Shown: positions 1 through 60,682 of the stretch, piece by piece
Numbering within the stretch: the stretch's first letter is position 1
How the letters are laid out: each line of letters starts with the position of its first letter
Source: Cryomorphaceae bacterium
GTDB taxonomy: Bacteria > Bacteroidota > Bacteroidia > Flavobacteriales_D > Cryomorphaceae
NCBI GenBank assembly: GCA_003565555.1
Contig: PXBH01000078.1
Location: forward strand, 1 to 60,682
Length of the DNA: 60,682 nt
Direction of reading: 5' to 3'
Made by a program: the position numbers and the translations under genes
The notes under the pieces: model-generated
The model's database searches: none
What the model saw: only the letters and a program-made list of their open reading frames with translations
Told to the model about the DNA's origin: nothing

Positions 1-168
1 AGTGTTTTTTCGGCCGTGCACGGCGTTTCATTCTATCACCGCCTTTCCGGGCCGAAAAAATGTATCGAGATGCGTTTCGGAGGAATTGATTTATTTCGGG
101 TTCTTCTATTTCGTTTCAAGGCATCTCGATACATTTTTTGTCTTCGCTGCGCTGCGTCAAAAAACACT
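1..168. repeat. Palindromic intergenic element, copy 1
   Basis: The stretch is bounded by a 10-bp inverted repeat (agtgtttttt at 1-10, aaaaaacact at 159-168). Inside it are an 11-bp inverted repeat (5-15 with 50-60) and a perfect 19-bp inverted repeat, aaaaaatgtatcgagatgc (55-73) with its complement at 121-139, around a 47-nt loop. The right arm is followed by a cgctgcg/tcaaaa motif also present in copy 2. It may continue left of the window. The build resembles REP- or MITE-like dispersed palindromes. No coding potential was recognised. Confidence 0.6.
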
Positions 169-236
169 CCATGTGCCCGTATGGGATGTGAAGGCTTTTT
201 TTGTATAAATCCCGGTTAACAAATCCCGTCACGTCG

Positions 237-369
237 AGTGTTTTTTCAGGCTTTTGAAACGTTTCGCATAAAGCTGAGGAGGCCGCCTGAAGAAATGTAT
301 CGAGACGCCTTGAAACAGAATTTGTCCTCAAAACATCTCGATACATTTTTTGACTCCGCTGCGTCAAAA
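237..369. repeat. Palindromic intergenic element, copy 2 (shorter)
   Basis: It begins with the same agtgttttttc as copy 1 (237-247), then after similar spacing has aaatgtatcgaga (293-305) and the complementary catctcgatacatttttt (334-351), followed by cgctgcgtcaaaa. The loop is about 28 nt instead of 47. The right-hand terminal repeat of copy 1 is not obvious here. The left arm of this copy is also a near-perfect inverted match (24 bp, one mismatch) to the right arm of copy 1 (113-139), so the two copies could pair with each other. Confidence 0.6.
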
Positions 370-478
370 TCATAAGCGAAGTCATGTTTGCACGCTCAAA
401 GGCACCTCACAGAACTGTTAAAAAAACCGAACCTTTCCCCCTCAGGCACTTTTGATTCATTCGGGCGGTGCGTCGGCC

Positions 479-509
479 TTTGATAAAAGCAGGGGGGTGG
501 TTACATTTG
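479..509 (+). promoter_or_regulatory. sucC promoter, Bacteroidota consensus
   Basis: TTTG at 479-482, exactly 19 nt, then TACATTTG at 502-509. This matches the published Bacteroidota sigma-ABfr consensus TTTG-N19-TAnnTTTG at every fixed base. The expected start of transcription near 514-516 leaves a leader of about 16 nt before the sucC ATG. It is the only promoter in the window for which both boxes match at the right spacing. Confidence 0.75.
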
Positions 510-530
510 CGCCGATCTAAAAAATAAGGC

Positions 531-1721
531 ATGAATCTCCACGAATATCAAGGCAAATCTATTCTCGAATCATTCGGCGTAGGCATCCAGCGCGGTATGG
601 TCGCAGACACCCCCGAAGAAGCGGTTGAAGCCGCGAAAAAAATCAATGAGACCACGGGTTCGGAGTGGTTTGTCATCAAAGCCCAAATTCACGCGGGCGG
701 CCGCGGCAAAGGCGGCGGAGTAAAGATTGCCAAAAGCCTTGACGAGGTGAAATCTATCGCCGGCGACATTATCGGCATGGACCTGGTGACGCCCCAAACC
801 CCGCCCGAGGGTAAAAAGGTGGCGAAAGTCCTCGTGTGCGAAGATGTATACTACCCCGGCGACAGCGAGCCGAGCGAGATCTACATGTCCGTACTGCTCG
901 ATCGGGCGAAGAACCGCATCGCCGTAATGTACAGTACCGAAGGGGGGATGGACATCGAGGCCGTGGCGGAGAAAACGCCTCACTTGATTTTTAAAGAAGA
1001 AATTGATCCCGCCGTCGGGATTCAGGGCTTTCAATGCCGCAAGATCGCCTTCAATCTCGGGCTCTCCGGAAAGGCATTTAAGGAAATGACCAAATTCGTC
1101 AACGCCCTCTATAATGCATACGTGGGATGTGATGCAAGCCTTTTTGAAATCAACCCCGTACTCAAAACCTCTGACGACCGCATTATCGCGGTAGATGCCA
1201 AGGTGACTTTGGACGACAATTCCCTCTTTCGGCATCCCGATTATGCCGCTATGCGCGACCTTACCGAGGAAGACCCCACAGAGGTGGAAGCGGGAGAGGC
1301 CGGCCTCAATTACGTGCAGCTCGACGGCAATGTGGGCTGCATGGTGAACGGTGCCGGACTGGCCATGGCTACCATGGATATCATCAAGCTCTCGGGAGGT
1401 GATCCCGCCAACTTCCTCGATGTAGGCGGTACCGCAGATGCGGCACGGGTGGAGAAAGCTTTCCGAATCATTCTGAAAGACAAAGGTGTGAAAGCCATTT
1501 TGGTGAACATCTTCGGCGGTATCGTTCGCTGTGACCGCGTGGCGCAGGGAGTAGTGGATGCGTATAAAAACATCGGAGACATCGGGGTGCCCATCATTGT
1601 GCGCCTCCAAGGCACCAATGCAGAGGAAGCCAAGAAGCTCATCGACGATTCCGGATTGAAGGTCCACTCGGCAGTTCTGCTGCAGGAGGCCGCCGATAAG
1701 GTGAAGGAGCTTGTGGCCTGA
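531..1721 (+). CDS. sucC: Succinyl-CoA synthetase (ADP-forming) beta subunit
   Basis: Beta subunit of the TCA-cycle enzyme that converts succinyl-CoA, ADP and phosphate to succinate, CoA and ATP in the cytoplasm. The 396-residue length is normal for the family. The N-terminus MNLHEYQGK is typical, followed by an ATP-grasp domain (about 1-210, with a glycine-rich GGRGKGGGVK near residue 56) and a CoA-ligase domain (about 260-390, with GGIVRCD near residue 327). The alpha-subunit gene sucD is not in the window, which is common in Bacteroidota, where sucC and sucD are often unlinked. The ATG lies 21 nt after a consensus -7 box. The next gene begins 66 nt downstream and may be co-transcribed. Confidence 0.96.
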   Translation: MNLHEYQGKSILESFGVGIQRGMVADTPEEAVEAAKKINETTGSEWFVIKAQIHAGGRGKGGGVKIAKSLDEVKSIAGDIIGMDLVTPQTPPEGKKVAKVLVCEDVYYPGDSEPSEIYMSVLLDRAKNRIAVMYSTEGGMDIEAVAEKTPHLIFKEEIDPAVGIQGFQCRKIAFNLGLSGKAFKEMTKFVNALYNAYVGCDASLFEINPVLKTSDDRIIAVDAKVTLDDNSLFRHPDYAAMRDLTEEDPTEVEAGEAGLNYVQLDGNVGCMVNGAGLAMATMDIIKLSGGDPANFLDVGGTADAARVEKAFRIILKDKGVKAILVNIFGGIVRCDRVAQGVVDAYKNIGDIGVPIIVRLQGTNAEEAKKLIDDSGLKVHSAVLLQEAADKVKELVA

Positions 1722-1787
1722 GCCTGCCTTTTGCTCCCCGGCGGAACTCCGCCTCTGCGGCATCGGTTTTGTATAACATCAGCCCTG

Positions 1788-2537
1788 ATGCGTCGTTTTA
1801 TGCCCATGTGGCGCCTTCTTCTGTTTCTGCTCATCGCGACGTCGGTGAAGACCTACGCTCAGGTGAATCCCGTGCAAGACACTGCACGCCACGTTTTCTA
1901 TCTCGAGTCTGTGGTGGTAGGCGGCGATACCATTCCGAGCTTCACCCTGCCGAGCGCCGTAGTATCCGGTGACCGCCGCGCACGCAGCAGACGCTACCAA
2001 AGAAAGTGGACGAAGCTTCACGCCAATGTGGTGAAAACTTATCCCTATGCCAAAGTGGCCGAGGATCTGCTCCGGGCATACAACGAAGAACTTCAGCTCC
2101 TGAGTACCGAGGCCGAACGCGAGGCCTACATGGAAAAATGTGAGGAGGACCTCAAAGCCGAGTTTGAAGGTGACCTCCGGAAGATGACCACAAGCCAGGG
2201 CAGGGTGCTGATTAAGCTCATCGACCGCGAGACCGGGAAGACGAGCTACAGCCTGATCAAGGACCTCAAAAGCGGATTTACCGCCTTTATGTGGCAAGGT
2301 GTAGCCAAGCTTTTCGGCACAGACCTCAAAGCCAATTACGATCCCGTCAATTCCGAATACGACGGGATGATTGAAGAGATTGTCCGACTGATCGAATCCG
2401 GACAGATCACGGTAAAAAAGCGGGAAGTAAAAACCACGGCGGCCGCAGAAGCATTAGAAAACAAGAGTAAAAGACTCGAGCGGAAGATCGAACGCGAAAA
2501 GCGCCGCACGGAGCGAAAGGAATCGCGCCGTCAGTGA
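1788..2537 (+). CDS. DUF4294-type exported protein
   Basis: A 249-residue protein of a Bacteroidota-restricted family (DUF4294 by recognition; function unknown). The chosen ATG gives a clear signal peptide (MRRFMPMWRLLLFLLI, probably cut after AQ near residue 26). An upstream in-frame ATG at 1731 would bury this hydrophobic segment, so it is not preferred. The mature part holds a motif around YPYAKVAEDLL and a C-terminal stretch rich in Lys, Arg and Glu (EKRRTERKESRR type), probably a charged helix. It follows sucC and ends in front of a strong bidirectional terminator. Probably periplasmic. Confidence 0.8.
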   Translation: MRRFMPMWRLLLFLLIATSVKTYAQVNPVQDTARHVFYLESVVVGGDTIPSFTLPSAVVSGDRRARSRRYQRKWTKLHANVVKTYPYAKVAEDLLRAYNEELQLLSTEAEREAYMEKCEEDLKAEFEGDLRKMTTSQGRVLIKLIDRETGKTSYSLIKDLKSGFTAFMWQGVAKLFGTDLKANYDPVNSEYDGMIEEIVRLIESGQITVKKREVKTTAAAEALENKSKRLERKIEREKRRTERKESRRQ

Positions 2538-2564
2538 AGGCGACGCTTTGCAGCTTGAAAAAAC

Positions 2565-2596
2565 AAACAGGGGCCGCAACTTTGCGGCCCCTGTTT
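2565..2596. terminator. Bidirectional intrinsic terminator
   Basis: A 13-bp GC-rich stem, aaacaggggccgc with its complement gcggcccctgttt, around a short loop. It lies between the converging DUF4294 gene and the 3-hydroxyacyl-CoA dehydrogenase gene. T-rich sequence is present on both strands, so it can serve both genes. Confidence 0.85.
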
Positions 2597-2626
2597 ATTT
2601 GTGCGTTTCGATGACAGCGTCGCCGA

Positions 2627-3517
<891 letters not shown>

Positions 3518-3548
3518 GATGGTATGATGGTTTTTAGGGTTTGCGGAT

Positions 3549-4961
3549 TCACTTTCCCGAACCTTTGAGTATGGTCAGTACGGTGTATCCCAGAATTTTA
3601 AAATCGATGGCCAGGGACATGTTTTCAATGTAAAGTACGTCGTACTTCAGGCGCTGCACCATTTGCTCCACATTTTCCGCGTATCCGTATTTTACTTGGC
3701 CCCAGCTGGTAATGCCCGGCTTTACTTTTTGCAGGTGGCGGTAGTGGGGTGCTACTTCCATAATGCGTTCGATGTAATACTTGCGTTCGGGCCGCGGACC
3801 TACGAGGCTCATTTCGCCGCGAAGCACATTGAAAAATTGCGGGAGCTCATCGAGCCGCGTTTTGCGCATGAAGCGTCCTATCTTGGTGATACGCGGGTCG
3901 TGGCTGCTCGAGAGCTGCGGGCCGTTGGTTTCGGCGTCCATGTACATCGAGCGAAATTTAAAGATGTAAAAAGGCTTGTTGTGCTGCCCGATGCGCTCCT
4001 GCTTGTAGATGATCGGCCCGGGAGAGGACAGCTTTACCAGAAGGGCCAAAATTAAAAACACGGGTGCCAAAATGATGATGGCAATCAGCGAGCCGGCAAA
4101 GTCCATCAGGCGCTTGATAAAGAACTGCCAAGAGGGCATGATCTCCGTATTGATCTGCACCAGCGGCACACCGAATATTGCGGTCATCTTCACCGAACCG
4201 GAAAGAATGTCGTAGATGTCGGGAATTATTTTTATGGTCACATTCAGCCCTTCGAGCTCGGTGATGATCGCACCGAGATTCTTGTGCTCGGAGGATTCGA
4301 TCGCAATGATCACCTCCTCAATATTGTGGTCTCCGATGATTTCTTTTATCTCACGAATATTCCCGAGCGGCGTAAGCTCTTTTTCCAAAAGTTTGTCTTT
4401 TCCGTTTACGCTTACATACCCGATAAACTTAAAACCCGGAGCGGGGCGGAGGTCCCGCATCTCGCGGTACATGCTGAGCGCCTCCTCATTGCCCCCCACA
4501 ATAACCGTGTTGAAGCCCAAGCGTCCGCTGTGAATGTGCTTTACCGTGCGGGATGTGAGGATAAAGCGCGGTATGAAGGTCAGCGTAAAATGCAGTACAG
4601 CCAGCGCCACAACGCTCTTGTAGTAAAACTGATAATTGGCCACCTCGTCGTCCAGAAGCAGCGCGAAAAATAAAACCACCACACCGATACAAGAAGCCAG
4701 CAGTACCTGCCCCAGTTCACGGAGGCGGTGGCGGCGGTAGATGGAGCGGTACATGCCCAGCATGGCATAGAGGGATATCCAAAAAAGCGGAATGAGCAGG
4801 GCCGCGATCAGAAATTGATTGTCAAATTCTACAGGTACGGAGTAGCCGAATTTCTCAGGCTCAATGTACTTCTTGCGGTACACGTAAAAGGCCGTCCATG
4901 CCGCAAGCGCGCTCAGTAAGTCCGCCGCTACATATTTCGCCCGCTGTCGTGCCTGATTCAT
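3549..4961 (-). CDS. Polyprenyl-phosphate sugar-1-phosphate transferase (WcaJ/WbaP type)
   Basis: Starts a repeat unit of exopolysaccharide or O-antigen by moving a sugar-1-phosphate from a nucleotide sugar onto undecaprenyl phosphate at the inner membrane. The 470 residues show four to five N-terminal membrane helices (about 10-130), a cytoplasmic nucleotide-binding-like domain (about 140-270), another helix, then the C-terminal bacterial sugar transferase domain (from KRLMD near 284, with FKFRSM, TRLDELPQ, SLVGPRP and KPGITSWGQV). The start codon directly abuts the stop of the upstream lipoprotein gene, so the two are co-transcribed. No glycosyltransferase cluster surrounds it, so the polysaccharide made is unknown. 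Confidence 0.92.
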   Translation of the reverse strand: MNQARQRAKYVAADLLSALAAWTAFYVYRKKYIEPEKFGYSVPVEFDNQFLIAALLIPLFWISLYAMLGMYRSIYRRHRLRELGQVLLASCIGVVVLFFALLLDDEVANYQFYYKSVVALAVLHFTLTFIPRFILTSRTVKHIHSGRLGFNTVIVGGNEEALSMYREMRDLRPAPGFKFIGYVSVNGKDKLLEKELTPLGNIREIKEIIGDHNIEEVIIAIESSEHKNLGAIITELEGLNVTIKIIPDIYDILSGSVKMTAIFGVPLVQINTEIMPSWQFFIKRLMDFAGSLIAIIILAPVFLILALLVKLSSPGPIIYKQERIGQHNKPFYIFKFRSMYMDAETNGPQLSSSHDPRITKIGRFMRKTRLDELPQFFNVLRGEMSLVGPRPERKYYIERIMEVAPHYRHLQKVKPGITSWGQVKYGYAENVEQMVQRLKYDVLYIENMSLAIDFKILGYTVLTILKGSGK

Positions 4962-5825
4962 TTATTTGAGATGCACAAATTTGATGTTGTCAATAAAAAG
5001 ATCGACCTGACTGAGCTGCGGAGGTTTTTGACTTTCGAAATAAAAAGAAAAGTCGGAGGTGCCCACGGCTTGTGCCATGCGCGGCCTGAGATCGATGTAC
5101 ACCTTGGTCCATTCTTCCTGCTCCCGCAAGCCGATTACAAAGATTTTTTGTTGCGCATCACCGATTTGACGAACCATCCCGATTTCCAAAGGATTGTTGC
5201 CCTTGAAGTCGATCTCCATGTACGCGGGTGTGCCCACGGGGAGCCCGCCGGTATCCCATGTTGTGCGCGCTTCGAAAAGGGGAGCATCCGAGGTCAAGGT
5301 GACCTGCCCGCTGAACTGGCCGAAGTTTACCTCTTGGTCTTGCGTGATGATCTCTGCCGAACTTCCTTCTGCCGCTTCCAAAGCATTGCCGATGCTTTCA
5401 AAATCCTCGAAATAGAATTCGTATGCGTCTTGAAAATAGGTAAACTCGGCGATGCTGTCTTCTCGAATGGGCAGCACCACGCCGGGAATCAGGTCCATTT
5501 CCCGGAGCAAGGGTGCGTAAAAGGGGTAAATGACACGCTGCGCGATTTGCCCGTTGTTCTTAATGCCTGCAGATACATTGATCCTTGTGGGACCGTTTTC
5601 CAGTATGGCAATCCGCGCGGGCAATTCGAAGGATCCTACAAAGGTCTCGTTGGCAAAAACGTGTACATCTGTGATGTTGTGTGTGGGCGGACCCTCGAGC
5701 GGCAGGTTGGTAAATACATCGGCGCTGTCGATGTAAATGAATCCCGGAGCCAATTCTTCCTCGTTGAAAATATCACACGCGCCGAGGAAAAAAGAAAGCA
5801 ATACAACCGGGAAAAGTCTCGCCAT
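4962..5825 (-). CDS. Probable lipoprotein of unknown function
   Basis: A 287-residue protein with a lipoprotein signal peptide (MARLFPVVLLSFFLGAC; lipobox LGAC, Cys17). The rest looks beta-rich and secreted, with repeated short segments around PLFEARTTWDTGG and a C-terminal part DLFIDNIKFVHLK, reminiscent of carbohydrate-binding jelly-roll folds. That similarity is an impression, not an assignment. The stop codon touches the start of the sugar-transferase gene downstream, suggesting a shared envelope or polysaccharide role. A TACCTTTG box lies about 22 nt upstream of the ATG. Confidence 0.75.
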   Translation of the reverse strand: MARLFPVVLLSFFLGACDIFNEEELAPGFIYIDSADVFTNLPLEGPPTHNITDVHVFANETFVGSFELPARIAILENGPTRINVSAGIKNNGQIAQRVIYPFYAPLLREMDLIPGVVLPIREDSIAEFTYFQDAYEFYFEDFESIGNALEAAEGSSAEIITQDQEVNFGQFSGQVTLTSDAPLFEARTTWDTGGLPVGTPAYMEIDFKGNNPLEIGMVRQIGDAQQKIFVIGLREQEEWTKVYIDLRPRMAQAVGTSDFSFYFESQKPPQLSQVDLFIDNIKFVHLK

Positions 5826-5847
5826 GGGCCTGTCGGATTTCGGGGCG

Positions 5848-5855
5848 CAAAGGTA
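5848..5855 (-). promoter_or_regulatory. -7 box for lipoprotein/sugar-transferase operon
   Basis: CAAAGGTA on the plus strand, i.e. TACCTTTG on the minus strand, a full match to TAnnTTTG, about 22 nt upstream of the lipoprotein ATG at 5825. No TTTG was found at the expected -33 position, so only the -7 half is supported. Confidence 0.45.
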
Positions 5856-5938
5856 GTACTTTCCGAAGGATCGGGGAGGTACGGTTCACACCTTTAAATA
5901 ACGAAGGAAGAACCGCCCTCATTGTGCGCCGAAAGATT

Positions 5939-6928
5939 TTATTTCTCGAGCGGTGCGGCAGAGATATTGAGCTTCGCGATGATCTTATGGGCGATGTTGA
6001 GGGCCTTGTATCCGTCTTCCACAGTCACGGGAGGTTTGGTATTGTTTTGAATCGCATCCGCAAAAGATTTCAACTCGTCGAGTATGGCATTGTTTTCCTC
6101 GACTTTCGGTTTTTCGAAGAAAATTTCTTTCGAGCCCTTCCCTTCGCCGAGGTCGATACTCATGGAGAAGGGGTCGGGGTCTCCCTCAATATCGCGCATT
6201 TTCACCAATTCGGCGGCCTTTTTCAGGAAATCTACGGAGATGTATGCGTTCCGCTGAAAGAACCTGGTCTTCCGCATGTTTTTCAATGAAAACCTACTGG
6301 CAGTTAAGTTGGCTACGCAGCCGTTGTCAAACTCCAGCCGGGCATTGGCAATGTCGGGCTCCTCACTCACGATGGCCACCCCGCTGGCGCTGATTCTTTT
6401 AATATTGGCATTTACCACGCTGAGTACAATATCCAAATCGTGGATCATCAGGTCGAGCACCACCGATACGTCCGTGCCGCGGGGATTGAATTGAGCCAGT
6501 CTGTGGGTCTCGATAAACATGGGGTTCTCCAAATAGTCTTGCACAGCGGTGAAGGCCGGATTGAACCGCTCTACATGCCCCACCTGTGCTTTCACATCGG
6601 CTTCCGTGACCAGCGACATCAGGGACTTGGCCTCCTCGATCGTATTGGTAATGGGTTTCTCGATAAAGATGTGCTTGGACTTGCGCAATGCCTTTGAGGC
6701 ACATTCGTAGTGGCTCAGTGTGGGCGTTACAATGTCCACCACATCGGCGGCATCCATGAGCGCTTCCATGTCTGAAAATTTGCGGATGCCCATGTTCTGT
6801 GCAGTTTCCGCAGCTTTGGCATCATCGGGATCGTAAAATCCGATAAGTTCATATTCAGGAATTTGCTTGATGAGTTTTAGATGGATTTTGCCGAGGTGAC
6901 CCGCACCGAGAACGCCGATTTTAAGCAT
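5939..6928 (-). CDS. Gfo/Idh/MocA family oxidoreductase
   Basis: NAD(P)-dependent sugar dehydrogenase or reductase family. The 329 residues hold an N-terminal Rossmann fold (GAGHLGK from residue 8), the family motif EKP at 90-92, and a C-terminal alpha/beta domain with the HDLD segment typical of substrate binding. Such enzymes often make modified sugars for surface polysaccharides, and this gene lies just upstream of a sugar transferase on the same strand (about 110 nt apart). That functional link is inference and the substrate is unknown. It has its own -7 box (TACATTTG) close to the start. Confidence 0.9.
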   Translation of the reverse strand: MLKIGVLGAGHLGKIHLKLIKQIPEYELIGFYDPDDAKAAETAQNMGIRKFSDMEALMDAADVVDIVTPTLSHYECASKALRKSKHIFIEKPITNTIEEAKSLMSLVTEADVKAQVGHVERFNPAFTAVQDYLENPMFIETHRLAQFNPRGTDVSVVLDLMIHDLDIVLSVVNANIKRISASGVAIVSEEPDIANARLEFDNGCVANLTASRFSLKNMRKTRFFQRNAYISVDFLKKAAELVKMRDIEGDPDPFSMSIDLGEGKGSKEIFFEKPKVEENNAILDELKSFADAIQNNTKPPVTVEDGYKALNIAHKIIAKLNISAAPLEK

Positions 6929-6945
6929 GCCTTACAGAATTTTTA

Positions 6946-6953
6946 CAAATGTA
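6946..6953 (-). promoter_or_regulatory. -7 box for Gfo/Idh/MocA gene
   Basis: CAAATGTA on the plus strand reads TACATTTG on the minus strand, a full TAnnTTTG match 17 nt upstream of the ATG at 6928. No convincing -33 box was seen. Confidence 0.45.
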
Positions 6954-7040
6954 CAGCGTCGATTTTTCCACCCGGGCCGTGTGAATCATTTTTATCAACA
7001 CCGCCCGCAGGGTATCCTCGATTCTCTACTTTAGCACCGA

Positions 7041-7697
7041 ATGAAGCCTCAAGATACATACAAACACCAAGGCCTGCGCAAGCTGCTCATTGAAGAGTTG
7101 CGCGCTAAAGGCATCCGCAATGAGGCCGTGCTTAAGGCCGTGGGGGAGGTGCCCCGCCACTTTTTTTTCGATTCGGCTTTTCTGAACTTCGCTTATGCCG
7201 ACAAGGCTTTTCCCATCGGTGCGGGTCAGACCATTTCGCAACCGTACACGGTGGCATTTCAAAGCGATCTCTTGAAGGCGGAGCCGGGGATGAAGGTGTT
7301 GGAAATCGGCACGGGAAGCGGATATCAGGCCGCTATACTCGCAAAAATGGGTGTAAAAGTATTCTCCGTTGAGCGTCAGCGCTCACTGTTCAGAACGGCG
7401 CAACACATCCTTCGCGATCTCAATTCCACAGCCAAAGTGTTCTACGGCGACGGGTACAAGGGGCTTCCCGCTTTCGCACCTTTTGATCGGGTGCTGGTGA
7501 CCTGCGGCGCACCGGATATGCCTGAAGCCCTGCTCGGTCAGCTCAAGCCCGGAGGCATTATGGTGGTGCCCGTCGGCAAAGGGGAATCTCAAAAAATGAT
7601 GCGCATCCTCAAAAAAGATGACGGCAGCACGGAAGTCACCGACCACGGCGTATTTAAGTTCGTACCCATGCTGCCTGACAAGGCTTCTGCGGGATAA
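7041..7697 (+). CDS. pcm: Protein-L-isoaspartate O-methyltransferase
   Basis: Repairs damaged proteins by methylating isoaspartyl residues with S-adenosylmethionine in the cytoplasm. The 218-residue length is normal. The family motif GQTISQP lies at residues 62-68, the SAM-binding motif VLEIGTGSGYQ at about 86-96, and the post-motif region ends with KPGGIMVVPVG. The gene starts its own plus-strand block. A near-consensus box TACTTTAG (7027-7034) ends 6 nt before the ATG, so its mRNA may have almost no leader. Confidence 0.95.
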   Translation: MKPQDTYKHQGLRKLLIEELRAKGIRNEAVLKAVGEVPRHFFFDSAFLNFAYADKAFPIGAGQTISQPYTVAFQSDLLKAEPGMKVLEIGTGSGYQAAILAKMGVKVFSVERQRSLFRTAQHILRDLNSTAKVFYGDGYKGLPAFAPFDRVLVTCGAPDMPEALLGQLKPGGIMVVPVGKGESQKMMRILKKDDGSTEVTDHGVFKFVPMLPDKASAG

Positions 7698-7733
7698 ACC
7701 GCATTTCGGGAAATAAAATTCGCGCGAAGAAGT

Positions 7734-7741
7734 TATGTTTG
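7734..7741 (+). promoter_or_regulatory. -7 box for outer-membrane protein gene at 7760
   Basis: TATGTTTG matches TAnnTTTG. It overlaps an in-frame TTG at 7739 that could be mistaken for a start, and it points to the ATG at 7760 as the real start. No -33 box was recognised. Confidence 0.45.
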
Positions 7742-7759
7742 CAGACCAATCTCATTTTC

Positions 7760-8632
7760 ATGCGACGCTACCTTTTCTCGTTTTTTCTTCTCGCCCTGGC
7801 ATCTGCGGCAGCGGCACAGCCCGTTTCTAAAAAAGGAGAGTACTACCTCCCGCGCGAGGGCGATTGGGCGCTGGGCGTCAATGCTTCTCCGGTCCTGGAA
7901 TACATCGGCAACTTCTTCTCGGAGAGCTTTAATCCCGCGCCCGGCGCATCTTACCCCAACAACAACTTTGCCGTAGCAGGAAAAAAGTTCATCGCCGATG
8001 ACCTGGCCTACCGCGGCGGTGTACGCCTCGGGATTCTCGCAGACAGCTACCGAAGCTTCACCCCGGAATTCAGCCAAGAACCGACCAACACCACAGTAGA
8101 AGATACCTACCGCCGCACCTTCACAAATGCCTTTGCATCTTTCGGAATGGAAAAGCGGCTGGGCAATACCCGTATTCAGGGCTACTACGGCGCGGAAGGC
8201 GTCTTGGGCTTGGGGACCGAAAAACACGTGTTTGACTACGGCAACAGCATCACTCCCCAAAATACGAATCCCGACCGCTTCGAGTGGGACATTCAATTCC
8301 AAAACGATCCGAGAGAAGCTACCTCGGTCACGGAAACGGGTGCATTTATCACCGAATTTCAAAAAGGCAATACCTTCCATATCGGAGCGCGGGCTTTTTT
8401 CGGCGTAGAGATTTTTCTGTTTCCCAAATGGTCTGTGGGTTTTGAGTACGGCTTCGGCCCCATGTTTACCGCTACGGGAAATTCCACAATCATCTCAGAG
8501 CAGTGGGGCACGCCTCCCGGCGGTACCTCGGAGCAGTTCGTGACGATTGTTACGGACGAGGGAGGCTCCAACGTATTTCGTCTCGACAATGACCTCAACG
8601 GGGGCGCACTCTTTATGTTTTTCTATTTCTGA
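7760..8632 (+). CDS. Exported, probably outer-membrane beta-barrel protein
   Basis: A 290-residue protein not assigned to a named family. It has a standard signal peptide (MRRYLFSFFLLALASAAAAQ, cut near residue 20), then alternating aromatic and polar beta-strand patterns (GDWALGVNASPVLEYIGNFF, GGVRLGILAD) and ends in FMFFYF, an aromatic terminal residue typical of BAM-assembled barrels. About 10-12 short strands would fit the length. It lies between pcm and the NAD(P)HX repair gene on the same strand. Function unknown. Confidence 0.75.
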   Translation: MRRYLFSFFLLALASAAAAQPVSKKGEYYLPREGDWALGVNASPVLEYIGNFFSESFNPAPGASYPNNNFAVAGKKFIADDLAYRGGVRLGILADSYRSFTPEFSQEPTNTTVEDTYRRTFTNAFASFGMEKRLGNTRIQGYYGAEGVLGLGTEKHVFDYGNSITPQNTNPDRFEWDIQFQNDPREATSVTETGAFITEFQKGNTFHIGARAFFGVEIFLFPKWSVGFEYGFGPMFTATGNSTIISEQWGTPPGGTSEQFVTIVTDEGGSNVFRLDNDLNGGALFMFFYF

Positions 8633-8650
8633 CCGCAAAGCCCCCTCGTT

Positions 8651-10198
8651 TTGAAGATTTTTTCAACGGAGCAGATTCGCGAAGCCGACGCCTATACCAT
8701 CAAGCACGAACCGATAAAGTCGATCGATCTTATGGAGCGCGCCGCGGCGAAGTGTTTCGATTTTATTTACGACAATATACCGAACATCTTCCCGTCCCAC
8801 ATTACCGAAGAGCGCAACCGGACATTTCGCGTGGTATGCGGCACGGGCAATAACGGGGGAGACGGGCTGGTCATTGCCCGTATGCTGATGAAGTTCGGCT
8901 ATCATGTCGAGGTGGTGGTGGTGCGGATATCGGAGAAAGGATCCGAGGATTTCAATACCAACTTTCAGCGACTGGGTGCGGCGGCGCGCAAGCAGGTAAT
9001 CGATGTGAAAAAAGCTTCGGATATCCCCGATTTCGGCCCCGATTCCGTGATCATTGATGCCGTTTTCGGTAGCGGACTGAACCGCCCCGCCGAGGGTGTG
9101 GCCGCTGATGTGATTGATGCGATCAACCGCTCGGGGGCGCCGGTGGTGGCCGTTGATCTGCCGAGCGGGGTCTTCGCCGACGGCAGTCCGGACAGCCCAA
9201 AGGCGCCCGCAGTGCGCGCAGACCATGTGCTGACTTTTCAGCTGCCCAAGCTTGCTTTTTTCCTCGCCGAGTATGACGACTGTATCGGTGAGGTGCACAT
9301 CCTCGACATCGGTCTGCATCCGGAGTACATGGAGAAAACCGATGCCGAATTCCATCTTTTTACCGAAAGGGACGCCGCTGCGGTCCGCAAGCGCCGCCGT
9401 CGCTTTTCACATAAAGGCACCTTCGGACACGCCCTGATCATCGGCGGGAGTCCGGGAAAGTGGGGGGCTGCCGTGCTCGCTGCGGAAAGCTGCCTGCGCT
9501 CCGGGGCCGGATTGGTCACTGTGCGCATACCCGGAGGCGGTGCGCAGCCCGTCGGCATCCGCTTGCCGGAGGCGATGACCGCGCTCGATCCGGATCCCGA
9601 ATTTTTCACGGAAGTGCCTGACTTGACCCCGTACAGCGCCGTAGGAATAGGCCCCGGCCTCGGCACCGATGAGAAAACCGTGCGGGCCTTCAAACTTCTG
9701 CTGCAGCAGTGCAAGGTACCCCTTGTGATCGACGCAGATGCACTGAATATCCTTGCCGAGCACAAGACTTGGCTCGCTTTTTTGCCGAAAGGCAGTATTC
9801 TCACCCCGCACCCGGGCGAATTTTCAAGGCTGATCGGGGAGAAGGCCTCCCACAGGGATGGACTGGAACGGCAGCGCGAACTCAGCGCAAAGCGCGGGGT
9901 CAACATCTTGCTCAAGGGCGCTTACAGCAGCCTGAGCACGCCTGACGGCAAAATCATCTTCAACCGCACCGGAAATCCGGGGATGGCCACGGGGGGCACC
10001 GGCGACGTGCTCACCGGCGTGATCACGGGCCTTTTGGCCTCGGGATACGGACCCGTCGAAGCTGCGGCCCTGGGCATGTTTATTCACGGTAAAGCGGGAG
10101 ATGAGGCGCTCGCATGCAGCTCAGGAGAAGCACTGATCGCCGGCGACCTCACGGCCTTTCTCGGTAAAGCTTTCCAAAAAACCGGATATGCGTTTTAA
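8651..10198 (+). CDS. nnr: Bifunctional NAD(P)H-hydrate epimerase / ADP-dependent NAD(P)H-hydrate dehydratase
   Basis: Repairs hydrated NADH and NADPH (NAD(P)HX). The 515-residue protein joins an N-terminal epimerase (YjeF_N) domain, with CGTGNNGGDGLVIA near residues 63-76, to a C-terminal ribokinase-like dehydratase domain, with HPGEFSRL and GGTGDVLTGV near 447-456. Length and order match the E. coli-type fusion. The start is a TTG at 8651; MKIFSTEQIREAD is the expected N-terminus and no ATG lies nearby. Its end overlaps the next gene by 11 bp, so the two are translationally linked. Confidence 0.95.
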   Translation: MKIFSTEQIREADAYTIKHEPIKSIDLMERAAAKCFDFIYDNIPNIFPSHITEERNRTFRVVCGTGNNGGDGLVIARMLMKFGYHVEVVVVRISEKGSEDFNTNFQRLGAAARKQVIDVKKASDIPDFGPDSVIIDAVFGSGLNRPAEGVAADVIDAINRSGAPVVAVDLPSGVFADGSPDSPKAPAVRADHVLTFQLPKLAFFLAEYDDCIGEVHILDIGLHPEYMEKTDAEFHLFTERDAAAVRKRRRRFSHKGTFGHALIIGGSPGKWGAAVLAAESCLRSGAGLVTVRIPGGGAQPVGIRLPEAMTALDPDPEFFTEVPDLTPYSAVGIGPGLGTDEKTVRAFKLLLQQCKVPLVIDADALNILAEHKTWLAFLPKGSILTPHPGEFSRLIGEKASHRDGLERQRELSAKRGVNILLKGAYSSLSTPDGKIIFNRTGNPGMATGGTGDVLTGVITGLLASGYGPVEAAALGMFIHGKAGDEALACSSGEALIAGDLTAFLGKAFQKTGYAF

Positions 10199-11291
10199 AG
10201 CCTTTGTTTTTTTTGCCGCTGCCTCGATAGTCTGTTCAGCCTGCAAAGAGGAACCGCCTGTGCGGTCGCTCGAGAGACCTTCCCTCCGCGCGAAGCAGCC
10301 CGTGCTGAAGGTGCGGAAGAGTGCCGAAGAACTCATATACGGAGATACCCTCACCCTTGAGGCGGCCCCCGAAGACACCGCACTGAAACTCTCAGAGATT
10401 CGGGTCTCTCTGGCCTCGACCCCGGGCCGCGTATTGGCGAGATCGGCGGAGGGCTCCGTTGCGCTGCCCACCACCCTTACGGGCGGGGGCGAAGTGAAGC
10501 TGCGCATCGACGCGGATTTTACCGACGGACAAAAGAGCATGCGCTACCAAAATGTGCGCGTTGTCGCATCCGATGCGCCGCTCCGATGGCGATTTGAGAC
10601 CGTACGTACCTACCCCCACGACAAATCCGCCTTCACTCAGGGCCTGCTGTTTCACAAAGGCTTTCTCTATGAGGGTACCGGGAATCTCGGAGAATCGAGG
10701 ATCCGAAAAGTAGACCTCGCTACCGGAGAAGCTGTGATGGAGCGGGACAACCGCCCCGACATTTTCGGGGAGGGGATTACCATATTCGACGGAAAGCTCT
10801 ATCAGCTGACCTACAAAAACGGGCAGGGGTTTATCTACAACCTCGAGGATTTCGAGAAGATTGATGACTTTGTGTACAATACATACACGGGCGAAGGCTG
10901 GGGTTTGACGCACAATGACACGGCCCTGATTGCCTCTGACGGCTCTGCGTATCTGCACTATTTCGATCCGGCTACCATGACCGAAACGCGCCGGGTGCGC
11001 GTATTTGACCACCGCGGTAATGTGACCCGTCTCAATGAGCTGGAGTACCGCGACGGCCTCATCTACGCGAATATCTACGGGAGCTTCGATATCGTCGCCA
11101 TCGACGGTGAAACGGGCCGTACGGTGCACCGGTACAACGCCCGCGATGTGCTGAAGCGAGAAGACCGCACGGCCGGCATGGATGTGCTCAACGGAATAGC
11201 CGTGAACCCCCTGAACGGAAACCTGCTGATTACCGGCAAGTACTGGAAAAAACTTTACGAAGTGCGGCCGGTTCCTTCTTCTGATCTCTGA
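10188..11291 (+). CDS. Glutaminyl-peptide cyclotransferase (glutamine cyclotransferase), lipoprotein
   Basis: A 367-residue protein of the plant/bacterial-type glutaminyl cyclase family, which forms N-terminal pyroglutamate. The N-terminus is a lipoprotein signal (MRFKAFVFFAAASIVCSAC, Cys19), so it is expected at the cell envelope. Residues about 20-125 form an extra domain before the catalytic five-bladed propeller, which starts around FTQGLLFHKGFLYEGTG and ends with GMDVLNGIAVNP. The ATG lies 11 bp inside the preceding gene. T9SS cargo proteins of Bacteroidota are often found with N-terminal pyroglutamate, so a role in cargo maturation is a reasonable inference. Confidence 0.9.
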   Translation: MRFKAFVFFAAASIVCSACKEEPPVRSLERPSLRAKQPVLKVRKSAEELIYGDTLTLEAAPEDTALKLSEIRVSLASTPGRVLARSAEGSVALPTTLTGGGEVKLRIDADFTDGQKSMRYQNVRVVASDAPLRWRFETVRTYPHDKSAFTQGLLFHKGFLYEGTGNLGESRIRKVDLATGEAVMERDNRPDIFGEGITIFDGKLYQLTYKNGQGFIYNLEDFEKIDDFVYNTYTGEGWGLTHNDTALIASDGSAYLHYFDPATMTETRRVRVFDHRGNVTRLNELEYRDGLIYANIYGSFDIVAIDGETGRTVHRYNARDVLKREDRTAGMDVLNGIAVNPLNGNLLITGKYWKKLYEVRPVPSSDL

Positions 11292-11354
11292 GAAGGCCCG
11301 GCGCGGATTCTACCCTCCCGTTTCGGAGAACGCCTGCGGTGAGGTAAAAAGCCT

Positions 11355-11362
11355 TACTTTTG
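11355..11362 (+). promoter_or_regulatory. -7 box for ychF
   Basis: TACTTTTG matches TAnnTTTG, 17 nt upstream of the ychF ATG. No TTTG stands at the consensus -33 distance. Confidence 0.4.
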
Positions 11363-11379
11363 CGCCCAAAATTCAACCC

Positions 11380-12477
11380 ATGGCCCTCAAGTGCGGTATC
11401 GTAGGTCTTCCCAATGTAGGCAAGTCTACCCTGTTCAACTGTTTGTCCAATGCCAAGGCCCAGTCGGCCAACTTCCCGTTCTGCACCATCGAGCCGAATG
11501 TGGGCACCATTACCGTACCCGATGAGCGGCTCAATAAGCTCGCGGAACTGGTAAGCCCCGAGCGCATTGTGCCCACGACCATCGAGATTGTGGACATCGC
11601 CGGGCTGGTGAAAGGCGCCAGCAAGGGCGAGGGCCTGGGTAACAAGTTTCTGGGAAATATCCGCGAAACCGACGCCATCATCCACGTGCTGCGCTGCTTC
11701 GACGATGAGAACGTGACCCACGTAGACGGGAGTGTAGACCCCGTGCGCGACAAGGAAATCATCGACATTGAGCTCCAGCTCAAAGACCTCGAGACGGTGG
11801 AAAAACGCCATGCAGCCGCCCTGAAGAGTGCCAAAAGCGGCGATAAATCTGCGCAGGCAAAAGCCGCCCTTTACGAACGCCTGATTTCCGTACTGGAATC
11901 GGGCCGTTCCGCGCGCACACTCGAGCTCACTGATGCTGAGCGCCCTCACCTTCGCGAGCTTCAGTTGCTTACGGCCAAGCCCATCCTCTACGTATGCAAT
12001 GTGGATGAAGCCGCTGTGACCACCGGTAATGCCCACACCGAAGCGGTGCGCGAGGCGGTGAAAGATGAAAATGCCGAGGTGCTGATCATCGGCGCGGCGA
12101 TTGAGGCCGACATTGCCGAGCTTGAATCCTACGAAGAGAGAAAAGAATTTCTCGACGATCTCGGACTCGAAGAAGCCGGTGTGAGCAAACTCATCAAAGC
12201 CGCTTACAAACTCCTCGATCTGTCCACATACTTTACGGCGGGGGAGAAGGAGGTCCGCGCGTGGACCATTAAGAAGGGCTTCACGGCACCGCAGGCGGCG
12301 GGCGTGATTCACTCGGATTTTGAAAAGGGTTTTATCCGAGCGGAGGTGATCAAGTACGAGGACTTTGTGAGCCACGGCTCCGAGTCTGCCGTGAAAGAAG
12401 CCGGCAAAATGGGCGTGGAAGGGAAGGAATATACCGTTGCCGACGGTGATGTGATGCACTTCCGGTTTAACGTATAG
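11380..12477 (+). CDS. ychF: Redox-regulated ATPase YchF (Obg-like)
   Basis: A conserved P-loop ATPase of the Obg family that binds ribosomes and takes part in stress responses. The 365-residue length is normal. The G1 motif GLPNVGKST is at residues 8-16, followed by the family N-terminus pattern (PFCTIEPNVG), a central coiled-coil insertion (about 130-190) and a C-terminal TGS domain ending in DVMHFRFNV. It follows the cyclotransferase gene after 88 nt and has its own -7 box. Confidence 0.97.
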   Translation: MALKCGIVGLPNVGKSTLFNCLSNAKAQSANFPFCTIEPNVGTITVPDERLNKLAELVSPERIVPTTIEIVDIAGLVKGASKGEGLGNKFLGNIRETDAIIHVLRCFDDENVTHVDGSVDPVRDKEIIDIELQLKDLETVEKRHAAALKSAKSGDKSAQAKAALYERLISVLESGRSARTLELTDAERPHLRELQLLTAKPILYVCNVDEAAVTTGNAHTEAVREAVKDENAEVLIIGAAIEADIAELESYEERKEFLDDLGLEEAGVSKLIKAAYKLLDLSTYFTAGEKEVRAWTIKKGFTAPQAAGVIHSDFEKGFIRAEVIKYEDFVSHGSESAVKEAGKMGVEGKEYTVADGDVMHFRFNV

Positions 12478-12589
12478 ACCTCTCCGCCGCTATTTATTTT
12501 TCCGCTTGCGTCACCTTCCGGCTATTCGCCTGACGGCAAAAATTCCTACATTCGGCTGAGCGCAGGTCCTAACTGCCGCTCAGATACCG

Positions 12590-13366
12590 GTGGAAGAAAC
12601 CCTAAAAGACCAGTCCAAGCAGGCGCATAACCGCTCCCGACCCGCTCCCGGCCAAGGCGTGCGAAAGATTACCTTGCAAGACCAAGCTCCGGATTGCGAG
12701 ATGGTGATCAACGGCCCCGCCTACCGTTTGGAAGAAATCGTCGCCGGAAAGTCCGTGGTGGACATCGGCTGCGGCTACGGCCGAAACAGGGCCGTCGTGG
12801 AAGCTGCGGGCGGCACTTGGACGGGGGTAGAGCCATTCGAAGGCGGTGCGCATACCGTGCGCGGTGACGCGGAGAATTTGCCCTTTCCCGATGAAAGTTT
12901 CGATGTGGCGGTAATGGATGCTGTGCTCGAGCACGTCCCCGATGTGGGGCGCGCCTTTGCAGAGACAGCGCGTGTGCTTAAGCCCGGGGGAGTTTTCGTG
13001 GGCTATGTGGCTTTTATGGAGTGTTTTCACGAAATCTCTTATTCCCACCTTTCCTACAAGGCCCTCGAGCACTACGCCGCTCTGAACGGAATGAAGCTCG
13101 AGCGGGTGTCGGGCGGCTCCGCTTTCGGGATAGATTACCATCTCAATGTGATTCTGTTTCCGCTGCCTTTCCGTTTGGGAAGAAAGGCGGTCGCGGCCTG
13201 CATTCGCGGCATATTTCGCCTGAAGTCGCGCTTGGCTTACTTCGGGCTGCGCTACCGGAGGAAGATGCCCGCCGCGGAGGCTCGGAATACGGCAGCGCTC
13301 TATTACAAAGTGGAGTGCTTGCGGCAGTCGAACGGCTTCGGCTACGTGATCAGAAAACTGCCCTGA
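12590..13366 (+). CDS. Class I SAM-dependent methyltransferase
   Basis: A 258-residue methyltransferase of the Methyltransf_11 type. SAM-binding motif I is VVDIGCGYGR (about residues 55-64), the acidic end of strand 2 is GVEPFEG, motif IV is VAVMDAVLEHV, and the post-motif is VLKPGGVF. The translation starts at a GTG, and about 35 polar residues precede the fold. The C-terminal third (from about 185) is basic and hydrophobic. Substrate unknown; neighbours (ychF, TraB) give no clue. A weak box TACATTCG (12546-12553) lies upstream. Confidence 0.85.
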   Translation: MEETLKDQSKQAHNRSRPAPGQGVRKITLQDQAPDCEMVINGPAYRLEEIVAGKSVVDIGCGYGRNRAVVEAAGGTWTGVEPFEGGAHTVRGDAENLPFPDESFDVAVMDAVLEHVPDVGRAFAETARVLKPGGVFVGYVAFMECFHEISYSHLSYKALEHYAALNGMKLERVSGGSAFGIDYHLNVILFPLPFRLGRKAVAACIRGIFRLKSRLAYFGLRYRRKMPAAEARNTAALYYKVECLRQSNGFGYVIRKLP

Positions 13367-13463
13367 ATGCCTGCATCGGAAAGCTTCGCACCGTTCATCA
13401 TTTTTGGCAGAATGATTGGCACGGTTTTGCGTTATTTGTGTCAAATCTCAAAACCGAAGTCCC

Positions 13464-14348
13464 ATGAATACATTTTACCTTTCGACCGTCGCCGTGATGC
13501 GGAGGCTTGCCGTAACCGCTGTTTTTGCAGTGGGCATTCTTACCGCCTCTGCGCAAGACCTCGAGAATTCTCTCTTGTGGAAGGTGGAGGGAGAGGAGAT
13601 CAAGACCTCCTACCTTTTCGGAACGATCCACCTCGTTTCTCAGTCGGATTTTGAGCTAAAGCCGCGGGTCATCGATGCCCTGCAAGCGAGCGAGACCCTC
13701 GTGCTTGAAATTGACATGAGCGATCCCGCCGCTCAGGGTAAAATCATGCAGAAGGCCCCCATGAAAGGCGGCGCCACTTTGGACAAGCTTTTGGATCAGG
13801 AGACTTTCGGTAAGCTCGACAAGATGCTGCAAGAATCCATCGGCGCTTCGGCGGGTTTTATGAACGGCTGGAAGCCCTTTGTGGTGAGTACTTTTCTGAT
13901 CGGTCGCTTGATCGACGGTTCCCCGGCGAGCTTCGAGGCCTCTCTGGCACAGGCGGCCAAACGCCGCGAAATGCCTGTCATGGCTTTCGAAACGGTTGAG
14001 CAGCAGATGGCCCTTTTTGATGAAGTGCCCTATGAGACCCAAGCGGTATCACTGGCGGAAATGGTCAATGATGAAGCCCGGATGAAGAAGCTGTTTGCAG
14101 AAATGGTGAAGCTCTACCGCGCCGAGAAAGTGAACGATCTTTATGCCCTGCTCGAAGAGCAAATGCAGGAAGGAGAGGAGGACGTATTGATCACAGACCG
14201 CAACGAGAAGTGGGTGCCCCTTTTCGGGAAAATGGCGGAAGACAGCCGCTTGTTTGTCGCCGTGGGTGCCGGCCACCTTCCCGGAGACCGCGGATTGGTC
14301 AACCTGCTGCGCGAGGCGGGATACAAGGTGACGGCAGTGGAGGAGTAA
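13464..14348 (+). CDS. TraB/GumN family protein, exported
   Basis: A 294-residue member of the TraB/GumN (Tiki-like) family. Signal peptide near the N-terminus (VMRRLAVTAVFAVGILTASAQ), then the first family motif SYLFGTIHL and the C-terminal motif GAGHLPGDRGLVNLLREAGY. Conserved GTIH and GxGHL histidines suggest a metal-dependent hydrolase, as shown for animal Tiki proteases; bacterial function is unproven. The ATG at 13464 gives a normal signal peptide; an upstream in-frame ATG at 13416 adds 16 unlikely residues and is rejected. Confidence 0.88.
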   Translation: MNTFYLSTVAVMRRLAVTAVFAVGILTASAQDLENSLLWKVEGEEIKTSYLFGTIHLVSQSDFELKPRVIDALQASETLVLEIDMSDPAAQGKIMQKAPMKGGATLDKLLDQETFGKLDKMLQESIGASAGFMNGWKPFVVSTFLIGRLIDGSPASFEASLAQAAKRREMPVMAFETVEQQMALFDEVPYETQAVSLAEMVNDEARMKKLFAEMVKLYRAEKVNDLYALLEEQMQEGEEDVLITDRNEKWVPLFGKMAEDSRLFVAVGAGHLPGDRGLVNLLREAGYKVTAVEE

Positions 14349-14424
14349 GCGGGCGGTGACGGCGATGCGTCCGAAGTTGCGGTGAAAGCGATTTGCCCAA
14401 ACCGAGTTCGAATGCCATTCGCCC

Positions 14425-15009
14425 CTACTTCGGCATAAAGCGGCTCCAATCCTCCTTATCGGTGTCCTTTGTACCGGGCTCCGCTTTTTCTTCGGTATCG
14501 GATGCCCACCGGTCGGGTTGAGACTTCGGCAGCATCGCTTCGGCAGGCACGGGACGTACCCTTTTCATGGTGGCCGAAGGTGCGGCTTCCGCGGGCTTGC
14601 GGCTGTCTCTGAGTAGGAGTCCGAAGAGCGGCAGTGCCACACCCGCGATGATCACCACATAGAGTCCGTATCCCGGCGACATATGCGGGAGGATGAGGTC
14701 GTCAAAGAGGTTTTCTCCCGCCATTTCATCCGCGACATTTCCGAATTCCGAAATCGTGAGCACGCCGAGTAATGCCGCAATAATGCCGCTGACCGCGGCA
14801 AGAATCAGAAGGCCGAGTTTCATATTGCCCGACTTGTCGCCGATCATGCTCAACAATGCCGGCAGGGCAAACAGCCCGAAAGTAACCCACCCCAATGCGT
14901 TGTTGGTTCCGTTCACACCGCCCAGAATCGGGAGTTCCATCCAAGGCATAAAAATCGCCGTCATACCGAGCACGGCGATGGCCAAAACTGCAATTCTCTG
15001 TTTGTTCAT
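14425..15009 (-). CDS. Membrane protein of unknown function
   Basis: A 194-residue protein with four predicted membrane helices (around AVLAIAVLGMTAIFMPW, WVTFGLFALPALLSMIG, LGLLILAAVSGIIAALLG and YVVIIAGVALPLFGLLL). The first two thirds are membrane and the last 60 residues are a charged cytoplasmic-type tail rich in Pro, Glu and Lys. No family was recognised. The ATG at 15009 puts the first helix at the start. The 5' leader contains a small perfect hairpin (15061-15080) below a -7 box. Confidence 0.65.
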   Translation of the reverse strand: MNKQRIAVLAIAVLGMTAIFMPWMELPILGGVNGTNNALGWVTFGLFALPALLSMIGDKSGNMKLGLLILAAVSGIIAALLGVLTISEFGNVADEMAGENLFDDLILPHMSPGYGLYVVIIAGVALPLFGLLLRDSRKPAEAAPSATMKRVRPVPAEAMLPKSQPDRWASDTEEKAEPGTKDTDKEDWSRFMPK

Positions 15010-15060
15010 GATTGGTGTGGTTTGGCGGTAGCGGACTGTCAGGCACGCCCGCAATTCGTT

Positions 15061-15080
15061 AGGTACGCATTCACGTACCT
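15061..15080. promoter_or_regulatory. Leader hairpin or operator, inverted repeat aggtacg/cgtacct
   Basis: A perfect 7-bp inverted repeat with a 6-nt centre (aggtacg-cattca-cgtacct) lies between the -7 box at 15092-15099 and the membrane protein start at 15009. It could be a regulator binding site or an RNA hairpin. No known motif was recognised. Confidence 0.35.
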
Positions 15081-15091
15081 CTGTCAGGCTG

Positions 15092-15099
15092 CAAAAGTA
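15092..15099 (-). promoter_or_regulatory. -7 box for membrane protein gene
   Basis: CAAAAGTA on the plus strand reads TACTTTTG on the minus strand, a full TAnnTTTG match. This implies a leader of about 75 nt for the membrane protein gene at 14425-15009. Confidence 0.4.
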
Positions 15100-15136
15100 C
15101 GAAACAGGTGCATCGGCAGTTGAACAATCGGAAAAG

Positions 15137-15167
15137 AAAAAAACGAAGCCGTGGGTCCTGACACGGC
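15137..15167 (-). terminator. Terminator downstream of the S41 protease gene
   Basis: Read on the minus strand, a 6-bp stem (gccgtg with cacggc, plus-strand 15148-15167) is followed by ttcg and a run of seven T. It sits 50 nt past the stop codon of the protease gene. Confidence 0.5.
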
Positions 15168-15217
15168 CGCCTCGGACCTGTGTCCGTCCCTCGATATATC
15201 GACAGCATTTTCGCGCG

Positions 15218-18200
15218 TCATTGTTTTTCTTTCAGCACCTCCACCGCCTTTTTGAGCTGGGTGTCTTTCCCTGCAGCCGCATCTCCCGGCAGCAGGGGCG
15301 CGCGGTGGTCGGGTTCGAGTTGAAGATTTTCCATAAGCTCACCCGTGCGCACATCGCGCATGCCCAGCTGCGGAATGCCGAATACGGTACCGTCGAGCAT
15401 GCGCTCCCACCATACGGCGGTACCCGTACCCGGTACGGGCATACCCACGAGGGGACCGATTTCAAAGAATTTATACACGTACGGAAAGAGGTGGGCGTCG
15501 CTGTAATTGCCTTCGCTCATCACCACCGCTGTGGGTTTTTGCCATTTGCCGAGAGGCTCCCCTCCGAGGTTTTCCTGTCCGCGCGGTACGAACTGCATGT
15601 AAGGCTCCCCGCTCAGGAAGGTGGCCAGATCGTCGTGGAGCCACCCCCCGCCGTTGAAGCGGGTATCCACGATGAGGCCCTCCTTGTCGTTGTGCCTGCC
15701 GAGGGCGCGGCTGTACACCTCTCTGAAGCTGGGCGAATTCATCCCACGTACATGCACATAGCCCAGCTTACCGTCGCTCCATCGCTCCACGTCTGCTTCG
15801 CGCGCCTCGATCCAGCGGTGGTAGGCCAAGTTCGACTCCGCTCCGAGGGAGATCGGCTCCACCACGTCCTCCCAGGAATTGCCGTTATCGGGATTTCGGT
15901 ATTCCAGGAGGACTTTTTGTCCCGCCTTGCGGTTGAGCAGGGGATAGTAGGGGGCGCCGGCTTTTATCGTTTCACCGTCTATTTTCTCGATGATCACGCC
16001 CGGTTTTACTTTGCGTTCTTTGTCGATCAGCGGACTCCTCGGCATCACATCGGCGATGAGGAGTCCGTCTCCTTCGTGACTTTCGTCAAAAAATACGCCC
16101 AGTGCCGCTGTTTGGTCGCCCTTGGGATCGCTCTCGCGAAATCGCGCCCCCGTGTGCGAGGCGTTCAACTCGCCGAGCATCTCGCTGAGCATATCGGCAA
16201 AATCACGGGCGTTGTTGATGTGGGGCAAAAAGCGGGCGTAGTTGTCGCGGTATGCCGGCCAATCCACACCGTGCATATCCTCGACGTAGAATTTTTTCAG
16301 CGTTTGCCTCCATGCGTGTTCAAACATGTATGCCCGTTCCTCGTCGGCATTGAGGTTCATCTCCCCGCTGTAATTTACGGCTTCCTTTTTACCGTCTTTC
16401 ACGGCCACCTTTGAGATACTGCCGCCGTTGTTCATAAAGATATGTTTCTCTCCTTTGTCAAAGTGCAGGTTGGAGCGGCTTCCGTTGAGGGTTACGAGAT
16501 GTTCGGTTTTTCCCTCTTTGAAATCGGTTTTCCAAAGGTTGTAGCCCTTGTCTGTGCGGGCCAGGTAGTAGAGATTTTCTCCGAGGCTGTCGAGGAGAAA
16601 GTCAGACACGAAGGAGCTGAATTCGGTGAGTTTTACGCGGCGGAAGTCCAGATCCTCCCATTCGATATCGAGGGGCTTCGGCGCTGTCGCCGCGTCATCC
16701 TTGTCTTTTTTCTTCTTCTTTTTCTTTCCGTCTTCTTCGTCGGCAGTTTTCTTTTTCTCCTTCTTCATTTCCTTCCACAGGGCGTAGTCCGCCTTGCTGA
16801 GCTTGAAGCGTTGGTAGGCGTCTTCGTTGAGGAAGAGGGCATATACATCGCTCTGTGTGCCCCAGCTTCCGTGCGATCGAAATCCGTCCTTCGAGCTGAG
16901 GTAAAAGACTACATCTCCGTTCATACCAAACTTGGGCGATGACCCGCCGTATCCGCTTTGGGTCAGGTCCTGCGGCGGTGCATCACCGCTCGCCTTTACC
17001 AGCCCCACCTGATCCTGCCAGCGCCCTTTGTTGGCAAATTCGACCAAGAGCCATTTGCTGTCGGGTGACCACGTGAAGTATTGGTCCCCGTCGCTGTAGC
17101 TGTAGTTATAGCTTCCGGGCAGCACCGTGCGCACTTCACCGCTTTCGAGGTTTTTCACCCGCAGGGTGGTACGCTCTTCGAAGAAGGCCACTTCTTTATC
17201 GTCCGGGCTGTACTGCCCCTGAAAGGTCTCGGCATCCGTGGCCACAATCGGGGTTTCATTGATCAGCGTGGCGTTGAAAAAATACTTTTCGCCCGGCCTG
17301 GCGGGGGAGGCCTCGTAGATGTTCCAGCTTCCGTCACGCTCCCCGGAATAGAGGAGCTTGGTTCCGTCACTGTTGAAGTGAAGGTTGCGCTCCTGCGTGG
17401 GTGTATCGGTGATGCGCTTGGTCACCCCGAATTCGACGGAAGTCACAAAGACCTCGCCCCGGGTGATAAAGGCGATTTCCTTTCCGTTCGGCGATACGGC
17501 AAAGTCGCCCGCTTTCCCGTCTATTTTCTCGGGAACAGTGAGGTTGTACCGGCGGTCGGGTCGTATGCGCACTGTCACTTTTCGCGGCCGGTCGGTTTCG
17601 AGGGTGGTGTAGATTTCACCGTTATAGCTGTAGCAGAGCACGCTTTCATTTGATCGGGTGAGCGAGCGCACGGGATGGTCTTCGTAGAAGGTGATCTGCC
17701 GCGGATTACCCTCGGCTTGCGCCAAATCGGCTTTCCAAATATTGAAACTTCCGCCCCTTTCGGAAAGGAAGAAGTAGCGGTTGCCCCCCGCGGAGAATAC
17801 GGGATTTCTGTCTTCGTGCGGATCGGTGGTGAGCATGCGGTGGGTCTTTTCGGCTGTATTGTACAGCCAAATGTCACGGGCTACCGATGAGGTGTGGTGC
17901 TTGCGGTACTCATCCTCATAGCCTTTGCGATCGTGGTAGATGATGAATTTCCCGTCGGCGCTGTAGCGCGCATCTTCAGCGGGCGTGGTGAGAATTTGGC
18001 GTGTGCGGCCTCCGGGCACAGGGGCGCCGTATAATTCGGGAAGCACCCGAGAAGGGAAAAGCACGGAGCGGTGATCATCGAGCCGCACAGCTCCGAAGAG
18101 AACTTCGCTGCCGTCCGGGCTGAACGAATAGGGCCGATCGTCTGATGAATGAAAGGTGAGCCGCTCGGGCTCGCCGCCCGTGGCGGGCATGATGAATACA

Positions 18201-18472
18201 TCGGCATTGCCGTGTCGGTGCGAAGCAAAAGCGATCTGCTTTGAATCAGGGCTCCACACCGGGTGGCTCTCGTAGGCTTCGTGTACGGTGAGTCCGGTTG
18301 CGTCGCCGCCGGCATAGGGCACGGTGAAGATGTCGCCCATATAGCTGAAGGCTATTGTTTTACCGTCGGGAGAGATGGCGGGATTGCGGAGCCAAAGTGC
18401 GGTGTCGCTTTGCGCAAAAGCAAGGGAAAGTACGGCGCATGCTGCCGAGAGGAGAAATATTTTTTTCATCAT
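15218..18472 (-). CDS. Tricorn-like S41 peptidase with WD40/PD40 propeller
   Basis: A 1084-residue exported protease of the tricorn-core family (S41). Signal peptide MKKIFLLSAACAVLSLAFAQ (a tandem Met start is present). Residues about 30-310 and 320-560 are PD40-type beta-propeller repeats (IAFSYMGDIFTVP, PVWSPDSKQIAF). Then comes a Lys-rich spacer near 560-600, a C1-like helical domain (around YMFEHAWRQTLKKFYVEDMHG), a PDZ domain (about 800-880), and the C2 catalytic part with DTRFNGGG and the probable nucleophile Ser991 in SEGNYSDA. In Bacteroidota these act outside the cytoplasm on peptides. Length and order are normal. The poly-Lys/Glu run is the odd part. Confidence 0.93.
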   Translation of the reverse strand: MMKKIFLLSAACAVLSLAFAQSDTALWLRNPAISPDGKTIAFSYMGDIFTVPYAGGDATGLTVHEAYESHPVWSPDSKQIAFASHRHGNADVFIMPATGGEPERLTFHSSDDRPYSFSPDGSEVLFGAVRLDDHRSVLFPSRVLPELYGAPVPGGRTRQILTTPAEDARYSADGKFIIYHDRKGYEDEYRKHHTSSVARDIWLYNTAEKTHRMLTTDPHEDRNPVFSAGGNRYFFLSERGGSFNIWKADLAQAEGNPRQITFYEDHPVRSLTRSNESVLCYSYNGEIYTTLETDRPRKVTVRIRPDRRYNLTVPEKIDGKAGDFAVSPNGKEIAFITRGEVFVTSVEFGVTKRITDTPTQERNLHFNSDGTKLLYSGERDGSWNIYEASPARPGEKYFFNATLINETPIVATDAETFQGQYSPDDKEVAFFEERTTLRVKNLESGEVRTVLPGSYNYSYSDGDQYFTWSPDSKWLLVEFANKGRWQDQVGLVKASGDAPPQDLTQSGYGGSSPKFGMNGDVVFYLSSKDGFRSHGSWGTQSDVYALFLNEDAYQRFKLSKADYALWKEMKKEKKKTADEEDGKKKKKKKDKDDAATAPKPLDIEWEDLDFRRVKLTEFSSFVSDFLLDSLGENLYYLARTDKGYNLWKTDFKEGKTEHLVTLNGSRSNLHFDKGEKHIFMNNGGSISKVAVKDGKKEAVNYSGEMNLNADEERAYMFEHAWRQTLKKFYVEDMHGVDWPAYRDNYARFLPHINNARDFADMLSEMLGELNASHTGARFRESDPKGDQTAALGVFFDESHEGDGLLIADVMPRSPLIDKERKVKPGVIIEKIDGETIKAGAPYYPLLNRKAGQKVLLEYRNPDNGNSWEDVVEPISLGAESNLAYHRWIEAREADVERWSDGKLGYVHVRGMNSPSFREVYSRALGRHNDKEGLIVDTRFNGGGWLHDDLATFLSGEPYMQFVPRGQENLGGEPLGKWQKPTAVVMSEGNYSDAHLFPYVYKFFEIGPLVGMPVPGTGTAVWWERMLDGTVFGIPQLGMRDVRTGELMENLQLEPDHRAPLLPGDAAAGKDTQLKKAVEVLKEKQ

Positions 18473-18657
18473 TACAGATTACTGTTCAACGGCGAAAATA
18501 AGTACCTCGGCAGAAAGGCCGGGTACCGCTTGTCACAATCTCAGTGCGGCCGCAGAAGGGGAGGACAGAGATTCACCTGATATTCGCCTCAACTGACATG
18601 TATTACAGGAGCCTTTTCGGGAAAAGTGTACAGGGCGCATCGCCCGCCCGATGAAGA

Positions 18658-19683
18658 TTACCAATTCAGCCTCAGCCCGAGCCGAAGTCCCGGGTAGACC
18701 TGTAGCACGAGATCGTCTGAGATGCGCTCTCGGGCCAGGGGTTCCCGTCGCTGGGGCAGGGTATAGCCGGGAAATGAAAAATCATCGTTGTGCAGGAGCC
18801 CGTTGATCATCACGTGAGCAAAGGCGGATACACGGTCGCCGAGGAGGTATTCCAATCCCGCACCGAATCTGTTGAGCAGGTTGAATCGGGATTCTCCGCC
18901 GTGCATGAGGTAGTTCGTCGTGAGCTGCACATTCACCGCCAGCCGCTCTCCGAGCATGGGGGAGGTACCCACTCCGTATCCCAGGTACCACACGGCATCC
19001 CCTTCCTGACGCTGGCTCGCACCGGCGGTGATCAGGTTGTAAAAGTGCCGCATTCCCGTGGCGAAAGAGGCGTTGAGTCGGAAAGTTTCGTCAAAAGCCA
19101 GGTCCACAGATTTATACCCGCCCGTGCCCACAAATGAGAGGAATCCTACGGGCGTTCCTTTTACGGAGTCAGCCACGTTGATGAGTCCGATTTGCATGCC
19201 CTCGGCTACGTGGGCCCTGTTGAAGAGGGCGGCCTGAATTCCCTTCATGTGCGCCTTGCTGCGGTTGGCGAGGAAGGCAAACTGGGCACCCGACTTTACA
19301 TGCCGCGCACGGTTGAAACCGAGGGCAAATTGAGCCCCCCGAAGCGTATCCGTTACGGTGTTGATGATCAGGCCGAATTCCGTATATCTGACACCTGCGG
19401 AGCGCCCGCCGATAAAGTTGAATGAATACCCGTTCACGATGAGGTCGCTGCGGTCACCGTTGGTACTGAGCCCCGGCCAAAGGCTGAACTGAACCCGGCT
19501 GTACAGGCTGTCGGCCCGGGCCGCTTTCACAGTGTCTTGCGGCGGAGTGCCCGTGATTTCCGCAAAAAAGTCGGTACCCGGACTTGATGCAAATCCCGTG
19601 AAATGCAGTGCACAGATCAGGACTGCTCCGATCCCGGCAAGAGCCGAGGGTAAAGACGCGCGCATAAAAAAAGGAGTGGACAC
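18658..19683 (-). CDS. Outer-membrane/surface protein with LA_2272-like repeats
   Basis: A 341-residue exported protein. Its central part has short repeats of the form GxQxALxNRAxxxxGxQxGLxN (for example GAQFALGFNRARHV, GIQAALFNRAHVAEG, MQIGLINVADSVKG), typical of LA_2272-type surface repeats. It ends in LRLGLRLNW, a barrel-like C-terminus. A signal sequence (LAGIGAVLICALHF) follows the start; an alternative Met 6 codons later (19665) is equally possible. A near-match -7 box (TATCTTTA on the minus strand, 19700-19707) favours the longer form. Function unknown. Confidence 0.7.
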   Translation of the reverse strand: MSTPFFMRASLPSALAGIGAVLICALHFTGFASSPGTDFFAEITGTPPQDTVKAARADSLYSRVQFSLWPGLSTNGDRSDLIVNGYSFNFIGGRSAGVRYTEFGLIINTVTDTLRGAQFALGFNRARHVKSGAQFAFLANRSKAHMKGIQAALFNRAHVAEGMQIGLINVADSVKGTPVGFLSFVGTGGYKSVDLAFDETFRLNASFATGMRHFYNLITAGASQRQEGDAVWYLGYGVGTSPMLGERLAVNVQLTTNYLMHGGESRFNLLNRFGAGLEYLLGDRVSAFAHVMINGLLHNDDFSFPGYTLPQRREPLARERISDDLVLQVYPGLRLGLRLNW

Positions 19684-19786
19684 GGACTTCGTTTTGGGGT
19701 AAAGATAGTACTACCCGGCGAGGAAAGACTGCAGGACCGTGAATGCCGCAGGCATCTCAGCGTCGACATTGTGCAAATCACATTCG

Positions 19787-19961
19787 TTAACAAACAGTCC
19801 TGCCGAATCAAAAAAAATCAAAACGATGTAACGTTTCGGATTTTATCCCGTTTAGGGTATTGTAAGCATCTTATTTCATCGGGGAGTGGTTACCCCGAAT
19901 GTTTGAAATGATTGGTTAATTGAAAAGTGACCCGCCAAACGAGGCGGGTCATTTTTATTTG
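19787..19961 (+). ncRNA. Candidate structured RNA, copy A, with terminator
   Basis: The core 19861-19961 has a conserved TGTAAGCATCTTAT start, a hairpin (CGGGG-agtggtta-CCCCG), a conserved single-stranded segment ATGATTGGTTAATTGAAAA, and a 9-bp terminator stem TGACCCGCC/GGCGGGTCA followed by ATTTTTATTTG. Copy B at 20269 repeats all of this. The closing pair of the terminator stem is T-A here and C-G in copy B, a compensatory change. TTAACAA at 19787, a following A-run and GATG-TAAC are also shared with copy B at matching spacing, so the duplicated unit probably includes a promoter region. An alternative reading is a pair of bidirectional terminators, which would not explain the conserved 5' half. 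Confidence 0.5.
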
Positions 19962-20195
19962 GTCTGTTTTTTTCGCGGCAGTTTTCACAGATATCTAATC
20001 TCGAAGGCAACGGTGCTGATTCGCCCCGGGCAGCGAGGATCCTTACGTGCCGGACCATACCGGCCGCATGTCAATTCGGACGATTGCAAGTGCACTTGTC
20101 TTGAGGCCGTAACGCGCGCCCCCGTTCATTGCGAAGTCCCTGATTCAGCAGCAAGGATCACGTGATTAACTTTCATTTTCGCCTCTTGCTTTTTC

Positions 20196-20368
20196 TTAAC
20201 AATCACGGACTCTATATGTTAAAAAAATGATAGATGATAACTTTTTTGATGCGCTCACGTTCTATGTATGTAAGCATCTTATCTTATCGGGGAGTGGTTA
20301 CCCCGAATGGTTAAATGATTGGTTAATTGAAAAACGACCCGCCAAACGTGGCGGGTCGTTTTTGTTTG
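20196..20368 (+). ncRNA. Candidate structured RNA, copy B, with terminator
   Basis: Second copy, core 20269-20368, about 92 percent identical to copy A by eye. The same 5-bp hairpin CGGGG-agtggtta-CCCCG is followed by a terminator stem CGACCCGCC/GGCGGGTCG and a T-rich tail (TTTTTGTTTG). The changes that separate the copies in the terminator stem preserve pairing (closing T-A to C-G, and the next outer pair G-T to A-T). Upstream TTAACAA lies 73 nt before the core, against 74 nt in copy A. The element ends 45 bp before the stop of the minus-strand NUDIX gene and could also terminate that transcript. No family was recognised. Confidence 0.5.
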
Positions 20369-20413
20369 TTCCGGCAGGTTTCACTCCGTGCGGGAGCGGG
20401 ACTTGTGCTGAAA

Positions 20414-21049
20414 TCAGGCCGGGATGCGTCGCAGGATATATGCCAGCTCGTTGAGCATCATGCCGGTGGCACCCCAAACCGTTTCACCTTCAATGTCGAA
20501 ATACTTTACTTTCATCTCACTTTCCGTGAGCTTGAGATACATGACGGTTTCTTGAATCACGTCGGGATCCGACAGCCTGCTCAGGGGTGTTTCGATGATG
20601 CGTGCCACTTCGCGTTCCTCCGGTCTGAATTCGGGAGTATCAGGGCAGAAGCCCACGAAAGGGCTCACCAGAAAATTGCTCGGGGGAATGTACACCTTAC
20701 TGAGTGCGCCGATGTGTTCGATGCGGTCGGGCCTTGCGCAAACCTCTTCGCTTGCCTCTCTGAGTGCAGTGTGGTACAGGTCGGGGTCACCCTCTTCTCT
20801 GCCGCCTCCGGGGAAGCTCACCTGAGCGCTGTGCACACCCTTATATGCATGTCTGAGTGTGAGTACCAAATGTGGTTTGCCTTTTTTCGGGTAGATCAAA
20901 ACGAGAACACCTCCTCGGCGTGCATTCGGAAAGTCTGCTTCAGAGATGTTTTTGAGCGGTCGCGGGTAATTGATCATTTCGCGGTGCGCTTCATGACCCG
21001 GAAGCGGACCCTTCAGCGCATCACGTAGTTTCTCTTTAAAAGCATCCAT
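20414..21049 (-). CDS. NUDIX hydrolase, CoA pyrophosphatase-like
   Basis: A 211-residue NUDIX protein of the NudL/CoA-diphosphatase group, which splits coenzyme A into phosphopantetheine and adenosine-3',5'-bisphosphate. The Nudix box reads GGGREEGDPDLYHTALREAS followed by EE, preceded by the CoA-specific upstream region (VLTLRHAYKGVHSAQVSFPG). The segment GFCPDTPEFRPEEREVARII after the box is usual for this group. It is the last gene of a probable three-gene operon (thioredoxin-like, coiled-coil, NUDIX), 42 nt after the coiled-coil gene. Confidence 0.9.
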   Translation of the reverse strand: MDAFKEKLRDALKGPLPGHEAHREMINYPRPLKNISEADFPNARRGGVLVLIYPKKGKPHLVLTLRHAYKGVHSAQVSFPGGGREEGDPDLYHTALREASEEVCARPDRIEHIGALSKVYIPPSNFLVSPFVGFCPDTPEFRPEEREVARIIETPLSRLSDPDVIQETVMYLKLTESEMKVKYFDIEGETVWGATGMMLNELAYILRRIPA

Positions 21050-21091
21050 ACTTTCCGCCCGGGCTTTTCACACCGCGCCTGCGGTTTCTTT

Positions 21092-22024
21092 TTATTTGCG
21101 GTTGAGGGCACTTTCTTTTTCGCGGACTTCAATTTTTTTCTTTTCGATAAAGTCGTGTTTCTCTGAGATTTGCTGCTCGGCTTGGTCTATTTCCAGTTGC
21201 AGTTCTTCGTGCTTTATACGTGCCTTGTCTGCCTCTTTTTCCAACTTGTCAATCTCCTTTTTCACCGCTTTCGGATCAAATTTTTCAAGCTCTTTCTCAA
21301 GTGCTGTCACTTCAGCACCCAATGCAGCGACATCTCGATCCGTCACCGACTTTTCGTCGCTGATATCTTTTAGCTCAGCCCTGAGTTTTTTCAGATTTTT
21401 TTCCGCTTTGGCTACATCTTTGTCCAGGGCCTTTTGTTTTTTCGTCAGCGCTTTGGCCACATCTACGTTTTGCTTGTGCTCCATTGCGGCAAGCATTTGC
21501 GGCGAGTCTTCCACTTCTTTGGATTTTAGGGTCACCATGTGGGCGCGGTGCTCTTCGTCGCTCACGGCGGCTACACGCCCTTTCGCCGCAGCGAGTTCGT
21601 CGGCGTTGCGCTGTTGGGTTTTTTCCGCAGTATTAAGCTCGCGTTCCGCTTCTCTGATTTTTCCTTCAACTTTTTCGGACTTCTTTATGAGCTTTTTTTG
21701 ACTCTTCTCGGCCTTCTTGAGTTGCTTACTGAGTTTTTTGAGGGTTGCCTCCTTTTTGTCGTACTGAAAGGCTTCCGCTTCTCTTCTTAAAGTTTCGGCG
21801 CGCTCGGTCATATTGGCGGCATCGCGTTTTGCTTGCTCTGCATCGGGGCGTATTTTGGCCGCATCTTTTTCGAGCTTACCCAGCTCTTTTTCTTGGCTTT
21901 TGATCGCCTTATTGAGTTCTTTAATTTCAGATTTCAGGGTAGAGGCATCTTTGCCTTCATCTTGGGCACTCAGCTGAGCACAAATGAGCATCAGGGGCAG
22001 GAAACCCATCCATAGCTTTTTCAT
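21092..22024 (-). CDS. Exported coiled-coil protein
   Basis: A 310-residue protein with a signal peptide (MKKLWMGFLPLMLICAQLSAQ) and then almost uninterrupted heptad-like helix rich in Lys, Glu, Ala and Leu (for example LEKDAAKIRPDAEQAKRDAA). It is predicted to be one long periplasmic coiled coil. The ATG at 22024 gives the signal peptide at the very N-terminus; an upstream frame extension to 22123 overlaps the preceding gene and is rejected. It starts 11 nt after the thioredoxin-like gene. No family could be named, since coiled coils resemble each other by composition. Confidence 0.75.
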   Translation of the reverse strand: MKKLWMGFLPLMLICAQLSAQDEGKDASTLKSEIKELNKAIKSQEKELGKLEKDAAKIRPDAEQAKRDAANMTERAETLRREAEAFQYDKKEATLKKLSKQLKKAEKSQKKLIKKSEKVEGKIREAERELNTAEKTQQRNADELAAAKGRVAAVSDEEHRAHMVTLKSKEVEDSPQMLAAMEHKQNVDVAKALTKKQKALDKDVAKAEKNLKKLRAELKDISDEKSVTDRDVAALGAEVTALEKELEKFDPKAVKKEIDKLEKEADKARIKHEELQLEIDQAEQQISEKHDFIEKKKIEVREKESALNRK

Positions 22025-22035
22025 AAGTTCAATTT

Positions 22036-22659
22036 TCAAACGGCAGCGGGTGCTGCGTGAATTTGCCGAAAGATAGCCAAAAGTTCTGATTCCAAATCCC
22101 TGTTTTTGTTGCTTGTGTACCACGCGTGAATTTCGCCTGCAAACACATCAAAGGGAGGCTTATTGTCGACTGCATTCTTGTAATCGATCACCATTTGCTG
22201 CACAGCTTCCGGCCGGGGTCCCCACACCGCAACGGGCTCGCCGGTGTCATTTCGGTACACCACAAGCTTGGGTATCGAACGCGTACCGTTGGTCAGGTAG
22301 CGCTCGGTATATTTGAGATTTTCATCGCGAAACAGGAGCTTCAACTCTGCATTACCGGCAGCCTCTGCCGTTTTTGCAATGAAGGGAATATTCTGCGCGG
22401 CATCTCCGCACCAATATTCTGTGAGCACGAGCCAGGTCATTTTAAAAGGCATGTCGCCTACGCGTTTGACAAGTTCGGTCCCGGGCACGACGGTCTTATT
22501 GAGACGCCTCATACGGGTGAGATTGAGCTTGGTGTAGGCAAGCATGGCCTCCGTTTGGTTGCTTCCCGAGGTTCGGCGCTCCGCCACGGCAGCTTCAAAA
22601 TCTGCCATGTATCTGCTGTAGTTAATCGGAGCTGCATCGATTAGTGATATATCCTTCAT
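22036..22659 (-). CDS. Thioredoxin-fold protein with a single active-site cysteine
   Basis: A 207-residue member of the Bacteroidota thioredoxin-like group (Thioredoxin_9 type). The active-site region is LTEYWCGDAAQNIP, in which the second Cys of the usual CxxC is replaced (WCGDA), and a cis-Pro region follows (TRSIPKLVVYR). No signal peptide, so it is cytoplasmic. The loss of the resolving Cys suggests a monothiol or binding role rather than disulfide reduction. It heads the three-gene minus operon. Its ATG overlaps an ATG of the divergent hydrolase frame by two bases, so the two promoters must lie inside the coding starts. Confidence 0.85.
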   Translation of the reverse strand: MKDISLIDAAPINYSRYMADFEAAVAERRTSGSNQTEAMLAYTKLNLTRMRRLNKTVVPGTELVKRVGDMPFKMTWLVLTEYWCGDAAQNIPFIAKTAEAAGNAELKLLFRDENLKYTERYLTNGTRSIPKLVVYRNDTGEPVAVWGPRPEAVQQMVIDYKNAVDNKPPFDVFAGEIHAWYTSNKNRDLESELLAIFRQIHAAPAAV

Positions 22660-22711
22660 GAAAGTTTTTCCGTTTGATGGAAAAAACGGGTTTCTTTGGT
22701 CTTTGTTCAGA

Positions 22712-23560
22712 ATGGAAAAGTACTTCTTTTACAGTATACCCGTTGCAGCCGCAGTCTATGCAGTCATCTGCCTGTTTTACTACCTGCTGCAGGAAAAGTT
22801 AATTTTCGTAAGCGGAGGCAGCGAGAGGCGGGATGCTCCCGTGATGCTCGCCGGCGAATTTGAAGAGATTTTTTTGGAAGGGGAAGAAGGAGGTACCGTG
22901 CATGCCATCCACATCAAGGTGACTGAGCCGCGGGGCTGCATCTTGTACTTCCACGGCAATACGGGCAGCATTTCCAGATGGGGTGCCATTGCCGAAGAAC
23001 TGACTTCTTTCGGTTTTGATGTCTTCTTACCGGACTACCGAGGCTACGGCAAAAGCAGAGGAAAGCGGAGTGAAGCACTTATTTTTTCAGATGCAGCCTT
23101 GTGCTACCGCAAGGTGCTCGAATCCTTTCCGGAAAAGAGGGTATGTCTCTACGGCCGCTCTTTGGGATCAGGTCCGGCCACATGGCTCGCGGCGCGCACC
23201 TCCCCCGGCGGCTTGGTGTTGGAGACGCCTTACAACAACTTGATCGAGGTGGCCCGGTACCACTCGCCATTTATTCCGGTAAAGGCTTTTTTGCGGTATA
23301 CCTTCAGGAATGACTTGAGGCTGCCGAAGGTCAAGGCTCCTGTGCTCATCGCCCACGGCACCAAGGACAAGATTGTACCCTTTAAGTCAGGGATGCGCCT
23401 GTACCAATCCGTGAAGAAAAAGACCGATGCCAAAATGCTGACAATACCGGGCGGGCACCACGGTGATCTCAACGGATTTCCGGTGATGAGGAAAACGCTG
23501 GAACGCTTTTTTGATCGACATTTCCCGAAAGGAGGCAGAAAGCAAAGCGGCAAAGGGTGA
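22712..23560 (+). CDS. Membrane-anchored alpha/beta hydrolase
   Basis: A 282-residue serine hydrolase with an N-terminal membrane helix (YFFYSIPVAAAVYAVICLFYYLL), related to the BEM46/ABHD13-type group. Elements of the triad are Ser in YGRSLGSG, Asp in HGTKDKIVPF and His in GGHHGDL. The oxyanion region is ILYFHGNTGS. The chosen ATG at 22712 puts the helix at the start; an in-frame ATG at 22658 would add 18 residues and overlaps the start of the divergent gene. Natural substrate unknown, possibly a lipid or ester at the membrane. Confidence 0.88.
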   Translation: MEKYFFYSIPVAAAVYAVICLFYYLLQEKLIFVSGGSERRDAPVMLAGEFEEIFLEGEEGGTVHAIHIKVTEPRGCILYFHGNTGSISRWGAIAEELTSFGFDVFLPDYRGYGKSRGKRSEALIFSDAALCYRKVLESFPEKRVCLYGRSLGSGPATWLAARTSPGGLVLETPYNNLIEVARYHSPFIPVKAFLRYTFRNDLRLPKVKAPVLIAHGTKDKIVPFKSGMRLYQSVKKKTDAKMLTIPGGHHGDLNGFPVMRKTLERFFDRHFPKGGRKQSGKG

Positions 23561-23681
23561 GTCAAACTTAACTTGCGGACTGCGGTTGTATTGCCAATAC
23601 GGTCATTGCAAAAATCAATGTACTTTGATTGCCCGCGCCGCTCAGAAGGCCGAAATTTGCACTACACAAAAAGATACGCCC

Positions 23682-23939
23682 GTGAGACTACCACTGATCA
23701 AACACATCAACGAATTTGCAAAGAAATATGATGAGGATTTTCTTCATGAAACCATCATGTTTCTCGAAGACCTTGCCGACTGCAGCAATATTAAGGATGA
23801 AGAACTCGACGTGATCGGGGAGCTGCTGTCCAATACCTACGGTGCGCTGGAGGTGCGCAAAGACATCGCCGAAGGCAAAAGCGAACGCGACGCCCTGAAT
23901 GCTTTTATGAAGCGTGTCACCGGCTCCATAGGGAAGTAG
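23682..23939 (+). CDS. Small conserved protein, DUF6952-like
   Basis: An 85-residue acidic, helical protein starting at a GTG (translated MRLPLIKHINEFAKKYDEDF), with the conserved-looking core DEELDVIGELLSNTYGALEV and ending FMKRVTGSIGK. It resembles a small flavobacterial family I know as DUF6952, often found near peroxiredoxin and thioredoxin-like genes; the thioredoxin-like gene 1 kb away fits that. The family name is recalled and not checked. The reading frame is open further upstream, but nothing there looks coding. No cysteines, no signal peptide. Confidence 0.7.
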   Translation: MRLPLIKHINEFAKKYDEDFLHETIMFLEDLADCSNIKDEELDVIGELLSNTYGALEVRKDIAEGKSERDALNAFMKRVTGSIGK

Positions 23940-24166
23940 CGCCCTTTCGGTCGCCGACAGGGGCTGCCGAAACAGTCAAAGGGCGGGACGGCAATGTTCG
24001 ATCCCACACCGGTTTAAAATAAATGTCCGTCCGACAGGAACGCCCGGGGGTGCTGCACGGTGCAAAAACTGCCCGAACCCCGGAGGCGCGACCTCCGGTG
24101 CGGAAGTTAAGTTTGCGCAGTTTCGGGAATATCTGCGGCTTTATCTTATCGCAAAGTTAAATGCAG

Positions 24167-24174
24167 TATATTTG
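24167..24174 (+). promoter_or_regulatory. -7 box at the start of the CotH-kinase gene
   Basis: TATATTTG matches TAnnTTTG and ends 5 nt before the GTG start codon at 24180, so the mRNA would begin at or within a few bases of the start codon. No TTTG stands at the -33 position. A small hairpin (ggaggcgcgacctcc) lies further upstream. Confidence 0.4.
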
Positions 24175-24179
24175 CCTGA

Positions 24180-26489
24180 GTGATTTTCAGGGCGTTTATT
24201 TTCTTAGCAGCGTTTACGGCAAGCAGCCTTATTCAGGCGCAGTATGCTGTGATCAATGAATTTATGTCTTCCAACGGCAGTACGATCAGCGATGAAGACG
24301 GAGATGCACCCGATTGGATCGAACTTTACAATCCGCACACGTATGTTGTAAACCTATCGGGCTGTTATCTTTCGGATGACAGTGAGAACCTTACGCGGTG
24401 GGAATTTCCGCAGAGGGAGTTGCATCCGGACTCCTTTCTGCTTGTTTTTGCCTCGGGAAAGGACAGAACAGCCGGTGAGTTGCACACGAATTTTGCAATT
24501 TCCTCCTCCGGGGAGCCGCTCTACCTATACTGCGACGGTGAGGTAGCCGACCATATTCCTCCCACAGCAGTGCCGCGGGACAGGAGCTACGGTCGTGTGA
24601 CAGACGGGTCGGATAGTTTTGTGCGGTTTTTTACGGCTACACCCGGAGCATCGAATGCGCTGTCTGCGCCGGAAACGGAAATTTTCTTTGATGTAAGCGG
24701 CGGGATTTATGATGGGCCTTTTGACCTCGGGATCCATGCGGAGTCGGACGATGCAATAATCCGTTACACCTTGAACGGAAGCACACCCGGACCTGAAGAT
24801 GCCCGGTTTTTGCGGCCTTTGCGTATCTCGCCGGCCCTTTACAGTCAAGCAAATATTTCGGAATTGGTCATGTCTGTGGATTACATGCACCACCCACCGG
24901 AGACGGACAGTCTCCCGAAAGTGGTCATCGTCCGTGCAGCGGTATTCTCTGCGGAAGGTATTCAGCGCAGTCCGGTGCTTACGCACACTTACTTGCTGAA
25001 AAACTCGGGTGCCGACCACGGAAGCCTCCCGGTGGTATCAATTGCCGCCGACTATGACGACCTTTTCGATCACGAAACGGGTCTGTTCGTGCGGGGCGTG
25101 CATTACGATGATGACGACCACATGTGGACGGGCAATTTTCATCAGCGCGGCCGTGCGTGGGAGCGTCCTGTTTCCTTCGAATTTTTTGAACCGGATCACC
25201 GTGTGCTGCGGGCAGATGCGGGCATGCGGACCCACGGAAACATCAGCAGATCAATGCAGCAGAAGGCGCTGCGCATTTACGCTCGGGCCTCCGATCACTT
25301 CGATTTTCCCTTTTTTCCCGGAAAGGAATTCGCGGCGTACCCGCAGGTCGTGCTGAAGACCTACAGTGCCACCCGCAGCGGAACAGCCATCGAAGATCCG
25401 CTCAGTGACGTGCTGGCAGAGGCTGTGGGGCTTACGGCGTCACAAACGCGCCCGGTAGTGGTGTACATCAACGGTGAGTACTGGGGGCTCTACCACCTCA
25501 AGGAGCGCATATATCCCGAGACGGTGGCCCGGCGGTGGGGGGAAGATCCCGATGCGCTCGATATAGTCGAAGATTGGTTCGGAAATATGCAGGAGGGCGA
25601 CAGTACCGAATTCATCGCACTGTACAATTTCATTGAAGATTACGATATGTCCGATTCCCATTTTTATGAAGTGGCCTCGGCGCGCATCGACATGGATAAT
25701 TTCATCGATTATCAGATCTATCAGATATTCATTGCCAACGGCGACTGGCCGGCCAATAATGTGAAAATGGCAAAGCCGCGACGTACGGGAGCGAAATGGC
25801 GCTGGATATATTTCGACGGCGACTATGCATTCACGGACACGGGCTTTGACGGATTTGAAAATGCCTTGAGTACCTACGATGCGGAGTGGCCCACCAATGC
25901 CCGCTCCACGCTTTGGCTCAGGAAGTTTCTCGAAAATCCTGACTTTTACGACCGTTTTTTCGAGCGCATGGATGCGTGGGCGGCCACTGCCCTCGATCCG
26001 CAGCAAACGCTGCCTGTTTTCGCCGATATTTCCGCTTCAATACGTCCGGAAATACGCCGCCAGAGGTTGCGCTTCGGCGTGCCGGAGTCAGAGGCAGCTT
26101 GGGATGAAACGGCATCGGGCATGGTTGAATTTCTCGAAAACCGCTACTGCGTGATTCGGGATCAAGTCGAAGAACGCTTCGAGGTCATGCTGCAATCAGG
26201 TGCGTATTGTACCGACAGCGAAGAAGAGAATATCTTGAATGTCTATCCGAACCCCCTTACGGGAAATGATCTCAGCCTGACGCTCAGCAACCGGGTGGCG
26301 GGCGATGTAGAGGTCGTCCTGTACACTTTGACCGGGCAACAAATCTTTTCCCGAACCTTCCCGGGTATATTCGGTTCGTTTTCGCAAACGCTGCAGACGC
26401 CCGCCTTGGCCCCCGGCGTGTATGTGATTACCGTGCACACGGACAGCGGTCTGTATGCCGCCAAAGTGGTGGCGGATGCTGTAAGATAA
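24180..26489 (+). CDS. CotH kinase domain protein with lamin-tail domain and T9SS sorting domain
   Basis: A 769-residue secreted multidomain protein. Signal peptide (FRAFIFLAAFTASSLIQAQ); lamin-tail domain about 22-135 (NEFMSSNG, DWIELYNP); a chitobiase C-terminal-like domain about 165-210 (IIRYTLNGSTPGPED); CotH kinase domain about 290-600, with GRAWERPVSFEF, HGNISRSMQQKALRI and YFDGDYAF (likely metal-binding Asp pair); and a T9SS type A sorting domain in the last 85 residues (NVYPNP, GVYVITV). CotH kinases phosphorylate proteins; here the target would be outside the cell. The start is GTG, needed for a complete signal peptide. It stands alone, converging on the sigma factor gene. Confidence 0.93.
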   Translation: MIFRAFIFLAAFTASSLIQAQYAVINEFMSSNGSTISDEDGDAPDWIELYNPHTYVVNLSGCYLSDDSENLTRWEFPQRELHPDSFLLVFASGKDRTAGELHTNFAISSSGEPLYLYCDGEVADHIPPTAVPRDRSYGRVTDGSDSFVRFFTATPGASNALSAPETEIFFDVSGGIYDGPFDLGIHAESDDAIIRYTLNGSTPGPEDARFLRPLRISPALYSQANISELVMSVDYMHHPPETDSLPKVVIVRAAVFSAEGIQRSPVLTHTYLLKNSGADHGSLPVVSIAADYDDLFDHETGLFVRGVHYDDDDHMWTGNFHQRGRAWERPVSFEFFEPDHRVLRADAGMRTHGNISRSMQQKALRIYARASDHFDFPFFPGKEFAAYPQVVLKTYSATRSGTAIEDPLSDVLAEAVGLTASQTRPVVVYINGEYWGLYHLKERIYPETVARRWGEDPDALDIVEDWFGNMQEGDSTEFIALYNFIEDYDMSDSHFYEVASARIDMDNFIDYQIYQIFIANGDWPANNVKMAKPRRTGAKWRWIYFDGDYAFTDTGFDGFENALSTYDAEWPTNARSTLWLRKFLENPDFYDRFFERMDAWAATALDPQQTLPVFADISASIRPEIRRQRLRFGVPESEAAWDETASGMVEFLENRYCVIRDQVEERFEVMLQSGAYCTDSEEENILNVYPNPLTGNDLSLTLSNRVAGDVEVVLYTLTGQQIFSRTFPGIFGSFSQTLQTPALAPGVYVITVHTDSGLYAAKVVADAVR

Positions 26490-26594
26490 GCGTCGGGGCA
26501 TTGCGGATGCGGGCGTCCGGTTTCTGCGAAGACTTCACTCGGTTCGTTTTCGTTGTGCAACTTCCTCCGCGAAACTTCACGAGCGGGAGGTGTT

Positions 26595-27176
26595 TCACCC
26601 CTCCGTAAGGTACTTTTCGATTTTTTTCACGGCGTGAAAATAGCTTGCCTTCAATGCTCCTTCGGTGGTACCGGTGAGAGCGGCGATTTCGGCGTAGCTC
26701 TTTTCTTCGAAATACCGCAGATCGAAGACCAGGCGCTGCTTTTCGGGCAGGGTAAGCAAAGCGGCACTCAATTTTTCCCGGATGCTTTCGGGATCGGGTC
26801 CGGCGGAAGCAGCGCGGAGATCGGACGCCTCGGCAGGTACGGATACACCTCTGCGCTTTTGCCTTTGCAGGATGGCTCGCCCCTCATTTACCGCGATAGC
26901 AAATACCCATGAAAAAAAGGCAGCATCACCGCGAAAATCCTCGACCTTCATCCAGACTTTCATAAAGGTGTTTTGCAGGGCATCATCCGCATCCTCATGG
27001 TTGCCCGTCACGCGGCGCAGGTGGCCGTAGAGCCGGGGACCGTAGTTCTCCATGATTTTCCCGAAGGCCTCTGCTTTGGTAAGCGGATTGCACAGGGCTT
27101 GCACCAAGAGGCGGTCCTCTTCGCGTGCAGAGTCGCCGCTTCGGGCATTATGGAGATCGGATTCAGGCGGGCACAA
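26595..27176 (-). CDS. ECF-type RNA polymerase sigma factor
   Basis: A 193-residue sigma-70 family protein with regions 2 and 4 only. Region 2 lies around EDADDALQNTFMKVWMKVEDF and FFSWVFAIAVNEG. Region 4 lies in the C-terminal 60 residues (LPEKQRLVFDLRYFEEKSYAEI and the helix-turn-helix AALTGTTEGALKASYFHAVK). The C-terminus KKIEKYLTEG is usual for Bacteroidota ECF factors. No anti-sigma gene is adjacent: downstream lies the convergent CotH gene and upstream the divergent DJ-1 gene. Regulon unknown. Confidence 0.93.
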   Translation of the reverse strand: MCPPESDLHNARSGDSAREEDRLLVQALCNPLTKAEAFGKIMENYGPRLYGHLRRVTGNHEDADDALQNTFMKVWMKVEDFRGDAAFFSWVFAIAVNEGRAILQRQKRRGVSVPAEASDLRAASAGPDPESIREKLSAALLTLPEKQRLVFDLRYFEEKSYAEIAALTGTTEGALKASYFHAVKKIEKYLTEG

Positions 27177-27381
27177 GGCGGAGCGAGGTAAGTATGGTGA
27201 AGACGAAGCTATGGAATTTTAGACGCAATGCACCCGCGCCTGACTCAGGAGGGCTGCCGCAAGCACTTTTTTTACACTTAATTCGCATTTACATCTCGGT
27301 TTTTAGAAAATTTTGATTTTCGTTTCCGGTCTTGTTCGTTACCTTTTACCGCACATCACCTTAACTAAATAAACCAACACC

Positions 27382-28041
27382 ATGAAAAATTCACTTTTTT
27401 TGATTTTTGCCCTGTCACCCTTGATTTATGCCTGCAATCCCACCGGATCTCAACAAGACGAAGATGCCCCCGCTGCACAGGGTGCGCCGGAGGCGGCCAC
27501 AGAGCCTCGGCCTACGCAAGTAGCGCTCCTTACCGCAGAGGGTTTTCAGGATGCTGAAGCTTTCATGCCCCTCGGATACCTGACCAATCACGGTTGTGAG
27601 GTTACCGTAGTCGGAATGAACACAGGTCGGGTCAAGGCGTACAACAGTGATTTCACCATCGAAATTCAAAAGCGGGTGGCTGATGTGAGCGCCGCCGAAT
27701 TCGATGCACTGGTAATTCCGGGCGGAAAAGCGCCCGCCAAACTTCGCGAGAGTTCCGAGGTCATAGACTTTGTCACCGCCTTTCACCGCATGGGGCAGCC
27801 CATCGCCGCCGTATGTCACGGTCCGCAAATTCTGATCACCGCAGGCATTCTCGAAGGCCGAAATGCCACAGGCGTTGAAGGAATCGCGGATGAACTTCGG
27901 GAAGCCGATGTGAACTACAGCGACGAAGCACTCGTGATCGACGGTCACTTTATCACTTCACGTGTACCCGATGACCTGCCCGAATTTGTAAAGGCCATCG
28001 CGGATGCTGTAGAGAAACAGGAAGAAAAGGCCACGATCTGA
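27382..28041 (+). CDS. DJ-1/PfpI family protein, lipoprotein form
   Basis: A 219-residue DJ-1/PfpI domain protein carrying a lipoprotein signal (MKNSLFLIFALSPLIYAC; Cys18), followed by a linker rich in Ala, Pro and Glu up to about residue 45. The nucleophile elbow is AAVCHGPQIL with Cys145, and the upstream VIPGGKAPAKLR carries the usual strand motif. Most relatives are cytoplasmic chaperones, deglycases or proteases, so an envelope-anchored form is unusual. The segment ends in EKQEEKATI. It is followed by a strong terminator at 28063-28092. Confidence 0.9.
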   Translation: MKNSLFLIFALSPLIYACNPTGSQQDEDAPAAQGAPEAATEPRPTQVALLTAEGFQDAEAFMPLGYLTNHGCEVTVVGMNTGRVKAYNSDFTIEIQKRVADVSAAEFDALVIPGGKAPAKLRESSEVIDFVTAFHRMGQPIAAVCHGPQILITAGILEGRNATGVEGIADELREADVNYSDEALVIDGHFITSRVPDDLPEFVKAIADAVEKQEEKATI

Positions 28042-28062
28042 GCGAAAAGACTTTCAGAAAAG

Positions 28063-28092
28063 AAAAAGCCGCCCGATCGGGCGGCTTTTTTT
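28063..28092 (+). terminator. Terminator of the DJ-1 gene
   Basis: An almost perfect palindrome, aaaaagccgcccgat with its complement, followed by a run of seven T, 21 nt after the stop codon. Confidence 0.9.
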
Positions 28093-28668
28093 GTCGCAGA
28101 TGTTCTGTGGCTCAGAAGAAAATCTGCCCCTTCGCTCGTGTTCGCCTGAAATTTGGATTTCAGCTTGGCATTTTAAGCGGTCTTTGTGAAGCCCTTTCGC
28201 ACAGACGCGCGTCCTACACGGACCGGCGTCCTAATCGGACTGTCGTCCCGGACGGACTGACGCCGGGGTTTCCGGCAGCACTCCGGGATGACGTGGCCGA
28301 CTGTTACATGCTGCGGCGGCCGGGGGGGAAGGGAAAACCGGAGTTTTTCCGAACCGGTCATTCAACCCTTAAGGGCTTTTTGAAGTTTTTAAGCCCCGCA
28401 TGTGGCCCTCGCGCAGGGTGTGTACTTTGAGCAAAGGATCCTGCGCTCCGCTGAGGATGAAAGGATTGGATTTTTTTAGGGTGTGACAAGCCGACCGGGA
28501 GCAAAGAAAAGTGATGGCTGTTTGTCGGGCTTTCGTTGCATCTCTGCGCTGTTGCGTCATTGGCTGTCGGCTGTGCCGCCGATTTGAACACCTCCTTCAT
28601 GAGCCGCAGGTCTTATCCGTTTTTGTAGTATTTTGGGGCAAGTTTCACAAACCCATCCCCGGCATGCC
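28093..28668. other. Gene-free stretch, GC-rich, with short palindromic repeats
   Basis: No coding potential I can support in these 576 bases. It contains three 13-bp units of the form GTCC-N5-GGAC at 28210, 28227 and 28244 (period 17), AAGGGC-type runs, and low-complexity G/C tracts. No promoter consensus with both boxes was found for the transporter downstream. Confidence 0.5.
28210..28256. repeat. Three tandem 17-bp palindromic units
   Basis: GTCC-TACAC-GGAC (28210-28222), GTCC-TAATC-GGAC (28227-28239) and GTCC-CGGAC-GGAC (28244-28256) follow one another with a period of 17 bp. Each unit is an inverted repeat of 4 bp around 5 nt. Confidence 0.5.
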
Positions 28669-29769
28669 GTGAAAAAAGAAGAATTACAACACACCAATCA
28701 AGTGCTTCTGCTGGTGGCCATTGTCCTTGCCGCCCTGTATTTCGGTGCCGCCTTTCTGATTCCGCTTTCCTTTGCTGTACTATTTTCTACCCTGGTGCTG
28801 CCGGTGGCCCGTTTTCTGGAGCGCAAGTGGCATTTCAACAGGGTGTTTTCCTCCTTTGTGGGTACATTTTTGATCTTTGTTGTCACCGGCTTATTGCTGC
28901 TGCTGTTCATCCGGCAAGTCTTGGTCTTCGTGAATGATTTGGTGGCCCAGCGAGAAAGTATTACGGCCTTCTTAAGCGGCGTGCAGTCCGGACTGACAGA
29001 GCGCACGGGCTACACACTCGAGGAACAAATTGATCTTCTGAATCAGTTTTTCGGTGAGGCGGTTTCCTTTATTCAAAGGTCGGTATCACGTTTTTTGACA
29101 AATACTACAGGCGCCGTCGCCAAGTTTTTATTGATGCTCATTTACGTTTTTCTTTTGCTTTTGTATCGGAGCCGTTTTGTCAAGTTTATTCGAATGTACA
29201 CCTCTGATGAAAGATCAGATGAAGTGGGGGAGATCATCGCTCAGACGAGCCGCGTAGCCCACCATTACCTCTGGGGGCGCATTCAGGTGATGCTCATCCT
29301 GGGAGCGATGTACATAGTCCTGTTTCACGCCTACAGCCTGAAGCACGCCTGGCTCCTGGTGGTTTTCGGTGCGCTCATTACGATCATTCCTTATTTCGGA
29401 CCCTTTATCAGCGGATTGCTCCCCATCATTTTCATGGTACTTTTCGGGCATTCCTTTGAGGCGGTGGTATCCTTCACCGTTTTGATCACCGTCATTCAGC
29501 TCATTGAGAGCTACGTATTGGAGCCGCTGATACTCGGATACGAAGTGCAGCAAAACCCGCTTTTTGTGATCATTGCCGTCATCCTCGGCGGTGCGGTTTG
29601 GGGTCTGCCGGGGCTCATTCTTTTTGTCCCGCTCTTTGCCATTCTCAAGATTATTTTTGACCATTCGCCGGCACTGCGCCCCGTGGGTTACCTCATGGGC
29701 TTTGACAGCAAAAAGGGAAGCCGTAAGGCCGGAGTTTTAAGCAGTCTGCGGCGCAGATTCGGGAAGTAG
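28669..29769 (+). CDS. AI-2E family (PerM/YdiK-like) membrane transporter
   Basis: A 366-residue integral membrane protein of the AI-2E/UPF0118 family with about eight membrane helices and an extra soluble loop after the third. Family marks near the C-terminus are VFGALITIIPYFGPFISGLL and the final helices (GAVWGLPGLILFVPLFAIL). Members export diverse small molecules or act as Na+/H+ antiporters; substrate here unknown. The start is a GTG at 28669 (VKKEELQHTNQ); the open frame extends to a TTG at 28633 but adds 12 unlikely residues. The gene stands alone. Confidence 0.9.
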   Translation: MKKEELQHTNQVLLLVAIVLAALYFGAAFLIPLSFAVLFSTLVLPVARFLERKWHFNRVFSSFVGTFLIFVVTGLLLLLFIRQVLVFVNDLVAQRESITAFLSGVQSGLTERTGYTLEEQIDLLNQFFGEAVSFIQRSVSRFLTNTTGAVAKFLLMLIYVFLLLLYRSRFVKFIRMYTSDERSDEVGEIIAQTSRVAHHYLWGRIQVMLILGAMYIVLFHAYSLKHAWLLVVFGALITIIPYFGPFISGLLPIIFMVLFGHSFEAVVSFTVLITVIQLIESYVLEPLILGYEVQQNPLFVIIAVILGGAVWGLPGLILFVPLFAILKIIFDHSPALRPVGYLMGFDSKKGSRKAGVLSSLRRRFGK

Positions 29770-29820
29770 ACAGGGCAGGGTTGTACTCGGCAGCAAGATT
29801 TCGTCGGGATTATCGAGCGC

Positions 29821-30246
29821 TCAGGATTTCCAAAACCTGCCGCTTTTTTTCAGATGTTCTTCGATGTCGTTGAGGTGCAGGCTCAGCGCGCGGATGGATA
29901 TTTGAATTTCTCGAATCAGCAGGGCCAGAGAAAGAATGAGCAGCAAGAGTGCCACACCGAATATCCATACGGCGGCAATGTGGTATTTGATGTAGATCAA
30001 GAACATCGTCAAGACACAGAGCAAGAGGCTTGTAATTCCGAATATTTGCATGTAGCGCGTCAAATTCAGCCGAAGCCGCAAATTATTGATTTGCTCGATG
30101 AGGTTGGCATCCTTGCTTTCGAGATACTTATCGTGGAGGTTTCTGATGACCGCGGCGTAGGCCAAAAATCGATTGGTATAGGCCAGCATAATCAGCGAGA
30201 TGGCTGAAAACAAGAGGGCAGGGGTGGTGAGGGTGAGTTCTTCCAT
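29821..30246 (-). CDS. DUF2721-type membrane protein
   Basis: A 141-residue protein with three predicted membrane helices (near ALLFSAISLIMLAYTNRFLAY, MQIFGITSLLLCVLTMFLIYI and VWIFGVALLLLILSLALLI). A charged segment, LESKDANLIEQINNLRLRLN, separates the first from the others. This layout and sequence match the DUF2721 family, of unknown function. It follows a 124-residue gene on the same strand after 26 nt, so the two are likely co-transcribed. Confidence 0.8.
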   Translation of the reverse strand: MEELTLTTPALLFSAISLIMLAYTNRFLAYAAVIRNLHDKYLESKDANLIEQINNLRLRLNLTRYMQIFGITSLLLCVLTMFLIYIKYHIAAVWIFGVALLLLILSLALLIREIQISIRALSLHLNDIEEHLKKSGRFWKS

Positions 30247-30272
30247 AGGATTTTCCTGAGCCGGCGATCGGT

Positions 30273-30647
30273 TTAGTGGTCACGGACCTGAATTTCTACA
30301 TCGATTTTGGGGGCGTCTCGGCCGGGAGGACCAAATTTCAATGTTGCAACGGCGCCTTTCAGAAAGGGCGTTTTTTCGAGGATAGGCAGCACGGTTTTGA
30401 AAAGCACTTCGGCATCGGGGCCGTACAAGTAGAGGAAACCGTGCGTACTGTCCATCGCTATTAGGTGTCCGTCGAGTATCCCTGCGCCGGCTTTGTCAAC
30501 GGTTTGCCTCAATTCTTCTTCGAGTTCATGAAGCGGATCGAGTTCTTCAATTCCGTAGTGAAAAAAGACGATGACCGATTGCTCATAGCCTTCCCTGATG
30601 TTGTCGTTGTTCAGGCTTTCTGAAAGGTTGTGGGGCAAGTGTATCAT
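30273..30647 (-). CDS. Small hypothetical protein
   Basis: A 124-residue soluble protein without a signal peptide, starting MIHLPHNLSESLNND. The sequence is rich in Asp and Glu, with the segments YEQSVIVFFHYGIEELDPLH and LDGHLIAMDSTHGFLYLYGP. The pattern suggests a small alpha/beta fold. No family was recognised. It lies directly upstream of the DUF2721 gene. The reading frame has ordinary codon use and no overlapping competing frame. Confidence 0.6.
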   Translation of the reverse strand: MIHLPHNLSESLNNDNIREGYEQSVIVFFHYGIEELDPLHELEEELRQTVDKAGAGILDGHLIAMDSTHGFLYLYGPDAEVLFKTVLPILEKTPFLKGAVATLKFGPPGRDAPKIDVEIQVRDH

Positions 30648-31079
30648 ACTCGGTCACGTCGGTTGTGATGCGTTCGGTTTTGGCGGAGACCAAAAAGCTG
30701 AAAATGATTAGGAGAGATAAAGGTAGTGAATCGAAAAAAGAATCTTTCACCCGAAATCCCCGGAGCACTGCAGGTTTTGACTTCCGCACAGTATCTCGTC
30801 AGTTTATTACACCAACCGAAATCCAATGATCAAAAAATCTGTCGAATTGGCCGGTTCGGGTGTCATTCCGAGCGGAAATTCACGAGCTCAATCGTGAGAA
30901 ATATCGGTAATTCGAATTTAACCCCTGATTTTTTCTTTTGAGAAAGAATTTTCGATTGCCTCTTGCCAATTGCCATTTAACACGCCCTACACGTCCCGCC
31001 TCCTCCGCAAAAGCTCCGGAATTCGGGCAGGCTTGCCTCTTGCCAATTGCTAATTGCCCCTTGCCTACCGCCCATTCCA
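30648..31079. other. Gene-free stretch with TTGCC-type short repeats
   Basis: No gene supported in these 432 bases. Two copies of cttgccaattgc occur (about 30961-30972 and 31041-31052), each inside a run of the kind TTGCCTCTTGCCAATTGC. Such runs are simple repeated filler, possibly slippage-derived. The paaZ gene ends at the right border. Confidence 0.5.
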
Positions 31080-33125
31080 TCACCCCTGCTCCTTCTTCTT
31101 CACCATTGTCAGTATCGTAGCGAGCGCCACAATCTCGTCCGTTTCGTCATAGACTTCCACATAAAATTTTACGATGCCTTTGGCAATGTCTTCTTCGTCG
31201 CGTTTTTCCTGTTCGATTTTTTCTTTCACCGTGAGGCGCACTCCGATGGTCATGCCCGGGTACACGGGTTTCGTGAATCGGCAGTCTTCGAGACCGTAAT
31301 TCAGCAGTACAGGCCCTTTTTTGGCTTCCACAAAGAGTCCTGCAGCTTTAGACAATACAAAATAGCCGTGGGCCACGCGCTGCTCAAAGATGGTGCCTTC
31401 GAGGGAGGTGGCGTCCATGTGGGCATAAAAGTTATCGCCGCTTACGTTGGCAAAATTCGTGATGTCGGTTTCTGTCACCGTATGTTTGGCCGTCACGACC
31501 ATATCACCCACGGTGAGTTCTTCAAAGTGCTTTCGGAAGGGGTGGATTTCCGTTTCGTTTTGTTTGCCGCCGGGCTGATACACGTTTGTAATCCGCGTCA
31601 ATGTGGTGGGGGATCCCTGTATGGAGGTGCGCTGGAGGTAGTGCATCACGCCGCGCTTTCCGCCCATTTCTTCGCCGCCTCCGGCGCGTCCGGGACCGCC
31701 GTGCACGAGCAGGGGCATGGGCGATCCGTGGCCGGTACTTTCCTTGGCACAGTCGCGGTTGAGGATGAGGATACGGCCGTGGTGCGACGCCGCTCCGAGG
31801 GCAAATTCGCGGGCGTGGTTGTCGTTGTAAGTGGCCATGGAGCATACCAGCGAGCCCTTTCCGAGTTTTGTCAGTGCGATGGCATCTTCGAGGCTGTCGT
31901 AGGGCATCAGCGTGCTCACGGGGCCGAAAGCCTCCACTTCATGGCTTTCCGTTTTCCGGAAGGGATCACTGTTTTTCAGCAAAACGGGGGAGAGCCACGC
32001 GCCTTTTTCGGTGCCTTCACCCAGCACGTTTACCGCGTCCGGGCTGCCGAATACCAATTCCGACGACTTGAGGAGCTTGTTGATCTGCTCCCGCACGCGG
32101 GCGCGCTGCTCCGTACCTGCGAGCGCACCCATGCGCACCCCTTCGAGCTGCGGATCGCCGATTACCGTTTTTCCCAGTCGGTTGGCCAGGGCGATTTGCA
32201 CGTCTTCCATGCGGTCTGAAGGTACAATGATGCGGCGTATAGCCGTGCATTTTTGTCCGCATTTCACGGTCATTTCACGCTGCACTTCTTTGATAAACAG
32301 GTCGAATTCCGGTGAGTCCGGCTCCACATCCGGACCGAGGACTCCGGCATTCAGCGAATCTGCCTCCATATTGAAAGGCACGGATTCGGCAATGATGCGC
32401 TTGTTGACTTTAAGCATGCGGCCGGTTTCTGCGGAGCCGGTGAAGGTCACGACATCTTGAGATTCTACATGGTTGATCAGGTCGTGCGCGTCGCCGCAGA
32501 GGAGTTGGAGGGCGCCTTCCGGCAAAATTTCGGAGGCGATGATATCTTTTACAACGGCCTGGGTGAGATAGCTGCCTACGGGAGCGGGCTTTACTACGGC
32601 CGGCATGCCTGCGAGAAGATTCACGGCGATTTTCTCCAGCATACCCCATACGGGGAAGTTGTAGGCATTGATGTGCACGGCCACCCCTTCGCGCGGGGTC
32701 ATGATATGGTGGCCGGCAAAGCTTCCGCCTTTGGAGAGGGGCACGTGGTCGCCGTCTACGTAGTATGTTTCATTGGGAAATTGGCGGCGCAGGCTGCTGT
32801 AGGCAAAAAGATTGCCGATTCCGCCTTCGATGTCGATCCAAGAGTCCGTTTTGGTGGCTCCGGTGGAGTAGCTGAGCGTGTAGAATTTATTTTTTCGTTC
32901 CAGGAGGTAGAAAGCAAGGGCTTTGAGCATGCGCCCGCGCTCGTGAAAGGTCATCTTGCGCAGAGCGGGGTTTCCTTTCTCCCGGCCGTATTGCAGCAAA
33001 GCTGCATAATCGAGTCCTTCGGCGGTGGCCACGGCCACAGTTTCGCCGTTCACTGCGTTGATCAGGGGCGTTCCGTCACCGTCGCCGGCAACCCATTGGC
33101 CCATTATGTAATTTTCGAGTTTCAT
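31080..33125 (-). CDS. paaZ: Bifunctional oxepin-CoA hydrolase / semialdehyde dehydrogenase
   Basis: A 681-residue fusion that opens the ring of oxepin-CoA and oxidises the resulting aldehyde in phenylacetate degradation. An N-terminal aldehyde dehydrogenase domain (about 1-515) shows TFTGSAETGR and the catalytic Cys in VKCGQKCTAIRRI. A C-terminal MaoC hydratase domain (about 540-675) carries SGDNFYAHMD, with the Asp and His of the hydratase site, and HGYFVLSKAAGLF. The start at 33125 (MKLENYIMGQW) is the family N-terminus; the frame stays open 45 codons further upstream without support. No paaABCDE ring oxidase lies in the window. Confidence 0.93.
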   Translation of the reverse strand: MKLENYIMGQWVAGDGDGTPLINAVNGETVAVATAEGLDYAALLQYGREKGNPALRKMTFHERGRMLKALAFYLLERKNKFYTLSYSTGATKTDSWIDIEGGIGNLFAYSSLRRQFPNETYYVDGDHVPLSKGGSFAGHHIMTPREGVAVHINAYNFPVWGMLEKIAVNLLAGMPAVVKPAPVGSYLTQAVVKDIIASEILPEGALQLLCGDAHDLINHVESQDVVTFTGSAETGRMLKVNKRIIAESVPFNMEADSLNAGVLGPDVEPDSPEFDLFIKEVQREMTVKCGQKCTAIRRIIVPSDRMEDVQIALANRLGKTVIGDPQLEGVRMGALAGTEQRARVREQINKLLKSSELVFGSPDAVNVLGEGTEKGAWLSPVLLKNSDPFRKTESHEVEAFGPVSTLMPYDSLEDAIALTKLGKGSLVCSMATYNDNHAREFALGAASHHGRILILNRDCAKESTGHGSPMPLLVHGGPGRAGGGEEMGGKRGVMHYLQRTSIQGSPTTLTRITNVYQPGGKQNETEIHPFRKHFEELTVGDMVVTAKHTVTETDITNFANVSGDNFYAHMDATSLEGTIFEQRVAHGYFVLSKAAGLFVEAKKGPVLLNYGLEDCRFTKPVYPGMTIGVRLTVKEKIEQEKRDEEDIAKGIVKFYVEVYDETDEIVALATILTMVKKKEQG

Positions 33126-33310
33126 TTCGTTGACGGTTCTTGATTTCTTCAGGGCCGTGAAATTACACAATCTGCGCCACCTGAGTTGTGAATTGCTGCC
33201 TCGCGACGGCGATGACCTGCTTCTCAGTATTCTTACTGTCACCTGCGCACCCTCAGGCAAACACCCGCTCCCTGCGCCTGTGATTTCCCGATTGTTTCCA
33301 TGCCTAATTA

Positions 33311-33472
33311 GAGTCTGTCCATAAAGTCAAGTGGCCGGATCAGACTGTTCGATAGCAAGGCGCACGCAGGTCTGAAAAGCGGGGAGCCCCTACGGATGAC
33401 AGCCTGCCCGACTTCCGCAGGCGGGTTTTCAGACCAAGTGCAACGCAGATAGCGGACATTATGGACAGACTC
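33311..33472. mobile_element. MITE-like inverted-repeat element, 162 bp
   Basis: Perfect 14-bp terminal inverted repeats: gagtctgtccataa at 33311-33324 and ttatggacagactc at 33459-33472. Inside is a perfect 10-bp nested inverted repeat (ggtctgaaaa at 33369-33378 with ttttcagacc at 33426-33435) and a third short one (gcctgc/gcaggc). The flanks carry aatta on both sides (33306-33310 and 33474-33478, one base offset on the right), a possible 5-bp target duplication. It contains no transposase. The ends resemble insertion-sequence termini, so a parent element elsewhere in the genome is likely. Confidence 0.6.
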
Positions 33473-33576
33473 AAATTAACACCCGGCATTTGCGCAGATT
33501 TGCCTCGTCTCCACCCGGTGATGATTACGGGCTGCACCCGCAAGGATGGCTCTGATCGGATATTCAAAATCAGAAT

Positions 33577-33584
33577 TAACTTTG
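33577..33584 (+). promoter_or_regulatory. -7 box at the start of glsA
   Basis: TAACTTTG matches TAnnTTTG and ends 6 nt before the GTG start at 33591, consistent with a leaderless or near-leaderless mRNA. It lies 105 nt after the end of the MITE-like element. No -33 box was seen. Confidence 0.4.
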
Positions 33585-33590
33585 CGCGCT

Positions 33591-34412
33591 GTGGCCTCAG
33601 AGAAGTATATCGATATCAAAAAGGTGATTGCCGAGAAAAATCCCCGTCTGTCCGCATGGATGCCGGGGTTGATTCTGCGCTATATCAGACGTATTCTCCA
33701 CGAGAATGAGATCAACGATTTTATGGCGCGCAACGGTCAATACCGCGGAATGCCCTTTGTCGAAAAAATCTTCGAAGAATTCGGGATCGAGGTGAAAGCA
33801 GTGGGAGCGGAGCATATTCCCCGCCAAGGGGGTGTGATTCTCGCGGCCAACCATCCCCTCGGCGGGCCCGATGCCCTTGCCCTTATGCTCGTGCTCAGTC
33901 GTGTGCGGACAGATTTTAAGTTTTTGGTGAATGATGTACTGAACAACATCACCAACCTCGCACCCCTTTTCGTACCTGTGAATAAGCACGGCGGGCAGGC
34001 GCGAGAATTTGTCGAAAAGATCGAAGAGGTCTATGCTTCAGACGGCGCTGTACTTATTTTTCCGGCAGGACTCGTATCCCGAAAGCAGCGCGGTCGTATA
34101 GAAGACTTGGAGTGGAAGAAGAGCTTTGTGGCCAAAGCACGGCGCTATGCGAAGCCGGTGGTGCCCGTTTTCATCAGCGGTCGCAACTCCGATTTCTTTT
34201 ACAATTTGGCTAACTTGCGTAAATCACTCGGTGTAAAGGCCAATATTGAGATGTTTTATCTGGCGGATGAAATGTACAAGCAGCGAGGTAAAAAGATTAA
34301 GGTGTATTTTGGCCCTTGCGTAGCGCCGGAGGTTTTTGACAAATCAAAAACGGACGCAGAATGGGCTGAAGTGATCAAGAAGCGGGCCTATGCGCTCCCG
34401 AACGAAGAGTAA
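33591..34412 (+). CDS. glsA: Lysophospholipid-type O-acyltransferase, probable GlsA
   Basis: A 273-residue PlsC-type acyltransferase, start GTG at 33591 (translated MASEKYIDIKK). The catalytic motif is NHPLGGPD, with His and Asp five residues apart rather than the usual four, as I recall for Bacteroidota homologues, and the second block is FPAGLVSRK. In Bacteroidota this family works with a GNAT-like partner to make glycine or ornithine lipids: the partner adds a 3-hydroxy fatty acid to the amino group and this enzyme esterifies the hydroxyl. The partner gene follows after 6 nt. The specificity (glycine or ornithine) cannot be read from sequence. Confidence 0.85.
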   Translation: MASEKYIDIKKVIAEKNPRLSAWMPGLILRYIRRILHENEINDFMARNGQYRGMPFVEKIFEEFGIEVKAVGAEHIPRQGGVILAANHPLGGPDALALMLVLSRVRTDFKFLVNDVLNNITNLAPLFVPVNKHGGQAREFVEKIEEVYASDGAVLIFPAGLVSRKQRGRIEDLEWKKSFVAKARRYAKPVVPVFISGRNSDFFYNLANLRKSLGVKANIEMFYLADEMYKQRGKKIKVYFGPCVAPEVFDKSKTDAEWAEVIKKRAYALPNEE

Positions 34413-34418
34413 CGAACT

Positions 34419-35369
34419 ATGAGAGAACCCATAGCGCCTGTGAGCAGGGATTTGTTGGAAAGTGAGCTGACCCGAGAGCGGTTTCTTCGTCACACCAATT
34501 TCGGCGGTAACCGCATATACCTCGTAAATCACCACAATGCGCCGAATGTAGTACGAGAGGTAGGCCGCTTGCGCGAAATTTCCTTCCGTGCGGGAGGCGG
34601 CGGTACGGGTAAGGAGCTCGACCTCGACATCAATGACACCTGCGAAAACTGTTACGATCAGCTTATCGCTTGGAATCCTGAAGATCGGGAAATCATCGCG
34701 GGCTACAGACTCATAGAATGTGCGCGGGCAGGTCTCAAAGATAACGGAGAGGTCAACCTGTCCACCTCGCATCTTTTCAATTTTTCCGAAAAGTTCAAAC
34801 GCGACTACCTACCGTACACCATCGAGCTGGGCCGATCTTTTGTACAGCCGGCATACCAGCCCGGCACGGGCGGACGCCGAGGTCTGTTCTCACTCGATAA
34901 CCTTTGGGACGGTCTGGGCGCCTACGTGCTGATGCGCCCCGAGATCAAATACCTCTTCGGGAAGGTGACCATGTACCCCCACTTCAACCGCCGCGGCCGC
35001 GATATGCTGCTCTGGTTCCTCAAGCGCTATTTCCCCGATCATGAGCAACTTGTTACCCCGATCGCACCGCTTGAATTTTTCGGTGATACCGGCGATTTCG
35101 AACCGCTGTTTTCCGGAAAAGACTATAAAACGGGGTACAAATTGCTCAATGCTGAGCTGCGCGGCATGGGGGAAAACATTCCTCCGCTCATCAATACCTA
35201 TATGAATCTTTCACCGACCATGCGGACATTCGGTACGGCCCTCAACGATGAGTTCGGGGAGGTGGAGGAGACGGGCATCCTCATCACCGTGGGCGATATC
35301 TACGAGACGAAGAAAAGCCGACATATGGATACCTTCGATCGGGACCGAAGTTGGCACAAAAACGACTGA
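34419..35369 (+). CDS. glsB: N-acyltransferase, probable GlsB (OlsB-like)
   Basis: A 316-residue GNAT-like acyltransferase of the OlsB/GlsB (hemolysin-like) family, predicted to transfer a 3-hydroxyacyl group to the amino group of glycine or ornithine. Family marks are EVGRLREISFRAGGGGTGKE, IDLDINDTCENCYDQLIAW-type acidic stretch, and ELGRSFVQPAYQ. Later blocks MYPHFNRRGRDMLLWFLKRY and VTPIAPLEF are typical of the Bacteroidota form. It lies 6 nt after glsA. The order glsA then glsB is reversed from what I recall of Bacteroides, where glsB comes first. Confidence 0.85.
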   Translation: MREPIAPVSRDLLESELTRERFLRHTNFGGNRIYLVNHHNAPNVVREVGRLREISFRAGGGGTGKELDLDINDTCENCYDQLIAWNPEDREIIAGYRLIECARAGLKDNGEVNLSTSHLFNFSEKFKRDYLPYTIELGRSFVQPAYQPGTGGRRGLFSLDNLWDGLGAYVLMRPEIKYLFGKVTMYPHFNRRGRDMLLWFLKRYFPDHEQLVTPIAPLEFFGDTGDFEPLFSGKDYKTGYKLLNAELRGMGENIPPLINTYMNLSPTMRTFGTALNDEFGEVEETGILITVGDIYETKKSRHMDTFDRDRSWHKND

Positions 35370-35545
35370 TTTCTCCCTGCGAAACTTTTACGGGAAAATT
35401 TGGCGCCCTCCCTTCTTCGCGCGCTCCGCTTCAGGTTCGGGCCCGGATAGTTGCTCATCTCAGGCAGGTTTGTTTTTGCGCCTCTGCTTTTGATTTTTTG
35501 TGGATAACCCCAAAAAGACTGTCGTTTCCGCTGCCTTGATTCTCT

Positions 35546-35553
35546 TATTTTTG
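35546..35553 (+). promoter_or_regulatory. -7 box for CPA2 antiporter
   Basis: TATTTTTG matches TAnnTTTG, with a leader of about 25 nt before the ATG at 35585. The -33 TTTG is not present at the exact distance. Confidence 0.35.
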
Positions 35554-35584
35554 TGCCCTTGCACCACCGTAATTCAGTGCGTTT

Positions 35585-37621
35585 ATGATTTTTCTCGCAG
35601 GCGATGTTCAGATTCCGTTTCTCAACCAGATTGTGGTTATTCTGGGCTTGTCCATCTTGGTGATCTACCTTTTTCAGCGGCTCAAATTGCCTGTGATTCT
35701 CGGGTTTCTGGCCACGGGAATGATATTCGGGCCTCATGCCGTAGGGCTCGCCAGGGCGGGAGAGGAGATCGAGGTGCTCAGCGAGATAGGTGTCGTTCTG
35801 CTGCTCTTTATTATCGGGCTGGAATTCAGTATCAAGAGCCTGATGTCCATCAAGCGCATTGTATTGCTCGGCGGACTGCTTCAGGTCGGGCTCACCATCG
35901 TCGGTACCGCCGGGGTGGCTATTCTCCTCGGGCTGGAGCCGAATGCGGCCGTATTTATGGGCTTTCTTTTTGCGCTCAGCAGCACCGCCATAGTGCTCAA
36001 AATGATTCAGGAGAAAGGCTTGATGAAAACCCCGCAAGGGCGCATCGCGCTCGGGATTCTCATTTTTCAGGACATCATTGTGGTGCCCATGATGCTTTTG
36101 ACCCCGATTCTCTCCGGTGCGGCTGATAATGTACTGCTCGATTTGGGGATTCTGGCAGTCAAATTCCTTCTGGTTATCCTGATGGTTTTCTTTCTGGCCA
36201 GGTACCTGGTGCCGCGTTTGCTGCACGAAATTGCGCGTACAAGGAGCCGGGAACTTTTTCTCATCACCATCATTGTCATATGCTTTGCAGTAGCCTATGT
36301 CACGAGCCTCATGGGCCTGTCCCTTGCGCTCGGAGCTTTTATGGCGGGCCTCTGCATCAGCGAGTCCGAGTACAGCCACCAAGCCACCGGATTGATCATT
36401 CCCTTTCGGGAAATTTTCACCAGTTTCTTCTTCGTTTCCATCGGGATGCTTTTTGATCTGAGCTTTCTGCTCGAGCATTTCTTACCCATCCTGGGATTGG
36501 CCGTGGGGGTTTTTGTCTTGAAATTTCTCGTCCTTGCCGTCAGTGTGAAGTTTCTGCAGTATCCTTTGAAGACGGGATTTGTGGTGGGGCTCACCCTTTT
36601 TCAGGTAGGTGAGTTCGCCTTTATACTCGCCACGGTCGGCATGACCAACGGACTGCTCGCTGAAGAAATGTACCAGTACTTTTTGGCCGTTTCCATCATC
36701 ACCATGGCGGCCACTCCGTTTACCATGTCCTATGCTGAGCGCATTGCGGGAAAAATGATGCGTTCCCCCATCGGGAAACTCGAAGTCGATAATGCGAACG
36801 AAAACATGGCCGCCTATGACGAATCCTATATCGGATCGCTCAAGAGCCACCTCATCATTGTAGGTTACGGAGTAAACGGTCGCAATACCGCCCTCACGGC
36901 TAAGCAGGCAAATATTCCTTACGTCATCGTAGACATGAATCCCGATTCAGTCAAAGAGGCACGCAGCAAGGGCGAACCTATTCTATACGGTGATGCGTCA
37001 AATGATCATATTCTCGATCAGCTCAATGTACACAAGGCGCGTGTAGCCGTGGTGGCCATTTCAGACCACGATGAGGCTGTTACCATTATCAGCAATATGC
37101 GGATACTTTGTAAGTCCATTCACATTATTGCGCGCTGTGCCACCGTAGCCCAGAGCGAAGAACTCCTGCATGCGGGCGCAAGTGAAGCCGTGAGCGAGAA
37201 GTTTGAGACCTCCGTAGAGGTTTTTGCACGGACCCTGAATCAGTTCTTGGTCGAAACGGCTTCCATAGATAAATACATCGAGACCGTGCGCGATGCCACT
37301 TTTCATGAGGTGCACTCAAATTTTCACGTGTACAAGCGCAACGGAATTGATTTTGCCGATATTTCAAGCATTTCCATACAGCTTGATGCTTCCTGCCCCT
37401 TTTCGGAAAAACATCTTTGCGAGGCGCCGCTCCTGGGAGAGCACAGGGTTCGGGTAGGCGGAATAATCCGCGACGGAAAGTACATCAATGAGCTCGACGG
37501 AGATACCATGATGCACAGCGGCGATCAGGTCATCCTCTTCGGCGCTGAAACGGACCTCAAAAACTTTCGCGAAGAGTGGAGAGAAAGAGCGGGCAGCCAA
37601 AGAAGTCAATCTTTTGCATGA
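35585..37621 (+). CDS. Monovalent cation:proton antiporter (CPA2, KefB/YbaL-like) with TrkA-N and TrkA-C
   Basis: A 678-residue K+(or Na+)/H+ antiporter. The first 390 residues hold about 12 membrane helices (start MIFLAGDVQIPFLNQIVVIL; LGFLATGMIFGP). A TrkA-N nucleotide-binding domain follows (about 420-540, Rossmann motif IVGYGVNGRN), then a TrkA-C domain (about 580-665). Such proteins release K+ or regulate pH, gated by nucleotides or glutathione. The ATG at 35585 is the natural start. The gene has its own promoter-like box and no glutathione-type partner (KefF/G) next to it. Confidence 0.93.
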   Translation: MIFLAGDVQIPFLNQIVVILGLSILVIYLFQRLKLPVILGFLATGMIFGPHAVGLARAGEEIEVLSEIGVVLLLFIIGLEFSIKSLMSIKRIVLLGGLLQVGLTIVGTAGVAILLGLEPNAAVFMGFLFALSSTAIVLKMIQEKGLMKTPQGRIALGILIFQDIIVVPMMLLTPILSGAADNVLLDLGILAVKFLLVILMVFFLARYLVPRLLHEIARTRSRELFLITIIVICFAVAYVTSLMGLSLALGAFMAGLCISESEYSHQATGLIIPFREIFTSFFFVSIGMLFDLSFLLEHFLPILGLAVGVFVLKFLVLAVSVKFLQYPLKTGFVVGLTLFQVGEFAFILATVGMTNGLLAEEMYQYFLAVSIITMAATPFTMSYAERIAGKMMRSPIGKLEVDNANENMAAYDESYIGSLKSHLIIVGYGVNGRNTALTAKQANIPYVIVDMNPDSVKEARSKGEPILYGDASNDHILDQLNVHKARVAVVAISDHDEAVTIISNMRILCKSIHIIARCATVAQSEELLHAGASEAVSEKFETSVEVFARTLNQFLVETASIDKYIETVRDATFHEVHSNFHVYKRNGIDFADISSISIQLDASCPFSEKHLCEAPLLGEHRVRVGGIIRDGKYINELDGDTMMHSGDQVILFGAETDLKNFREEWRERAGSQRSQSFA

Positions 37622-37836
37622 TCCGCCGCCCGAGAGGTTTCAATAGGCGCAAACAGCGGTCGGGACCCCCGGTGATGAACCACCCGAAACTCTGATTCCC
37701 GCATCCCTGTTTATGCACCGCCCGCGGCCCTTTGTCGCGCCCCGGAGCTGCGTAAATCTTTGACATCTGCGGTGGGCCCGGCAGCCTGCAGCTGTGTCCG
37801 GATTTTACTTGAGTTCCTTGCTGCAGTCCGTATGCA

Positions 37837-38391
37837 TCAATCTTCCGTTGCGGCAATTTGTGCGTCCAATATTTCTTCAATGGCCCGGAGTGTTTCCCTG
37901 TCTATTTGGGCATCTGCGCGGTTGGCCTCTGCCTGCGCCTGCTTCTTCATAAACCTGAACATGGCGTTTTTCCTGATCTCGTATGCGATGAACACCGTAT
38001 AATCCGTACCGTTGTAATATTTCTCCTCACCGATTCTTCTCAGGTCTGACATATTGGTATTGATGACCTGCCTTGAAAGACTCTGAAATTTTTCACCCAC
38101 ATCAGCAGCGTTCAGATTTTCCGTCTGCGTCATGTATTGATCGGTCACATTGCGCATGTTGGTTTCGATTTGGCCGGCCATCTGGGTCTTTGCCTGCATA
38201 TCAGCACGACCTCTGGCAATGTTTTCGCTTCCGCTTACCCCTTTTCCCACAGCCCGGAAAAAACGGTTGTTCGATTCGTACTTCGAACCTCGGAAGGGTT
38301 CCTTAACCCGTTCGCCGAAAGGGCTTGACGATTTGCACGCGGCAAGTGCGGCCACCAGAATGATGAATGAAAAGAAATGCTTAACGGTCAT
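37837..38391 (-). CDS. LPP20-like lipoprotein
   Basis: A 184-residue lipoprotein. Signal MTVKHFFSFIILVAALAAC with Cys19 in a lipobox LAAC, then a mature domain with ASSPFGE-like start and the conserved-looking region KGVSGSENIARGRADMQAKT, characteristic of LPP20 lipoproteins, followed by NTNMSDLRRIGEEKYYNGTD and a Glu-rich helical end. The chosen ATG gives the lipoprotein signal; a longer frame to 38451 adds 20 unlikely residues. The gene is divergent from the patatin gene, 88 nt apart. Function unknown, envelope located. Confidence 0.7.
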   Translation of the reverse strand: MTVKHFFSFIILVAALAACKSSSPFGERVKEPFRGSKYESNNRFFRAVGKGVSGSENIARGRADMQAKTQMAGQIETNMRNVTDQYMTQTENLNAADVGEKFQSLSRQVINTNMSDLRRIGEEKYYNGTDYTVFIAYEIRKNAMFRFMKKQAQAEANRADAQIDRETLRAIEEILDAQIAATED

Positions 38392-38466
38392 AATGTGTAG
38401 TTTTTCACGGTACTGTAAAATCCGTGCCAAAATACGCGAAAAGAACCGCATTCATCACCTCCGTGC

Positions 38467-38474
38467 TATATTTG
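38467..38474 (+). promoter_or_regulatory. -7 box at the start of the patatin gene
   Basis: TATATTTG matches TAnnTTTG and ends 5 nt before the ATG at 38480, the same spacing as at the CotH gene. This suggests a leaderless mRNA and supports the short form of the protein. Confidence 0.45.
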
Positions 38475-38479
38475 TCCTG

Positions 38480-39250
38480 ATGACGGCAAACAAAAAAATT
38501 CGCTGGGGGCTTGCACTGGGCGGCGGCGGTGCCCGGGGAGTGACCCATGTGGGGGTGCTCAAGGCATTGGAAGAGTCAGGCATTCGACCCTCCGTAATAG
38601 CGGGTACGAGTATAGGAGCCATCGTGGGCGGCTTTTATGCGGGCGGACTCTCGCCGGAAGAACTGCTCAAGTACTTCCGCAAGCAGAGCTGGGTTCGCAC
38701 TTTCGGCTTGAAGCCGGGACTCTCTGCATTTCTGGAAATGAAGTCTCTGCGCAACCTCCTCGAGTCGCATCTTCCCGAAGATTTTTCAGAGCTCGGCATA
38801 CCTTTTTGCTGCGGAGTGACTGACATCAGCGCACGGGTCAACACCGTGCTCGACAGCGGAAACCTTCATTCGGCCATTACCGCTTCCGCTTCCATCCCTT
38901 TGCTTTTCTCACCTGTGAAAATCGACGGAGTAAAGTACCTCGACGGCGGTATCACCGACAATATACCCTCAGCTGCGCTCAAGGGCAAATGCGACAAGAT
39001 TATTGCAGTAGATGTGAACCATACGGCAGTGCCGGGAAGTGCAGACAACATGAAAGATATCGCGATTGAAGTGTTTCTTACCGTATTAAAAATGAACAGT
39101 AAAGCGGGCAGGGAAGCGGCAGATTATGTGATCAGCCCGGAGATGGGCAATGAGTTTGACCTCCTGGATTTCTCAAAGGCGGACGAGCTCTACGCGCGCG
39201 GCTATGAGGAAGGTAAACGTCAAATTGCTGCATTTTTCGAATCCGCTTAG
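38480..39250 (+). CDS. Patatin-like phospholipase (RssA-type)
   Basis: A 256-residue serine lipid acyl hydrolase. The oxyanion loop GGGGARG lies at residues 14-20, the nucleophile Ser44 in GTSIG at 42-46, and the catalytic Asp155 in DGG (155-157). No signal peptide, so it is cytoplasmic or membrane-associated, like E. coli RssA. The start at 38480 directly follows a -7 box; a longer frame that begins inside the LPP20 gene on the other strand is rejected. Physiological substrate unknown. Confidence 0.92.
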   Translation: MTANKKIRWGLALGGGGARGVTHVGVLKALEESGIRPSVIAGTSIGAIVGGFYAGGLSPEELLKYFRKQSWVRTFGLKPGLSAFLEMKSLRNLLESHLPEDFSELGIPFCCGVTDISARVNTVLDSGNLHSAITASASIPLLFSPVKIDGVKYLDGGITDNIPSAALKGKCDKIIAVDVNHTAVPGSADNMKDIAIEVFLTVLKMNSKAGREAADYVISPEMGNEFDLLDFSKADELYARGYEEGKRQIAAFFESA

Positions 39251-39269
39251 CTGCAAAAATTTCGCATAA

Positions 39270-40364
39270 GTGTCCTACCCTCCGTATATCATTGATTTTA
39301 TCCGCAAGGCTCAGTTTTCGGCGGCGGCTTTCTCGATGATAATTTGGTGCGGAACCGCTTCGGCTCAATCTCAATGGCGTTTCGGGGTGCCCGTTAATTT
39401 CGAGGTGGGATTGAATTTTGCCTCGGTCGAACGGGACAACCACAGCAATTGGTACCAGAGCCCGGGTACGGCCATCGGACTTTCATCGGGATTCGGAGCG
39501 CGATACAGAGAGCGACTCACAATAAACCTCATGGGGGGAGGAGTGCTGGATACCTATAATTTCTTCAGCAATTACGCCGTATACGACGTATCCCATGCCT
39601 TCGCGCAGGTGCGGATGAACGTGAATTATATGTTCCCGCTGCGACGCGACCGAACCAAGAATATTGTGGCAGGCGCTGATATCGGGCGCTCCTTTATCGG
39701 GAGAAATGTCCGAAACCGCGAGGAGGCTTTGTACAGCGTACGTGTGGACGGATTCGGTCCCTCGACAAACTTTATTGCTCCGGAAATCGGCTTTGCCCGC
39801 ACATGGGCCCGCGGTCAATTGAGTCTGGCCCTTACTTACAACTACCAATTCAGAGATAACCGCGCCGTGAGGGTGGCCATAACCGAGGGCAACGGAGCTA
39901 ACTTCATCGCAAGTGCCAAAGGTGATTACCTCGCACTGCGCCTCAGAGCCAATTTTGACGTCAAAGGTCATAAACCCGTCAAGCAGGAATACGTCCGCGG
40001 TCCCGCGCCGGAAGTGGCTTGGGATATACTGAATCGGGATACCCGGGAGCGACGCCGATTCGCGTCCAAACGACGTGTGGTGTATTTGAAATTTTGGGAT
40101 GACGGCGAAATAGACGGAGACACAATTTCCGTATCGATCAGCGGCCGTTTTATCCTCACCGAACACGGTCTCACGCGCAGAAAAAAGCGTGTGAAGGTTG
40201 TGCTCGACCCGGGCGATAATGTCATCACGGTTCACGCACACAATGAAGGCAGTGTCCCGCCGAATACCGCAGCGTTTTCCCTGCGGACGGGTTGGTTCAA
40301 TAAAGAGACCATGGTGTTTTCGACAAATATGCGCCGCAATGAATCGATTGTAGTGTCCTTCTGA
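39270..40364 (+). CDS. Exported beta-barrel protein of unknown function
   Basis: A 364-residue protein starting at a GTG 19 nt after the patatin stop. A signal peptide is present (AAAFSMIIWCGTASAQ), the first two thirds look like short amphipathic strands of an outer-membrane barrel (FGVPVNFEVGLNFASVE, LTINLMGGGVLD), and the last 110 residues form a distinct beta-rich domain with DDGEIDGDTISVSISG and VLDPGDNVITVHAHNEGSV. That last part resembles small calcium-type or beta-sandwich modules. A two-domain design (barrel plus periplasmic or surface sandwich) is inferred. No family was recognised. Confidence 0.65.
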   Translation: MSYPPYIIDFIRKAQFSAAAFSMIIWCGTASAQSQWRFGVPVNFEVGLNFASVERDNHSNWYQSPGTAIGLSSGFGARYRERLTINLMGGGVLDTYNFFSNYAVYDVSHAFAQVRMNVNYMFPLRRDRTKNIVAGADIGRSFIGRNVRNREEALYSVRVDGFGPSTNFIAPEIGFARTWARGQLSLALTYNYQFRDNRAVRVAITEGNGANFIASAKGDYLALRLRANFDVKGHKPVKQEYVRGPAPEVAWDILNRDTRERRRFASKRRVVYLKFWDDGEIDGDTISVSISGRFILTEHGLTRRKKRVKVVLDPGDNVITVHAHNEGSVPPNTAAFSLRTGWFNKETMVFSTNMRRNESIVVSF

Positions 40365-40417
40365 AGGTCCCGGAGGTGAACGTAAATGCTTACCTTCGAC
40401 GTGAAATCTCCCGAACT

Positions 40418-40852
40418 GTGAAATCCATACTTCTGGCCCTCGACGCCGAAAATTTTTCTGAAGCGTTCATATCCTTTGCCGTTGATACCGCACGCTGTTT
40501 TAATGCAAAAGTTTGGATTATCCACGTTGCACCTTATCCGGGTTCTTTTTTGGGCTACGAGGACGGGCCTGAGTATGTAAGGCTGAGTGTAGCGGAGGAA
40601 CTCCGTGAAGAACATCGTTTTCTTCAAAAGCTTGCCGATCGCTTTCGCGAAGAAAAAATCGAGGCAGAGGCTTTGCTGATCGGCGGGGAGATCGTCAAAT
40701 CGGTAATAAAACAGGCCGACAAACTTAAGGCGGATATGATCATGATCGGTGTGAACCGCCACGGATTCATTGCCAATGCACTCGGCGGAAATACGGCACT
40801 TGAAGTTATCAAACGCAGCGCTGCACCCGTAGCCTGTTTTCCCTGCAGTTAA
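40418..40852 (+). CDS. Universal stress protein (UspA family)
   Basis: A 144-residue single-domain UspA protein, started at a GTG (translated MKSILLALDAENFSEAF). The ATP-binding pattern G-x2-G-x9-G is visible in modified form near the C-terminus (MIGVNRHGFIANALGGNTA), followed by the usual KRSAAPVACFP end. An upstream in-frame GTG at 40376 would add 14 residues not seen in the family. It follows the barrel protein by 53 nt and may be co-transcribed. Confidence 0.85.
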   Translation: MKSILLALDAENFSEAFISFAVDTARCFNAKVWIIHVAPYPGSFLGYEDGPEYVRLSVAEELREEHRFLQKLADRFREEKIEAEALLIGGEIVKSVIKQADKLKADMIMIGVNRHGFIANALGGNTALEVIKRSAAPVACFPCS

Positions 40853-41030
40853 TCGGCCTTCGGGACAGTGCTGAGTACTCCCCTCGAGCCCCTGCTGACG
40901 AATGTCTTAAAAAAACCGCTGCTTGTGCTTCGGTTCGATGCGGCACTTTCATAGCATCAAACCGAGCAATCAGGAAAATCTGCGCGAAAGTAACGCCGCA
41001 GTGGGCGGGGGAGGCAAATCACCTGAGAAT

Positions 41031-41711
41031 TCAGCCTCTTTTCAGCCGCTTTTCAGCCGTTTTCAACTTAGTGGTCAGGACTTCATCTTCGATCAGGCAA
41101 TGCAGATGAAGGTCCCTCTTGAAGCTGCCGATCTTTCTGCGCAGGGTGCGGAAGGCCATGTCACCGCTGTAGCGAATCTCAAGTTTTTCCAAGAGGCGAT
41201 CGAGCATGTCTATTTCTCTGTCGTGGTCGGGGTGATGGGCCTCGAAGGCTTCCGTACTGTAGTTCCTCCCTGCGGTTTTGCCCATCGGGCCTCGTTCTCG
41301 TGCGCAGCCTGAGTCCAATTCGACAGCGTAAGGGAAATAGATTTCTTCTTCAAGCGCGATGTGCGCCTTCAGGTCTTCGGAAAACCTTCGAAAAAGCGGC
41401 AGCAAAGCTTTCTCAATGGCGGGATCTTCGTAATGCTCACAAAGCACGGCAATACGGGCCGAAATTTCAGGCAGGACCCTGTTGAGGTAGTCCGCGTGGG
41501 AACGTCGGAGATAATCGGTAAGAACAGGAACGGAAAACCGCTCAAACTGAACGGCCGCGGATTTCGCAGGTTCCAAATAGGAGTAGGCAAGCTCTTGCAC
41601 AAAATCCGTGTCGATCGGGGCTGAATCGGAGACAGATTCGAAGCGCCTTGCGAGGACATGAAGTTCGGGATACGCTTTAACCAATGAATGCAGTTCGGGG
41701 AAGGTGGGCAT
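41031..41711 (-). CDS. Hemerythrin-domain protein (RIC/ScdA/YtfE-like)
   Basis: A 226-residue protein of the iron-sulfur-cluster-repair (RIC) type, which binds a di-iron centre and helps cells after nitrosative stress. Metal ligands are visible as the His of RRSHADYL, the HIALEEEIYFP segment, HHPDHD and HLHCLIEDEVL, in the order expected of the hemerythrin fold. The 70-residue N-terminus (MPTFPELHSLVKAYPELHVL) resembles the ScdA_N-type region in part. It stands alone on the minus strand with a 300-nt upstream region. Confidence 0.88.
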   Translation of the reverse strand: MPTFPELHSLVKAYPELHVLARRFESVSDSAPIDTDFVQELAYSYLEPAKSAAVQFERFSVPVLTDYLRRSHADYLNRVLPEISARIAVLCEHYEDPAIEKALLPLFRRFSEDLKAHIALEEEIYFPYAVELDSGCARERGPMGKTAGRNYSTEAFEAHHPDHDREIDMLDRLLEKLEIRYSGDMAFRTLRRKIGSFKRDLHLHCLIEDEVLTTKLKTAEKRLKRG

Positions 41712-42023
41712 GACGCTGTTACTTTTGCGTGAAGGTAAGTTTTCAGCACAAGGGGTGCAATCCCCTTTTTGTGGTATATTGTTGCGGTAATCACAAATAG
41801 GTATTTGCTGAACAGGTTTTTACGGAAGTGCGCTAAAGGCTGAAATCGGCGCCCTAAATATCCACAGCTCCTTGTTTGTATTCGACAGAAATCCGTATCG
41901 AATCCGCTGCTGACGCTCTTGCTTGCCGCAGTTTATTGAAAAATCAGAAATTTTGGCACCTGCTTTGCACCTCAGTCACGACTAAATTTTTTACATTTGA
42001 GAAAACCAAACGCATTTGAACGT
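41712..42023. other. Gene-free stretch between hemerythrin and small exported protein genes
   Basis: 312 bases without a supported gene. It holds a short GC-rich hairpin, aaggggtgcaatcccctt with T-run, at 41750-41770, a lone TACTTTTG box at 41720-41727 on the plus strand, and the -7 box for the next gene at 41992-41999. Confidence 0.5.
41992..41999 (+). promoter_or_regulatory. -7 box for small exported protein gene
   Basis: TACATTTG matches TAnnTTTG, 24 nt upstream of the ATG at 42024. It excludes the in-frame TTG-type start at 41997, which would lie inside the promoter. A TTTG at 41964-41967 is 24 nt away, five more than the consensus spacing. Confidence 0.45.
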
Positions 42024-42383
42024 ATGAAAACCTTGTTATCCCTCACCTTCGCCCTTTTCGTCTCCGCTTTCGCTCTGCAGGCTCAAGATTATGCCTCTGT
42101 AGAAAAAGAAGCGCGGGCCAAAACAGATAAAATCGCCGAATCCCTTGACCTTACAGAAGAGCAGGACGTGCTTCTTTATCGTCAGAACTACGAATTGGCA
42201 TTGAACGCTGCGCGATTGAAAAAAATGGATGCCTCCGCTGACGAAAGAAAGCGCATGTCCAAGTCCTATATGACGCGTTACGACCGTGCCGTCAAAGAAA
42301 TTCTTGACGAGGGCCAATATGAAAAGTACCTCGAAGTAAGAGAAAAACACGAAAGTAAAGACGAAGCGCGTATGCGCAAGTAA
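42024..42383 (+). CDS. Small exported helical protein, Spy/CpxP-like
   Basis: A 119-residue protein with a signal peptide (MKTLLSLTFALFVSAFALQAQ, cut near residue 21). The mature 98 residues are a charged helical bundle with LDLTEEQDVLLYRQ (an LTxxQ-like motif) and EILDEGQYEKYLEVREKH, as in periplasmic Spy/CpxP-type chaperones. The similarity is by pattern, not a confirmed family. The -7 box upstream supports this start. A strong terminator follows at 42404-42428. Confidence 0.7.
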   Translation: MKTLLSLTFALFVSAFALQAQDYASVEKEARAKTDKIAESLDLTEEQDVLLYRQNYELALNAARLKKMDASADERKRMSKSYMTRYDRAVKEILDEGQYEKYLEVREKHESKDEARMRK

Positions 42384-42403
42384 TCGGCATATTCCTGTTA
42401 CCG

Positions 42404-42428
42404 AAACCGACCGTGAGGTCGGTTTTTT
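42404..42428 (+). terminator. Terminator of small exported protein gene
   Basis: A 9-bp stem aaaccgacc with ggtcggttt around a gtga loop, followed by a T-run, 20 nt after the stop codon. Confidence 0.85.
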
Positions 42429-42525
42429 TGTCATCAAAATTTCATCTCTGCTGCGCGCTGTGCCGCATTAAAGATCTTTATGAACAGGGGTCGCGTCATC
42501 TCCGTTTCGATAAAAAGCTCAGGCC

Positions 42526-43482
42526 TTGACTACTTATCACACGATTTTTTTCGCTTTCTCCTGCATCGTACTTTTTCTCTACGGATTGAAAGGGTTCAGC
42601 AGGGAATTGGAAGAAACCGGAGGAGATACCCTGCGGTACCGGCTTACCAAGATTACCAACAACCGCTGGAAAGCACTCGGACTCGGAGCCCTTTTTACCG
42701 CAGTGATCCAAAGCAGCAGTGCCGTATCTTCCATGACCGTTGCCTTGGTCGATGCCGGCGCCTTTACTTTTGCTAACAGTTTGGCTGTGCTTCTCGGCGC
42801 GGGGATCGGTACCACCTCTACAGCTTGGCTGGTGAGCCTGAATTTTACTTCCGCCGGGGTATATTTTATTGTCTTCGGTGCCCTGATCGGTGCCTTGCCG
42901 TTTAGGCTGTCTCTCATCGGCAAAAGCCTCTTCTATTTTGGCTTTATTCTCTTCGCATTGGAGCTGCTGAGCTCGGCTTTGGCGCCCGTGAAGGAATCGC
43001 CTGCCATTATGGACTATCTTGCGGGCACTGACAGCGTATTTCTCGCCCTGCTGGCCGGGGCATTGATAACCGCAGCTGTTCAGTCGAGTTCTGTGGTCAG
43101 CGGTTTGGTCGTGGTTTTGGCGCAAAGCGCGATGATCGAGTTGCCCGAAGCGATCGCCGTCATTATCGGCGCCAAGGTGGGGTCCACATCCACAGCCCTG
43201 ATTGTTTCGCTGAAAATGAAAAAAGGGGCGCGCTTATCAGCCCTTTCAAACTTTATTTTTAACCTGATCGGCGCAATAATTTTTATTCCGCTCATTTACC
43301 CGCTCAGCGATCTTGTAAGCGGAATGACCGATGATGCGGGATATCGCGTTGCCACGGCCCACGTGATTTTCAGTGTGTCCATAGCCCTGATTTTTCTTCC
43401 GTTTTTAAAGCCTTTCAGCCGCCGGATGGTGCAGTGGATGCCGTTGGAAGATCCTGAGGGAAACGTCAAGATTCGCGGATAG
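42526..43482 (+). CDS. Na+/phosphate cotransporter-like protein (NptA/PNaS family)
   Basis: A 318-residue membrane protein with two inverted repeats of the Na_Pi_cotrans type. The signature glutamine-serine motifs are QSSSAVSSMTVAL in the first repeat and QSSSVVSGLVVVL in the second. It starts at a TTG (translated MTTYHTIFFAFSCIVLFL). The PhoU-like C-terminal domain found in many relatives is absent, so this is the short form. Likely transports phosphate with Na+. No phosphate-regulation gene lies next to it. Confidence 0.88.
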   Translation: MTTYHTIFFAFSCIVLFLYGLKGFSRELEETGGDTLRYRLTKITNNRWKALGLGALFTAVIQSSSAVSSMTVALVDAGAFTFANSLAVLLGAGIGTTSTAWLVSLNFTSAGVYFIVFGALIGALPFRLSLIGKSLFYFGFILFALELLSSALAPVKESPAIMDYLAGTDSVFLALLAGALITAAVQSSSVVSGLVVVLAQSAMIELPEAIAVIIGAKVGSTSTALIVSLKMKKGARLSALSNFIFNLIGAIIFIPLIYPLSDLVSGMTDDAGYRVATAHVIFSVSIALIFLPFLKPFSRRMVQWMPLEDPEGNVKIRG

Positions 43483-43523
43483 CACTTTAATGTTTCCCAC
43501 AAGGTGGTCAAGTATCACCAATG

Positions 43524-44939
43524 TCAAAAGTGATAGTTGCCCACCAAACTGAAATTCCACATATCCACGCGATTGATGCGCTCGGCGTCATTGACTTCAC
43601 TTGGTCGGGCCGCCACCTTATTGGCCACGATGGCCATGATGTGGAGGCCTTTGAAGTAACCTCCGAAGGCGTATTCCGCAGTGCCCGCAAAATGGTAGTA
43701 GGAGGGGACCCCGTATTTGTTCAGGGCAAATGAATCGGTGGAGGGGTTTCGAACGGAGGCAGCGCCGAGCATGTATCTGAAATTTTCGGATACCTCTTCC
43801 TCATACCGCAACATGACAGACCATACGTCCCCGTTTCCTTCATGCCTTTCTCTGGGCAGACTCACAAAGAACTGCTCACGGCCCCATTCACGCGGAAATA
43901 GCAGGCGCCCGCTGTCGTGAATTCTCAAGGTGTTCAGGGTGAGCTTCCGCACCTCAGTGCCCGCACCCAGTTTTGCACCTGCGGCATAACCCGGCGCATC
44001 GGGATCGATGTAGGCCTTGGTGAGTTCGGGATTGCCGCCGTTATTGAGCGGCTTTTGCCAAAATCCCTGTAAGCCGTAGAGCAGCTTCACATCGCCCTTA
44101 CCGGCGCGGCCCTCCGCTTGGACTTGCAGCATGTTGAATACATTCTCGGCCGTGTAATTCCAGATTTGTAATGCGATAAATTCACTTTCTTTGCGGATAC
44201 CCGCTACCCCGATTCCTCGACTCCTTACATTGCCTGCGTATTCAGAGGGCGTGCCGAGCGGATTCCGGCCGAAGGGGTATACCCCGAAACTTTCCTCGGC
44301 ACTGTACCAGTCTACCGTACCGCGCATGGTAAGTGAATTGTAAATTCCCGCGAGCCCGGACCAGCCGTTCTTCTCGTACCGTAAGGTTAGGCCGCTGAAG
44401 CTGTTGTGGCGCATGCGGTTGTCTTGTTCGTTCAGCATCGGCGTGTGAATCCTTTGCCGCCCCGCTACCGCCGAAAAACCGCCGCGGTCCCAAGCCAGGT
44501 AAAAATCTTCCATCCTGTCCAGATCGCTTGTATTGCTGAGGTCGTTCATGTCGTACAGCAAAATTTCGTAGCGGTTAACGTTGCCCGTCGTCGGATCGGC
44601 AATGCGTATATTGTGCTCGTATATTTGAAAAACGAAAAAACCGCTCACGCCGAAGTGCAAACCTTTCCATTTCGGACTGTAGTAGCCGATACCCCCGCCC
44701 GCTGCAAGGGTGTGGTAGTCGAGCAGATCCCCGCGGTTTATTGTCCCCATGGCGAAGGTGCGCGCCTCGAATTGAAAAGAACCGCTCCGCATAAATGCAC
44801 CGAAGCTCGAGAATGCCTCAGGTTGATTTGCGGCCAAAAGCGTATCGGGCGGTTCGATAATACCGGGTGTAGTAATATGCTGTGCGCCCGCCATAAACAC
44901 CGAAGCGCAGACCAAAAATGCTGTCAGTAGAATTTTCAC
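43524..44939 (-). CDS. Outer-membrane porin-like protein
   Basis: A 471-residue beta-barrel protein with signal peptide (VKILLTAFLVCASVFMAGAQ) and start GTG at 44939. Strand-like stretches alternate with short loops (FFVFQIYEHNIRIAD, DFYLAWDRGGFSAVAGRQR), and the protein ends in WNFSLVGNYHF, with the terminal Phe used by BAM. It resembles OprD-type porins. A -7 box (minus-strand TATTTTTG) ends 4 nt upstream of the GTG, which fixes this start and suggests a leaderless mRNA. The divergent SulP gene next door suggests a role in anion entry. Confidence 0.75.
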   Translation of the reverse strand: MKILLTAFLVCASVFMAGAQHITTPGIIEPPDTLLAANQPEAFSSFGAFMRSGSFQFEARTFAMGTINRGDLLDYHTLAAGGGIGYYSPKWKGLHFGVSGFFVFQIYEHNIRIADPTTGNVNRYEILLYDMNDLSNTSDLDRMEDFYLAWDRGGFSAVAGRQRIHTPMLNEQDNRMRHNSFSGLTLRYEKNGWSGLAGIYNSLTMRGTVDWYSAEESFGVYPFGRNPLGTPSEYAGNVRSRGIGVAGIRKESEFIALQIWNYTAENVFNMLQVQAEGRAGKGDVKLLYGLQGFWQKPLNNGGNPELTKAYIDPDAPGYAAGAKLGAGTEVRKLTLNTLRIHDSGRLLFPREWGREQFFVSLPRERHEGNGDVWSVMLRYEEEVSENFRYMLGAASVRNPSTDSFALNKYGVPSYYHFAGTAEYAFGGYFKGLHIMAIVANKVAARPSEVNDAERINRVDMWNFSLVGNYHF

Positions 44940-44943
44940 ACGG

Positions 44944-44951
44944 CAAAAATA
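44944..44951 (-). promoter_or_regulatory. -7 box at the start of the porin gene
   Basis: CAAAAATA on the plus strand reads TATTTTTG on the minus strand, a full TAnnTTTG match ending 4 nt before the GTG at 44939. An upstream ATG at 44960 would lie before this box and is unlikely. Confidence 0.4.
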
Positions 44952-45112
44952 CTGTGGCATCGGCACAGCCGGTGTGATGAGGGTCACCCATGATCTACTC
45001 CTTCAGGTGACCGAAGTCACAGCATACTCACGGCCAAGCATCGACCTTTGTACCCGAAATTTTTATAATTTCTCGACATTTATACACCTCTCTTAAAAAT
45101 GAACGCCGCCCC

Positions 45113-46852
45113 ATGCAGATCAAAGCAAAAGATATACTTCCGATTTTAGACTGGCTGCCGAAATACCGAAAGTCGTGGCTTTCCGGCGACTTATTCGCAG
45201 GCCTTACCGTGGGTATTATGCTGATCCCGCAGGGTATGGCTTATGCCATGCTCGCCGGACTCGAGCCCATCCACGGCCTTTATGCCGTGACGGTACCGCT
45301 GGTACTTTACGCCGTATTCGGCACTTCCCGACAGCTCGCGGTGGGTCCCGTAGCCATGGTATCGCTGCTTACGGCGGCAGGTATCGGAGCGCTGAATCCG
45401 TCAGGTCCCGAACAATACCTGCTCTATGCGCTCACCTTGGCTTTTCTGGTGGGGCTGATCCAGTTTTCCATGGGGCTACTGCGTCTGGGCTTTGTGGTCA
45501 ATTTCCTCTCACACCCCGTGATCAGCGGGTTCACCTCTGCCGCAGCCATTATCATCGGCCTGAGTCAGGTGAAGCACCTGCTGCGCATTGACCTGCCACG
45601 AAGCGAGCACGCCCACGAGGTGGTTTGGGCCATTGTGCAAAACATCGGCGACGTTCACCTGATTACTTTCGGAATCGGTGTACTCGGAATTCTGATCATC
45701 AAATTCGGTAAGAAAATTCACCGTGCTTTTCCGGCTCCGCTTGTGGCGGTGGTTGCGGGAATCCTGCTCGTGTACGGGTTCGGATTGGCGGATAAAGGGG
45801 TAATGATTGTGGGAAATGTCCCCGACGGATTGCCGGGACTTTCTCTCCCTTCATTTGACACCTCGGAGTGGGTGGTACTGCTGCCGGTGGCACTGACCAT
45901 TTCCTTTGTGGGCTTCGCAGAGAGCTATGCCGTGGCCAAAACCGTGCAGGCCAAGCATAAAAACTATAAACTCGATGCGGATAAGGAACTTATTGCCCTC
46001 GGTATGGCCAATTTCGGCGCGGCATTCTTCCGAGGGTATCCCGTTACGGGAGGCTTTTCCAGAACGGCTGTTAACAATGATGCCGGCGCCAAAACAGCCA
46101 TGGCCTCCGTTTTTTCAGCCGCTTTGGTTGTGCTCACTTTGCTATTCTTTACCGAACTCTTTTACAATCTCCCCAATGCCGTACTTGCCGCCGTGGTCCT
46201 GACGGCGGTGGCCGGACTTGTCGATTTTAAAGAGCCGATCAAGCTCTGGAAAAAAGACCGTGCTGACTTCTTCATGCTGATGGCCACATTCCTCGTTACG
46301 CTTACCTTGGGCATCGAGCCGGGTATCCTCACGGGACTCGTGCTTTCACTGGTGATGGTCATCTATCGCGCGAGCAATCCGCACATGGCGCGATTGGGCA
46401 GGGTACCCGGCACCAAAATATTCAGAAATACGGAGCGATTCGATAACCTGCAAACTTCGGATGAAATGCTCATCGTTCGGGTGGACGGGCCCATCTACTT
46501 CGCCAACGTGGCATATATCAAGGGCAAATTTGATAAATGGATCCGAAAGCAATCCGGCACACTCAAATACATCATTCTCAACATGGAAAGTGTGACCAAT
46601 CTCGACAGCACCGGTGCACATGAGCTCTATGAATGGATCACAGACTGGCGAAAATCAGGTCTGGATGTATGCCTTTCCGGAACCCGCGGTCCCGTTCGCG
46701 ACAAGCTCCGGGCATGGGGATTGATAGATTGTGTGGGGGCAGACCACATGTTTTTGGACGACGAGCATGCCACCGCTTTCTTTGAAAATCGAAAGGCAGA
46801 CGACGATTCCGAGGATCTCCTCACTTATGCCGTGCAGTCTCGCGGGGAGTAA
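45113..46852 (+). CDS. SulP family inorganic anion transporter with STAS domain
   Basis: A 579-residue transporter of sulfate, bicarbonate or related anions. The first 400 residues hold the SulP core of about 14 helices (GLTVGIMLIPQGMAYAMLAG and the conserved FFRGYPVTGGFSRTAVNNDAGAKT in pieces). A C-terminal STAS domain (about 435-550) contains the NLDSTGAHELYEW segment of STAS switches. The ATG follows a 150-nt divergent intergenic region shared with the porin-like gene. Specific anion not decidable from sequence. Confidence 0.95.
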   Translation: MQIKAKDILPILDWLPKYRKSWLSGDLFAGLTVGIMLIPQGMAYAMLAGLEPIHGLYAVTVPLVLYAVFGTSRQLAVGPVAMVSLLTAAGIGALNPSGPEQYLLYALTLAFLVGLIQFSMGLLRLGFVVNFLSHPVISGFTSAAAIIIGLSQVKHLLRIDLPRSEHAHEVVWAIVQNIGDVHLITFGIGVLGILIIKFGKKIHRAFPAPLVAVVAGILLVYGFGLADKGVMIVGNVPDGLPGLSLPSFDTSEWVVLLPVALTISFVGFAESYAVAKTVQAKHKNYKLDADKELIALGMANFGAAFFRGYPVTGGFSRTAVNNDAGAKTAMASVFSAALVVLTLLFFTELFYNLPNAVLAAVVLTAVAGLVDFKEPIKLWKKDRADFFMLMATFLVTLTLGIEPGILTGLVLSLVMVIYRASNPHMARLGRVPGTKIFRNTERFDNLQTSDEMLIVRVDGPIYFANVAYIKGKFDKWIRKQSGTLKYIILNMESVTNLDSTGAHELYEWITDWRKSGLDVCLSGTRGPVRDKLRAWGLIDCVGADHMFLDDEHATAFFENRKADDDSEDLLTYAVQSRGE

Positions 46853-46885
46853 TCCGACCGCGAGAACATTCTGTAGGGAGCCTTA

Positions 46886-47866
46886 TTAACGTCCGCTTTC
46901 TGCGGGTATGGGCTCGGCTATGGAAGCTTTATGCTTTTTGCTGCGGTCATCCCTCGACCCTGCAACCGCTTCCGCTACGCTGTCCTCATGCTGTCGCGCT
47001 TCCTTTTTCGCAATGACTTCGGCATCCGGCCGTCCGAAAAGGATTTCTCGTCCCTCAGACCAGTCATCCGCTTTTCGCAAGTCGGATACAATGTCGCGCC
47101 ATTCGTGGAAGTTCAAAATGATGGGGTTGTAGGAGTCGATCTGCTTGGTAATCCCGTAAGTCGGACGCTCCTCCTCTTCCTTAAATGTGCCGAAAATTCG
47201 GTCCCAAATGATAAAGGTCGAGCCGTAATTCTTATCGAGGTATTTCTTGTCCGTGGCGTGGTGCACCCTGTGATGAGAAGGCGTGGTGAAAAAGTACTCA
47301 ATGGGAGCGGGCAGCTTTTTAATATACTCCGTGTGGATCCAAAACTGGTAGAGCACAGCAATTTGGTGGCAAATAAAAAAAACAAAAGGATCAAAGCCCA
47401 TCATCATCACAGGCACAAAAAAGATCAATTTGATGTGTTGTGTCCATCCCAAGCGAAACGACACCGAAAGATTGTACAGTTTGGAGTTGTGATGCGTCAC
47501 ATGGGTGGCCCACCAAAAGCGCTGTTCATGCGCAATGCGGTGTGCCCAATAGCGGGCAAGGTCGAGGGCGAAAAAACACAAAATGAAAGAATACCAAGTA
47601 GCCTCAATCTTCCAAGGTACCATGTTCCAAAAGAAAAGGGCTACGCCGAAAGTAAAGACCTTGATGGAGGCACTGATGCCCACATTGACCAAGCCGATCG
47701 TAGAAGCGGCCAGAAAATCTTTTTTGTGGTAAACTTTTCTCTTTTGATAAATACTGATTCCCCATTCCAGGAATACCAGTGCAAACATGACCGGGGCCGC
47801 CCAAAGAATTACATTGGGCCAATCCATCGCTCCTATCTCCTCCAAGGTCTTATGATTCTCAAACAT
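46886..47866 (-). CDS. Sterol desaturase / fatty acid hydroxylase superfamily protein
   Basis: A 326-residue di-iron membrane enzyme. The three histidine clusters are HRIAHE, HVTHH and HHRVHH, embedded in four or more membrane helices (the first near VILWAAPVMFALVFLEWGIS). Family members hydroxylate or desaturate lipids such as sterols or ceramides, or cleave alkylglycerol ethers. The C-terminal 50 residues are charged and low in complexity (KKEARQHEDSVAEAVAG). Substrate unknown; it faces the SulP gene tail to tail with 33 nt between stops. Confidence 0.9.
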   Translation of the reverse strand: MFENHKTLEEIGAMDWPNVILWAAPVMFALVFLEWGISIYQKRKVYHKKDFLAASTIGLVNVGISASIKVFTFGVALFFWNMVPWKIEATWYSFILCFFALDLARYWAHRIAHEQRFWWATHVTHHNSKLYNLSVSFRLGWTQHIKLIFFVPVMMMGFDPFVFFICHQIAVLYQFWIHTEYIKKLPAPIEYFFTTPSHHRVHHATDKKYLDKNYGSTFIIWDRIFGTFKEEEERPTYGITKQIDSYNPIILNFHEWRDIVSDLRKADDWSEGREILFGRPDAEVIAKKEARQHEDSVAEAVAGSRDDRSKKHKASIAEPIPAESGR

Positions 47867-48520
47867 TCAGGTTTTCTGTTTCTTGTTGTCAATAAAATTC
47901 TACCGAAAAAATACTAAAAATTCATGATGTCGCGCAAAATTAAGAAGTTTTGATGAAATCTCGGGAGGATTCGGAATGTGGGGTCGAGGAAAGGTCCGTA
48001 ATCTGAATTTCTGCTTTTTCCTGAAGTTCTCGGGCGCGGGCGGCAGGAATTTAAGTCGATGGGGCACACCGAAATTCTTCGAAAGAACCTACCTGCCGTC
48101 TTCCTTTTTCAGGAAGGAATACCTACCGCGCTCGAGGCACCGACAGTGAGACGAAAATCCGCTCTTTCAGTAATTTTAGAGGTGTTTTCAATCTACATTT
48201 AATTCCAAAGAACGCACATCAAAAGCACGGCTGACCGTTCCGAGAATTTCGTTCAGAATCCGCCGATCTGACGGGAAAGTCTCGGCTTACAAAACAAAAT
48301 CACGACCGAATTCGGGCCTGTCCGAACCATGCCGTAATGCCGAACTTGTGAATCTGACGGAGATCAAAGGCTGAATTTCGTATTTTGACCGTACTTCGGA
48401 ATTTGCGCCTTATCTGCTTTTAGAAATTCACCCTCTTTTGCTCACAAGACTTTCCCGAATTGAGGAATTCTGATAATCATCGCTGGAAAGATTTGTATTT
48501 TTACCCGCAGACAAGCTACC
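47867..48520. other. Gene-free stretch, 654 bp
   Basis: Between the divergently arranged sterol-desaturase-type gene and the exported-protein gene at 48521. Nothing coding was found. A short hairpin cttcctttttcaggaagg lies near 48100. A partial -7 box (TATTTTTA, 48496-48503) sits before the downstream gene. No repeats of the types seen elsewhere were recognised. Confidence 0.5.
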
Positions 48521-49687
48521 ATGAAAAAACTTTTACCCTTCACCCTCCTCTTAGCGGCAACCTTTTTTACCCCTTCGACGACCTACGCGCAGTATGAAAC
48601 CGTGGTTTACGATTACTCCAAGAACCGCTTCGGTGAAAATGAGCCGCTGCCTGCCGAACAGAACTGGATGCTCACCGGCGAGGCTCCCGCGGGGGTGCAG
48701 ATGGTGGAGCTTCAGATATTCAGAGCAGACCGCAGCAGTAAAAAGTTTCTTTACGCATCTGATTTTCAAAGACCCAACGCATTTGAAGCGAGTAAATTTA
48801 CAATCCCTGTCAATTTTAAACTCCGCGGCAATACAGCTTACAATCTCAAGATACTCTATTTCAAAACTGCAAGCGATGATGACATGCGGCGTCTATCCGA
48901 GATGGTCAATTCCGCACTCTCGGCCTACCTGAGTCAGAGCGTGGTGGCGGGAAGACGGCAGGTCTCGCTGGCCAAGCATCCGCGCATCATTATTCAGGAA
49001 CTTGACCAAATCGTCGCCGACGGGTTGGAACTTTACCGCAACAGGATGGGAACGGAATTTAACGGGTTTTCCGACATCGTTTACGATAAGCTGGAGCGCA
49101 TCGATGACCTTAAGCTCAAGGCGGCTCGTTTTAATATCTTAAAGGAGCCTGACGCCGATGAGCGGCAGACCCGTGTGGCATATTTCCAAAAAAGTACGGA
49201 AGAACTCGCCCAACTCATGGAGCGCGAGGTGAACCACTATCTCAGCGGTAACTTCTACGTGCTTCGCGAAGCCAGATCCGTACCGAATTATATGTCGGAG
49301 GCCACCCGGCGCACCCTTCCGATCAACCTCGGGTACGCCGCGGTATACGATAATCTGACTCCTGACGGATTTGCCGTGGAAGGGGCTCCCATGGTGGGCA
49401 TATCATTCCCTCTGGGCAATCCCAATTTCTCCGGTAACTTTTGGAGCAACAGCTCGCTCTCTGCCGGGGTGATGCTCCAAAATGTGACCCTCGACGGGGA
49501 TCGCGTACACCGCGGCCCCCTCATTGACCGTCCGTTGTATTTCGCATACGGATATAAGACTGCTTACTTTTTGCGCATCAATGCAGGGGCCGCAGTAATG
49601 GAGGAAGCGGGCACGGGAACCGTTCGGGTTACACCCTTTGTAGGGCTCAGTGTTGAACTCAACCTCTGGCTCGGATTAAGCCGATAA
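48521..49687 (+). CDS. Exported protein, partner of OmpA-domain gene
   Basis: A 388-residue protein with a signal peptide (KKLLPFTLLLAATFFTPSTTYAQ). Residues about 25-115 form a beta-sandwich-like start (WMLTGEAPAGVQMVELQIF), the middle 130-260 is helical and charged (LERIDDLKLKAARFNIL), and the last 90 residues are barrel-like (MVGISFPLGNPNFSGNF, ending ELNLWLGLSR). Its stop codon shares one base with the start of the OmpA-family gene, so both are translated from one message. The family was not recognised. The pair looks like a dedicated envelope module. Confidence 0.7.
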   Translation: MKKLLPFTLLLAATFFTPSTTYAQYETVVYDYSKNRFGENEPLPAEQNWMLTGEAPAGVQMVELQIFRADRSSKKFLYASDFQRPNAFEASKFTIPVNFKLRGNTAYNLKILYFKTASDDDMRRLSEMVNSALSAYLSQSVVAGRRQVSLAKHPRIIIQELDQIVADGLELYRNRMGTEFNGFSDIVYDKLERIDDLKLKAARFNILKEPDADERQTRVAYFQKSTEELAQLMEREVNHYLSGNFYVLREARSVPNYMSEATRRTLPINLGYAAVYDNLTPDGFAVEGAPMVGISFPLGNPNFSGNFWSNSSLSAGVMLQNVTLDGDRVHRGPLIDRPLYFAYGYKTAYFLRINAGAAVMEEAGTGTVRVTPFVGLSVELNLWLGLSR

Positions 49688-51705
49688 TGATGAGATTTTC
49701 TACATACGGATTCAAAAGTCTTGTCGGCAAGACATTGCGAAACACTGCGCTGCTCTTGCCGTGCGTGCTTCTCGCGCTCACGACCTCGGCGCAACGCGAT
49801 ATTTTTAAGGCGGAGATATCCGGGGCATTTGCCGTAGTGAACAGCAGCGACTTTGCGCTTCCGGACAATCCTTCCCTTTTTGCCGCCGGCGGAAGGCTTC
49901 AGGTCAATTGGGGCCGCGCATGGCAGGTGGGCATCCACGCAGGCCAATTCAACTTCGGTGAGGCTGCTGATCTCGAGAGGACCTACGCCGGAATCTCCCT
50001 CGCTTACCATTGGGACAACGGGGCTTTGCTGCGAAAACGGGCTCTGATTGCGCCCTACCACCTTTTGGACCTCGGATACTTCGGCTCGGCCGATATTGAA
50101 GGCGGAAACCTGACAGGGGCTGCCGCCGCCGCAGGGATCGAAAACGGAATCAAAATTCGCACGGGCGATCGATTTACCCTGCGCATTGCCCACGCCGTGT
50201 ACCGCGAGCTCGACAGCCGCGGATTTGAAGAAACCTTGGGCAGCAGCGGAATCTCCCTTTGGCGTGTAGGCATCGGATACCACTTCGGTGCCGTGCGCAC
50301 GAAATTTACGGGACCGAGGTTCGACGCTTCGGCGCGCTTTGATCGGTTGCCCGCAGCCGAGACTCATATTCGTCCGGTGCTCTCGGTGGTCCTTCCGGAA
50401 AAAATGCCTGCCCCCCCGGCACTTCCGAAGCCGCAACCTTCCTTTGCCGATACTGCGGCAGCGAAGGAAAAGTCTGTAGCCGAGGTTGAAACTGCCGTGA
50501 GAAGGGATACGGTATTTCTCGTTCGTCGCGACACGGTTTACCTCGACAGTGCCGGCACGCAAAAGTTTGCAGACCGCACACAGGATTCCCTTTTTATCAA
50601 TTTGCGCGACCGCTTGAATTATCTCGAGGGCTTGGCCGCCGGACTTTCCCGTCGCGATACGATCGTTGCCCTGCGCGAGGAAGCAGCCGAGCCTCGAAAA
50701 TGGGAGGGAGGGGCCCCCGAAGCGCCCCGAGAAGAAAAAGAGCAGCGCAAAGCTGACCGCGATGAAGGGACAAAAGCCACGGACACACGGGCCGAGGAGC
50801 AACCGAAGTACACGACTGATCCCGCGATCATCGCCTCGATGGAGCGACAGGAAGAGTTGATCAAAGCCCAAAACCGCATCCTGTCTCAGCTGGCGGGCAA
50901 AAGCAATGAGGTGAACGTGGAAGTGCCCCGAGAACGCCGACGGCCTCAAGTGGCACCGACCGTTGCTGTGCCGGTGGGAGGCGGAGGCGACAGGCAGGAG
51001 GCAGCCCGGATTACCGCCCTTGAAAATGAGGTGCGTGAATTGCGCGCATTGCTGCTTGCAGGCACGCTTCCCGATGCTGCAAAGGACACCCTGCCCGCCT
51101 CGGATACTGCCGCAGCAACCCCGGCCGATACCCTCTCAATTGTGTCGATTGCCGACACCCTCGGTACAGATACAACGGCGGTCTCGGAAACTGCCGCTGA
51201 GAAGCCTGAGTCTGCACGTGCGGAAGGCGTGCGCGAGCGCACCGAGGCGATTCGCACTAGGGCTGATTCTATTGCTGATGTCAATCTGCGCAGAACCAAG
51301 GAGCGGCTCAGAGAAGAAGAACTTGCCGCTGCAGCACGCCGCGATACTTCAGCCGTCTCCGCGACTGAAGCGCCCCCGCCGCTCATGGTAAGCTATCCGG
51401 CAGTATTTAAGTTCGGCTTGAACCGCGATGATGTGGGTGCTGGCTACAACGATCTTTTTGATGCCGTGGCAGCAGATTTGAAAAACCGGCCCGACATGAA
51501 GGTCCGCATCACGGGGTTTACGGACAAAAGCGGGAATCCGTACTACAACAGAAGGCTGTCTGAGCGCAGAGCGCAGCATATCAAGCAAAGGCTTACCGAG
51601 CGCGGTATCGACGCTTCCCGTATCGTAATTCGCGGGCAGGGCGCAGAGGATGCGGAAGAAAAGTGGAATCCCGGAGACAGACGCGTAGAGGTCGAGCTTC
51701 GATAA
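49687..51705 (+). CDS. Large OmpA family protein with long disordered linker
   Basis: A 672-residue envelope protein, with a tandem ATGATG start. Signal peptide (LLLPCVLLALTTSAQ) follows about 15 residues of N-region. Residues about 37-215 look like a small outer-membrane barrel (FGEAADLERTYAGISLAYHW). Residues 220-560 are a linker rich in Ala, Glu, Arg, Thr and Asp, with repeats of RRDTV and ADTL type and a coiled-coil-prone centre. Residues 570-672 are the peptidoglycan-binding OmpA domain (VRITGFTDKSGNPYYNRRLS and RVEVELR). It is co-transcribed with the gene before it. Likely ties the outer membrane to the cell wall. Confidence 0.88.
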   Translation: MMRFSTYGFKSLVGKTLRNTALLLPCVLLALTTSAQRDIFKAEISGAFAVVNSSDFALPDNPSLFAAGGRLQVNWGRAWQVGIHAGQFNFGEAADLERTYAGISLAYHWDNGALLRKRALIAPYHLLDLGYFGSADIEGGNLTGAAAAAGIENGIKIRTGDRFTLRIAHAVYRELDSRGFEETLGSSGISLWRVGIGYHFGAVRTKFTGPRFDASARFDRLPAAETHIRPVLSVVLPEKMPAPPALPKPQPSFADTAAAKEKSVAEVETAVRRDTVFLVRRDTVYLDSAGTQKFADRTQDSLFINLRDRLNYLEGLAAGLSRRDTIVALREEAAEPRKWEGGAPEAPREEKEQRKADRDEGTKATDTRAEEQPKYTTDPAIIASMERQEELIKAQNRILSQLAGKSNEVNVEVPRERRRPQVAPTVAVPVGGGGDRQEAARITALENEVRELRALLLAGTLPDAAKDTLPASDTAAATPADTLSIVSIADTLGTDTTAVSETAAEKPESARAEGVRERTEAIRTRADSIADVNLRRTKERLREEELAAAARRDTSAVSATEAPPPLMVSYPAVFKFGLNRDDVGAGYNDLFDAVAADLKNRPDMKVRITGFTDKSGNPYYNRRLSERRAQHIKQRLTERGIDASRIVIRGQGAEDAEEKWNPGDRRVEVELR

Positions 51706-51744
51706 GGGAGCCGGTCAGCGTATCCGTGCCGAACGCGAACCCCA

Positions 51745-52380
51745 TCAGGCGTCCTCAGGAACATAAGACAGACTCCTGAAAATACGGTTTACTTTGGAAG
51801 AGCTTTTCTTGTCTTTTCCCGGCGCTACAGCCACCAAGATAAGCGCATAGCGCGTGTCAGGGTCGAAATGGCAAAAACCGCGCACCTCTGCAGGCGAATC
51901 GTTGTAAGTAAAAGTCCCAAAGCAATTTACCGCATTCTTCAGTCCCGGAACCTTGCCGAAGTCAAGCCGCTCCGTTTGTCCGCCCAAGTGGTTGACCAGA
52001 TTTGCAACAGCTCCGCTCAATCCGCTTTTCGTATCGTACTGAGCGCCGATCATTTCTATGGCACTGAAGTTTACTGCAATTGCCCTGTCGGAAAAAGTAT
52101 AGGCATGCACCTCCCTCGCGTGGAGTTCCATGCCTTTCGGCAAATTGATGTCTTGGCGTACAAGCTTGCCGGGGGTCTCAAAGTTCAGACCGAAAAGGCT
52201 ATTGCTGAGCCAGCCGTTATTCTCCACTTCCCGTACAGCCGTTTTTTCCTCAGCCATACGCGGTTCAGAAGATTTGACCTCATCCGGCCCATGGTCCTTG
52301 CACCCGGTCAGGGAGCCGGTGAGAAATATCAGCAGTAAAAACAGAGGCGTGGGGCGAATAATATCTGTGATTTGCGGCAT
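51745..52380 (-). CDS. Hypothetical lipoprotein
   Basis: A 211-residue lipoprotein with signal MPQITDIIRPTPLFLLLIFL and lipobox LTGC (Cys27). The mature part begins with a charged spacer (DHGPDEVKSSEPRMAEEKT) and then holds a compact domain with GLNFETPGKLVRQDINLP and FDPDTRYALILVAVAPGKDK, reminiscent of short beta-rich stress or binding domains. No family recognised. It converges on the OmpA-family gene, with 39 nt between the stop codons. Confidence 0.65.
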   Translation of the reverse strand: MPQITDIIRPTPLFLLLIFLTGSLTGCKDHGPDEVKSSEPRMAEEKTAVREVENNGWLSNSLFGLNFETPGKLVRQDINLPKGMELHAREVHAYTFSDRAIAVNFSAIEMIGAQYDTKSGLSGAVANLVNHLGGQTERLDFGKVPGLKNAVNCFGTFTYNDSPAEVRGFCHFDPDTRYALILVAVAPGKDKKSSSKVNRIFRSLSYVPEDA

Positions 52381-52599
52381 GGAAAAGTGATCAGTGACGC
52401 GAAGTTAAGCATTCCGAACGGCTCCGTTTATCACGAAACAGATCCGATACGGACGGTGCACGGTGTAATTTAACGGAAACTTAATCCGGAAATTTATCCT
52501 TTAAAACCAGTGGTTTAAGCCTGGTTTTCGGCCATCGGGGACCTACGGATATTTTCGCGAACGCTGCTGAATTCCGTACTATTGCAAAAAAAATTCGCC

Positions 52600-53535
52600 A
52601 TGAAGCATTTCTCCTTTGCTGTTTTGTTCACCTTCTTCGGCTGCGCTCTGTCAGCACAGTCTGATCCGGAGCCTTTTGATCTCTCATCAGGTACATATGT
52701 TTTGAACAATTGGCCCGCAGCGGCTCCCGCCGGCTCCTATCCGGCCAATATGGTTTTTCAGGTCTATGACAATCTGGACAATAACCCGGGTGAGGATGCT
52801 GAAATCATTGGCGACTGGCTATGCCGATACGACATCGAATCGCGCTCCCGCATACTTGGAGAGGGGCCGAACGGTTTCTCTTTTATCAATACGGGGAATA
52901 CCCAAGATGACCAAGAGCGTTGCGGCGGCGAGCCGCTCGACGTAGGGGGCTATGTCGGGGCCGCACTGCTTGCACTCAACACCACGGGAGTGGAAGATGT
53001 GTCCGGCTCTTACCTGGCCACCAAACTAACGCTCGGAAGCGGCCTTCCTCCGAGGGAGTACGTGATTCGCCTTGAGTACCGCACCGGAACAGAAGGAGCC
53101 TTTACACCCGTGGAGGGCACGGAGCTGTCTTCCGATGATTACTCCGTAGATGATCCGCAGCTTATCAATTTCACCCTCCCCGCCGATGCTTCGAACCAGA
53201 ACGTCGTTCAAATTCGATGGAGGTACTTTCAGCGCGAAGAAAATGACGGCGGCCAACGTCCGCAGTGGCGCGTAGGGGCGATCAATGTAAGCGGCCTCTT
53301 CACAAGTGTAGTGACCGGAAACCGAGAAGATAAGGGCCTCGGTGTATTTCCGAATCCTTCGGCCGACGGCAACTTTACCTTAAACCGCCGAATCAACGGA
53401 AGCATCTTTGACATGACGGGAAAAATGATCGATCAGGTTTCCAATGCCGACCGAATTTCTTTGGTGCAGTATGCTAAAGGCATCTACCTGTTGAAGACAG
53501 AAGAAGGCACCGTGATTAAGCTCGTGAAGAACTGA
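52600..53535 (+). CDS. Secreted protein with T9SS type A sorting domain
   Basis: A 311-residue secreted protein: signal peptide MKHFSFAVLFTFFGCALSAQ, a beta-rich passenger of about 200 residues with DNLDNNPGEDAEIIGDWL and a C-terminal sorting domain (about 245-311, LGVFPNPSADGNFTLNRR and GIYLLKTEEGT). The passenger ends with two predicted strands near QVVQIRWRYFQ. The function of the passenger is unknown. An upstream in-frame TTG at 52582 is not preferred because the ATG gives a better signal peptide. Followed by a strong terminator. Confidence 0.82.
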   Translation: MKHFSFAVLFTFFGCALSAQSDPEPFDLSSGTYVLNNWPAAAPAGSYPANMVFQVYDNLDNNPGEDAEIIGDWLCRYDIESRSRILGEGPNGFSFINTGNTQDDQERCGGEPLDVGGYVGAALLALNTTGVEDVSGSYLATKLTLGSGLPPREYVIRLEYRTGTEGAFTPVEGTELSSDDYSVDDPQLINFTLPADASNQNVVQIRWRYFQREENDGGQRPQWRVGAINVSGLFTSVVTGNREDKGLGVFPNPSADGNFTLNRRINGSIFDMTGKMIDQVSNADRISLVQYAKGIYLLKTEEGTVIKLVKN

Positions 53536-53561
53536 TTGCCTGATTGTTTTTATAATCTTGG

Positions 53562-53592
53562 AAACGGAGCTCCGAAAGGGCTCCGTTTTTTT
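53562..53592 (+). terminator. Terminator of the T9SS cargo gene
   Basis: A 9-bp stem aaacggagc with gctccgttt around a 9-nt loop, followed by a run of seven T. It lies in front of the next gene, which supports the start of that gene at 53617 and not earlier. Confidence 0.85.
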
Positions 53593-53616
53593 CGGGTTTT
53601 GTTTTTCTTTACAGTC

Positions 53617-55164
53617 ATGACTTCCGCCCTGTCGGTTCTGCTTCGCCGTATTGTCCCGCTGACCCTCGCGGTTTTTTGCCTTTTGATGGTCCCGCACCCG
53701 GCGCGGGCACAAGAGATTTTTCGGCAGGATAAGGTGGTGGGTACGGACCTGCGCAGAGGTAAAGACCTGCGCGCTGATGTTTTGACTTTTCCCGCAAAGG
53801 CAGGAAACACCTACTATGACCGCACCAACGAACTGCTGCTTGTGATGAGTGCCTTCGATGAGCGTGAGCGGTATACCGCTTGGACCAAAGGAGAGCTGTG
53901 GGTGTACGATCTGGCAACCTCTGAACTTTTGCGGCGGCAAAAGGTGCGTTATGCTGACAACGCAGTTTACCACGCCGACGGAATTTTTGTGGAAAATCCC
54001 GGTACACGGGCCATCGGATATGATCCGCGAACCGGAAAAAAACGCTGGAAGGTCAAGGCTGATATCTATTTCACAGATGCGCAGAACAAGATGGCCGTGG
54101 GATACGAGACCCTCGCAAATCGCTATGATTCTGATGTGCTCATCGGCACCGATATGGAGACGGGAGCCGTGGTCTGGGAGCGCACCATTTCAAAATTTTC
54201 AGGTTGGAATGACCTCTATCAGCTCAACGATTCCGTGTACTTCATTTTGGCATCAGGCCTCCACACCCTGAACGTAAGAGACGGGTCCGGTTGGAGTTGG
54301 TATACCCAAACTGCAGAATACCGCCGCGGAGCCAAGGGCATGGGCCTCGGTGCGGGCCTAGGTATGTTTAAGGGGAGCATGGTCAGCAATTTGGAGTACG
54401 ATTCAACACATGTTTACTTCGCTTCCAAGGAGAAAATTGCAAAAATTGATGTGGAGACGGGAAGGCCTGCCTGGGTTTCGGAATACCCCGATGCGCAGGT
54501 GGGGAGCTCTGTGATTTTTCTCTCTGAAGGCACCTTGTTTATGGTCAACAGAGGAATGGCCTCAAGCCGATTCGGGTTGGTGCACCACGGAGCGCCCTTT
54601 CTGGCGGCGTACAGCCGGGATACCGGCCACCCCCGCTTTCTTGTGAGTACGGCAGACAGCACTGCTCCTGTGCTCAGCTACGAAGCCCTCGATGAGGATA
54701 TTTTGCTCCTCAACCGGGAAACTGTGGAGTGCTATGAAGCCGCCACGGGCGCGCGACGGTTTACGGAGGATTATGCCGAGAATGACATCGGTAGTCCCAT
54801 CCGATTTCTGAACCGAAATGATACCTACACCAAAACACCTGACGGCAGATATCTGCCCTTGGCGGAGGTGACGCCGGGTACTGCCTTTGCCCTCTTTGAC
54901 TACGGAACGATACCCGCGATCAACAGTGATCTCACCGTGGGCTACACTATGGGGCTCGATCAGATTTGGCTCAAGTTTGCGGAGCGCGACGGCTTGAACT
55001 TTCTTTCCGACGGAGAGCGCACCATGGTGGCAGATGCCGCTACGGGAGAACTGCGTGCGGAATTGCTCGCCCCTGAAGACGGAGAGTTTTTCGGGGATGC
55101 CTTGGTATATACCGTGGAAAACCAGATTTACATCCTCGATTTGAGCGACTTATTCCGCCCCTGA
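53617..55164 (+). CDS. PQQ-like beta-propeller repeat protein
   Basis: A 515-residue exported protein. The signal peptide is SVLLRRIVPLTLAVFCLLMV, cut after ARAQ near residue 31. The rest is a series of PQQ-like repeats: LLVMSAFDERERYTAWTKGE, WKVKADIYFTDAQN and RTISKFSGWNDL with repeated GTDMETG- and DVETG-type turns (for example IDVETGRPAWVSEYPD). It lacks the dehydrogenase catalytic region, so it looks structural or scaffold-like, such as BamB-type propellers, though the identity is uncertain. It overlaps the convergent flavoprotein gene by 15 bp. Confidence 0.8.
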   Translation: MTSALSVLLRRIVPLTLAVFCLLMVPHPARAQEIFRQDKVVGTDLRRGKDLRADVLTFPAKAGNTYYDRTNELLLVMSAFDERERYTAWTKGELWVYDLATSELLRRQKVRYADNAVYHADGIFVENPGTRAIGYDPRTGKKRWKVKADIYFTDAQNKMAVGYETLANRYDSDVLIGTDMETGAVVWERTISKFSGWNDLYQLNDSVYFILASGLHTLNVRDGSGWSWYTQTAEYRRGAKGMGLGAGLGMFKGSMVSNLEYDSTHVYFASKEKIAKIDVETGRPAWVSEYPDAQVGSSVIFLSEGTLFMVNRGMASSRFGLVHHGAPFLAAYSRDTGHPRFLVSTADSTAPVLSYEALDEDILLLNRETVECYEAATGARRFTEDYAENDIGSPIRFLNRNDTYTKTPDGRYLPLAEVTPGTAFALFDYGTIPAINSDLTVGYTMGLDQIWLKFAERDGLNFLSDGERTMVADAATGELRAELLAPEDGEFFGDALVYTVENQIYILDLSDLFRP

Positions 55165-56403
55165 TGCCGCCTCGGTTAATGCGGCTGCGGCATGGCTGCC
55201 CGCCAAAAACCCGCTCGTCCAGGCATGCTGAAAATTGAAGCCGCCGGTGAGGCCGTCTACATTCAGAAACTCGCCGGCAAAATACAAGCCCGGGATTTTT
55301 CGGCTTTCAAAACTGCCCGTTTCCACCTCGTTCAAGTCTGCCCCGCCGCAGGTGACAAACTCCTCCTTGAAGGCATTCTTGCCCGCTACATCATAGGGGC
55401 AGCGTACGAGCATTTCCGTCAGTCGGTTTGCACACTTGGCGGGCAGGTCGCCCGTACGCGTTTCGGGAGCGATACCCGCCTTGGTACAGAGGCGTTCCCA
55501 AAGTCGTGCGGGAAGGTCAAATCCCGGATTCGAGACGGTTTTTTTTCGCGGATGCTGCTCGCGCATCGCCGCGAGGTATGCACGCGCGCCTTCCTCTCCG
55601 CATCCCGTCCAGTCGATAAGTATGGGAAATCGATACTTGCGCGCATGCAGCTCGAGTGCGGCCAGAGCAGAAAGCTTGATAACAGCAGGAGCGCTGAAGC
55701 CGCGGTGGGTGATGAGCAGAGGACCGCTCGATTTGTACCCGCTTCCGGGTATTTGAACCGAAGCGTTCGGCGAAGCAATTCCCGCGAGGTCGGTGAGGTC
55801 AAAATCGGGAACGTTAAAGGTGAAAAGCGAAGGCACGGGAGGTATGATGCGAATGCCGAGGTCGCGAATGAATCCGTAGGCTTCATTTTTCGGTGAGCCG
55901 CCCGCGCAAACAATGAGCTTGCGACAAGAGAGGTGCGCTCCGTCGGTTGTTTCTACGTGAAATATACCTTCCTCATCCCGCTGCACGGAAGTGACTTCTG
56001 CCCGCAGCCTGATTTCTGTATTGCAAGCCCGGGCCGCGCGCATGAGGCAGTCGATCACGGTCTCCGAGCTGTCTGTCACGGGAAATACGCGTCCGTCGGC
56101 TTCTGTTTTCAACTTCACTCCGCGCGATTCGAACCAAAGTCGCGTGTCCTGTGTGCCGAAGCGCTCAAAGGCCTTTTTGAGTTTTTTTCCGCCGCGTGGA
56201 TAGTGCTTTACCAATTGTGAGGGGTAGTCGCAATCGTGGGTAACATTGCAGCGCCCGCCGCCGCTGATGCGGACCTTGGCGAGCAGTTTTGCGGACTTTT
56301 CCAATATGACGGTTCGGAACCGGCCGCCCTGAGCGGCGTGAACGGCTGCGAAAAAACCTGCGGCCCCGCCGCCGATCACCGCAGTATCCCAATCGGTTTT
56401 CAC
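55150..56403 (-). CDS. FAD-dependent oxidoreductase, BaiN/HI0933 family
   Basis: A 417-residue flavoprotein of the HI0933/BaiN group. The N-terminus has the FAD-binding VIGGGAAGFFAAVHAAQ motif, followed by GGGRCNVTHD, the family signature region. The C-terminal TGGFNFQHAWTSGFLAG closes the Rossmann half. BaiN was reported to act on bile-acid intermediates, but most relatives have no known substrate. Its ATG lies inside the end of the tktC gene (4-bp ATGA overlap), so it is the last gene of the transketolase operon. Functional connection to the pentose phosphate pathway is not obvious. Confidence 0.9.
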   Translation of the reverse strand: MKTDWDTAVIGGGAAGFFAAVHAAQGGRFRTVILEKSAKLLAKVRISGGGRCNVTHDCDYPSQLVKHYPRGGKKLKKAFERFGTQDTRLWFESRGVKLKTEADGRVFPVTDSSETVIDCLMRAARACNTEIRLRAEVTSVQRDEEGIFHVETTDGAHLSCRKLIVCAGGSPKNEAYGFIRDLGIRIIPPVPSLFTFNVPDFDLTDLAGIASPNASVQIPGSGYKSSGPLLITHRGFSAPAVIKLSALAALELHARKYRFPILIDWTGCGEEGARAYLAAMREQHPRKKTVSNPGFDLPARLWERLCTKAGIAPETRTGDLPAKCANRLTEMLVRCPYDVAGKNAFKEEFVTCGGADLNEVETGSFESRKIPGLYFAGEFLNVDGLTGGFNFQHAWTSGFLAGSHAAAALTEAASGAE

Positions 56404-57353
56404 TTCCGCTTGAGCACGCGTCTTACTGCCGCGATGACATCGGCCGTATCAATGCCGTATTTCGTCATCAGTTCTTCCGGGGTTCCGCTTTCGCCGAAGG
56501 AGTCGTTTACAGCTACATATTCAATCGGGAGGGGGAGGCGGCGCGCAAGGACCTGTGCTATGCTGTCGCCGAGGCCGCCGTTGCGCTGATGCTCTTCGGC
56601 GGTGACTACGCATTTTGTTTTGCCGGCTGAGGCAAGTACGGCTTCCTCATCCAGGGGCTTGATGGTGTGGATATTGATGATTTCTGTGCTGATGCCTTCC
56701 TCTGCCAGTTTTACGCCGGCTTCCACGGCTTTCCACACGAGGTGGCCCGTTGCAAAGACGGTGACGTCCGTTCCTTCGCTCACCGTCCATGCCTTGCCGA
56801 TTTCAAATTTTTGGTCGGCCGGGGTGAAGTTCGGCACTTTGGGTCGACCGAAGCGGAGGTAAACCGGGCCTTCATGCTCGGCGATGGCAAGGGTAGCGGC
56901 TTTTGTTTGGTTGTAATCACAGGGATTGATCACCGTCATGTGGGGCAGCATTTTCATCATGCCGATGTCTTCGAGAATTTGATGCGTGGCCCCGTCTTCT
57001 CCCAAGGTGAGTCCGGCGTGTGAAGCGCAAATCTTTACGTTTTTTCCCGAATAGGCCACCGACTGTCGGATCTGATCGTAGACCCGTCCCGTGGAGAAAT
57101 TGGCGAAGGTGCCCGTGTAAGGAATTTTTCCGCCGATGGTCATTCCCGCCGCCAAACCGATCATATTGGCCTCGGCAATCCCCGTTTGGAAAAACCTTTC
57201 CGGAAAGGCATCCTCAAAGGCATTCATCTTCAAGGATCCCGTCAGGTCCGCACAGAGGGCCACAACATCGGGATTTTGCTTTCCCAGCTCGAGCAGGCCG
57301 TCGCCGAACCCGCTGCGGGTGTCTTTTACATTTTGGATTTCGTAGGTTTTCAT
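56400..57353 (-). CDS. Transketolase, C-terminal subunit
   Basis: A 317-residue protein that provides the second half of transketolase, moving two-carbon units between sugar phosphates with thiamine diphosphate. The pyrimidine-binding part shows GIAEANMIGLAAGMTIGG with the conserved catalytic Glu (in AEAN), and the C-terminal domain begins at about 190. Split transketolase genes are known in Bacteroidota. The two halves are usually adjacent, but here a vWA protein of 456 residues stands between them (gaps of 7 and 4 nt). It overlaps the BaiN-like gene by 4 bp. Confidence 0.92.
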   Translation of the reverse strand: MKTYEIQNVKDTRSGFGDGLLELGKQNPDVVALCADLTGSLKMNAFEDAFPERFFQTGIAEANMIGLAAGMTIGGKIPYTGTFANFSTGRVYDQIRQSVAYSGKNVKICASHAGLTLGEDGATHQILEDIGMMKMLPHMTVINPCDYNQTKAATLAIAEHEGPVYLRFGRPKVPNFTPADQKFEIGKAWTVSEGTDVTVFATGHLVWKAVEAGVKLAEEGISTEIINIHTIKPLDEEAVLASAGKTKCVVTAEEHQRNGGLGDSIAQVLARRLPLPIEYVAVNDSFGESGTPEELMTKYGIDTADVIAAVRRVLKRK

Positions 57354-57360
57354 GCCTTTT

Positions 57361-58731
57361 TCAGAGTTTCTGATTGGTGGATGCGCCGGAGCTCACGGAA
57401 AATTCGCGCTCGAGGCAGTAAATGACTTCTTTGCTGTTTTTAGACCGAAAGGTGACTTTGTAATCTCCGGGCTGCAGGCTGTACTGCTGATTGATTTCCT
57501 TGTTGAGGTTTACCACGTGCCGCAGTGCACTGCCCTCGATCTTGGCGATGCTCCCGAAACCCGAAGTGGTGAGGCTGAGGTTGAGCACCCCCGGCTCGGG
57601 AATGGTTACGGTGGTGGTCTTGTTTTGGGTCACCTCTACGCTGTCGATGTAGGTGCGCGGCAGGGTGAGGATTTCGAGGTCGTAAAGACCGGTGAGAATT
57701 TTCTCAGGCTTGTTAACCTGCTGTACGTGGAGGGTTTTGTCTTCGTTTCGCTTCCGCAAAATATATTGAACATCACCGCCCTGCCTTCCCGGGATTTTTA
57801 CTTCCAGCGTGCCCTGTCCGGCATCTGCGGCAATGATGTTGTGCCTTCCGGGCTCGAGCTTTACGCCGTGCTTTACCACCTGCGGTATGGTATGCACTTC
57901 CATGCGGTAGGTCAGCACGGGGTCAAGGCTGATTGTGTCGGGATTGCCGCGGTGGTTCATGGTGTGCACGAATCCGTAGCTCAAACTTTCAGAGAACTCG
58001 TCAAAAAAGTTCACCGTAACGTTCGTCTCCAGCGGTTTTTCGAAGTCGTCCAGCAGGTTCACCTGTGCGGTGGTGTTGTTCAGGGCTTGGGTGATGACGA
58101 TGTCGAGGATGTTTCTGAAACTGTCTTCATTGGTGGCGTCAAAATAATTGCCCACACAGTGAAAAGTCTGTTTAAAATCTTCATCGAGGCCCACACCGAT
58201 TACAAAAGGCTTGAGCACGATCCCTTTGCGCTGCAGCGCCTGTGATACCGCACAGGGATCACCGTCGCAGGCTTCTATGCCGTCTGTGATGAGGATGATG
58301 ATATTGCGGCAATTGTCACAGGGCGGAAAGTCATCAGCGGCTTTTTCCAGACTGCGTGCGATGGGCGTGGTACCTTGCGGGGTGATCTTGCTGATGGTTT
58401 TTTGGATCAGCCCCACATTGTTGTCCCGAAAGGATACCTCCAGACGTGTGTCGTCGCAGTCTTGTTTTCCTTTGATAATGGGCACCTGATGGCCGTACAC
58501 GCGAAGGGCAAGTTGAAGGTTCGGCGCGTCGCGGAGTTCTTCGAGGGATTCGTTGAGCAGACGCTGTGCGATGTTGATTCGGGTATCGCTTTGCCAGCGC
58601 GCATTCATGCTGTTACTCGCATCGAATACAAAAAGGATCCGCGTGAGCGGTTTGTCGCCGTTTTGCCCCTGCGCAGTGGTTGTCTGCAGCATAGCGCCGA
58701 AAAATAAAAATACCGCTAAGGCGAATCTCAT
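57361..58731 (-). CDS. von Willebrand factor A domain protein, exported, between transketolase halves
   Basis: A 456-residue exported protein. Signal peptide MRFALAVFLFFGAMLQTTTAQ, then a vWA domain (about 30-220) with the MIDAS motif DASNS in FVFDASNSMNARW, the GTTPIARSLEKA threonine region and IILITDGIEACDGDPC. The C-terminal 200 residues are beta-rich, with NKTTTVTIPEPGVLNLSLTT, and resemble carboxypeptidase-regulatory or adhesin-like modules. It ends at a charged LEREFSVSSGAST tail. Its start lies 4 nt after the upstream transketolase half and its stop 7 nt before the other, so it is part of the operon. Function unknown. Confidence 0.85.
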   Translation of the reverse strand: MRFALAVFLFFGAMLQTTTAQGQNGDKPLTRILFVFDASNSMNARWQSDTRINIAQRLLNESLEELRDAPNLQLALRVYGHQVPIIKGKQDCDDTRLEVSFRDNNVGLIQKTISKITPQGTTPIARSLEKAADDFPPCDNCRNIIILITDGIEACDGDPCAVSQALQRKGIVLKPFVIGVGLDEDFKQTFHCVGNYFDATNEDSFRNILDIVITQALNNTTAQVNLLDDFEKPLETNVTVNFFDEFSESLSYGFVHTMNHRGNPDTISLDPVLTYRMEVHTIPQVVKHGVKLEPGRHNIIAADAGQGTLEVKIPGRQGGDVQYILRKRNEDKTLHVQQVNKPEKILTGLYDLEILTLPRTYIDSVEVTQNKTTTVTIPEPGVLNLSLTTSGFGSIAKIEGSALRHVVNLNKEINQQYSLQPGDYKVTFRSKNSKEVIYCLEREFSVSSGASTNQKL

Positions 58732-58735
58732 GGTG

Positions 58736-59584
58736 TCAATAATCTCCGAGGGACGTTTCGGGGTTCTGCGCCAAAGCGGAGGCGAGCTGCTCATCATTGG
58801 GAGCTACGCCGTGCCATTTGTGGCTGCCCATCATAAAATCGACGCCGTTGCCCATTTCGGTGCGCATGATCACCGCTACCGGCTTTCCTTTTCCGGTGCG
58901 CGATTTGGCTTCCGCCATCACCTTGAGCACGTTGTCGATGTCGTTCCCGTTCATTTCGAGTACGTCCCAGCCAAATGCGTGCCACTTTCCCTTGAGGTCG
59001 CCGAGATCGAGTACGTCGCTTACATCTCCGTCGATCTGCCGGTTGTTGTAATCCACGGTGGAAATAATGTTGTCGATTTTATTGGCTGCAGCGTACATGA
59101 CAGCCTCCCAAATTTGGCCTTCCTGCAATTCACCGTCGCCGTGAAGGCTGTAGATAAGGTGGCGGTCGCCGTTGAGCTTCTTGGCCTGTGCGGCACCCAG
59201 AGCTACAGAGAGCCCCTGTCCGAGCGATCCCGAAGCCACGCGCACGCCGGGCAGCCCCTCATGGGTAGCGGGGTGGCCCTGCAGGCGGCTGTCAATTTTG
59301 CGAAAAGTGGAGAGTTCCTTTACGGGAAAAAACCCGTTTCGCGCAAGAACACTGTACCAAACCGGTGAGATGTGACCGTTGGAGAGGAAGAAGAGGTCTT
59401 CGCCGTGACCGTCGGGATGAAATTCTCCCCGCTTGTAGTCCATGATTTGCCCGTAAAGGGCGGTGAAAAACTCTGTGCATCCGAGGCTCCCGCCCGGATG
59501 GCCCGAATTCACGGCGTGCACCATGCGGACGATGTCGCGGCGCACTTGTTGCGCCGTTTCTTGAAGTGAAACCTTTTCAGTCAT
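58736..59584 (-). CDS. Transketolase, N-terminal subunit
   Basis: A 282-residue protein carrying the thiamine-diphosphate-binding half. Marks are GHPGGSLGCTEFF, SNGHISPVWYSVL, SGSLGQGLSVALGAAQ and the GDG-x-N type TPP motif (HGDGELQEGQIWEAVMYAAAN, in pieces). Together with the C-terminal subunit 1.4 kb further on, it completes a normal transketolase. The -7 box TACTTTTG (minus strand, 59614-59621) lies about 30 nt upstream and gives a short leader, so this is the first gene of the four-gene operon. Confidence 0.93.
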   Translation of the reverse strand: MTEKVSLQETAQQVRRDIVRMVHAVNSGHPGGSLGCTEFFTALYGQIMDYKRGEFHPDGHGEDLFFLSNGHISPVWYSVLARNGFFPVKELSTFRKIDSRLQGHPATHEGLPGVRVASGSLGQGLSVALGAAQAKKLNGDRHLIYSLHGDGELQEGQIWEAVMYAAANKIDNIISTVDYNNRQIDGDVSDVLDLGDLKGKWHAFGWDVLEMNGNDIDNVLKVMAEAKSRTGKGKPVAVIMRTEMGNGVDFMMGSHKWHGVAPNDEQLASALAQNPETSLGDY

Positions 59585-59613
59585 GAAGATGTAGTCGAGA
59601 GATTGCGATTCCG

Positions 59614-59621
59614 CAAAAGTA
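59614..59621 (-). promoter_or_regulatory. -7 box for transketolase operon
   Basis: CAAAAGTA on the plus strand reads TACTTTTG on the minus strand, a full TAnnTTTG match, 29 nt upstream of the ATG at 59584. No -33 TTTG was found at the consensus distance. Confidence 0.45.
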
Positions 59622-59701
59622 ACACAATGGTAACGCCCGACGCGAAACTAACAGCGGGAGTTATGAAGATGAAGTGTGAATAATCTGAAAATGCCCTGGG
59701 C

Positions 59702-60682
59702 TCAGTCCCACGCTGATTGCTCAAGTCGATGCTCCCAAACGGAATTGCCTTCAGCATCGCGAACATCAATGTCCAGTCGACGTGCCTTTCGGGGCCCCGA
59801 CAGGTGCAGGAGCCCGAAGTTTCGTTCGTTGTACAGGGTACCTTCTACACGATTGGTGGTGGCTTCGTCACCGCCGTCGTGGGTGCCGGAGGTAAGGGGG
59901 GAGAGGGTGAGGTCGTACATCAGTACACCTTTGTGCTCCACGCTGCAGAGTTCGGTATGGTGGCGATCGCCGGTGAGAAAAATCACTCCCTTGATGCCTT
60001 CTGAGGCAATGCGGTCCAGCAGATATGTGCGTTCCTCCGGGTAGTTTGCATAGTTTTCCCAGACGGGTGCATCGTTGAGGATTTGGCCGCCTGTAACGAT
60101 GAATTTAAACGGGGCTCGACTAAACGCGAGGTTTTCAATCAGCCAGTCGATCTGCGCTTTTCCGAATACTTGTTGCTCGACAGTTTTGGTATTGTAATCC
60201 GTGCGGTGCCAGCGGTTGTCCAGCAGGAAGAAGTCGGCATCGCCGAAGGAAAAAGCGCTTGTCGTACCCCCGAGTCCGTTCACGCCGTACCCGTTGTTGG
60301 CAAAGAAGAGCTTGAAGGCTTCGAGGGCTTTGTCTTTATGCGGCCAGGAGCGGAGTGCATCGTTGGGGCCGTAATCGTGGTCGTCCCAAATGGCGTAATG
60401 ATGTCCGGTGCGCAGCAGTTTTTGTATTTCCGGAATGCCGCGGGCATGGGTGTACCGCCGCAACATGCCGGACCTGCTGAACCAATCGGCTTCGCGGAAA
60501 TACACGTTGTCACCGAGCCAGAGCACCATGTCCGGCTCGGCCTCAGCCATCCGGTCGAATATGCCGTATTCACCGCCGTACTGCCTGCCGGGGCGGTCGT
60601 AAGCTTCTTCGTTAATGTAAGCACAGCTCCCCGCCGCAATGGTAAACTCGGGAGGGTCGGTGCGGTACTGCCACAGGCTTTG
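59702..60682 (-). CDS. PhoD-like metallophosphatase, 5' end cut by window edge
   Basis: An open frame of 327 codons running off the right edge, so the N-terminus is missing. The visible part begins inside the domain with IAAGSCAYIN, typical of the PhoD entry, and continues with WLGDNVYF, WDDHDYGPNDA and FLTGDRHHTELCS, the metal-ligand segments of PhoD-type alkaline phosphatases and phosphodiesterases. A first Met in frame at 60550 is internal, since the open frame and motifs extend upstream. C-terminal residues (EHRLEQSAWD) are complete. Exported location is likely in this family but the signal peptide is not visible. Confidence 0.88.
   Translation of the reverse strand, partial: QSLWQYRTDPPEFTIAAGSCAYINEEAYDRPGRQYGGEYGIFDRMAEAEPDMVLWLGDNVYFREADWFSRSGMLRRYTHARGIPEIQKLLRTGHHYAIWDDHDYGPNDALRSWPHKDKALEAFKLFFANNGYGVNGLGGTTSAFSFGDADFFLLDNRWHRTDYNTKTVEQQVFGKAQIDWLIENLAFSRAPFKFIVTGGQILNDAPVWENYANYPEERTYLLDRIASEGIKGVIFLTGDRHHTELCSVEHKGVLMYDLTLSPLTSGTHDGGDEATTNRVEGTLYNERNFGLLHLSGPRKARRLDIDVRDAEGNSVWEHRLEQSAWD

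What the first reader, a model, noticed from the sequence alone, without database searches (positions are those of the whole stretch)
19787..20368. Two paralogous copies of a structured ~100-nt element with covarying stems, a candidate small-RNA pair
Two direct copies (cores 19861-19961 and 20269-20368) lie in a 730-bp gene-free stretch. Both contain the motif TGTAAGCATCTTAT, a hairpin CGGGG-agtggtta-CCCCG, the invariant linker ATGATTGGTTAATTGAAAA, and a 9-bp rho-independent terminator. The closing base pair of the terminator stem is T-A in one copy and C-G in the other, and the next outer pair is G-T against A-T, so the changes keep pairing. Conserved blocks upstream (TTAACAA at 74 and 73 nt before the core, an A-run, GATG-TAAC) suggest promoter DNA was duplicated too. 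I recognise no RNA family. A competing reading is a duplicated bidirectional terminator, but it would not need the conserved 5' half.
Basis: seen in the sequence. Interest (0 to 1): 0.75.

Follow-up and report, generated by a model that had tools for sequence, protein, structure and literature searches.

The report
Duplicated stress-promoter small RNAs
The two repeats look like real small-RNA genes of a new, multi-copy family found throughout one family of aquatic bacteria; each copy carries a promoter of a stress-type sigma factor, and the RNA can pair with the start of messages for secreted and outer-membrane proteins, so it probably turns down surface-protein production under stress.

Summary
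Confirmed and extended. The two window copies (19861-19957, 20269-20366) are about 97-nt sRNA genes. The host is a Cryomorphaceae (Flavobacteriales). Its genome has two more copies, and all six near-complete family genomes have 2-6, always with an array 119-195 nt downstream of dps. None of 294 other genomes of the class matches, and no Rfam family matches. Hairpin and terminator covary strongly (15 of 17 pairs with two-sided changes, 0/500 shuffles). The 5' motif UAAGCAUCUUA is invariant. Sixteen of 20 copies have [A/T]AAC-N16-CGT 6-9 nt before the core, an ECF-sigma-type promoter with constant spacing. The other four, each the first copy after dps, have sigma-54 -24/-12 sites; one copy has both. 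The RNA's 5' half is complementary to leaders and start codons of secreted or outer-membrane protein mRNAs, including homologues in two genera. In 660 kb of one genome, sRNA-complementary 7-mers are enriched in leaders of signal-peptide genes (3/1000 shuffled controls), but this did not replicate in a second genome. Best reading: a noncoding arm of an envelope or surface stress response (RybB/MicA/FoxI-like), acting by antisense block of translation initiation. Expression, sigma factor and pairing are inferred, not shown.

The parts
19828..19854 (+). ECF-sigma-type promoter of copy A: -35 GTAAC (19828-19832), 16-nt spacer, -10 CGTTTA (19849-19854)
   Evidence: [AT]AAC-N16-CGT found 6-9 nt before the core in 16 of 20 copies, always with spacing 16
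19810..19817 (+). A-run just upstream of the -35, UP-element-like (copy A); the like run in copy B is at 20221-20227
   Evidence: A5-A8 runs upstream of the -35 in most of the 20 copies
19861..19957 (+). sRNA gene, copy A (predicted transcript about 97 nt)
   Evidence: covariance models R1/R2, 99.8 and 100.8 bits; z-score -5.8
19863..19879 (+). 5'-end seed region UAAGCAUCUUAUUUCAU, complementary to AAGAUGC at start codons of predicted targets
   Evidence: TAAGCATCTTA invariant in the 20-copy alignment; pairing
19880..19897 (+). hairpin CGGGG-AGUGGUUA-CCCCG (loop carries UGGUUA)
   Evidence: 5 of 5 pairs with two-sided changes across copies
19898..19926 (+). linker with UUGGUUA motif (19912-19918)
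   Evidence: strongly conserved; complementary to UUAACCA in 5' leaders
19927..19956 (+). intrinsic terminator, copy A
   Evidence: 10 of 12 stem pairs with two-sided changes across the family
20237..20263 (+). ECF-sigma-type promoter of copy B: TAAC (20238-20241), 16-nt spacer, CGTTCT (20258-20263)
20269..20366 (+). sRNA gene, copy B (about 98 nt)
   Evidence: 95.1 and 96.1 bits; z-score -5.0
20288..20305 (+). hairpin of copy B
20334..20363 (+). intrinsic terminator, copy B

Best explanation
The two elements are paralogous trans-acting sRNA genes of a family confined, in what could be searched, to Cryomorphaceae. An ECF-type sigma factor (and, for the first copy after dps in most genomes, sigma-54) transcribes a roughly 97-nt RNA. 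It has a conserved 5' seed (UAAGCAUCUUAUUUCAU), a hairpin, UUGGUUA motifs and a terminator. The 5' seed pairs with AAGAUGC at or next to the start codon, and the UUGGUUA motifs pair with UUAACCA some 10-35 nt upstream, in mRNAs for secreted and outer-membrane proteins. This should block translation initiation when the sigma factor is active: a noncoding repressor arm of an envelope or surface stress response. Shown by sequence analysis: the family, its structure, copy number, dps linkage and promoter-like boxes. Inferred: transcription, sigma dependence, base-pairing and repression.
For: Family and synteny: (7/8 family genomes, 2-6 copies, dps directly upstream; none of 294 other class genomes). 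Structure: (covariation score 0.475 v 0.192, 0/500). Promoters: (16/20 AAC-N16-CGT, the other 4 sigma-54 -24/-12, one copy both); more divergent copies also have AAC-N16/17-CGT. Targets: TAACCA-N(1-31)-AAGATGC away from sRNA loci falls at starts of secreted-protein genes at 10 of 27 places in family genomes v 0 of 24 in other genomes (p 0.0007; collapsed to protein families 6/23 v 0/23, p 0.011). These include the MKMHFT..VCC family in G000, G001, G002 and G005 (twice), with a near variant in G007, and a SusC/RagA receptor. Predicted duplexes are -26 to -34 kcal/mol for the better targets v about -12 to -18 for shuffled sRNAs. A second sRNA type carries GCAUCUUCAU, the exact complement of the target start AUGAAGAUGC. 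Unbiased test in 660 kb of G005: complementary 7-mers 2.03x commoner in signal-peptide leaders (shuffled 1.11, 3/1000); no effect in control genome G009.
Against: The leader enrichment did not replicate in G006 (Cryomorpha ignava; ratio 0.7-0.9). Genome-wide duplex ranking gives only a modest excess of secreted genes (13 of top 30 v 8.1 +/- 2.4 for one sRNA, none for the other two). Signal peptides were called with a simple hydrophobicity rule. The pattern used to find targets contains AAGATG, which favours Lys-Met starts. Two further targets scored no better than weakly (G000:C17 with copy A, G004:C325). The ECF-type boxes could be used by more than one sigma factor and none was identified. 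No expression data exist here.
Confidence: 0.66

Rival explanations
1. Real ECF/sigma-54-driven sRNAs, but the repeated UUGGUUA single-stranded motif mainly titrates an RNA-binding protein (RsmY/CsrB-like) rather than pairing with mRNAs.
For: UUGGUUA occurs up to 3 times per RNA in loop and linker at variable spacing; divergent RNAs in another family (G118, G232) keep two UUUGGUUAA motifs with a different 5' half.
Against: The 5' TAAGCATCTTA is more invariant than the UUGGUUA motifs (G006 copies 3-5 lose the linker motifs but keep the 5' end), and it matches start codons of homologous mRNAs.
Confidence: 0.17
2. Real trans-acting sRNAs whose true targets and role are different (for example dps or oxidative-stress genes); the secreted-protein matches are partly chance.
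For: Invariant position beside dps in all genomes with a core array; a related motif plus terminator follows an AhpD-like gene in G005; enrichment not replicated in G006.
Against: Conserved complementarity in homologous leaders of two genera and one U-A to C-G change kept across sRNA and target between G005 and G002.
Confidence: 0.13
3. Duplicated bidirectional terminators or a repetitive element without regulatory RNA.
For: A strong terminator is present; BLAST finds a self-match of the terminator on the other strand.
Against: Covarying upstream hairpin, invariant 5' half, and a promoter at near-constant distance on every copy; copies lie in syntenic arrays, not scattered.
Confidence: 0.03
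4. A short conserved coding gene (ATGATTGGTTAA would encode Met-Ile-Gly).
For: ATG ATT GGT followed by TAA, TGA or TAG in most copies.
Against: No longer frame is conserved; only three codons; lost in G006 copies 3-5 and G004:C358.
Confidence: 0.01

Closest known systems
sigmaE-dependent envelope sRNAs RybB, MicA, MicL (gammaproteobacteria)
   Same: ECF-type promoter, short RNA with a 5'-end seed and intrinsic terminator, predicted targets are outer-membrane/secreted protein mRNAs at the start codon
   Different: no sequence relation (no Rfam match); many near-identical tandem copies; some copies under sigma-54; different phylum
FoxI/FoxJ of Fusobacterium nucleatum (PMC11005410)
   Same: noncoding arm of an ECF sigma response outside Proteobacteria, repressing abundant envelope proteins
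   Different: C-rich seeds there; here GCAUCUU/UUGGUUA motifs and multi-copy arrays
Rfp11 (ECF/SM6 promoter), Rfp36 (sigma-54 promoter) and Rfp18 of Flavobacterium psychrophilum (PMC9723704)
   Same: Flavobacteriales sRNAs; Rfp11 has a CGT-box ECF promoter, Rfp36 a sigma-54 promoter; Rfp18 affects secreted metalloproteases
   Different: sequences not available here, so homology untested; the family model finds no strong match outside Cryomorphaceae
Qrr sRNAs (Vibrio) and GlmY/GlmZ (own knowledge)
   Same: multiple near-identical sRNAs (Qrr) or sRNA promoters shared by sigma-54 and another sigma (GlmY)
   Different: here the ECF type dominates and sigma-54 sites are limited to the first copy after dps

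Membership tests
Bacterial intrinsic-terminated trans-sRNA | own promoter, short structured RNA, intrinsic terminator, no coding frame | tested here: met
   (by sequence)
Bacterial intrinsic-terminated trans-sRNA | discrete transcript detected | not testable with these tools
   no expression data for this organism
ECF-sigma-dependent envelope sRNA (RybB/MicA/FoxI type) | ECF-type promoter at the TSS | tested here: met
   16/20 copies [AT]AAC-N16-CGT at near-constant distance; by sequence only
ECF-sigma-dependent envelope sRNA (RybB/MicA/FoxI type) | pairs with start region of envelope/secreted protein mRNAs | tested here: inconclusive
   positive; not replicated in G006:
ECF-sigma-dependent envelope sRNA (RybB/MicA/FoxI type) | identified cognate ECF sigma factor responding to envelope stress | not tested
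   promoter boxes gave too few sites to assign a regulon in the 800 kb scanned
Any Rfam release 15 family | score at or above gathering threshold | tested here: not met
   0 matches for the window; sub-threshold hits only
F. psychrophilum Rfp11 | sequence homology | not testable with these tools
   sequence not in the paper text; genome not identifiable by name
Qrr-like sigma-54 sRNA sets | all copies under sigma-54 | tested here: not met
   5 of 20 copies only

The most novel reading that the evidence does not exclude
A single sRNA is multiplied into arrays in which different copies answer to different alternative sigma factors (ECF and sigma-54). Together with second-type sRNAs carrying an exact anti-start-codon seed and a 3'-UTR sponge-like site, it forms a dedicated antisense circuit that turns off surface and secreted proteins in Cryomorphaceae.
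Probability: 0.3. Interest if true: 0.78.

Novelty: new variant of a known kind. Interest (0 to 1): 0.62.

Why it matters
Noncoding arms of ECF sigma responses are described in Proteobacteria and Fusobacteriota (PMC11005410). In Flavobacteriales an ECF-promoter sRNA (Rfp11) has been mapped, but the sRNA studied by deletion there was Rfp18 (PMC9723704). A multi-copy family with clear ECF/sigma-54 promoters, a conserved seed and named candidate targets makes the idea directly testable in a third phylum, in a named species (Cryomorpha ignava). It also gives a clean case of one RNA placed under two alternative sigma factors by gene duplication.

Tried and rejected
Enclosing P1 stem (5' seed with linker) seen in the minimum-energy folds: no covariation (156/500 shuffles as good). 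TTAACAA as a promoter element: not conserved. Rfam sub-threshold hits such as BSnc120 and GcvB: far below gathering scores. Tandem UUGGUUA as an order-wide motif: not above the reversed control. Exact-pattern hits in Psychrobacter, Parapedobacter, Onthousia, Muribaculaceae and viral contigs: do not show the sRNA structure. Many weak model hits in the order: mostly terminators only. ECF-promoter regulon scan in 800 kb of G005: too few sites to assign a regulon. Duplex-energy ranking alone: too noisy. Leader enrichment in G006: negative.

Full report
Observation. The stated motifs, hairpin, linker and terminator pair changes are all present. Both RNAs fold far better than shuffled sequence (z -5.8 and -5.0). 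There is no tRNA and no Rfam match in the window.

Family. The own genome holds two more copies on contig C19. Relatives of the same family hold 2 to 6 tandem copies each; 52 genomes of other families in the order gave no BLAST match. Contig sizes identify relatives: G006 is Cryomorpha ignava QSSC 1-22 and G002 is a Flavobacteriales metagenome assembly; so family f1 is Cryomorphaceae (the family name itself is from my own knowledge of Cryomorpha). A covariance model finds 7 of 8 family genomes (all 6 near-complete ones) and none of 294 other genomes of the class at E 1e-4. In every genome with a core array, the array starts 119-195 nt after the stop of dps on the same strand (Ferritin/Dps domain). 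In the own genome a terminator separates dps from the first copy. The window pair is a second, dispersed pair without dps.

Structure. On a model-guided alignment of 25 matches, 15 of 17 pairs of the hairpin and terminator have changes on both sides, the covariation score is 0.475 against 0.192 for shuffles, and 0/500 shuffles reach any of the five measures; sliding the partners destroys the signal. The alignment was fitted to the structure, which leans towards it, but the stem changes are plain in the unfitted alignment too. An enclosing stem in the minimum-energy fold has no covariation support. TAAGCATCTTA is invariant in the 20 copies of A1.

Promoters. Every one of 20 copies has an alternative-sigma promoter at the right place. 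Sixteen have [A/T]AAC, exactly 16 nt, CGT, with the -10 hexamer ending 6-9 nt before the core. The other four, plus one that has both, have [T/C]GG[C/T]A[C/T]G-N4-TTG. The sigma-54-like copy is always the first after dps. An A-run lies upstream of the -35 in most copies. Flavobacterium psychrophilum uses a CGT-box motif for an ECF regulon (including sRNA Rfp11) and -24/-12 sites for sigma-54 (including sRNA Rfp36) (PMC9723704). The ECF assignment here is by resemblance.

Relatives outside the core family. G008 (sister family) has GGAAC-N16-CGT followed by three UUGGUUA motifs and a terminator. G118, G232 and G163 (another family) have several copies of an RNA with two UUUGGUUAA motifs and a terminator, preceded by AAC-N16/17-CGT where that was scanned. 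G004 has two further short copies, each with AAC-N17-CGT. G005 and G001 have a second RNA type with GCAUCUUCAU, UGGUUA and a terminator. Whether these descend from one ancestor is not shown.

Targets. The reverse complement of the sRNA motifs, UUAACCA then AAGAUGC, lies at the start of genes for secreted or outer-membrane proteins: the MKMHFT..VCC family in G000, G001, G002, G005 (twice) and, with AAAAUGC, G007; a SusC/RagA receptor; a sulfatase; a VWA/DUF11 protein; an outer-membrane-like protein; and one in G004. Ten of 27 non-sRNA hits in family genomes are of this kind against 0 of 24 in other genomes (p 0.0007); after collapsing homologues 6 of 23 against 0 of 23 (p 0.011). The classification of hits was made by hand. 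Predicted duplexes for most of these targets are much stronger than with shuffled sRNAs (for example -32.6 v -13.6 +/- 3.3 for G005); because targets were chosen for two of the motifs, this is partly by construction. Between G005 and G002 a U-A pair of the sRNA-mRNA duplex becomes C-G. The second-type RNA of G001 pairs with its target start over a long uninterrupted run.

Unbiased tests. In 660 kb of G005, taken without regard to targets, 7-mers complementary to one sRNA are 2.03 times commoner in leaders of predicted signal-peptide genes than of others (shuffled 1.11 +/- 0.27, 3/1000; a second sRNA 1.69, 37/1000). The control genome G009, without the sRNA, shows none. G006 does not show it either. 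So the target class is supported but not settled.

Mechanism and verdict. Taken together: stress-type sigma factors make many copies of one RNA whose 5' seed masks start codons of surface-protein mRNAs. The steps shown are family, structure, synteny and promoter-like boxes; the steps inferred are transcription, sigma identity, pairing and repression. It works like RybB/MicA or FoxI (PMC11005410), but it is not a member of any RNA family in Rfam.

Noticed in passing
L113 (G005:C1 near 647022, minus strand): The 3' region of a large secreted-protein gene carries UAACCAAUCAUUUUAACCAAUU, a perfect complement (about 21 nt) of the sRNA linker, directly before a terminator: a possible sponge or 3' target site.
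   Followed up: partly
L073:8083-8180 (G005:C16): The 3' UTR of an AhpD-like peroxidase gene ends in GATGATTGGTTAATATTGGTTAGG plus terminator, the same motif pair as the sRNA.
   Followed up: partly
L075, L076, L079 (G232, G163): Another Flavobacteriales family has a multi-copy small RNA with TAACC-N16/17-CGTACC promoter, two TTTGGTTAA motifs and a terminator, next to ABC-transporter ATPase, tRNA and other genes.
   Followed up: partly
L077:2990-3400 (G070): Two tandem ECF-type-promoter small RNAs with TTTCATTTTGGTTTT, unlike the Cryomorphaceae core.
   Followed up: no
L156:3611 (G005:C17) and L157:3014 minus (G001:C353): Second sRNA type (ATGCATCTTCATAGTAGTTTTA) conserved in two genera, convergent to an oxidoreductase-like gene; its seed is the exact complement of the MKM start of the predicted targets, so it could have arisen from an inverted copy of a target leader.
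   Followed up: partly
window 19908-19919 and 20316-20327: ATGATTGGTTAA reads Met-Ile-Gly-stop, and related copies keep it with TAA, TGA or TAG as the stop.
   Followed up: no

Follow-up and report, generated by a model that had tools for sequence, protein, structure and literature searches.

A miniature transposable element with ISNCY_1-type ends and a probable ERIC-type hairpin core upstream of glsA in a Cryomorphaceae bacterium

The window analysed here is a stretch of 60,682 nt from a Cryomorphaceae genome. It contains a 162-bp element (33311..33472, + strand), which carries no gene, has exact 14-bp inverted ends and lies between the divergent paaZ and glsA–glsB genes. On one side, paaZ (31080..33125, − strand; TIGR02278, 918.3 bits) is given an assumed ATG start, and the profile scan used 31080-33143. 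On the other side are glsA, encoding a lyso-glycine lipid O-acyltransferase (33591..34412, + strand; NF053697, 359.7 bits, cut-off 260), and glsB, encoding a glycine N-acyltransferase (34419..35369, + strand; NF053696, 490.9 bits, cut-off 300). The GTG start of glsA is assumed, and an ATG at 33546 is also possible. A possible promoter box ahead of glsA, TAACTTTG (33577..33584, + strand), is a putative match to the Bacteroidota −7 consensus; it begins 105 nt past the last base of the element, exactly the spacing given in the initial annotation.

Both 14-bp ends GAGTCTGTCCATAA (33311-33324, + strand; 33459-33472, − strand) are exact, as had been proposed for an element of 162 bp, and they are the sole places in the window with fewer than three mismatches to this motif. 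The arms together with their flanks are 92% complementary across 24 nt, and the element strand folds far more stably than its shuffles (z −6.1 as DNA, −5.8 as RNA). From left to right, a target-duplication copy TAATTA (33305..33310, + strand) is followed by the left outer terminal repeat GAGTCTGTCCATAAAGTC (33311..33328, + strand), a transposon end of the ISNCY_1 type, and by an inner-left arm (33331..33356, + strand), an end-like copy which pairs with the right end in a conserved hairpin according to covariation and the alignment to model R1 described below. The internal-loop motif AAGGC (33357..33361, + strand), conserved in alignments and model matches, precedes the upper stem, whose left side GGTCTGAAAA (33369..33378, + strand) folds onto the right side TTTTCAGACC (33426..33435, + strand) around a variable tip (33379..33425, + strand), enlarged here in comparison with the family size peak of 142-143 bp. 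The second conserved loop motif AACGCAG (33442..33448, + strand) is followed by the right terminal repeat GAGTCTGTCCATAATGTC (33455..33472, − strand), which doubles as the outer strand of that hairpin, and by a right target-duplication copy AAATTA with one mismatch (33473..33478, + strand). A possible duplication had been given as AATTA; the duplication itself stands, but it is 6 bp long (TAATTA and AAATTA, 5 of 6 bases matching, in line with the 6-bp duplication across the family), with AATTA inside it. Between 33311 and 33472 there is no ORF as long as 80 aa, and thus the element has no transposase of its own of the ISNCY_1 type (NF033593).

In its own genome (G000; a 3.72 Mb draft in 237 contigs, 96.7% complete) 25 BLAST pieces match the element, and the 14-mer end with at most one mismatch occurs at 17 places, the control pattern at none. 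Twelve copies have both ends (by eye): seven carry an identical 6-bp duplication, three, including the window copy, differ by one base, and two (L007 and L015) have flanks which do not match over 6 bp. Copies that lack one end or have a decayed one, on contigs C157, C67, C58, C96, C124, C44 and C150, were omitted. L015 is missing from G002, where the orthologous intergenic region measures 203 bp against approximately 400 bp and is too diverged to give an exact joint. When flanks were compared by BLAST with the fetched loci, the matches were to tandem copies or between repeats, and none was an orthologous empty site.

Copies are present in all three genomes of the genus and in five of eight genomes of the family (the own genome being counted in both), and in 6 of the 150 genomes of the order sample. 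Among named genomes, TANNTAGWGTCTGTCCATAAWGTC occurs in at least 118 stretches, nearly all from MAGs; by title, the matches listed belong to Bacteroidota, Nitrospirota, Treponema and other Spirochaetaceae, Ignavibacteria, Chlorobiota, Delongbacteria, Caldiserica and Neomarinimicrobiota. The exact end pattern was found in no stretch of IMG/VR and, among 296 genomes of the phylum sample, in the own genome only; in that sample NF033593 scored above its cut-off in five genomes and gave any match at E 0.001 in 75.

Sizes of 148 paired elements peak at 142 bp (21 elements) and 143 bp (33 elements); this list had been pre-filtered for near-matching TANNTA flanks, and duplication counts from it were not used. 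A second set of 140 non-redundant end pairs, 100-330 bp apart and without the flank filter, showed identity over exactly 6 bp in 98 pairs and over 7 bp in none, against 15% after random re-pairing. The base just outside the target is C or T on the left in 117/140 and G or A on the right in 112/140, giving Y-TANNTA-R; because many of these loci were fetched with TANNTA in the pattern, this caveat touches the target motif more than the match of flank to flank.

Several variants of the basic layout were also seen. Tandem copies, in which neighbours share one 6-bp TANNTA site, are typically 148-149 bp apart (L249:870-1307, L243:1898-2188, L060:1223-1514, and L229, L230, L236 and L207). The tips of some copies are enlarged by small palindromic modules (GACAGGCTCAGG-like, CCCGCC...GGCGGG and GTTGACTTAAGTCAA-like), up to about 600 bp between ends (L006:1-290, L145:511-820, L143:1047-1658). 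G004 has stretches of 612 bp and 408 bp between end pairs without an evident gene (by eye). Nitrospirota and Treponema elements (L156, L159, L203, L162, L215) have the same ends and target and, by eye, different interiors, with no match to model R2, described below.

Concerning the transposase, two insertion sequences carry the same kind of ends. The first (L158, Ignavibacteria) is 2004 bp long, is flanked by TAATTA on both sides and encodes a 443-aa transposase. The second (L273) is in G001, a genome of the same genus as the window: the end GAGTCTGTCCATACAGTC, set in a TACATA site, precedes the gene of a 455-aa transposase, and the other end, GAGTTTGTCAATAA (− strand), is followed by TA and then by the contig stop, which leaves one flank readable. 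Both transposases score above the NF033593 (ISNCY_1) cut-off and are 65% identical to each other. The own genome, at the completeness of its draft (96.7%, 237 contigs), has no NF033593 match at E 0.001. Among 18 transposase loci searched for ends, those of the window type were matched only in L158. L228 was considered as a second parent and rejected: its transposase is above the cut-off (327 vs 325), but the flanks TATTTA and TAAATA are not a duplication. A different locus, L296:1338-3014, combines a transposase with GGGTCTGCTGA ends, and its 6-bp duplication is likewise TAATTA.

Sequence comparison thus demonstrates a link between ends, target and transposase, and the window element has the terminal repeats and the 6-bp TANNTA target of ISNCY_1. 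Since insertion sequences with the same ends and an ISNCY_1 transposase occur both within the genus and in one genome of Ignavibacteria, we class it as a MITE, presumably moved in trans. It has the usual MITE traits: it is shorter than about 300 bp, has terminal inverted repeats but no transposase, is present in several scattered copies flanked by target duplications, and shares its ends with an autonomous element. The initial annotation had described a small non-autonomous element, and both of the things whose absence would speak against this, further copies and a possible parent, were found. The element represents a new MITE family of a known kind; the open-access literature gave no description of these ends or of ISNCY with a MITE.

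The interior was compared in alignment A2, which holds 40 rows from 44 unique elements of 138-150 bp; L155 (misaligned) and the near copies L075, L080 and L084 were left out. Model R1 was trained on A2, which contains the sister copies L003 and L004 from the genome of the window, the window copy itself being absent. In A2 the right end pairs with the inner copy of the left end, starting about 20 nt inside, and the outer-left end lies outside the fold. RNAalifold on A2 gives 31 pairs, 21 of them with two-sided changes. Covariation between inner arm and right end is 0.441 vs 0.177 in shuffled alignments, none of 500 being as high, and slid pairings give no more than 0.101; between outer-left and right end it is 0.051 vs 0.070 shuffled. 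For one of the five covariation measures, that of further pair types, the value falls within the range of the shuffles (126/500 reach it). Paired columns change on both sides (36-139: UA 23, AU 16; 44-131: AU 16, UA 16, GC 4). Hairpin pairing, strand and loop motifs (AAGGC, GGAG/TGA, AACGCAG) are conserved, and a single copy would not have revealed this core. Against the full-length R1 model the window copy reaches 104 bits, with an enlarged tip and 5 of 31 pairs broken; its scores with R1 and with R3 (below) are partly dependent, as sister copies of its own genome are among the training rows. By title, R1 members outside Bacteroidota are L221 (Delongbacteria, 136.8 bits) and L217 (Chlorobiota, 106.2 bits); L226 (Caldiserica by title, 104.6 bits) is interrupted by a contig end. 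In the cultured Marinilabilia salmonicolor, the copy L219 scores 62.5 bits.

Template switching at imperfect palindromes is an established process, and replication errors which repair palindromes could be the source of some paired changes without selection. Were this the whole explanation, the element would be an ordinary MITE whose hairpin is a by-product of the inverted ends and whose core has no function, a reading with which the intergenic location of the copies (0/97 within a long ORF, by a simple ORF caller) and their lack of orientation bias agree. Homogenisation of this kind should, however, remove mismatches, and yet columns 39-136 keep a U.G wobble (T.G in DNA) in 40/40 aligned copies and columns 58-117 a mismatch in 38/40. 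G.U cells also far outnumber A.C cells, which is not expected of a double-stranded process (100 vs 8, in 11 columns vs 7, and 32 vs 8 without the two fixed columns, on a pair layout set by hand). Together with the persistence of the core between unrelated ends, described below, this makes a functionless by-product improbable. Gene orientations around the 77 copies flanked by genes on both sides are evenly spread (20, 16, 22 and 19), so a role fixed to one mRNA strand is not favoured.

A local role was considered as well, in which the element acts as promoter, terminator or insulator of glsA–glsB and is retained at this site for that reason. Its strong fold and its place between paaZ and glsA, ahead of the possible promoter box, would suit such a regulator, but the window copy is partly decayed in its pairing, sister copies stand at other loci, and the putative box is downstream of the element, so that the hairpin would be outside a glsA transcript started there. 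We therefore hold retention as a glsA–glsB regulator to be very improbable. At the glsA site of relatives, G001 gives a 28% match, G006 is 46% identical and G002 is interrupted by a contig end.

The same core is also carried between different ends, judging from the loci matched by the models. Across 395 phylum genomes, with eight candidates scored per genome, R1 matched 33, of which 30 are in one family and weak (best 42 bits). In the 30 loci chosen there as R1 matches, in another Bacteroidota family than that of the window (L333-L352, L359-L368), the core lies between GGGCAYCTCT ends. Ends were called in 26 of the 30, poorly in two (L342, L352), and 20 of these 26 elements are 142 bp long. 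An identical 4-bp duplication occurs in 13/26 against 0.76 expected after re-pairing, and none is longer. Alignment A3, with 25 of the 30 loci, folds alike independently (51 pairs, 31 with two-sided changes). G350 and G515 have further end types, with three loci each. One copy of the other-ended type (L330:44-449) has a cobalamin riboswitch (RF00174, 66.9 bits) at a distance of 2 nt.

Model R2 was built from 22 of the 25 A3 rows (A4), that is from the GGGCAYCTCT-ended type only. It recovers 24/24 chosen type-A loci (weakest E 0.042) and 0/10 control loci; the window element is not listed at E 0.1. R2 also gives 105.7 bits to a locus on a Comamonas plasmid and 58-63 bits to four loci of E. coli, Yersinia and Aeromonas. 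BLAST with the GGGCAYCTCT-type core (86 bases) matched 5375 of 5426 E. coli genomes at a median of 3 places, with rows of about 60 bases, up to 73% of the query, among the matches listed; 18 plasmid and 13 phage records were matched too. Our first guess that this E. coli repeat is ERIC was ruled out. It is a second enterobacterial and Aeromonas repeat of about 100 bp, with the same core (L369, L370, L372, L373; R2 58-63 bits). We found no description of a change of ends around one core in the open-access literature.

ERIC repeats have been used in typing for decades. The ERIC, IRU or RU-1 repeats of enterobacteria have a consensus in Table 1a of PMC2759123, with which the loci fetched by the ERIC core agree by eye; in the accessible portions of that paper ERIC is 127 bp long, with TATAC ends and a TA duplication, and no transposase is named. 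Model R3 comprises 44 aligned cores (A5), without ERIC and without the window copy and with the sister copies L003 and L020 from the own genome; covariation in A5, which was fitted to the R2 structure, is 0.631 vs 0.204. R3 finds four of five ERIC loci (38.4, 32.5, 27.8 and 22.4 bits; window 50.7 bits) and, at E 1, none of 20 control loci; these were chosen by us as lacking the core, and R1 matched several of them weakly (about 20-29 bits), which is taken to rest on shared ends. In the displayed R3 alignments, which cover three of the four ERIC loci found, AAGGC, the GGAG/TGA hairpin and AACGCA all fall in register and on the same strand. Under R3 the window element likewise has the motifs and the fold of the ERIC core, in a single register and on one strand. 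Where the calibration of a model was shortened, its E-values are rough.

Other models find ERIC less readily. With filters off, R1 scores the five ERIC loci weakly (29.3, 20.8, 11.9, 9.8 and 6.9 bits), and R2 finds one of five (19.9 bits). The sequence-only type-A profile gives 8.4-11.9 bits in four of five and nothing in the fifth, and a sequence-only GGGCAYCTCT-type profile does not find ERIC. These modest or absent scores, including the 10-12 bits which R1 alone gives to E. coli ERIC, would fit convergence, in which two unrelated hairpin MITEs have a few short motifs in common. Against it, the type-A profile scores of ERIC are above all shuffles of one ERIC stretch, whether 300 dinucleotide shuffles (top 3.7) or 300 pair-preserving ones (top 2.5), and the R3 alignments keep the motifs in register on the same strand. 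We regard convergence as rather unlikely, while giving it more weight than the two alternatives discussed above. The open-access literature gave no description linking ERIC with other phyla or placing an ERIC-type core on ISNCY_1 ends.

Our preferred reading, to which we assign a probability of roughly 0.7, is that of a two-layer MITE: ends moved by ISNCY_1 and a conserved ERIC-type hairpin core, which likely works as a folded transcript. In the outer layer, GWGTCTGTCCATAAWGTC ends would be recognised by an ISNCY_1-type (NF033593) transposase, probably provided in trans by an insertion sequence that shares these ends, with insertion at Y-TANNTA-R and a 6-bp duplication. The payload would be an imperfect hairpin of about 120 nt with conserved pairing, loop motifs and strand; what appears to be the same core is found between GGGCAYCTCT ends in other Bacteroidota and also in Pseudomonadota, with ERIC as a more distant occurrence. 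Its conservation would most likely come from a strand-specific folded transcript, with selection acting on the RNA fold. By analogy with ERIC in Yersinia, for which an effect on mRNA stability is reported (PMC2229807), read-through into an mRNA may let the hairpin alter the stability of that mRNA, and copies could thereby persist in intergenic space.

A broader proposal, on which we consider the odds even, is that Bacteroidota and Pseudomonadota share a single folded module, ancient and about 100-120 nt long, with ERIC as its enterobacterial branch. At least two transposon systems which are clearly unrelated (6-bp and 4-bp duplications), three with ERIC (TA), would have carried it, and the module, not the transposon, would be the unit under selection. 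If the same core does ride different transposon ends across phyla, its conservation is a property of the core itself rather than of any single transposase, and exchanging ends and cores becomes a way to test what it does. Two papers of 2007 (PMC2229807, PMC2759123) give the mode of movement of such repeats as not established. The version linked to ISNCY_1 offers a concrete transposase candidate and, if the reading holds, makes a mobility system for ERIC-type elements directly testable.

In Rfam the window element has no match at E 1, and none of eight type-A loci has one at the gathering threshold. The Xanthomonas small RNA sX9 (RF02228) overlaps the core in ten loci (L329-L332, L362, L369-L373) at 25.8-40.9 bits, below its curated score of 44 in all ten and on the opposite strand; no such overlap is present in L328, L353 and L356, and a link of sX9 to such repeats was not described in the open-access literature. 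ERIC loci L374-L376 match V_AS5 (RF02818) below threshold (46-47 bits vs 96), and the V_AS5 family may include ERIC copies. This suggests that some small-RNA entries which overlap core loci below threshold, such as sX9 and V_AS5, may be copies of mobile repeats.

Compared with known systems, the L158 and L273 ISNCY_1 insertion sequences share with the window element terminal repeats of the same kind and a TANNTA-type target, but they are about 2.0 and 1.6 kb long with a transposase gene, and beyond the ends their interior is unlike the MITE (by eye). RUP of pneumococcus, with ends matching IS630-Spn1 (PMC2229807), and MITECca01 of Cardinium, with ends matching an IS982-family insertion sequence (PMC9769881), resemble it in that the ends match an identified insertion sequence, whereas the IS families differ from ISNCY_1. 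The GGGCAYCTCT-ended repeats have the same core and strand and nearly the same length, but other ends and a 4-bp instead of a 6-bp duplication. ERIC is like the window core in being an intergenic imperfect palindrome with the AAGGC loop, GGAG-hairpin-TGACTG and CCAACGCAG on the same strand and a match to R3. The window element differs from ERIC, as given in PMC2759123, in length (162 vs 127 bp), ends (GAGTC vs TATAC) and duplication (6 bp vs TA), and its host, unlike those of ERIC, is neither an enterobacterium nor a vibrio.
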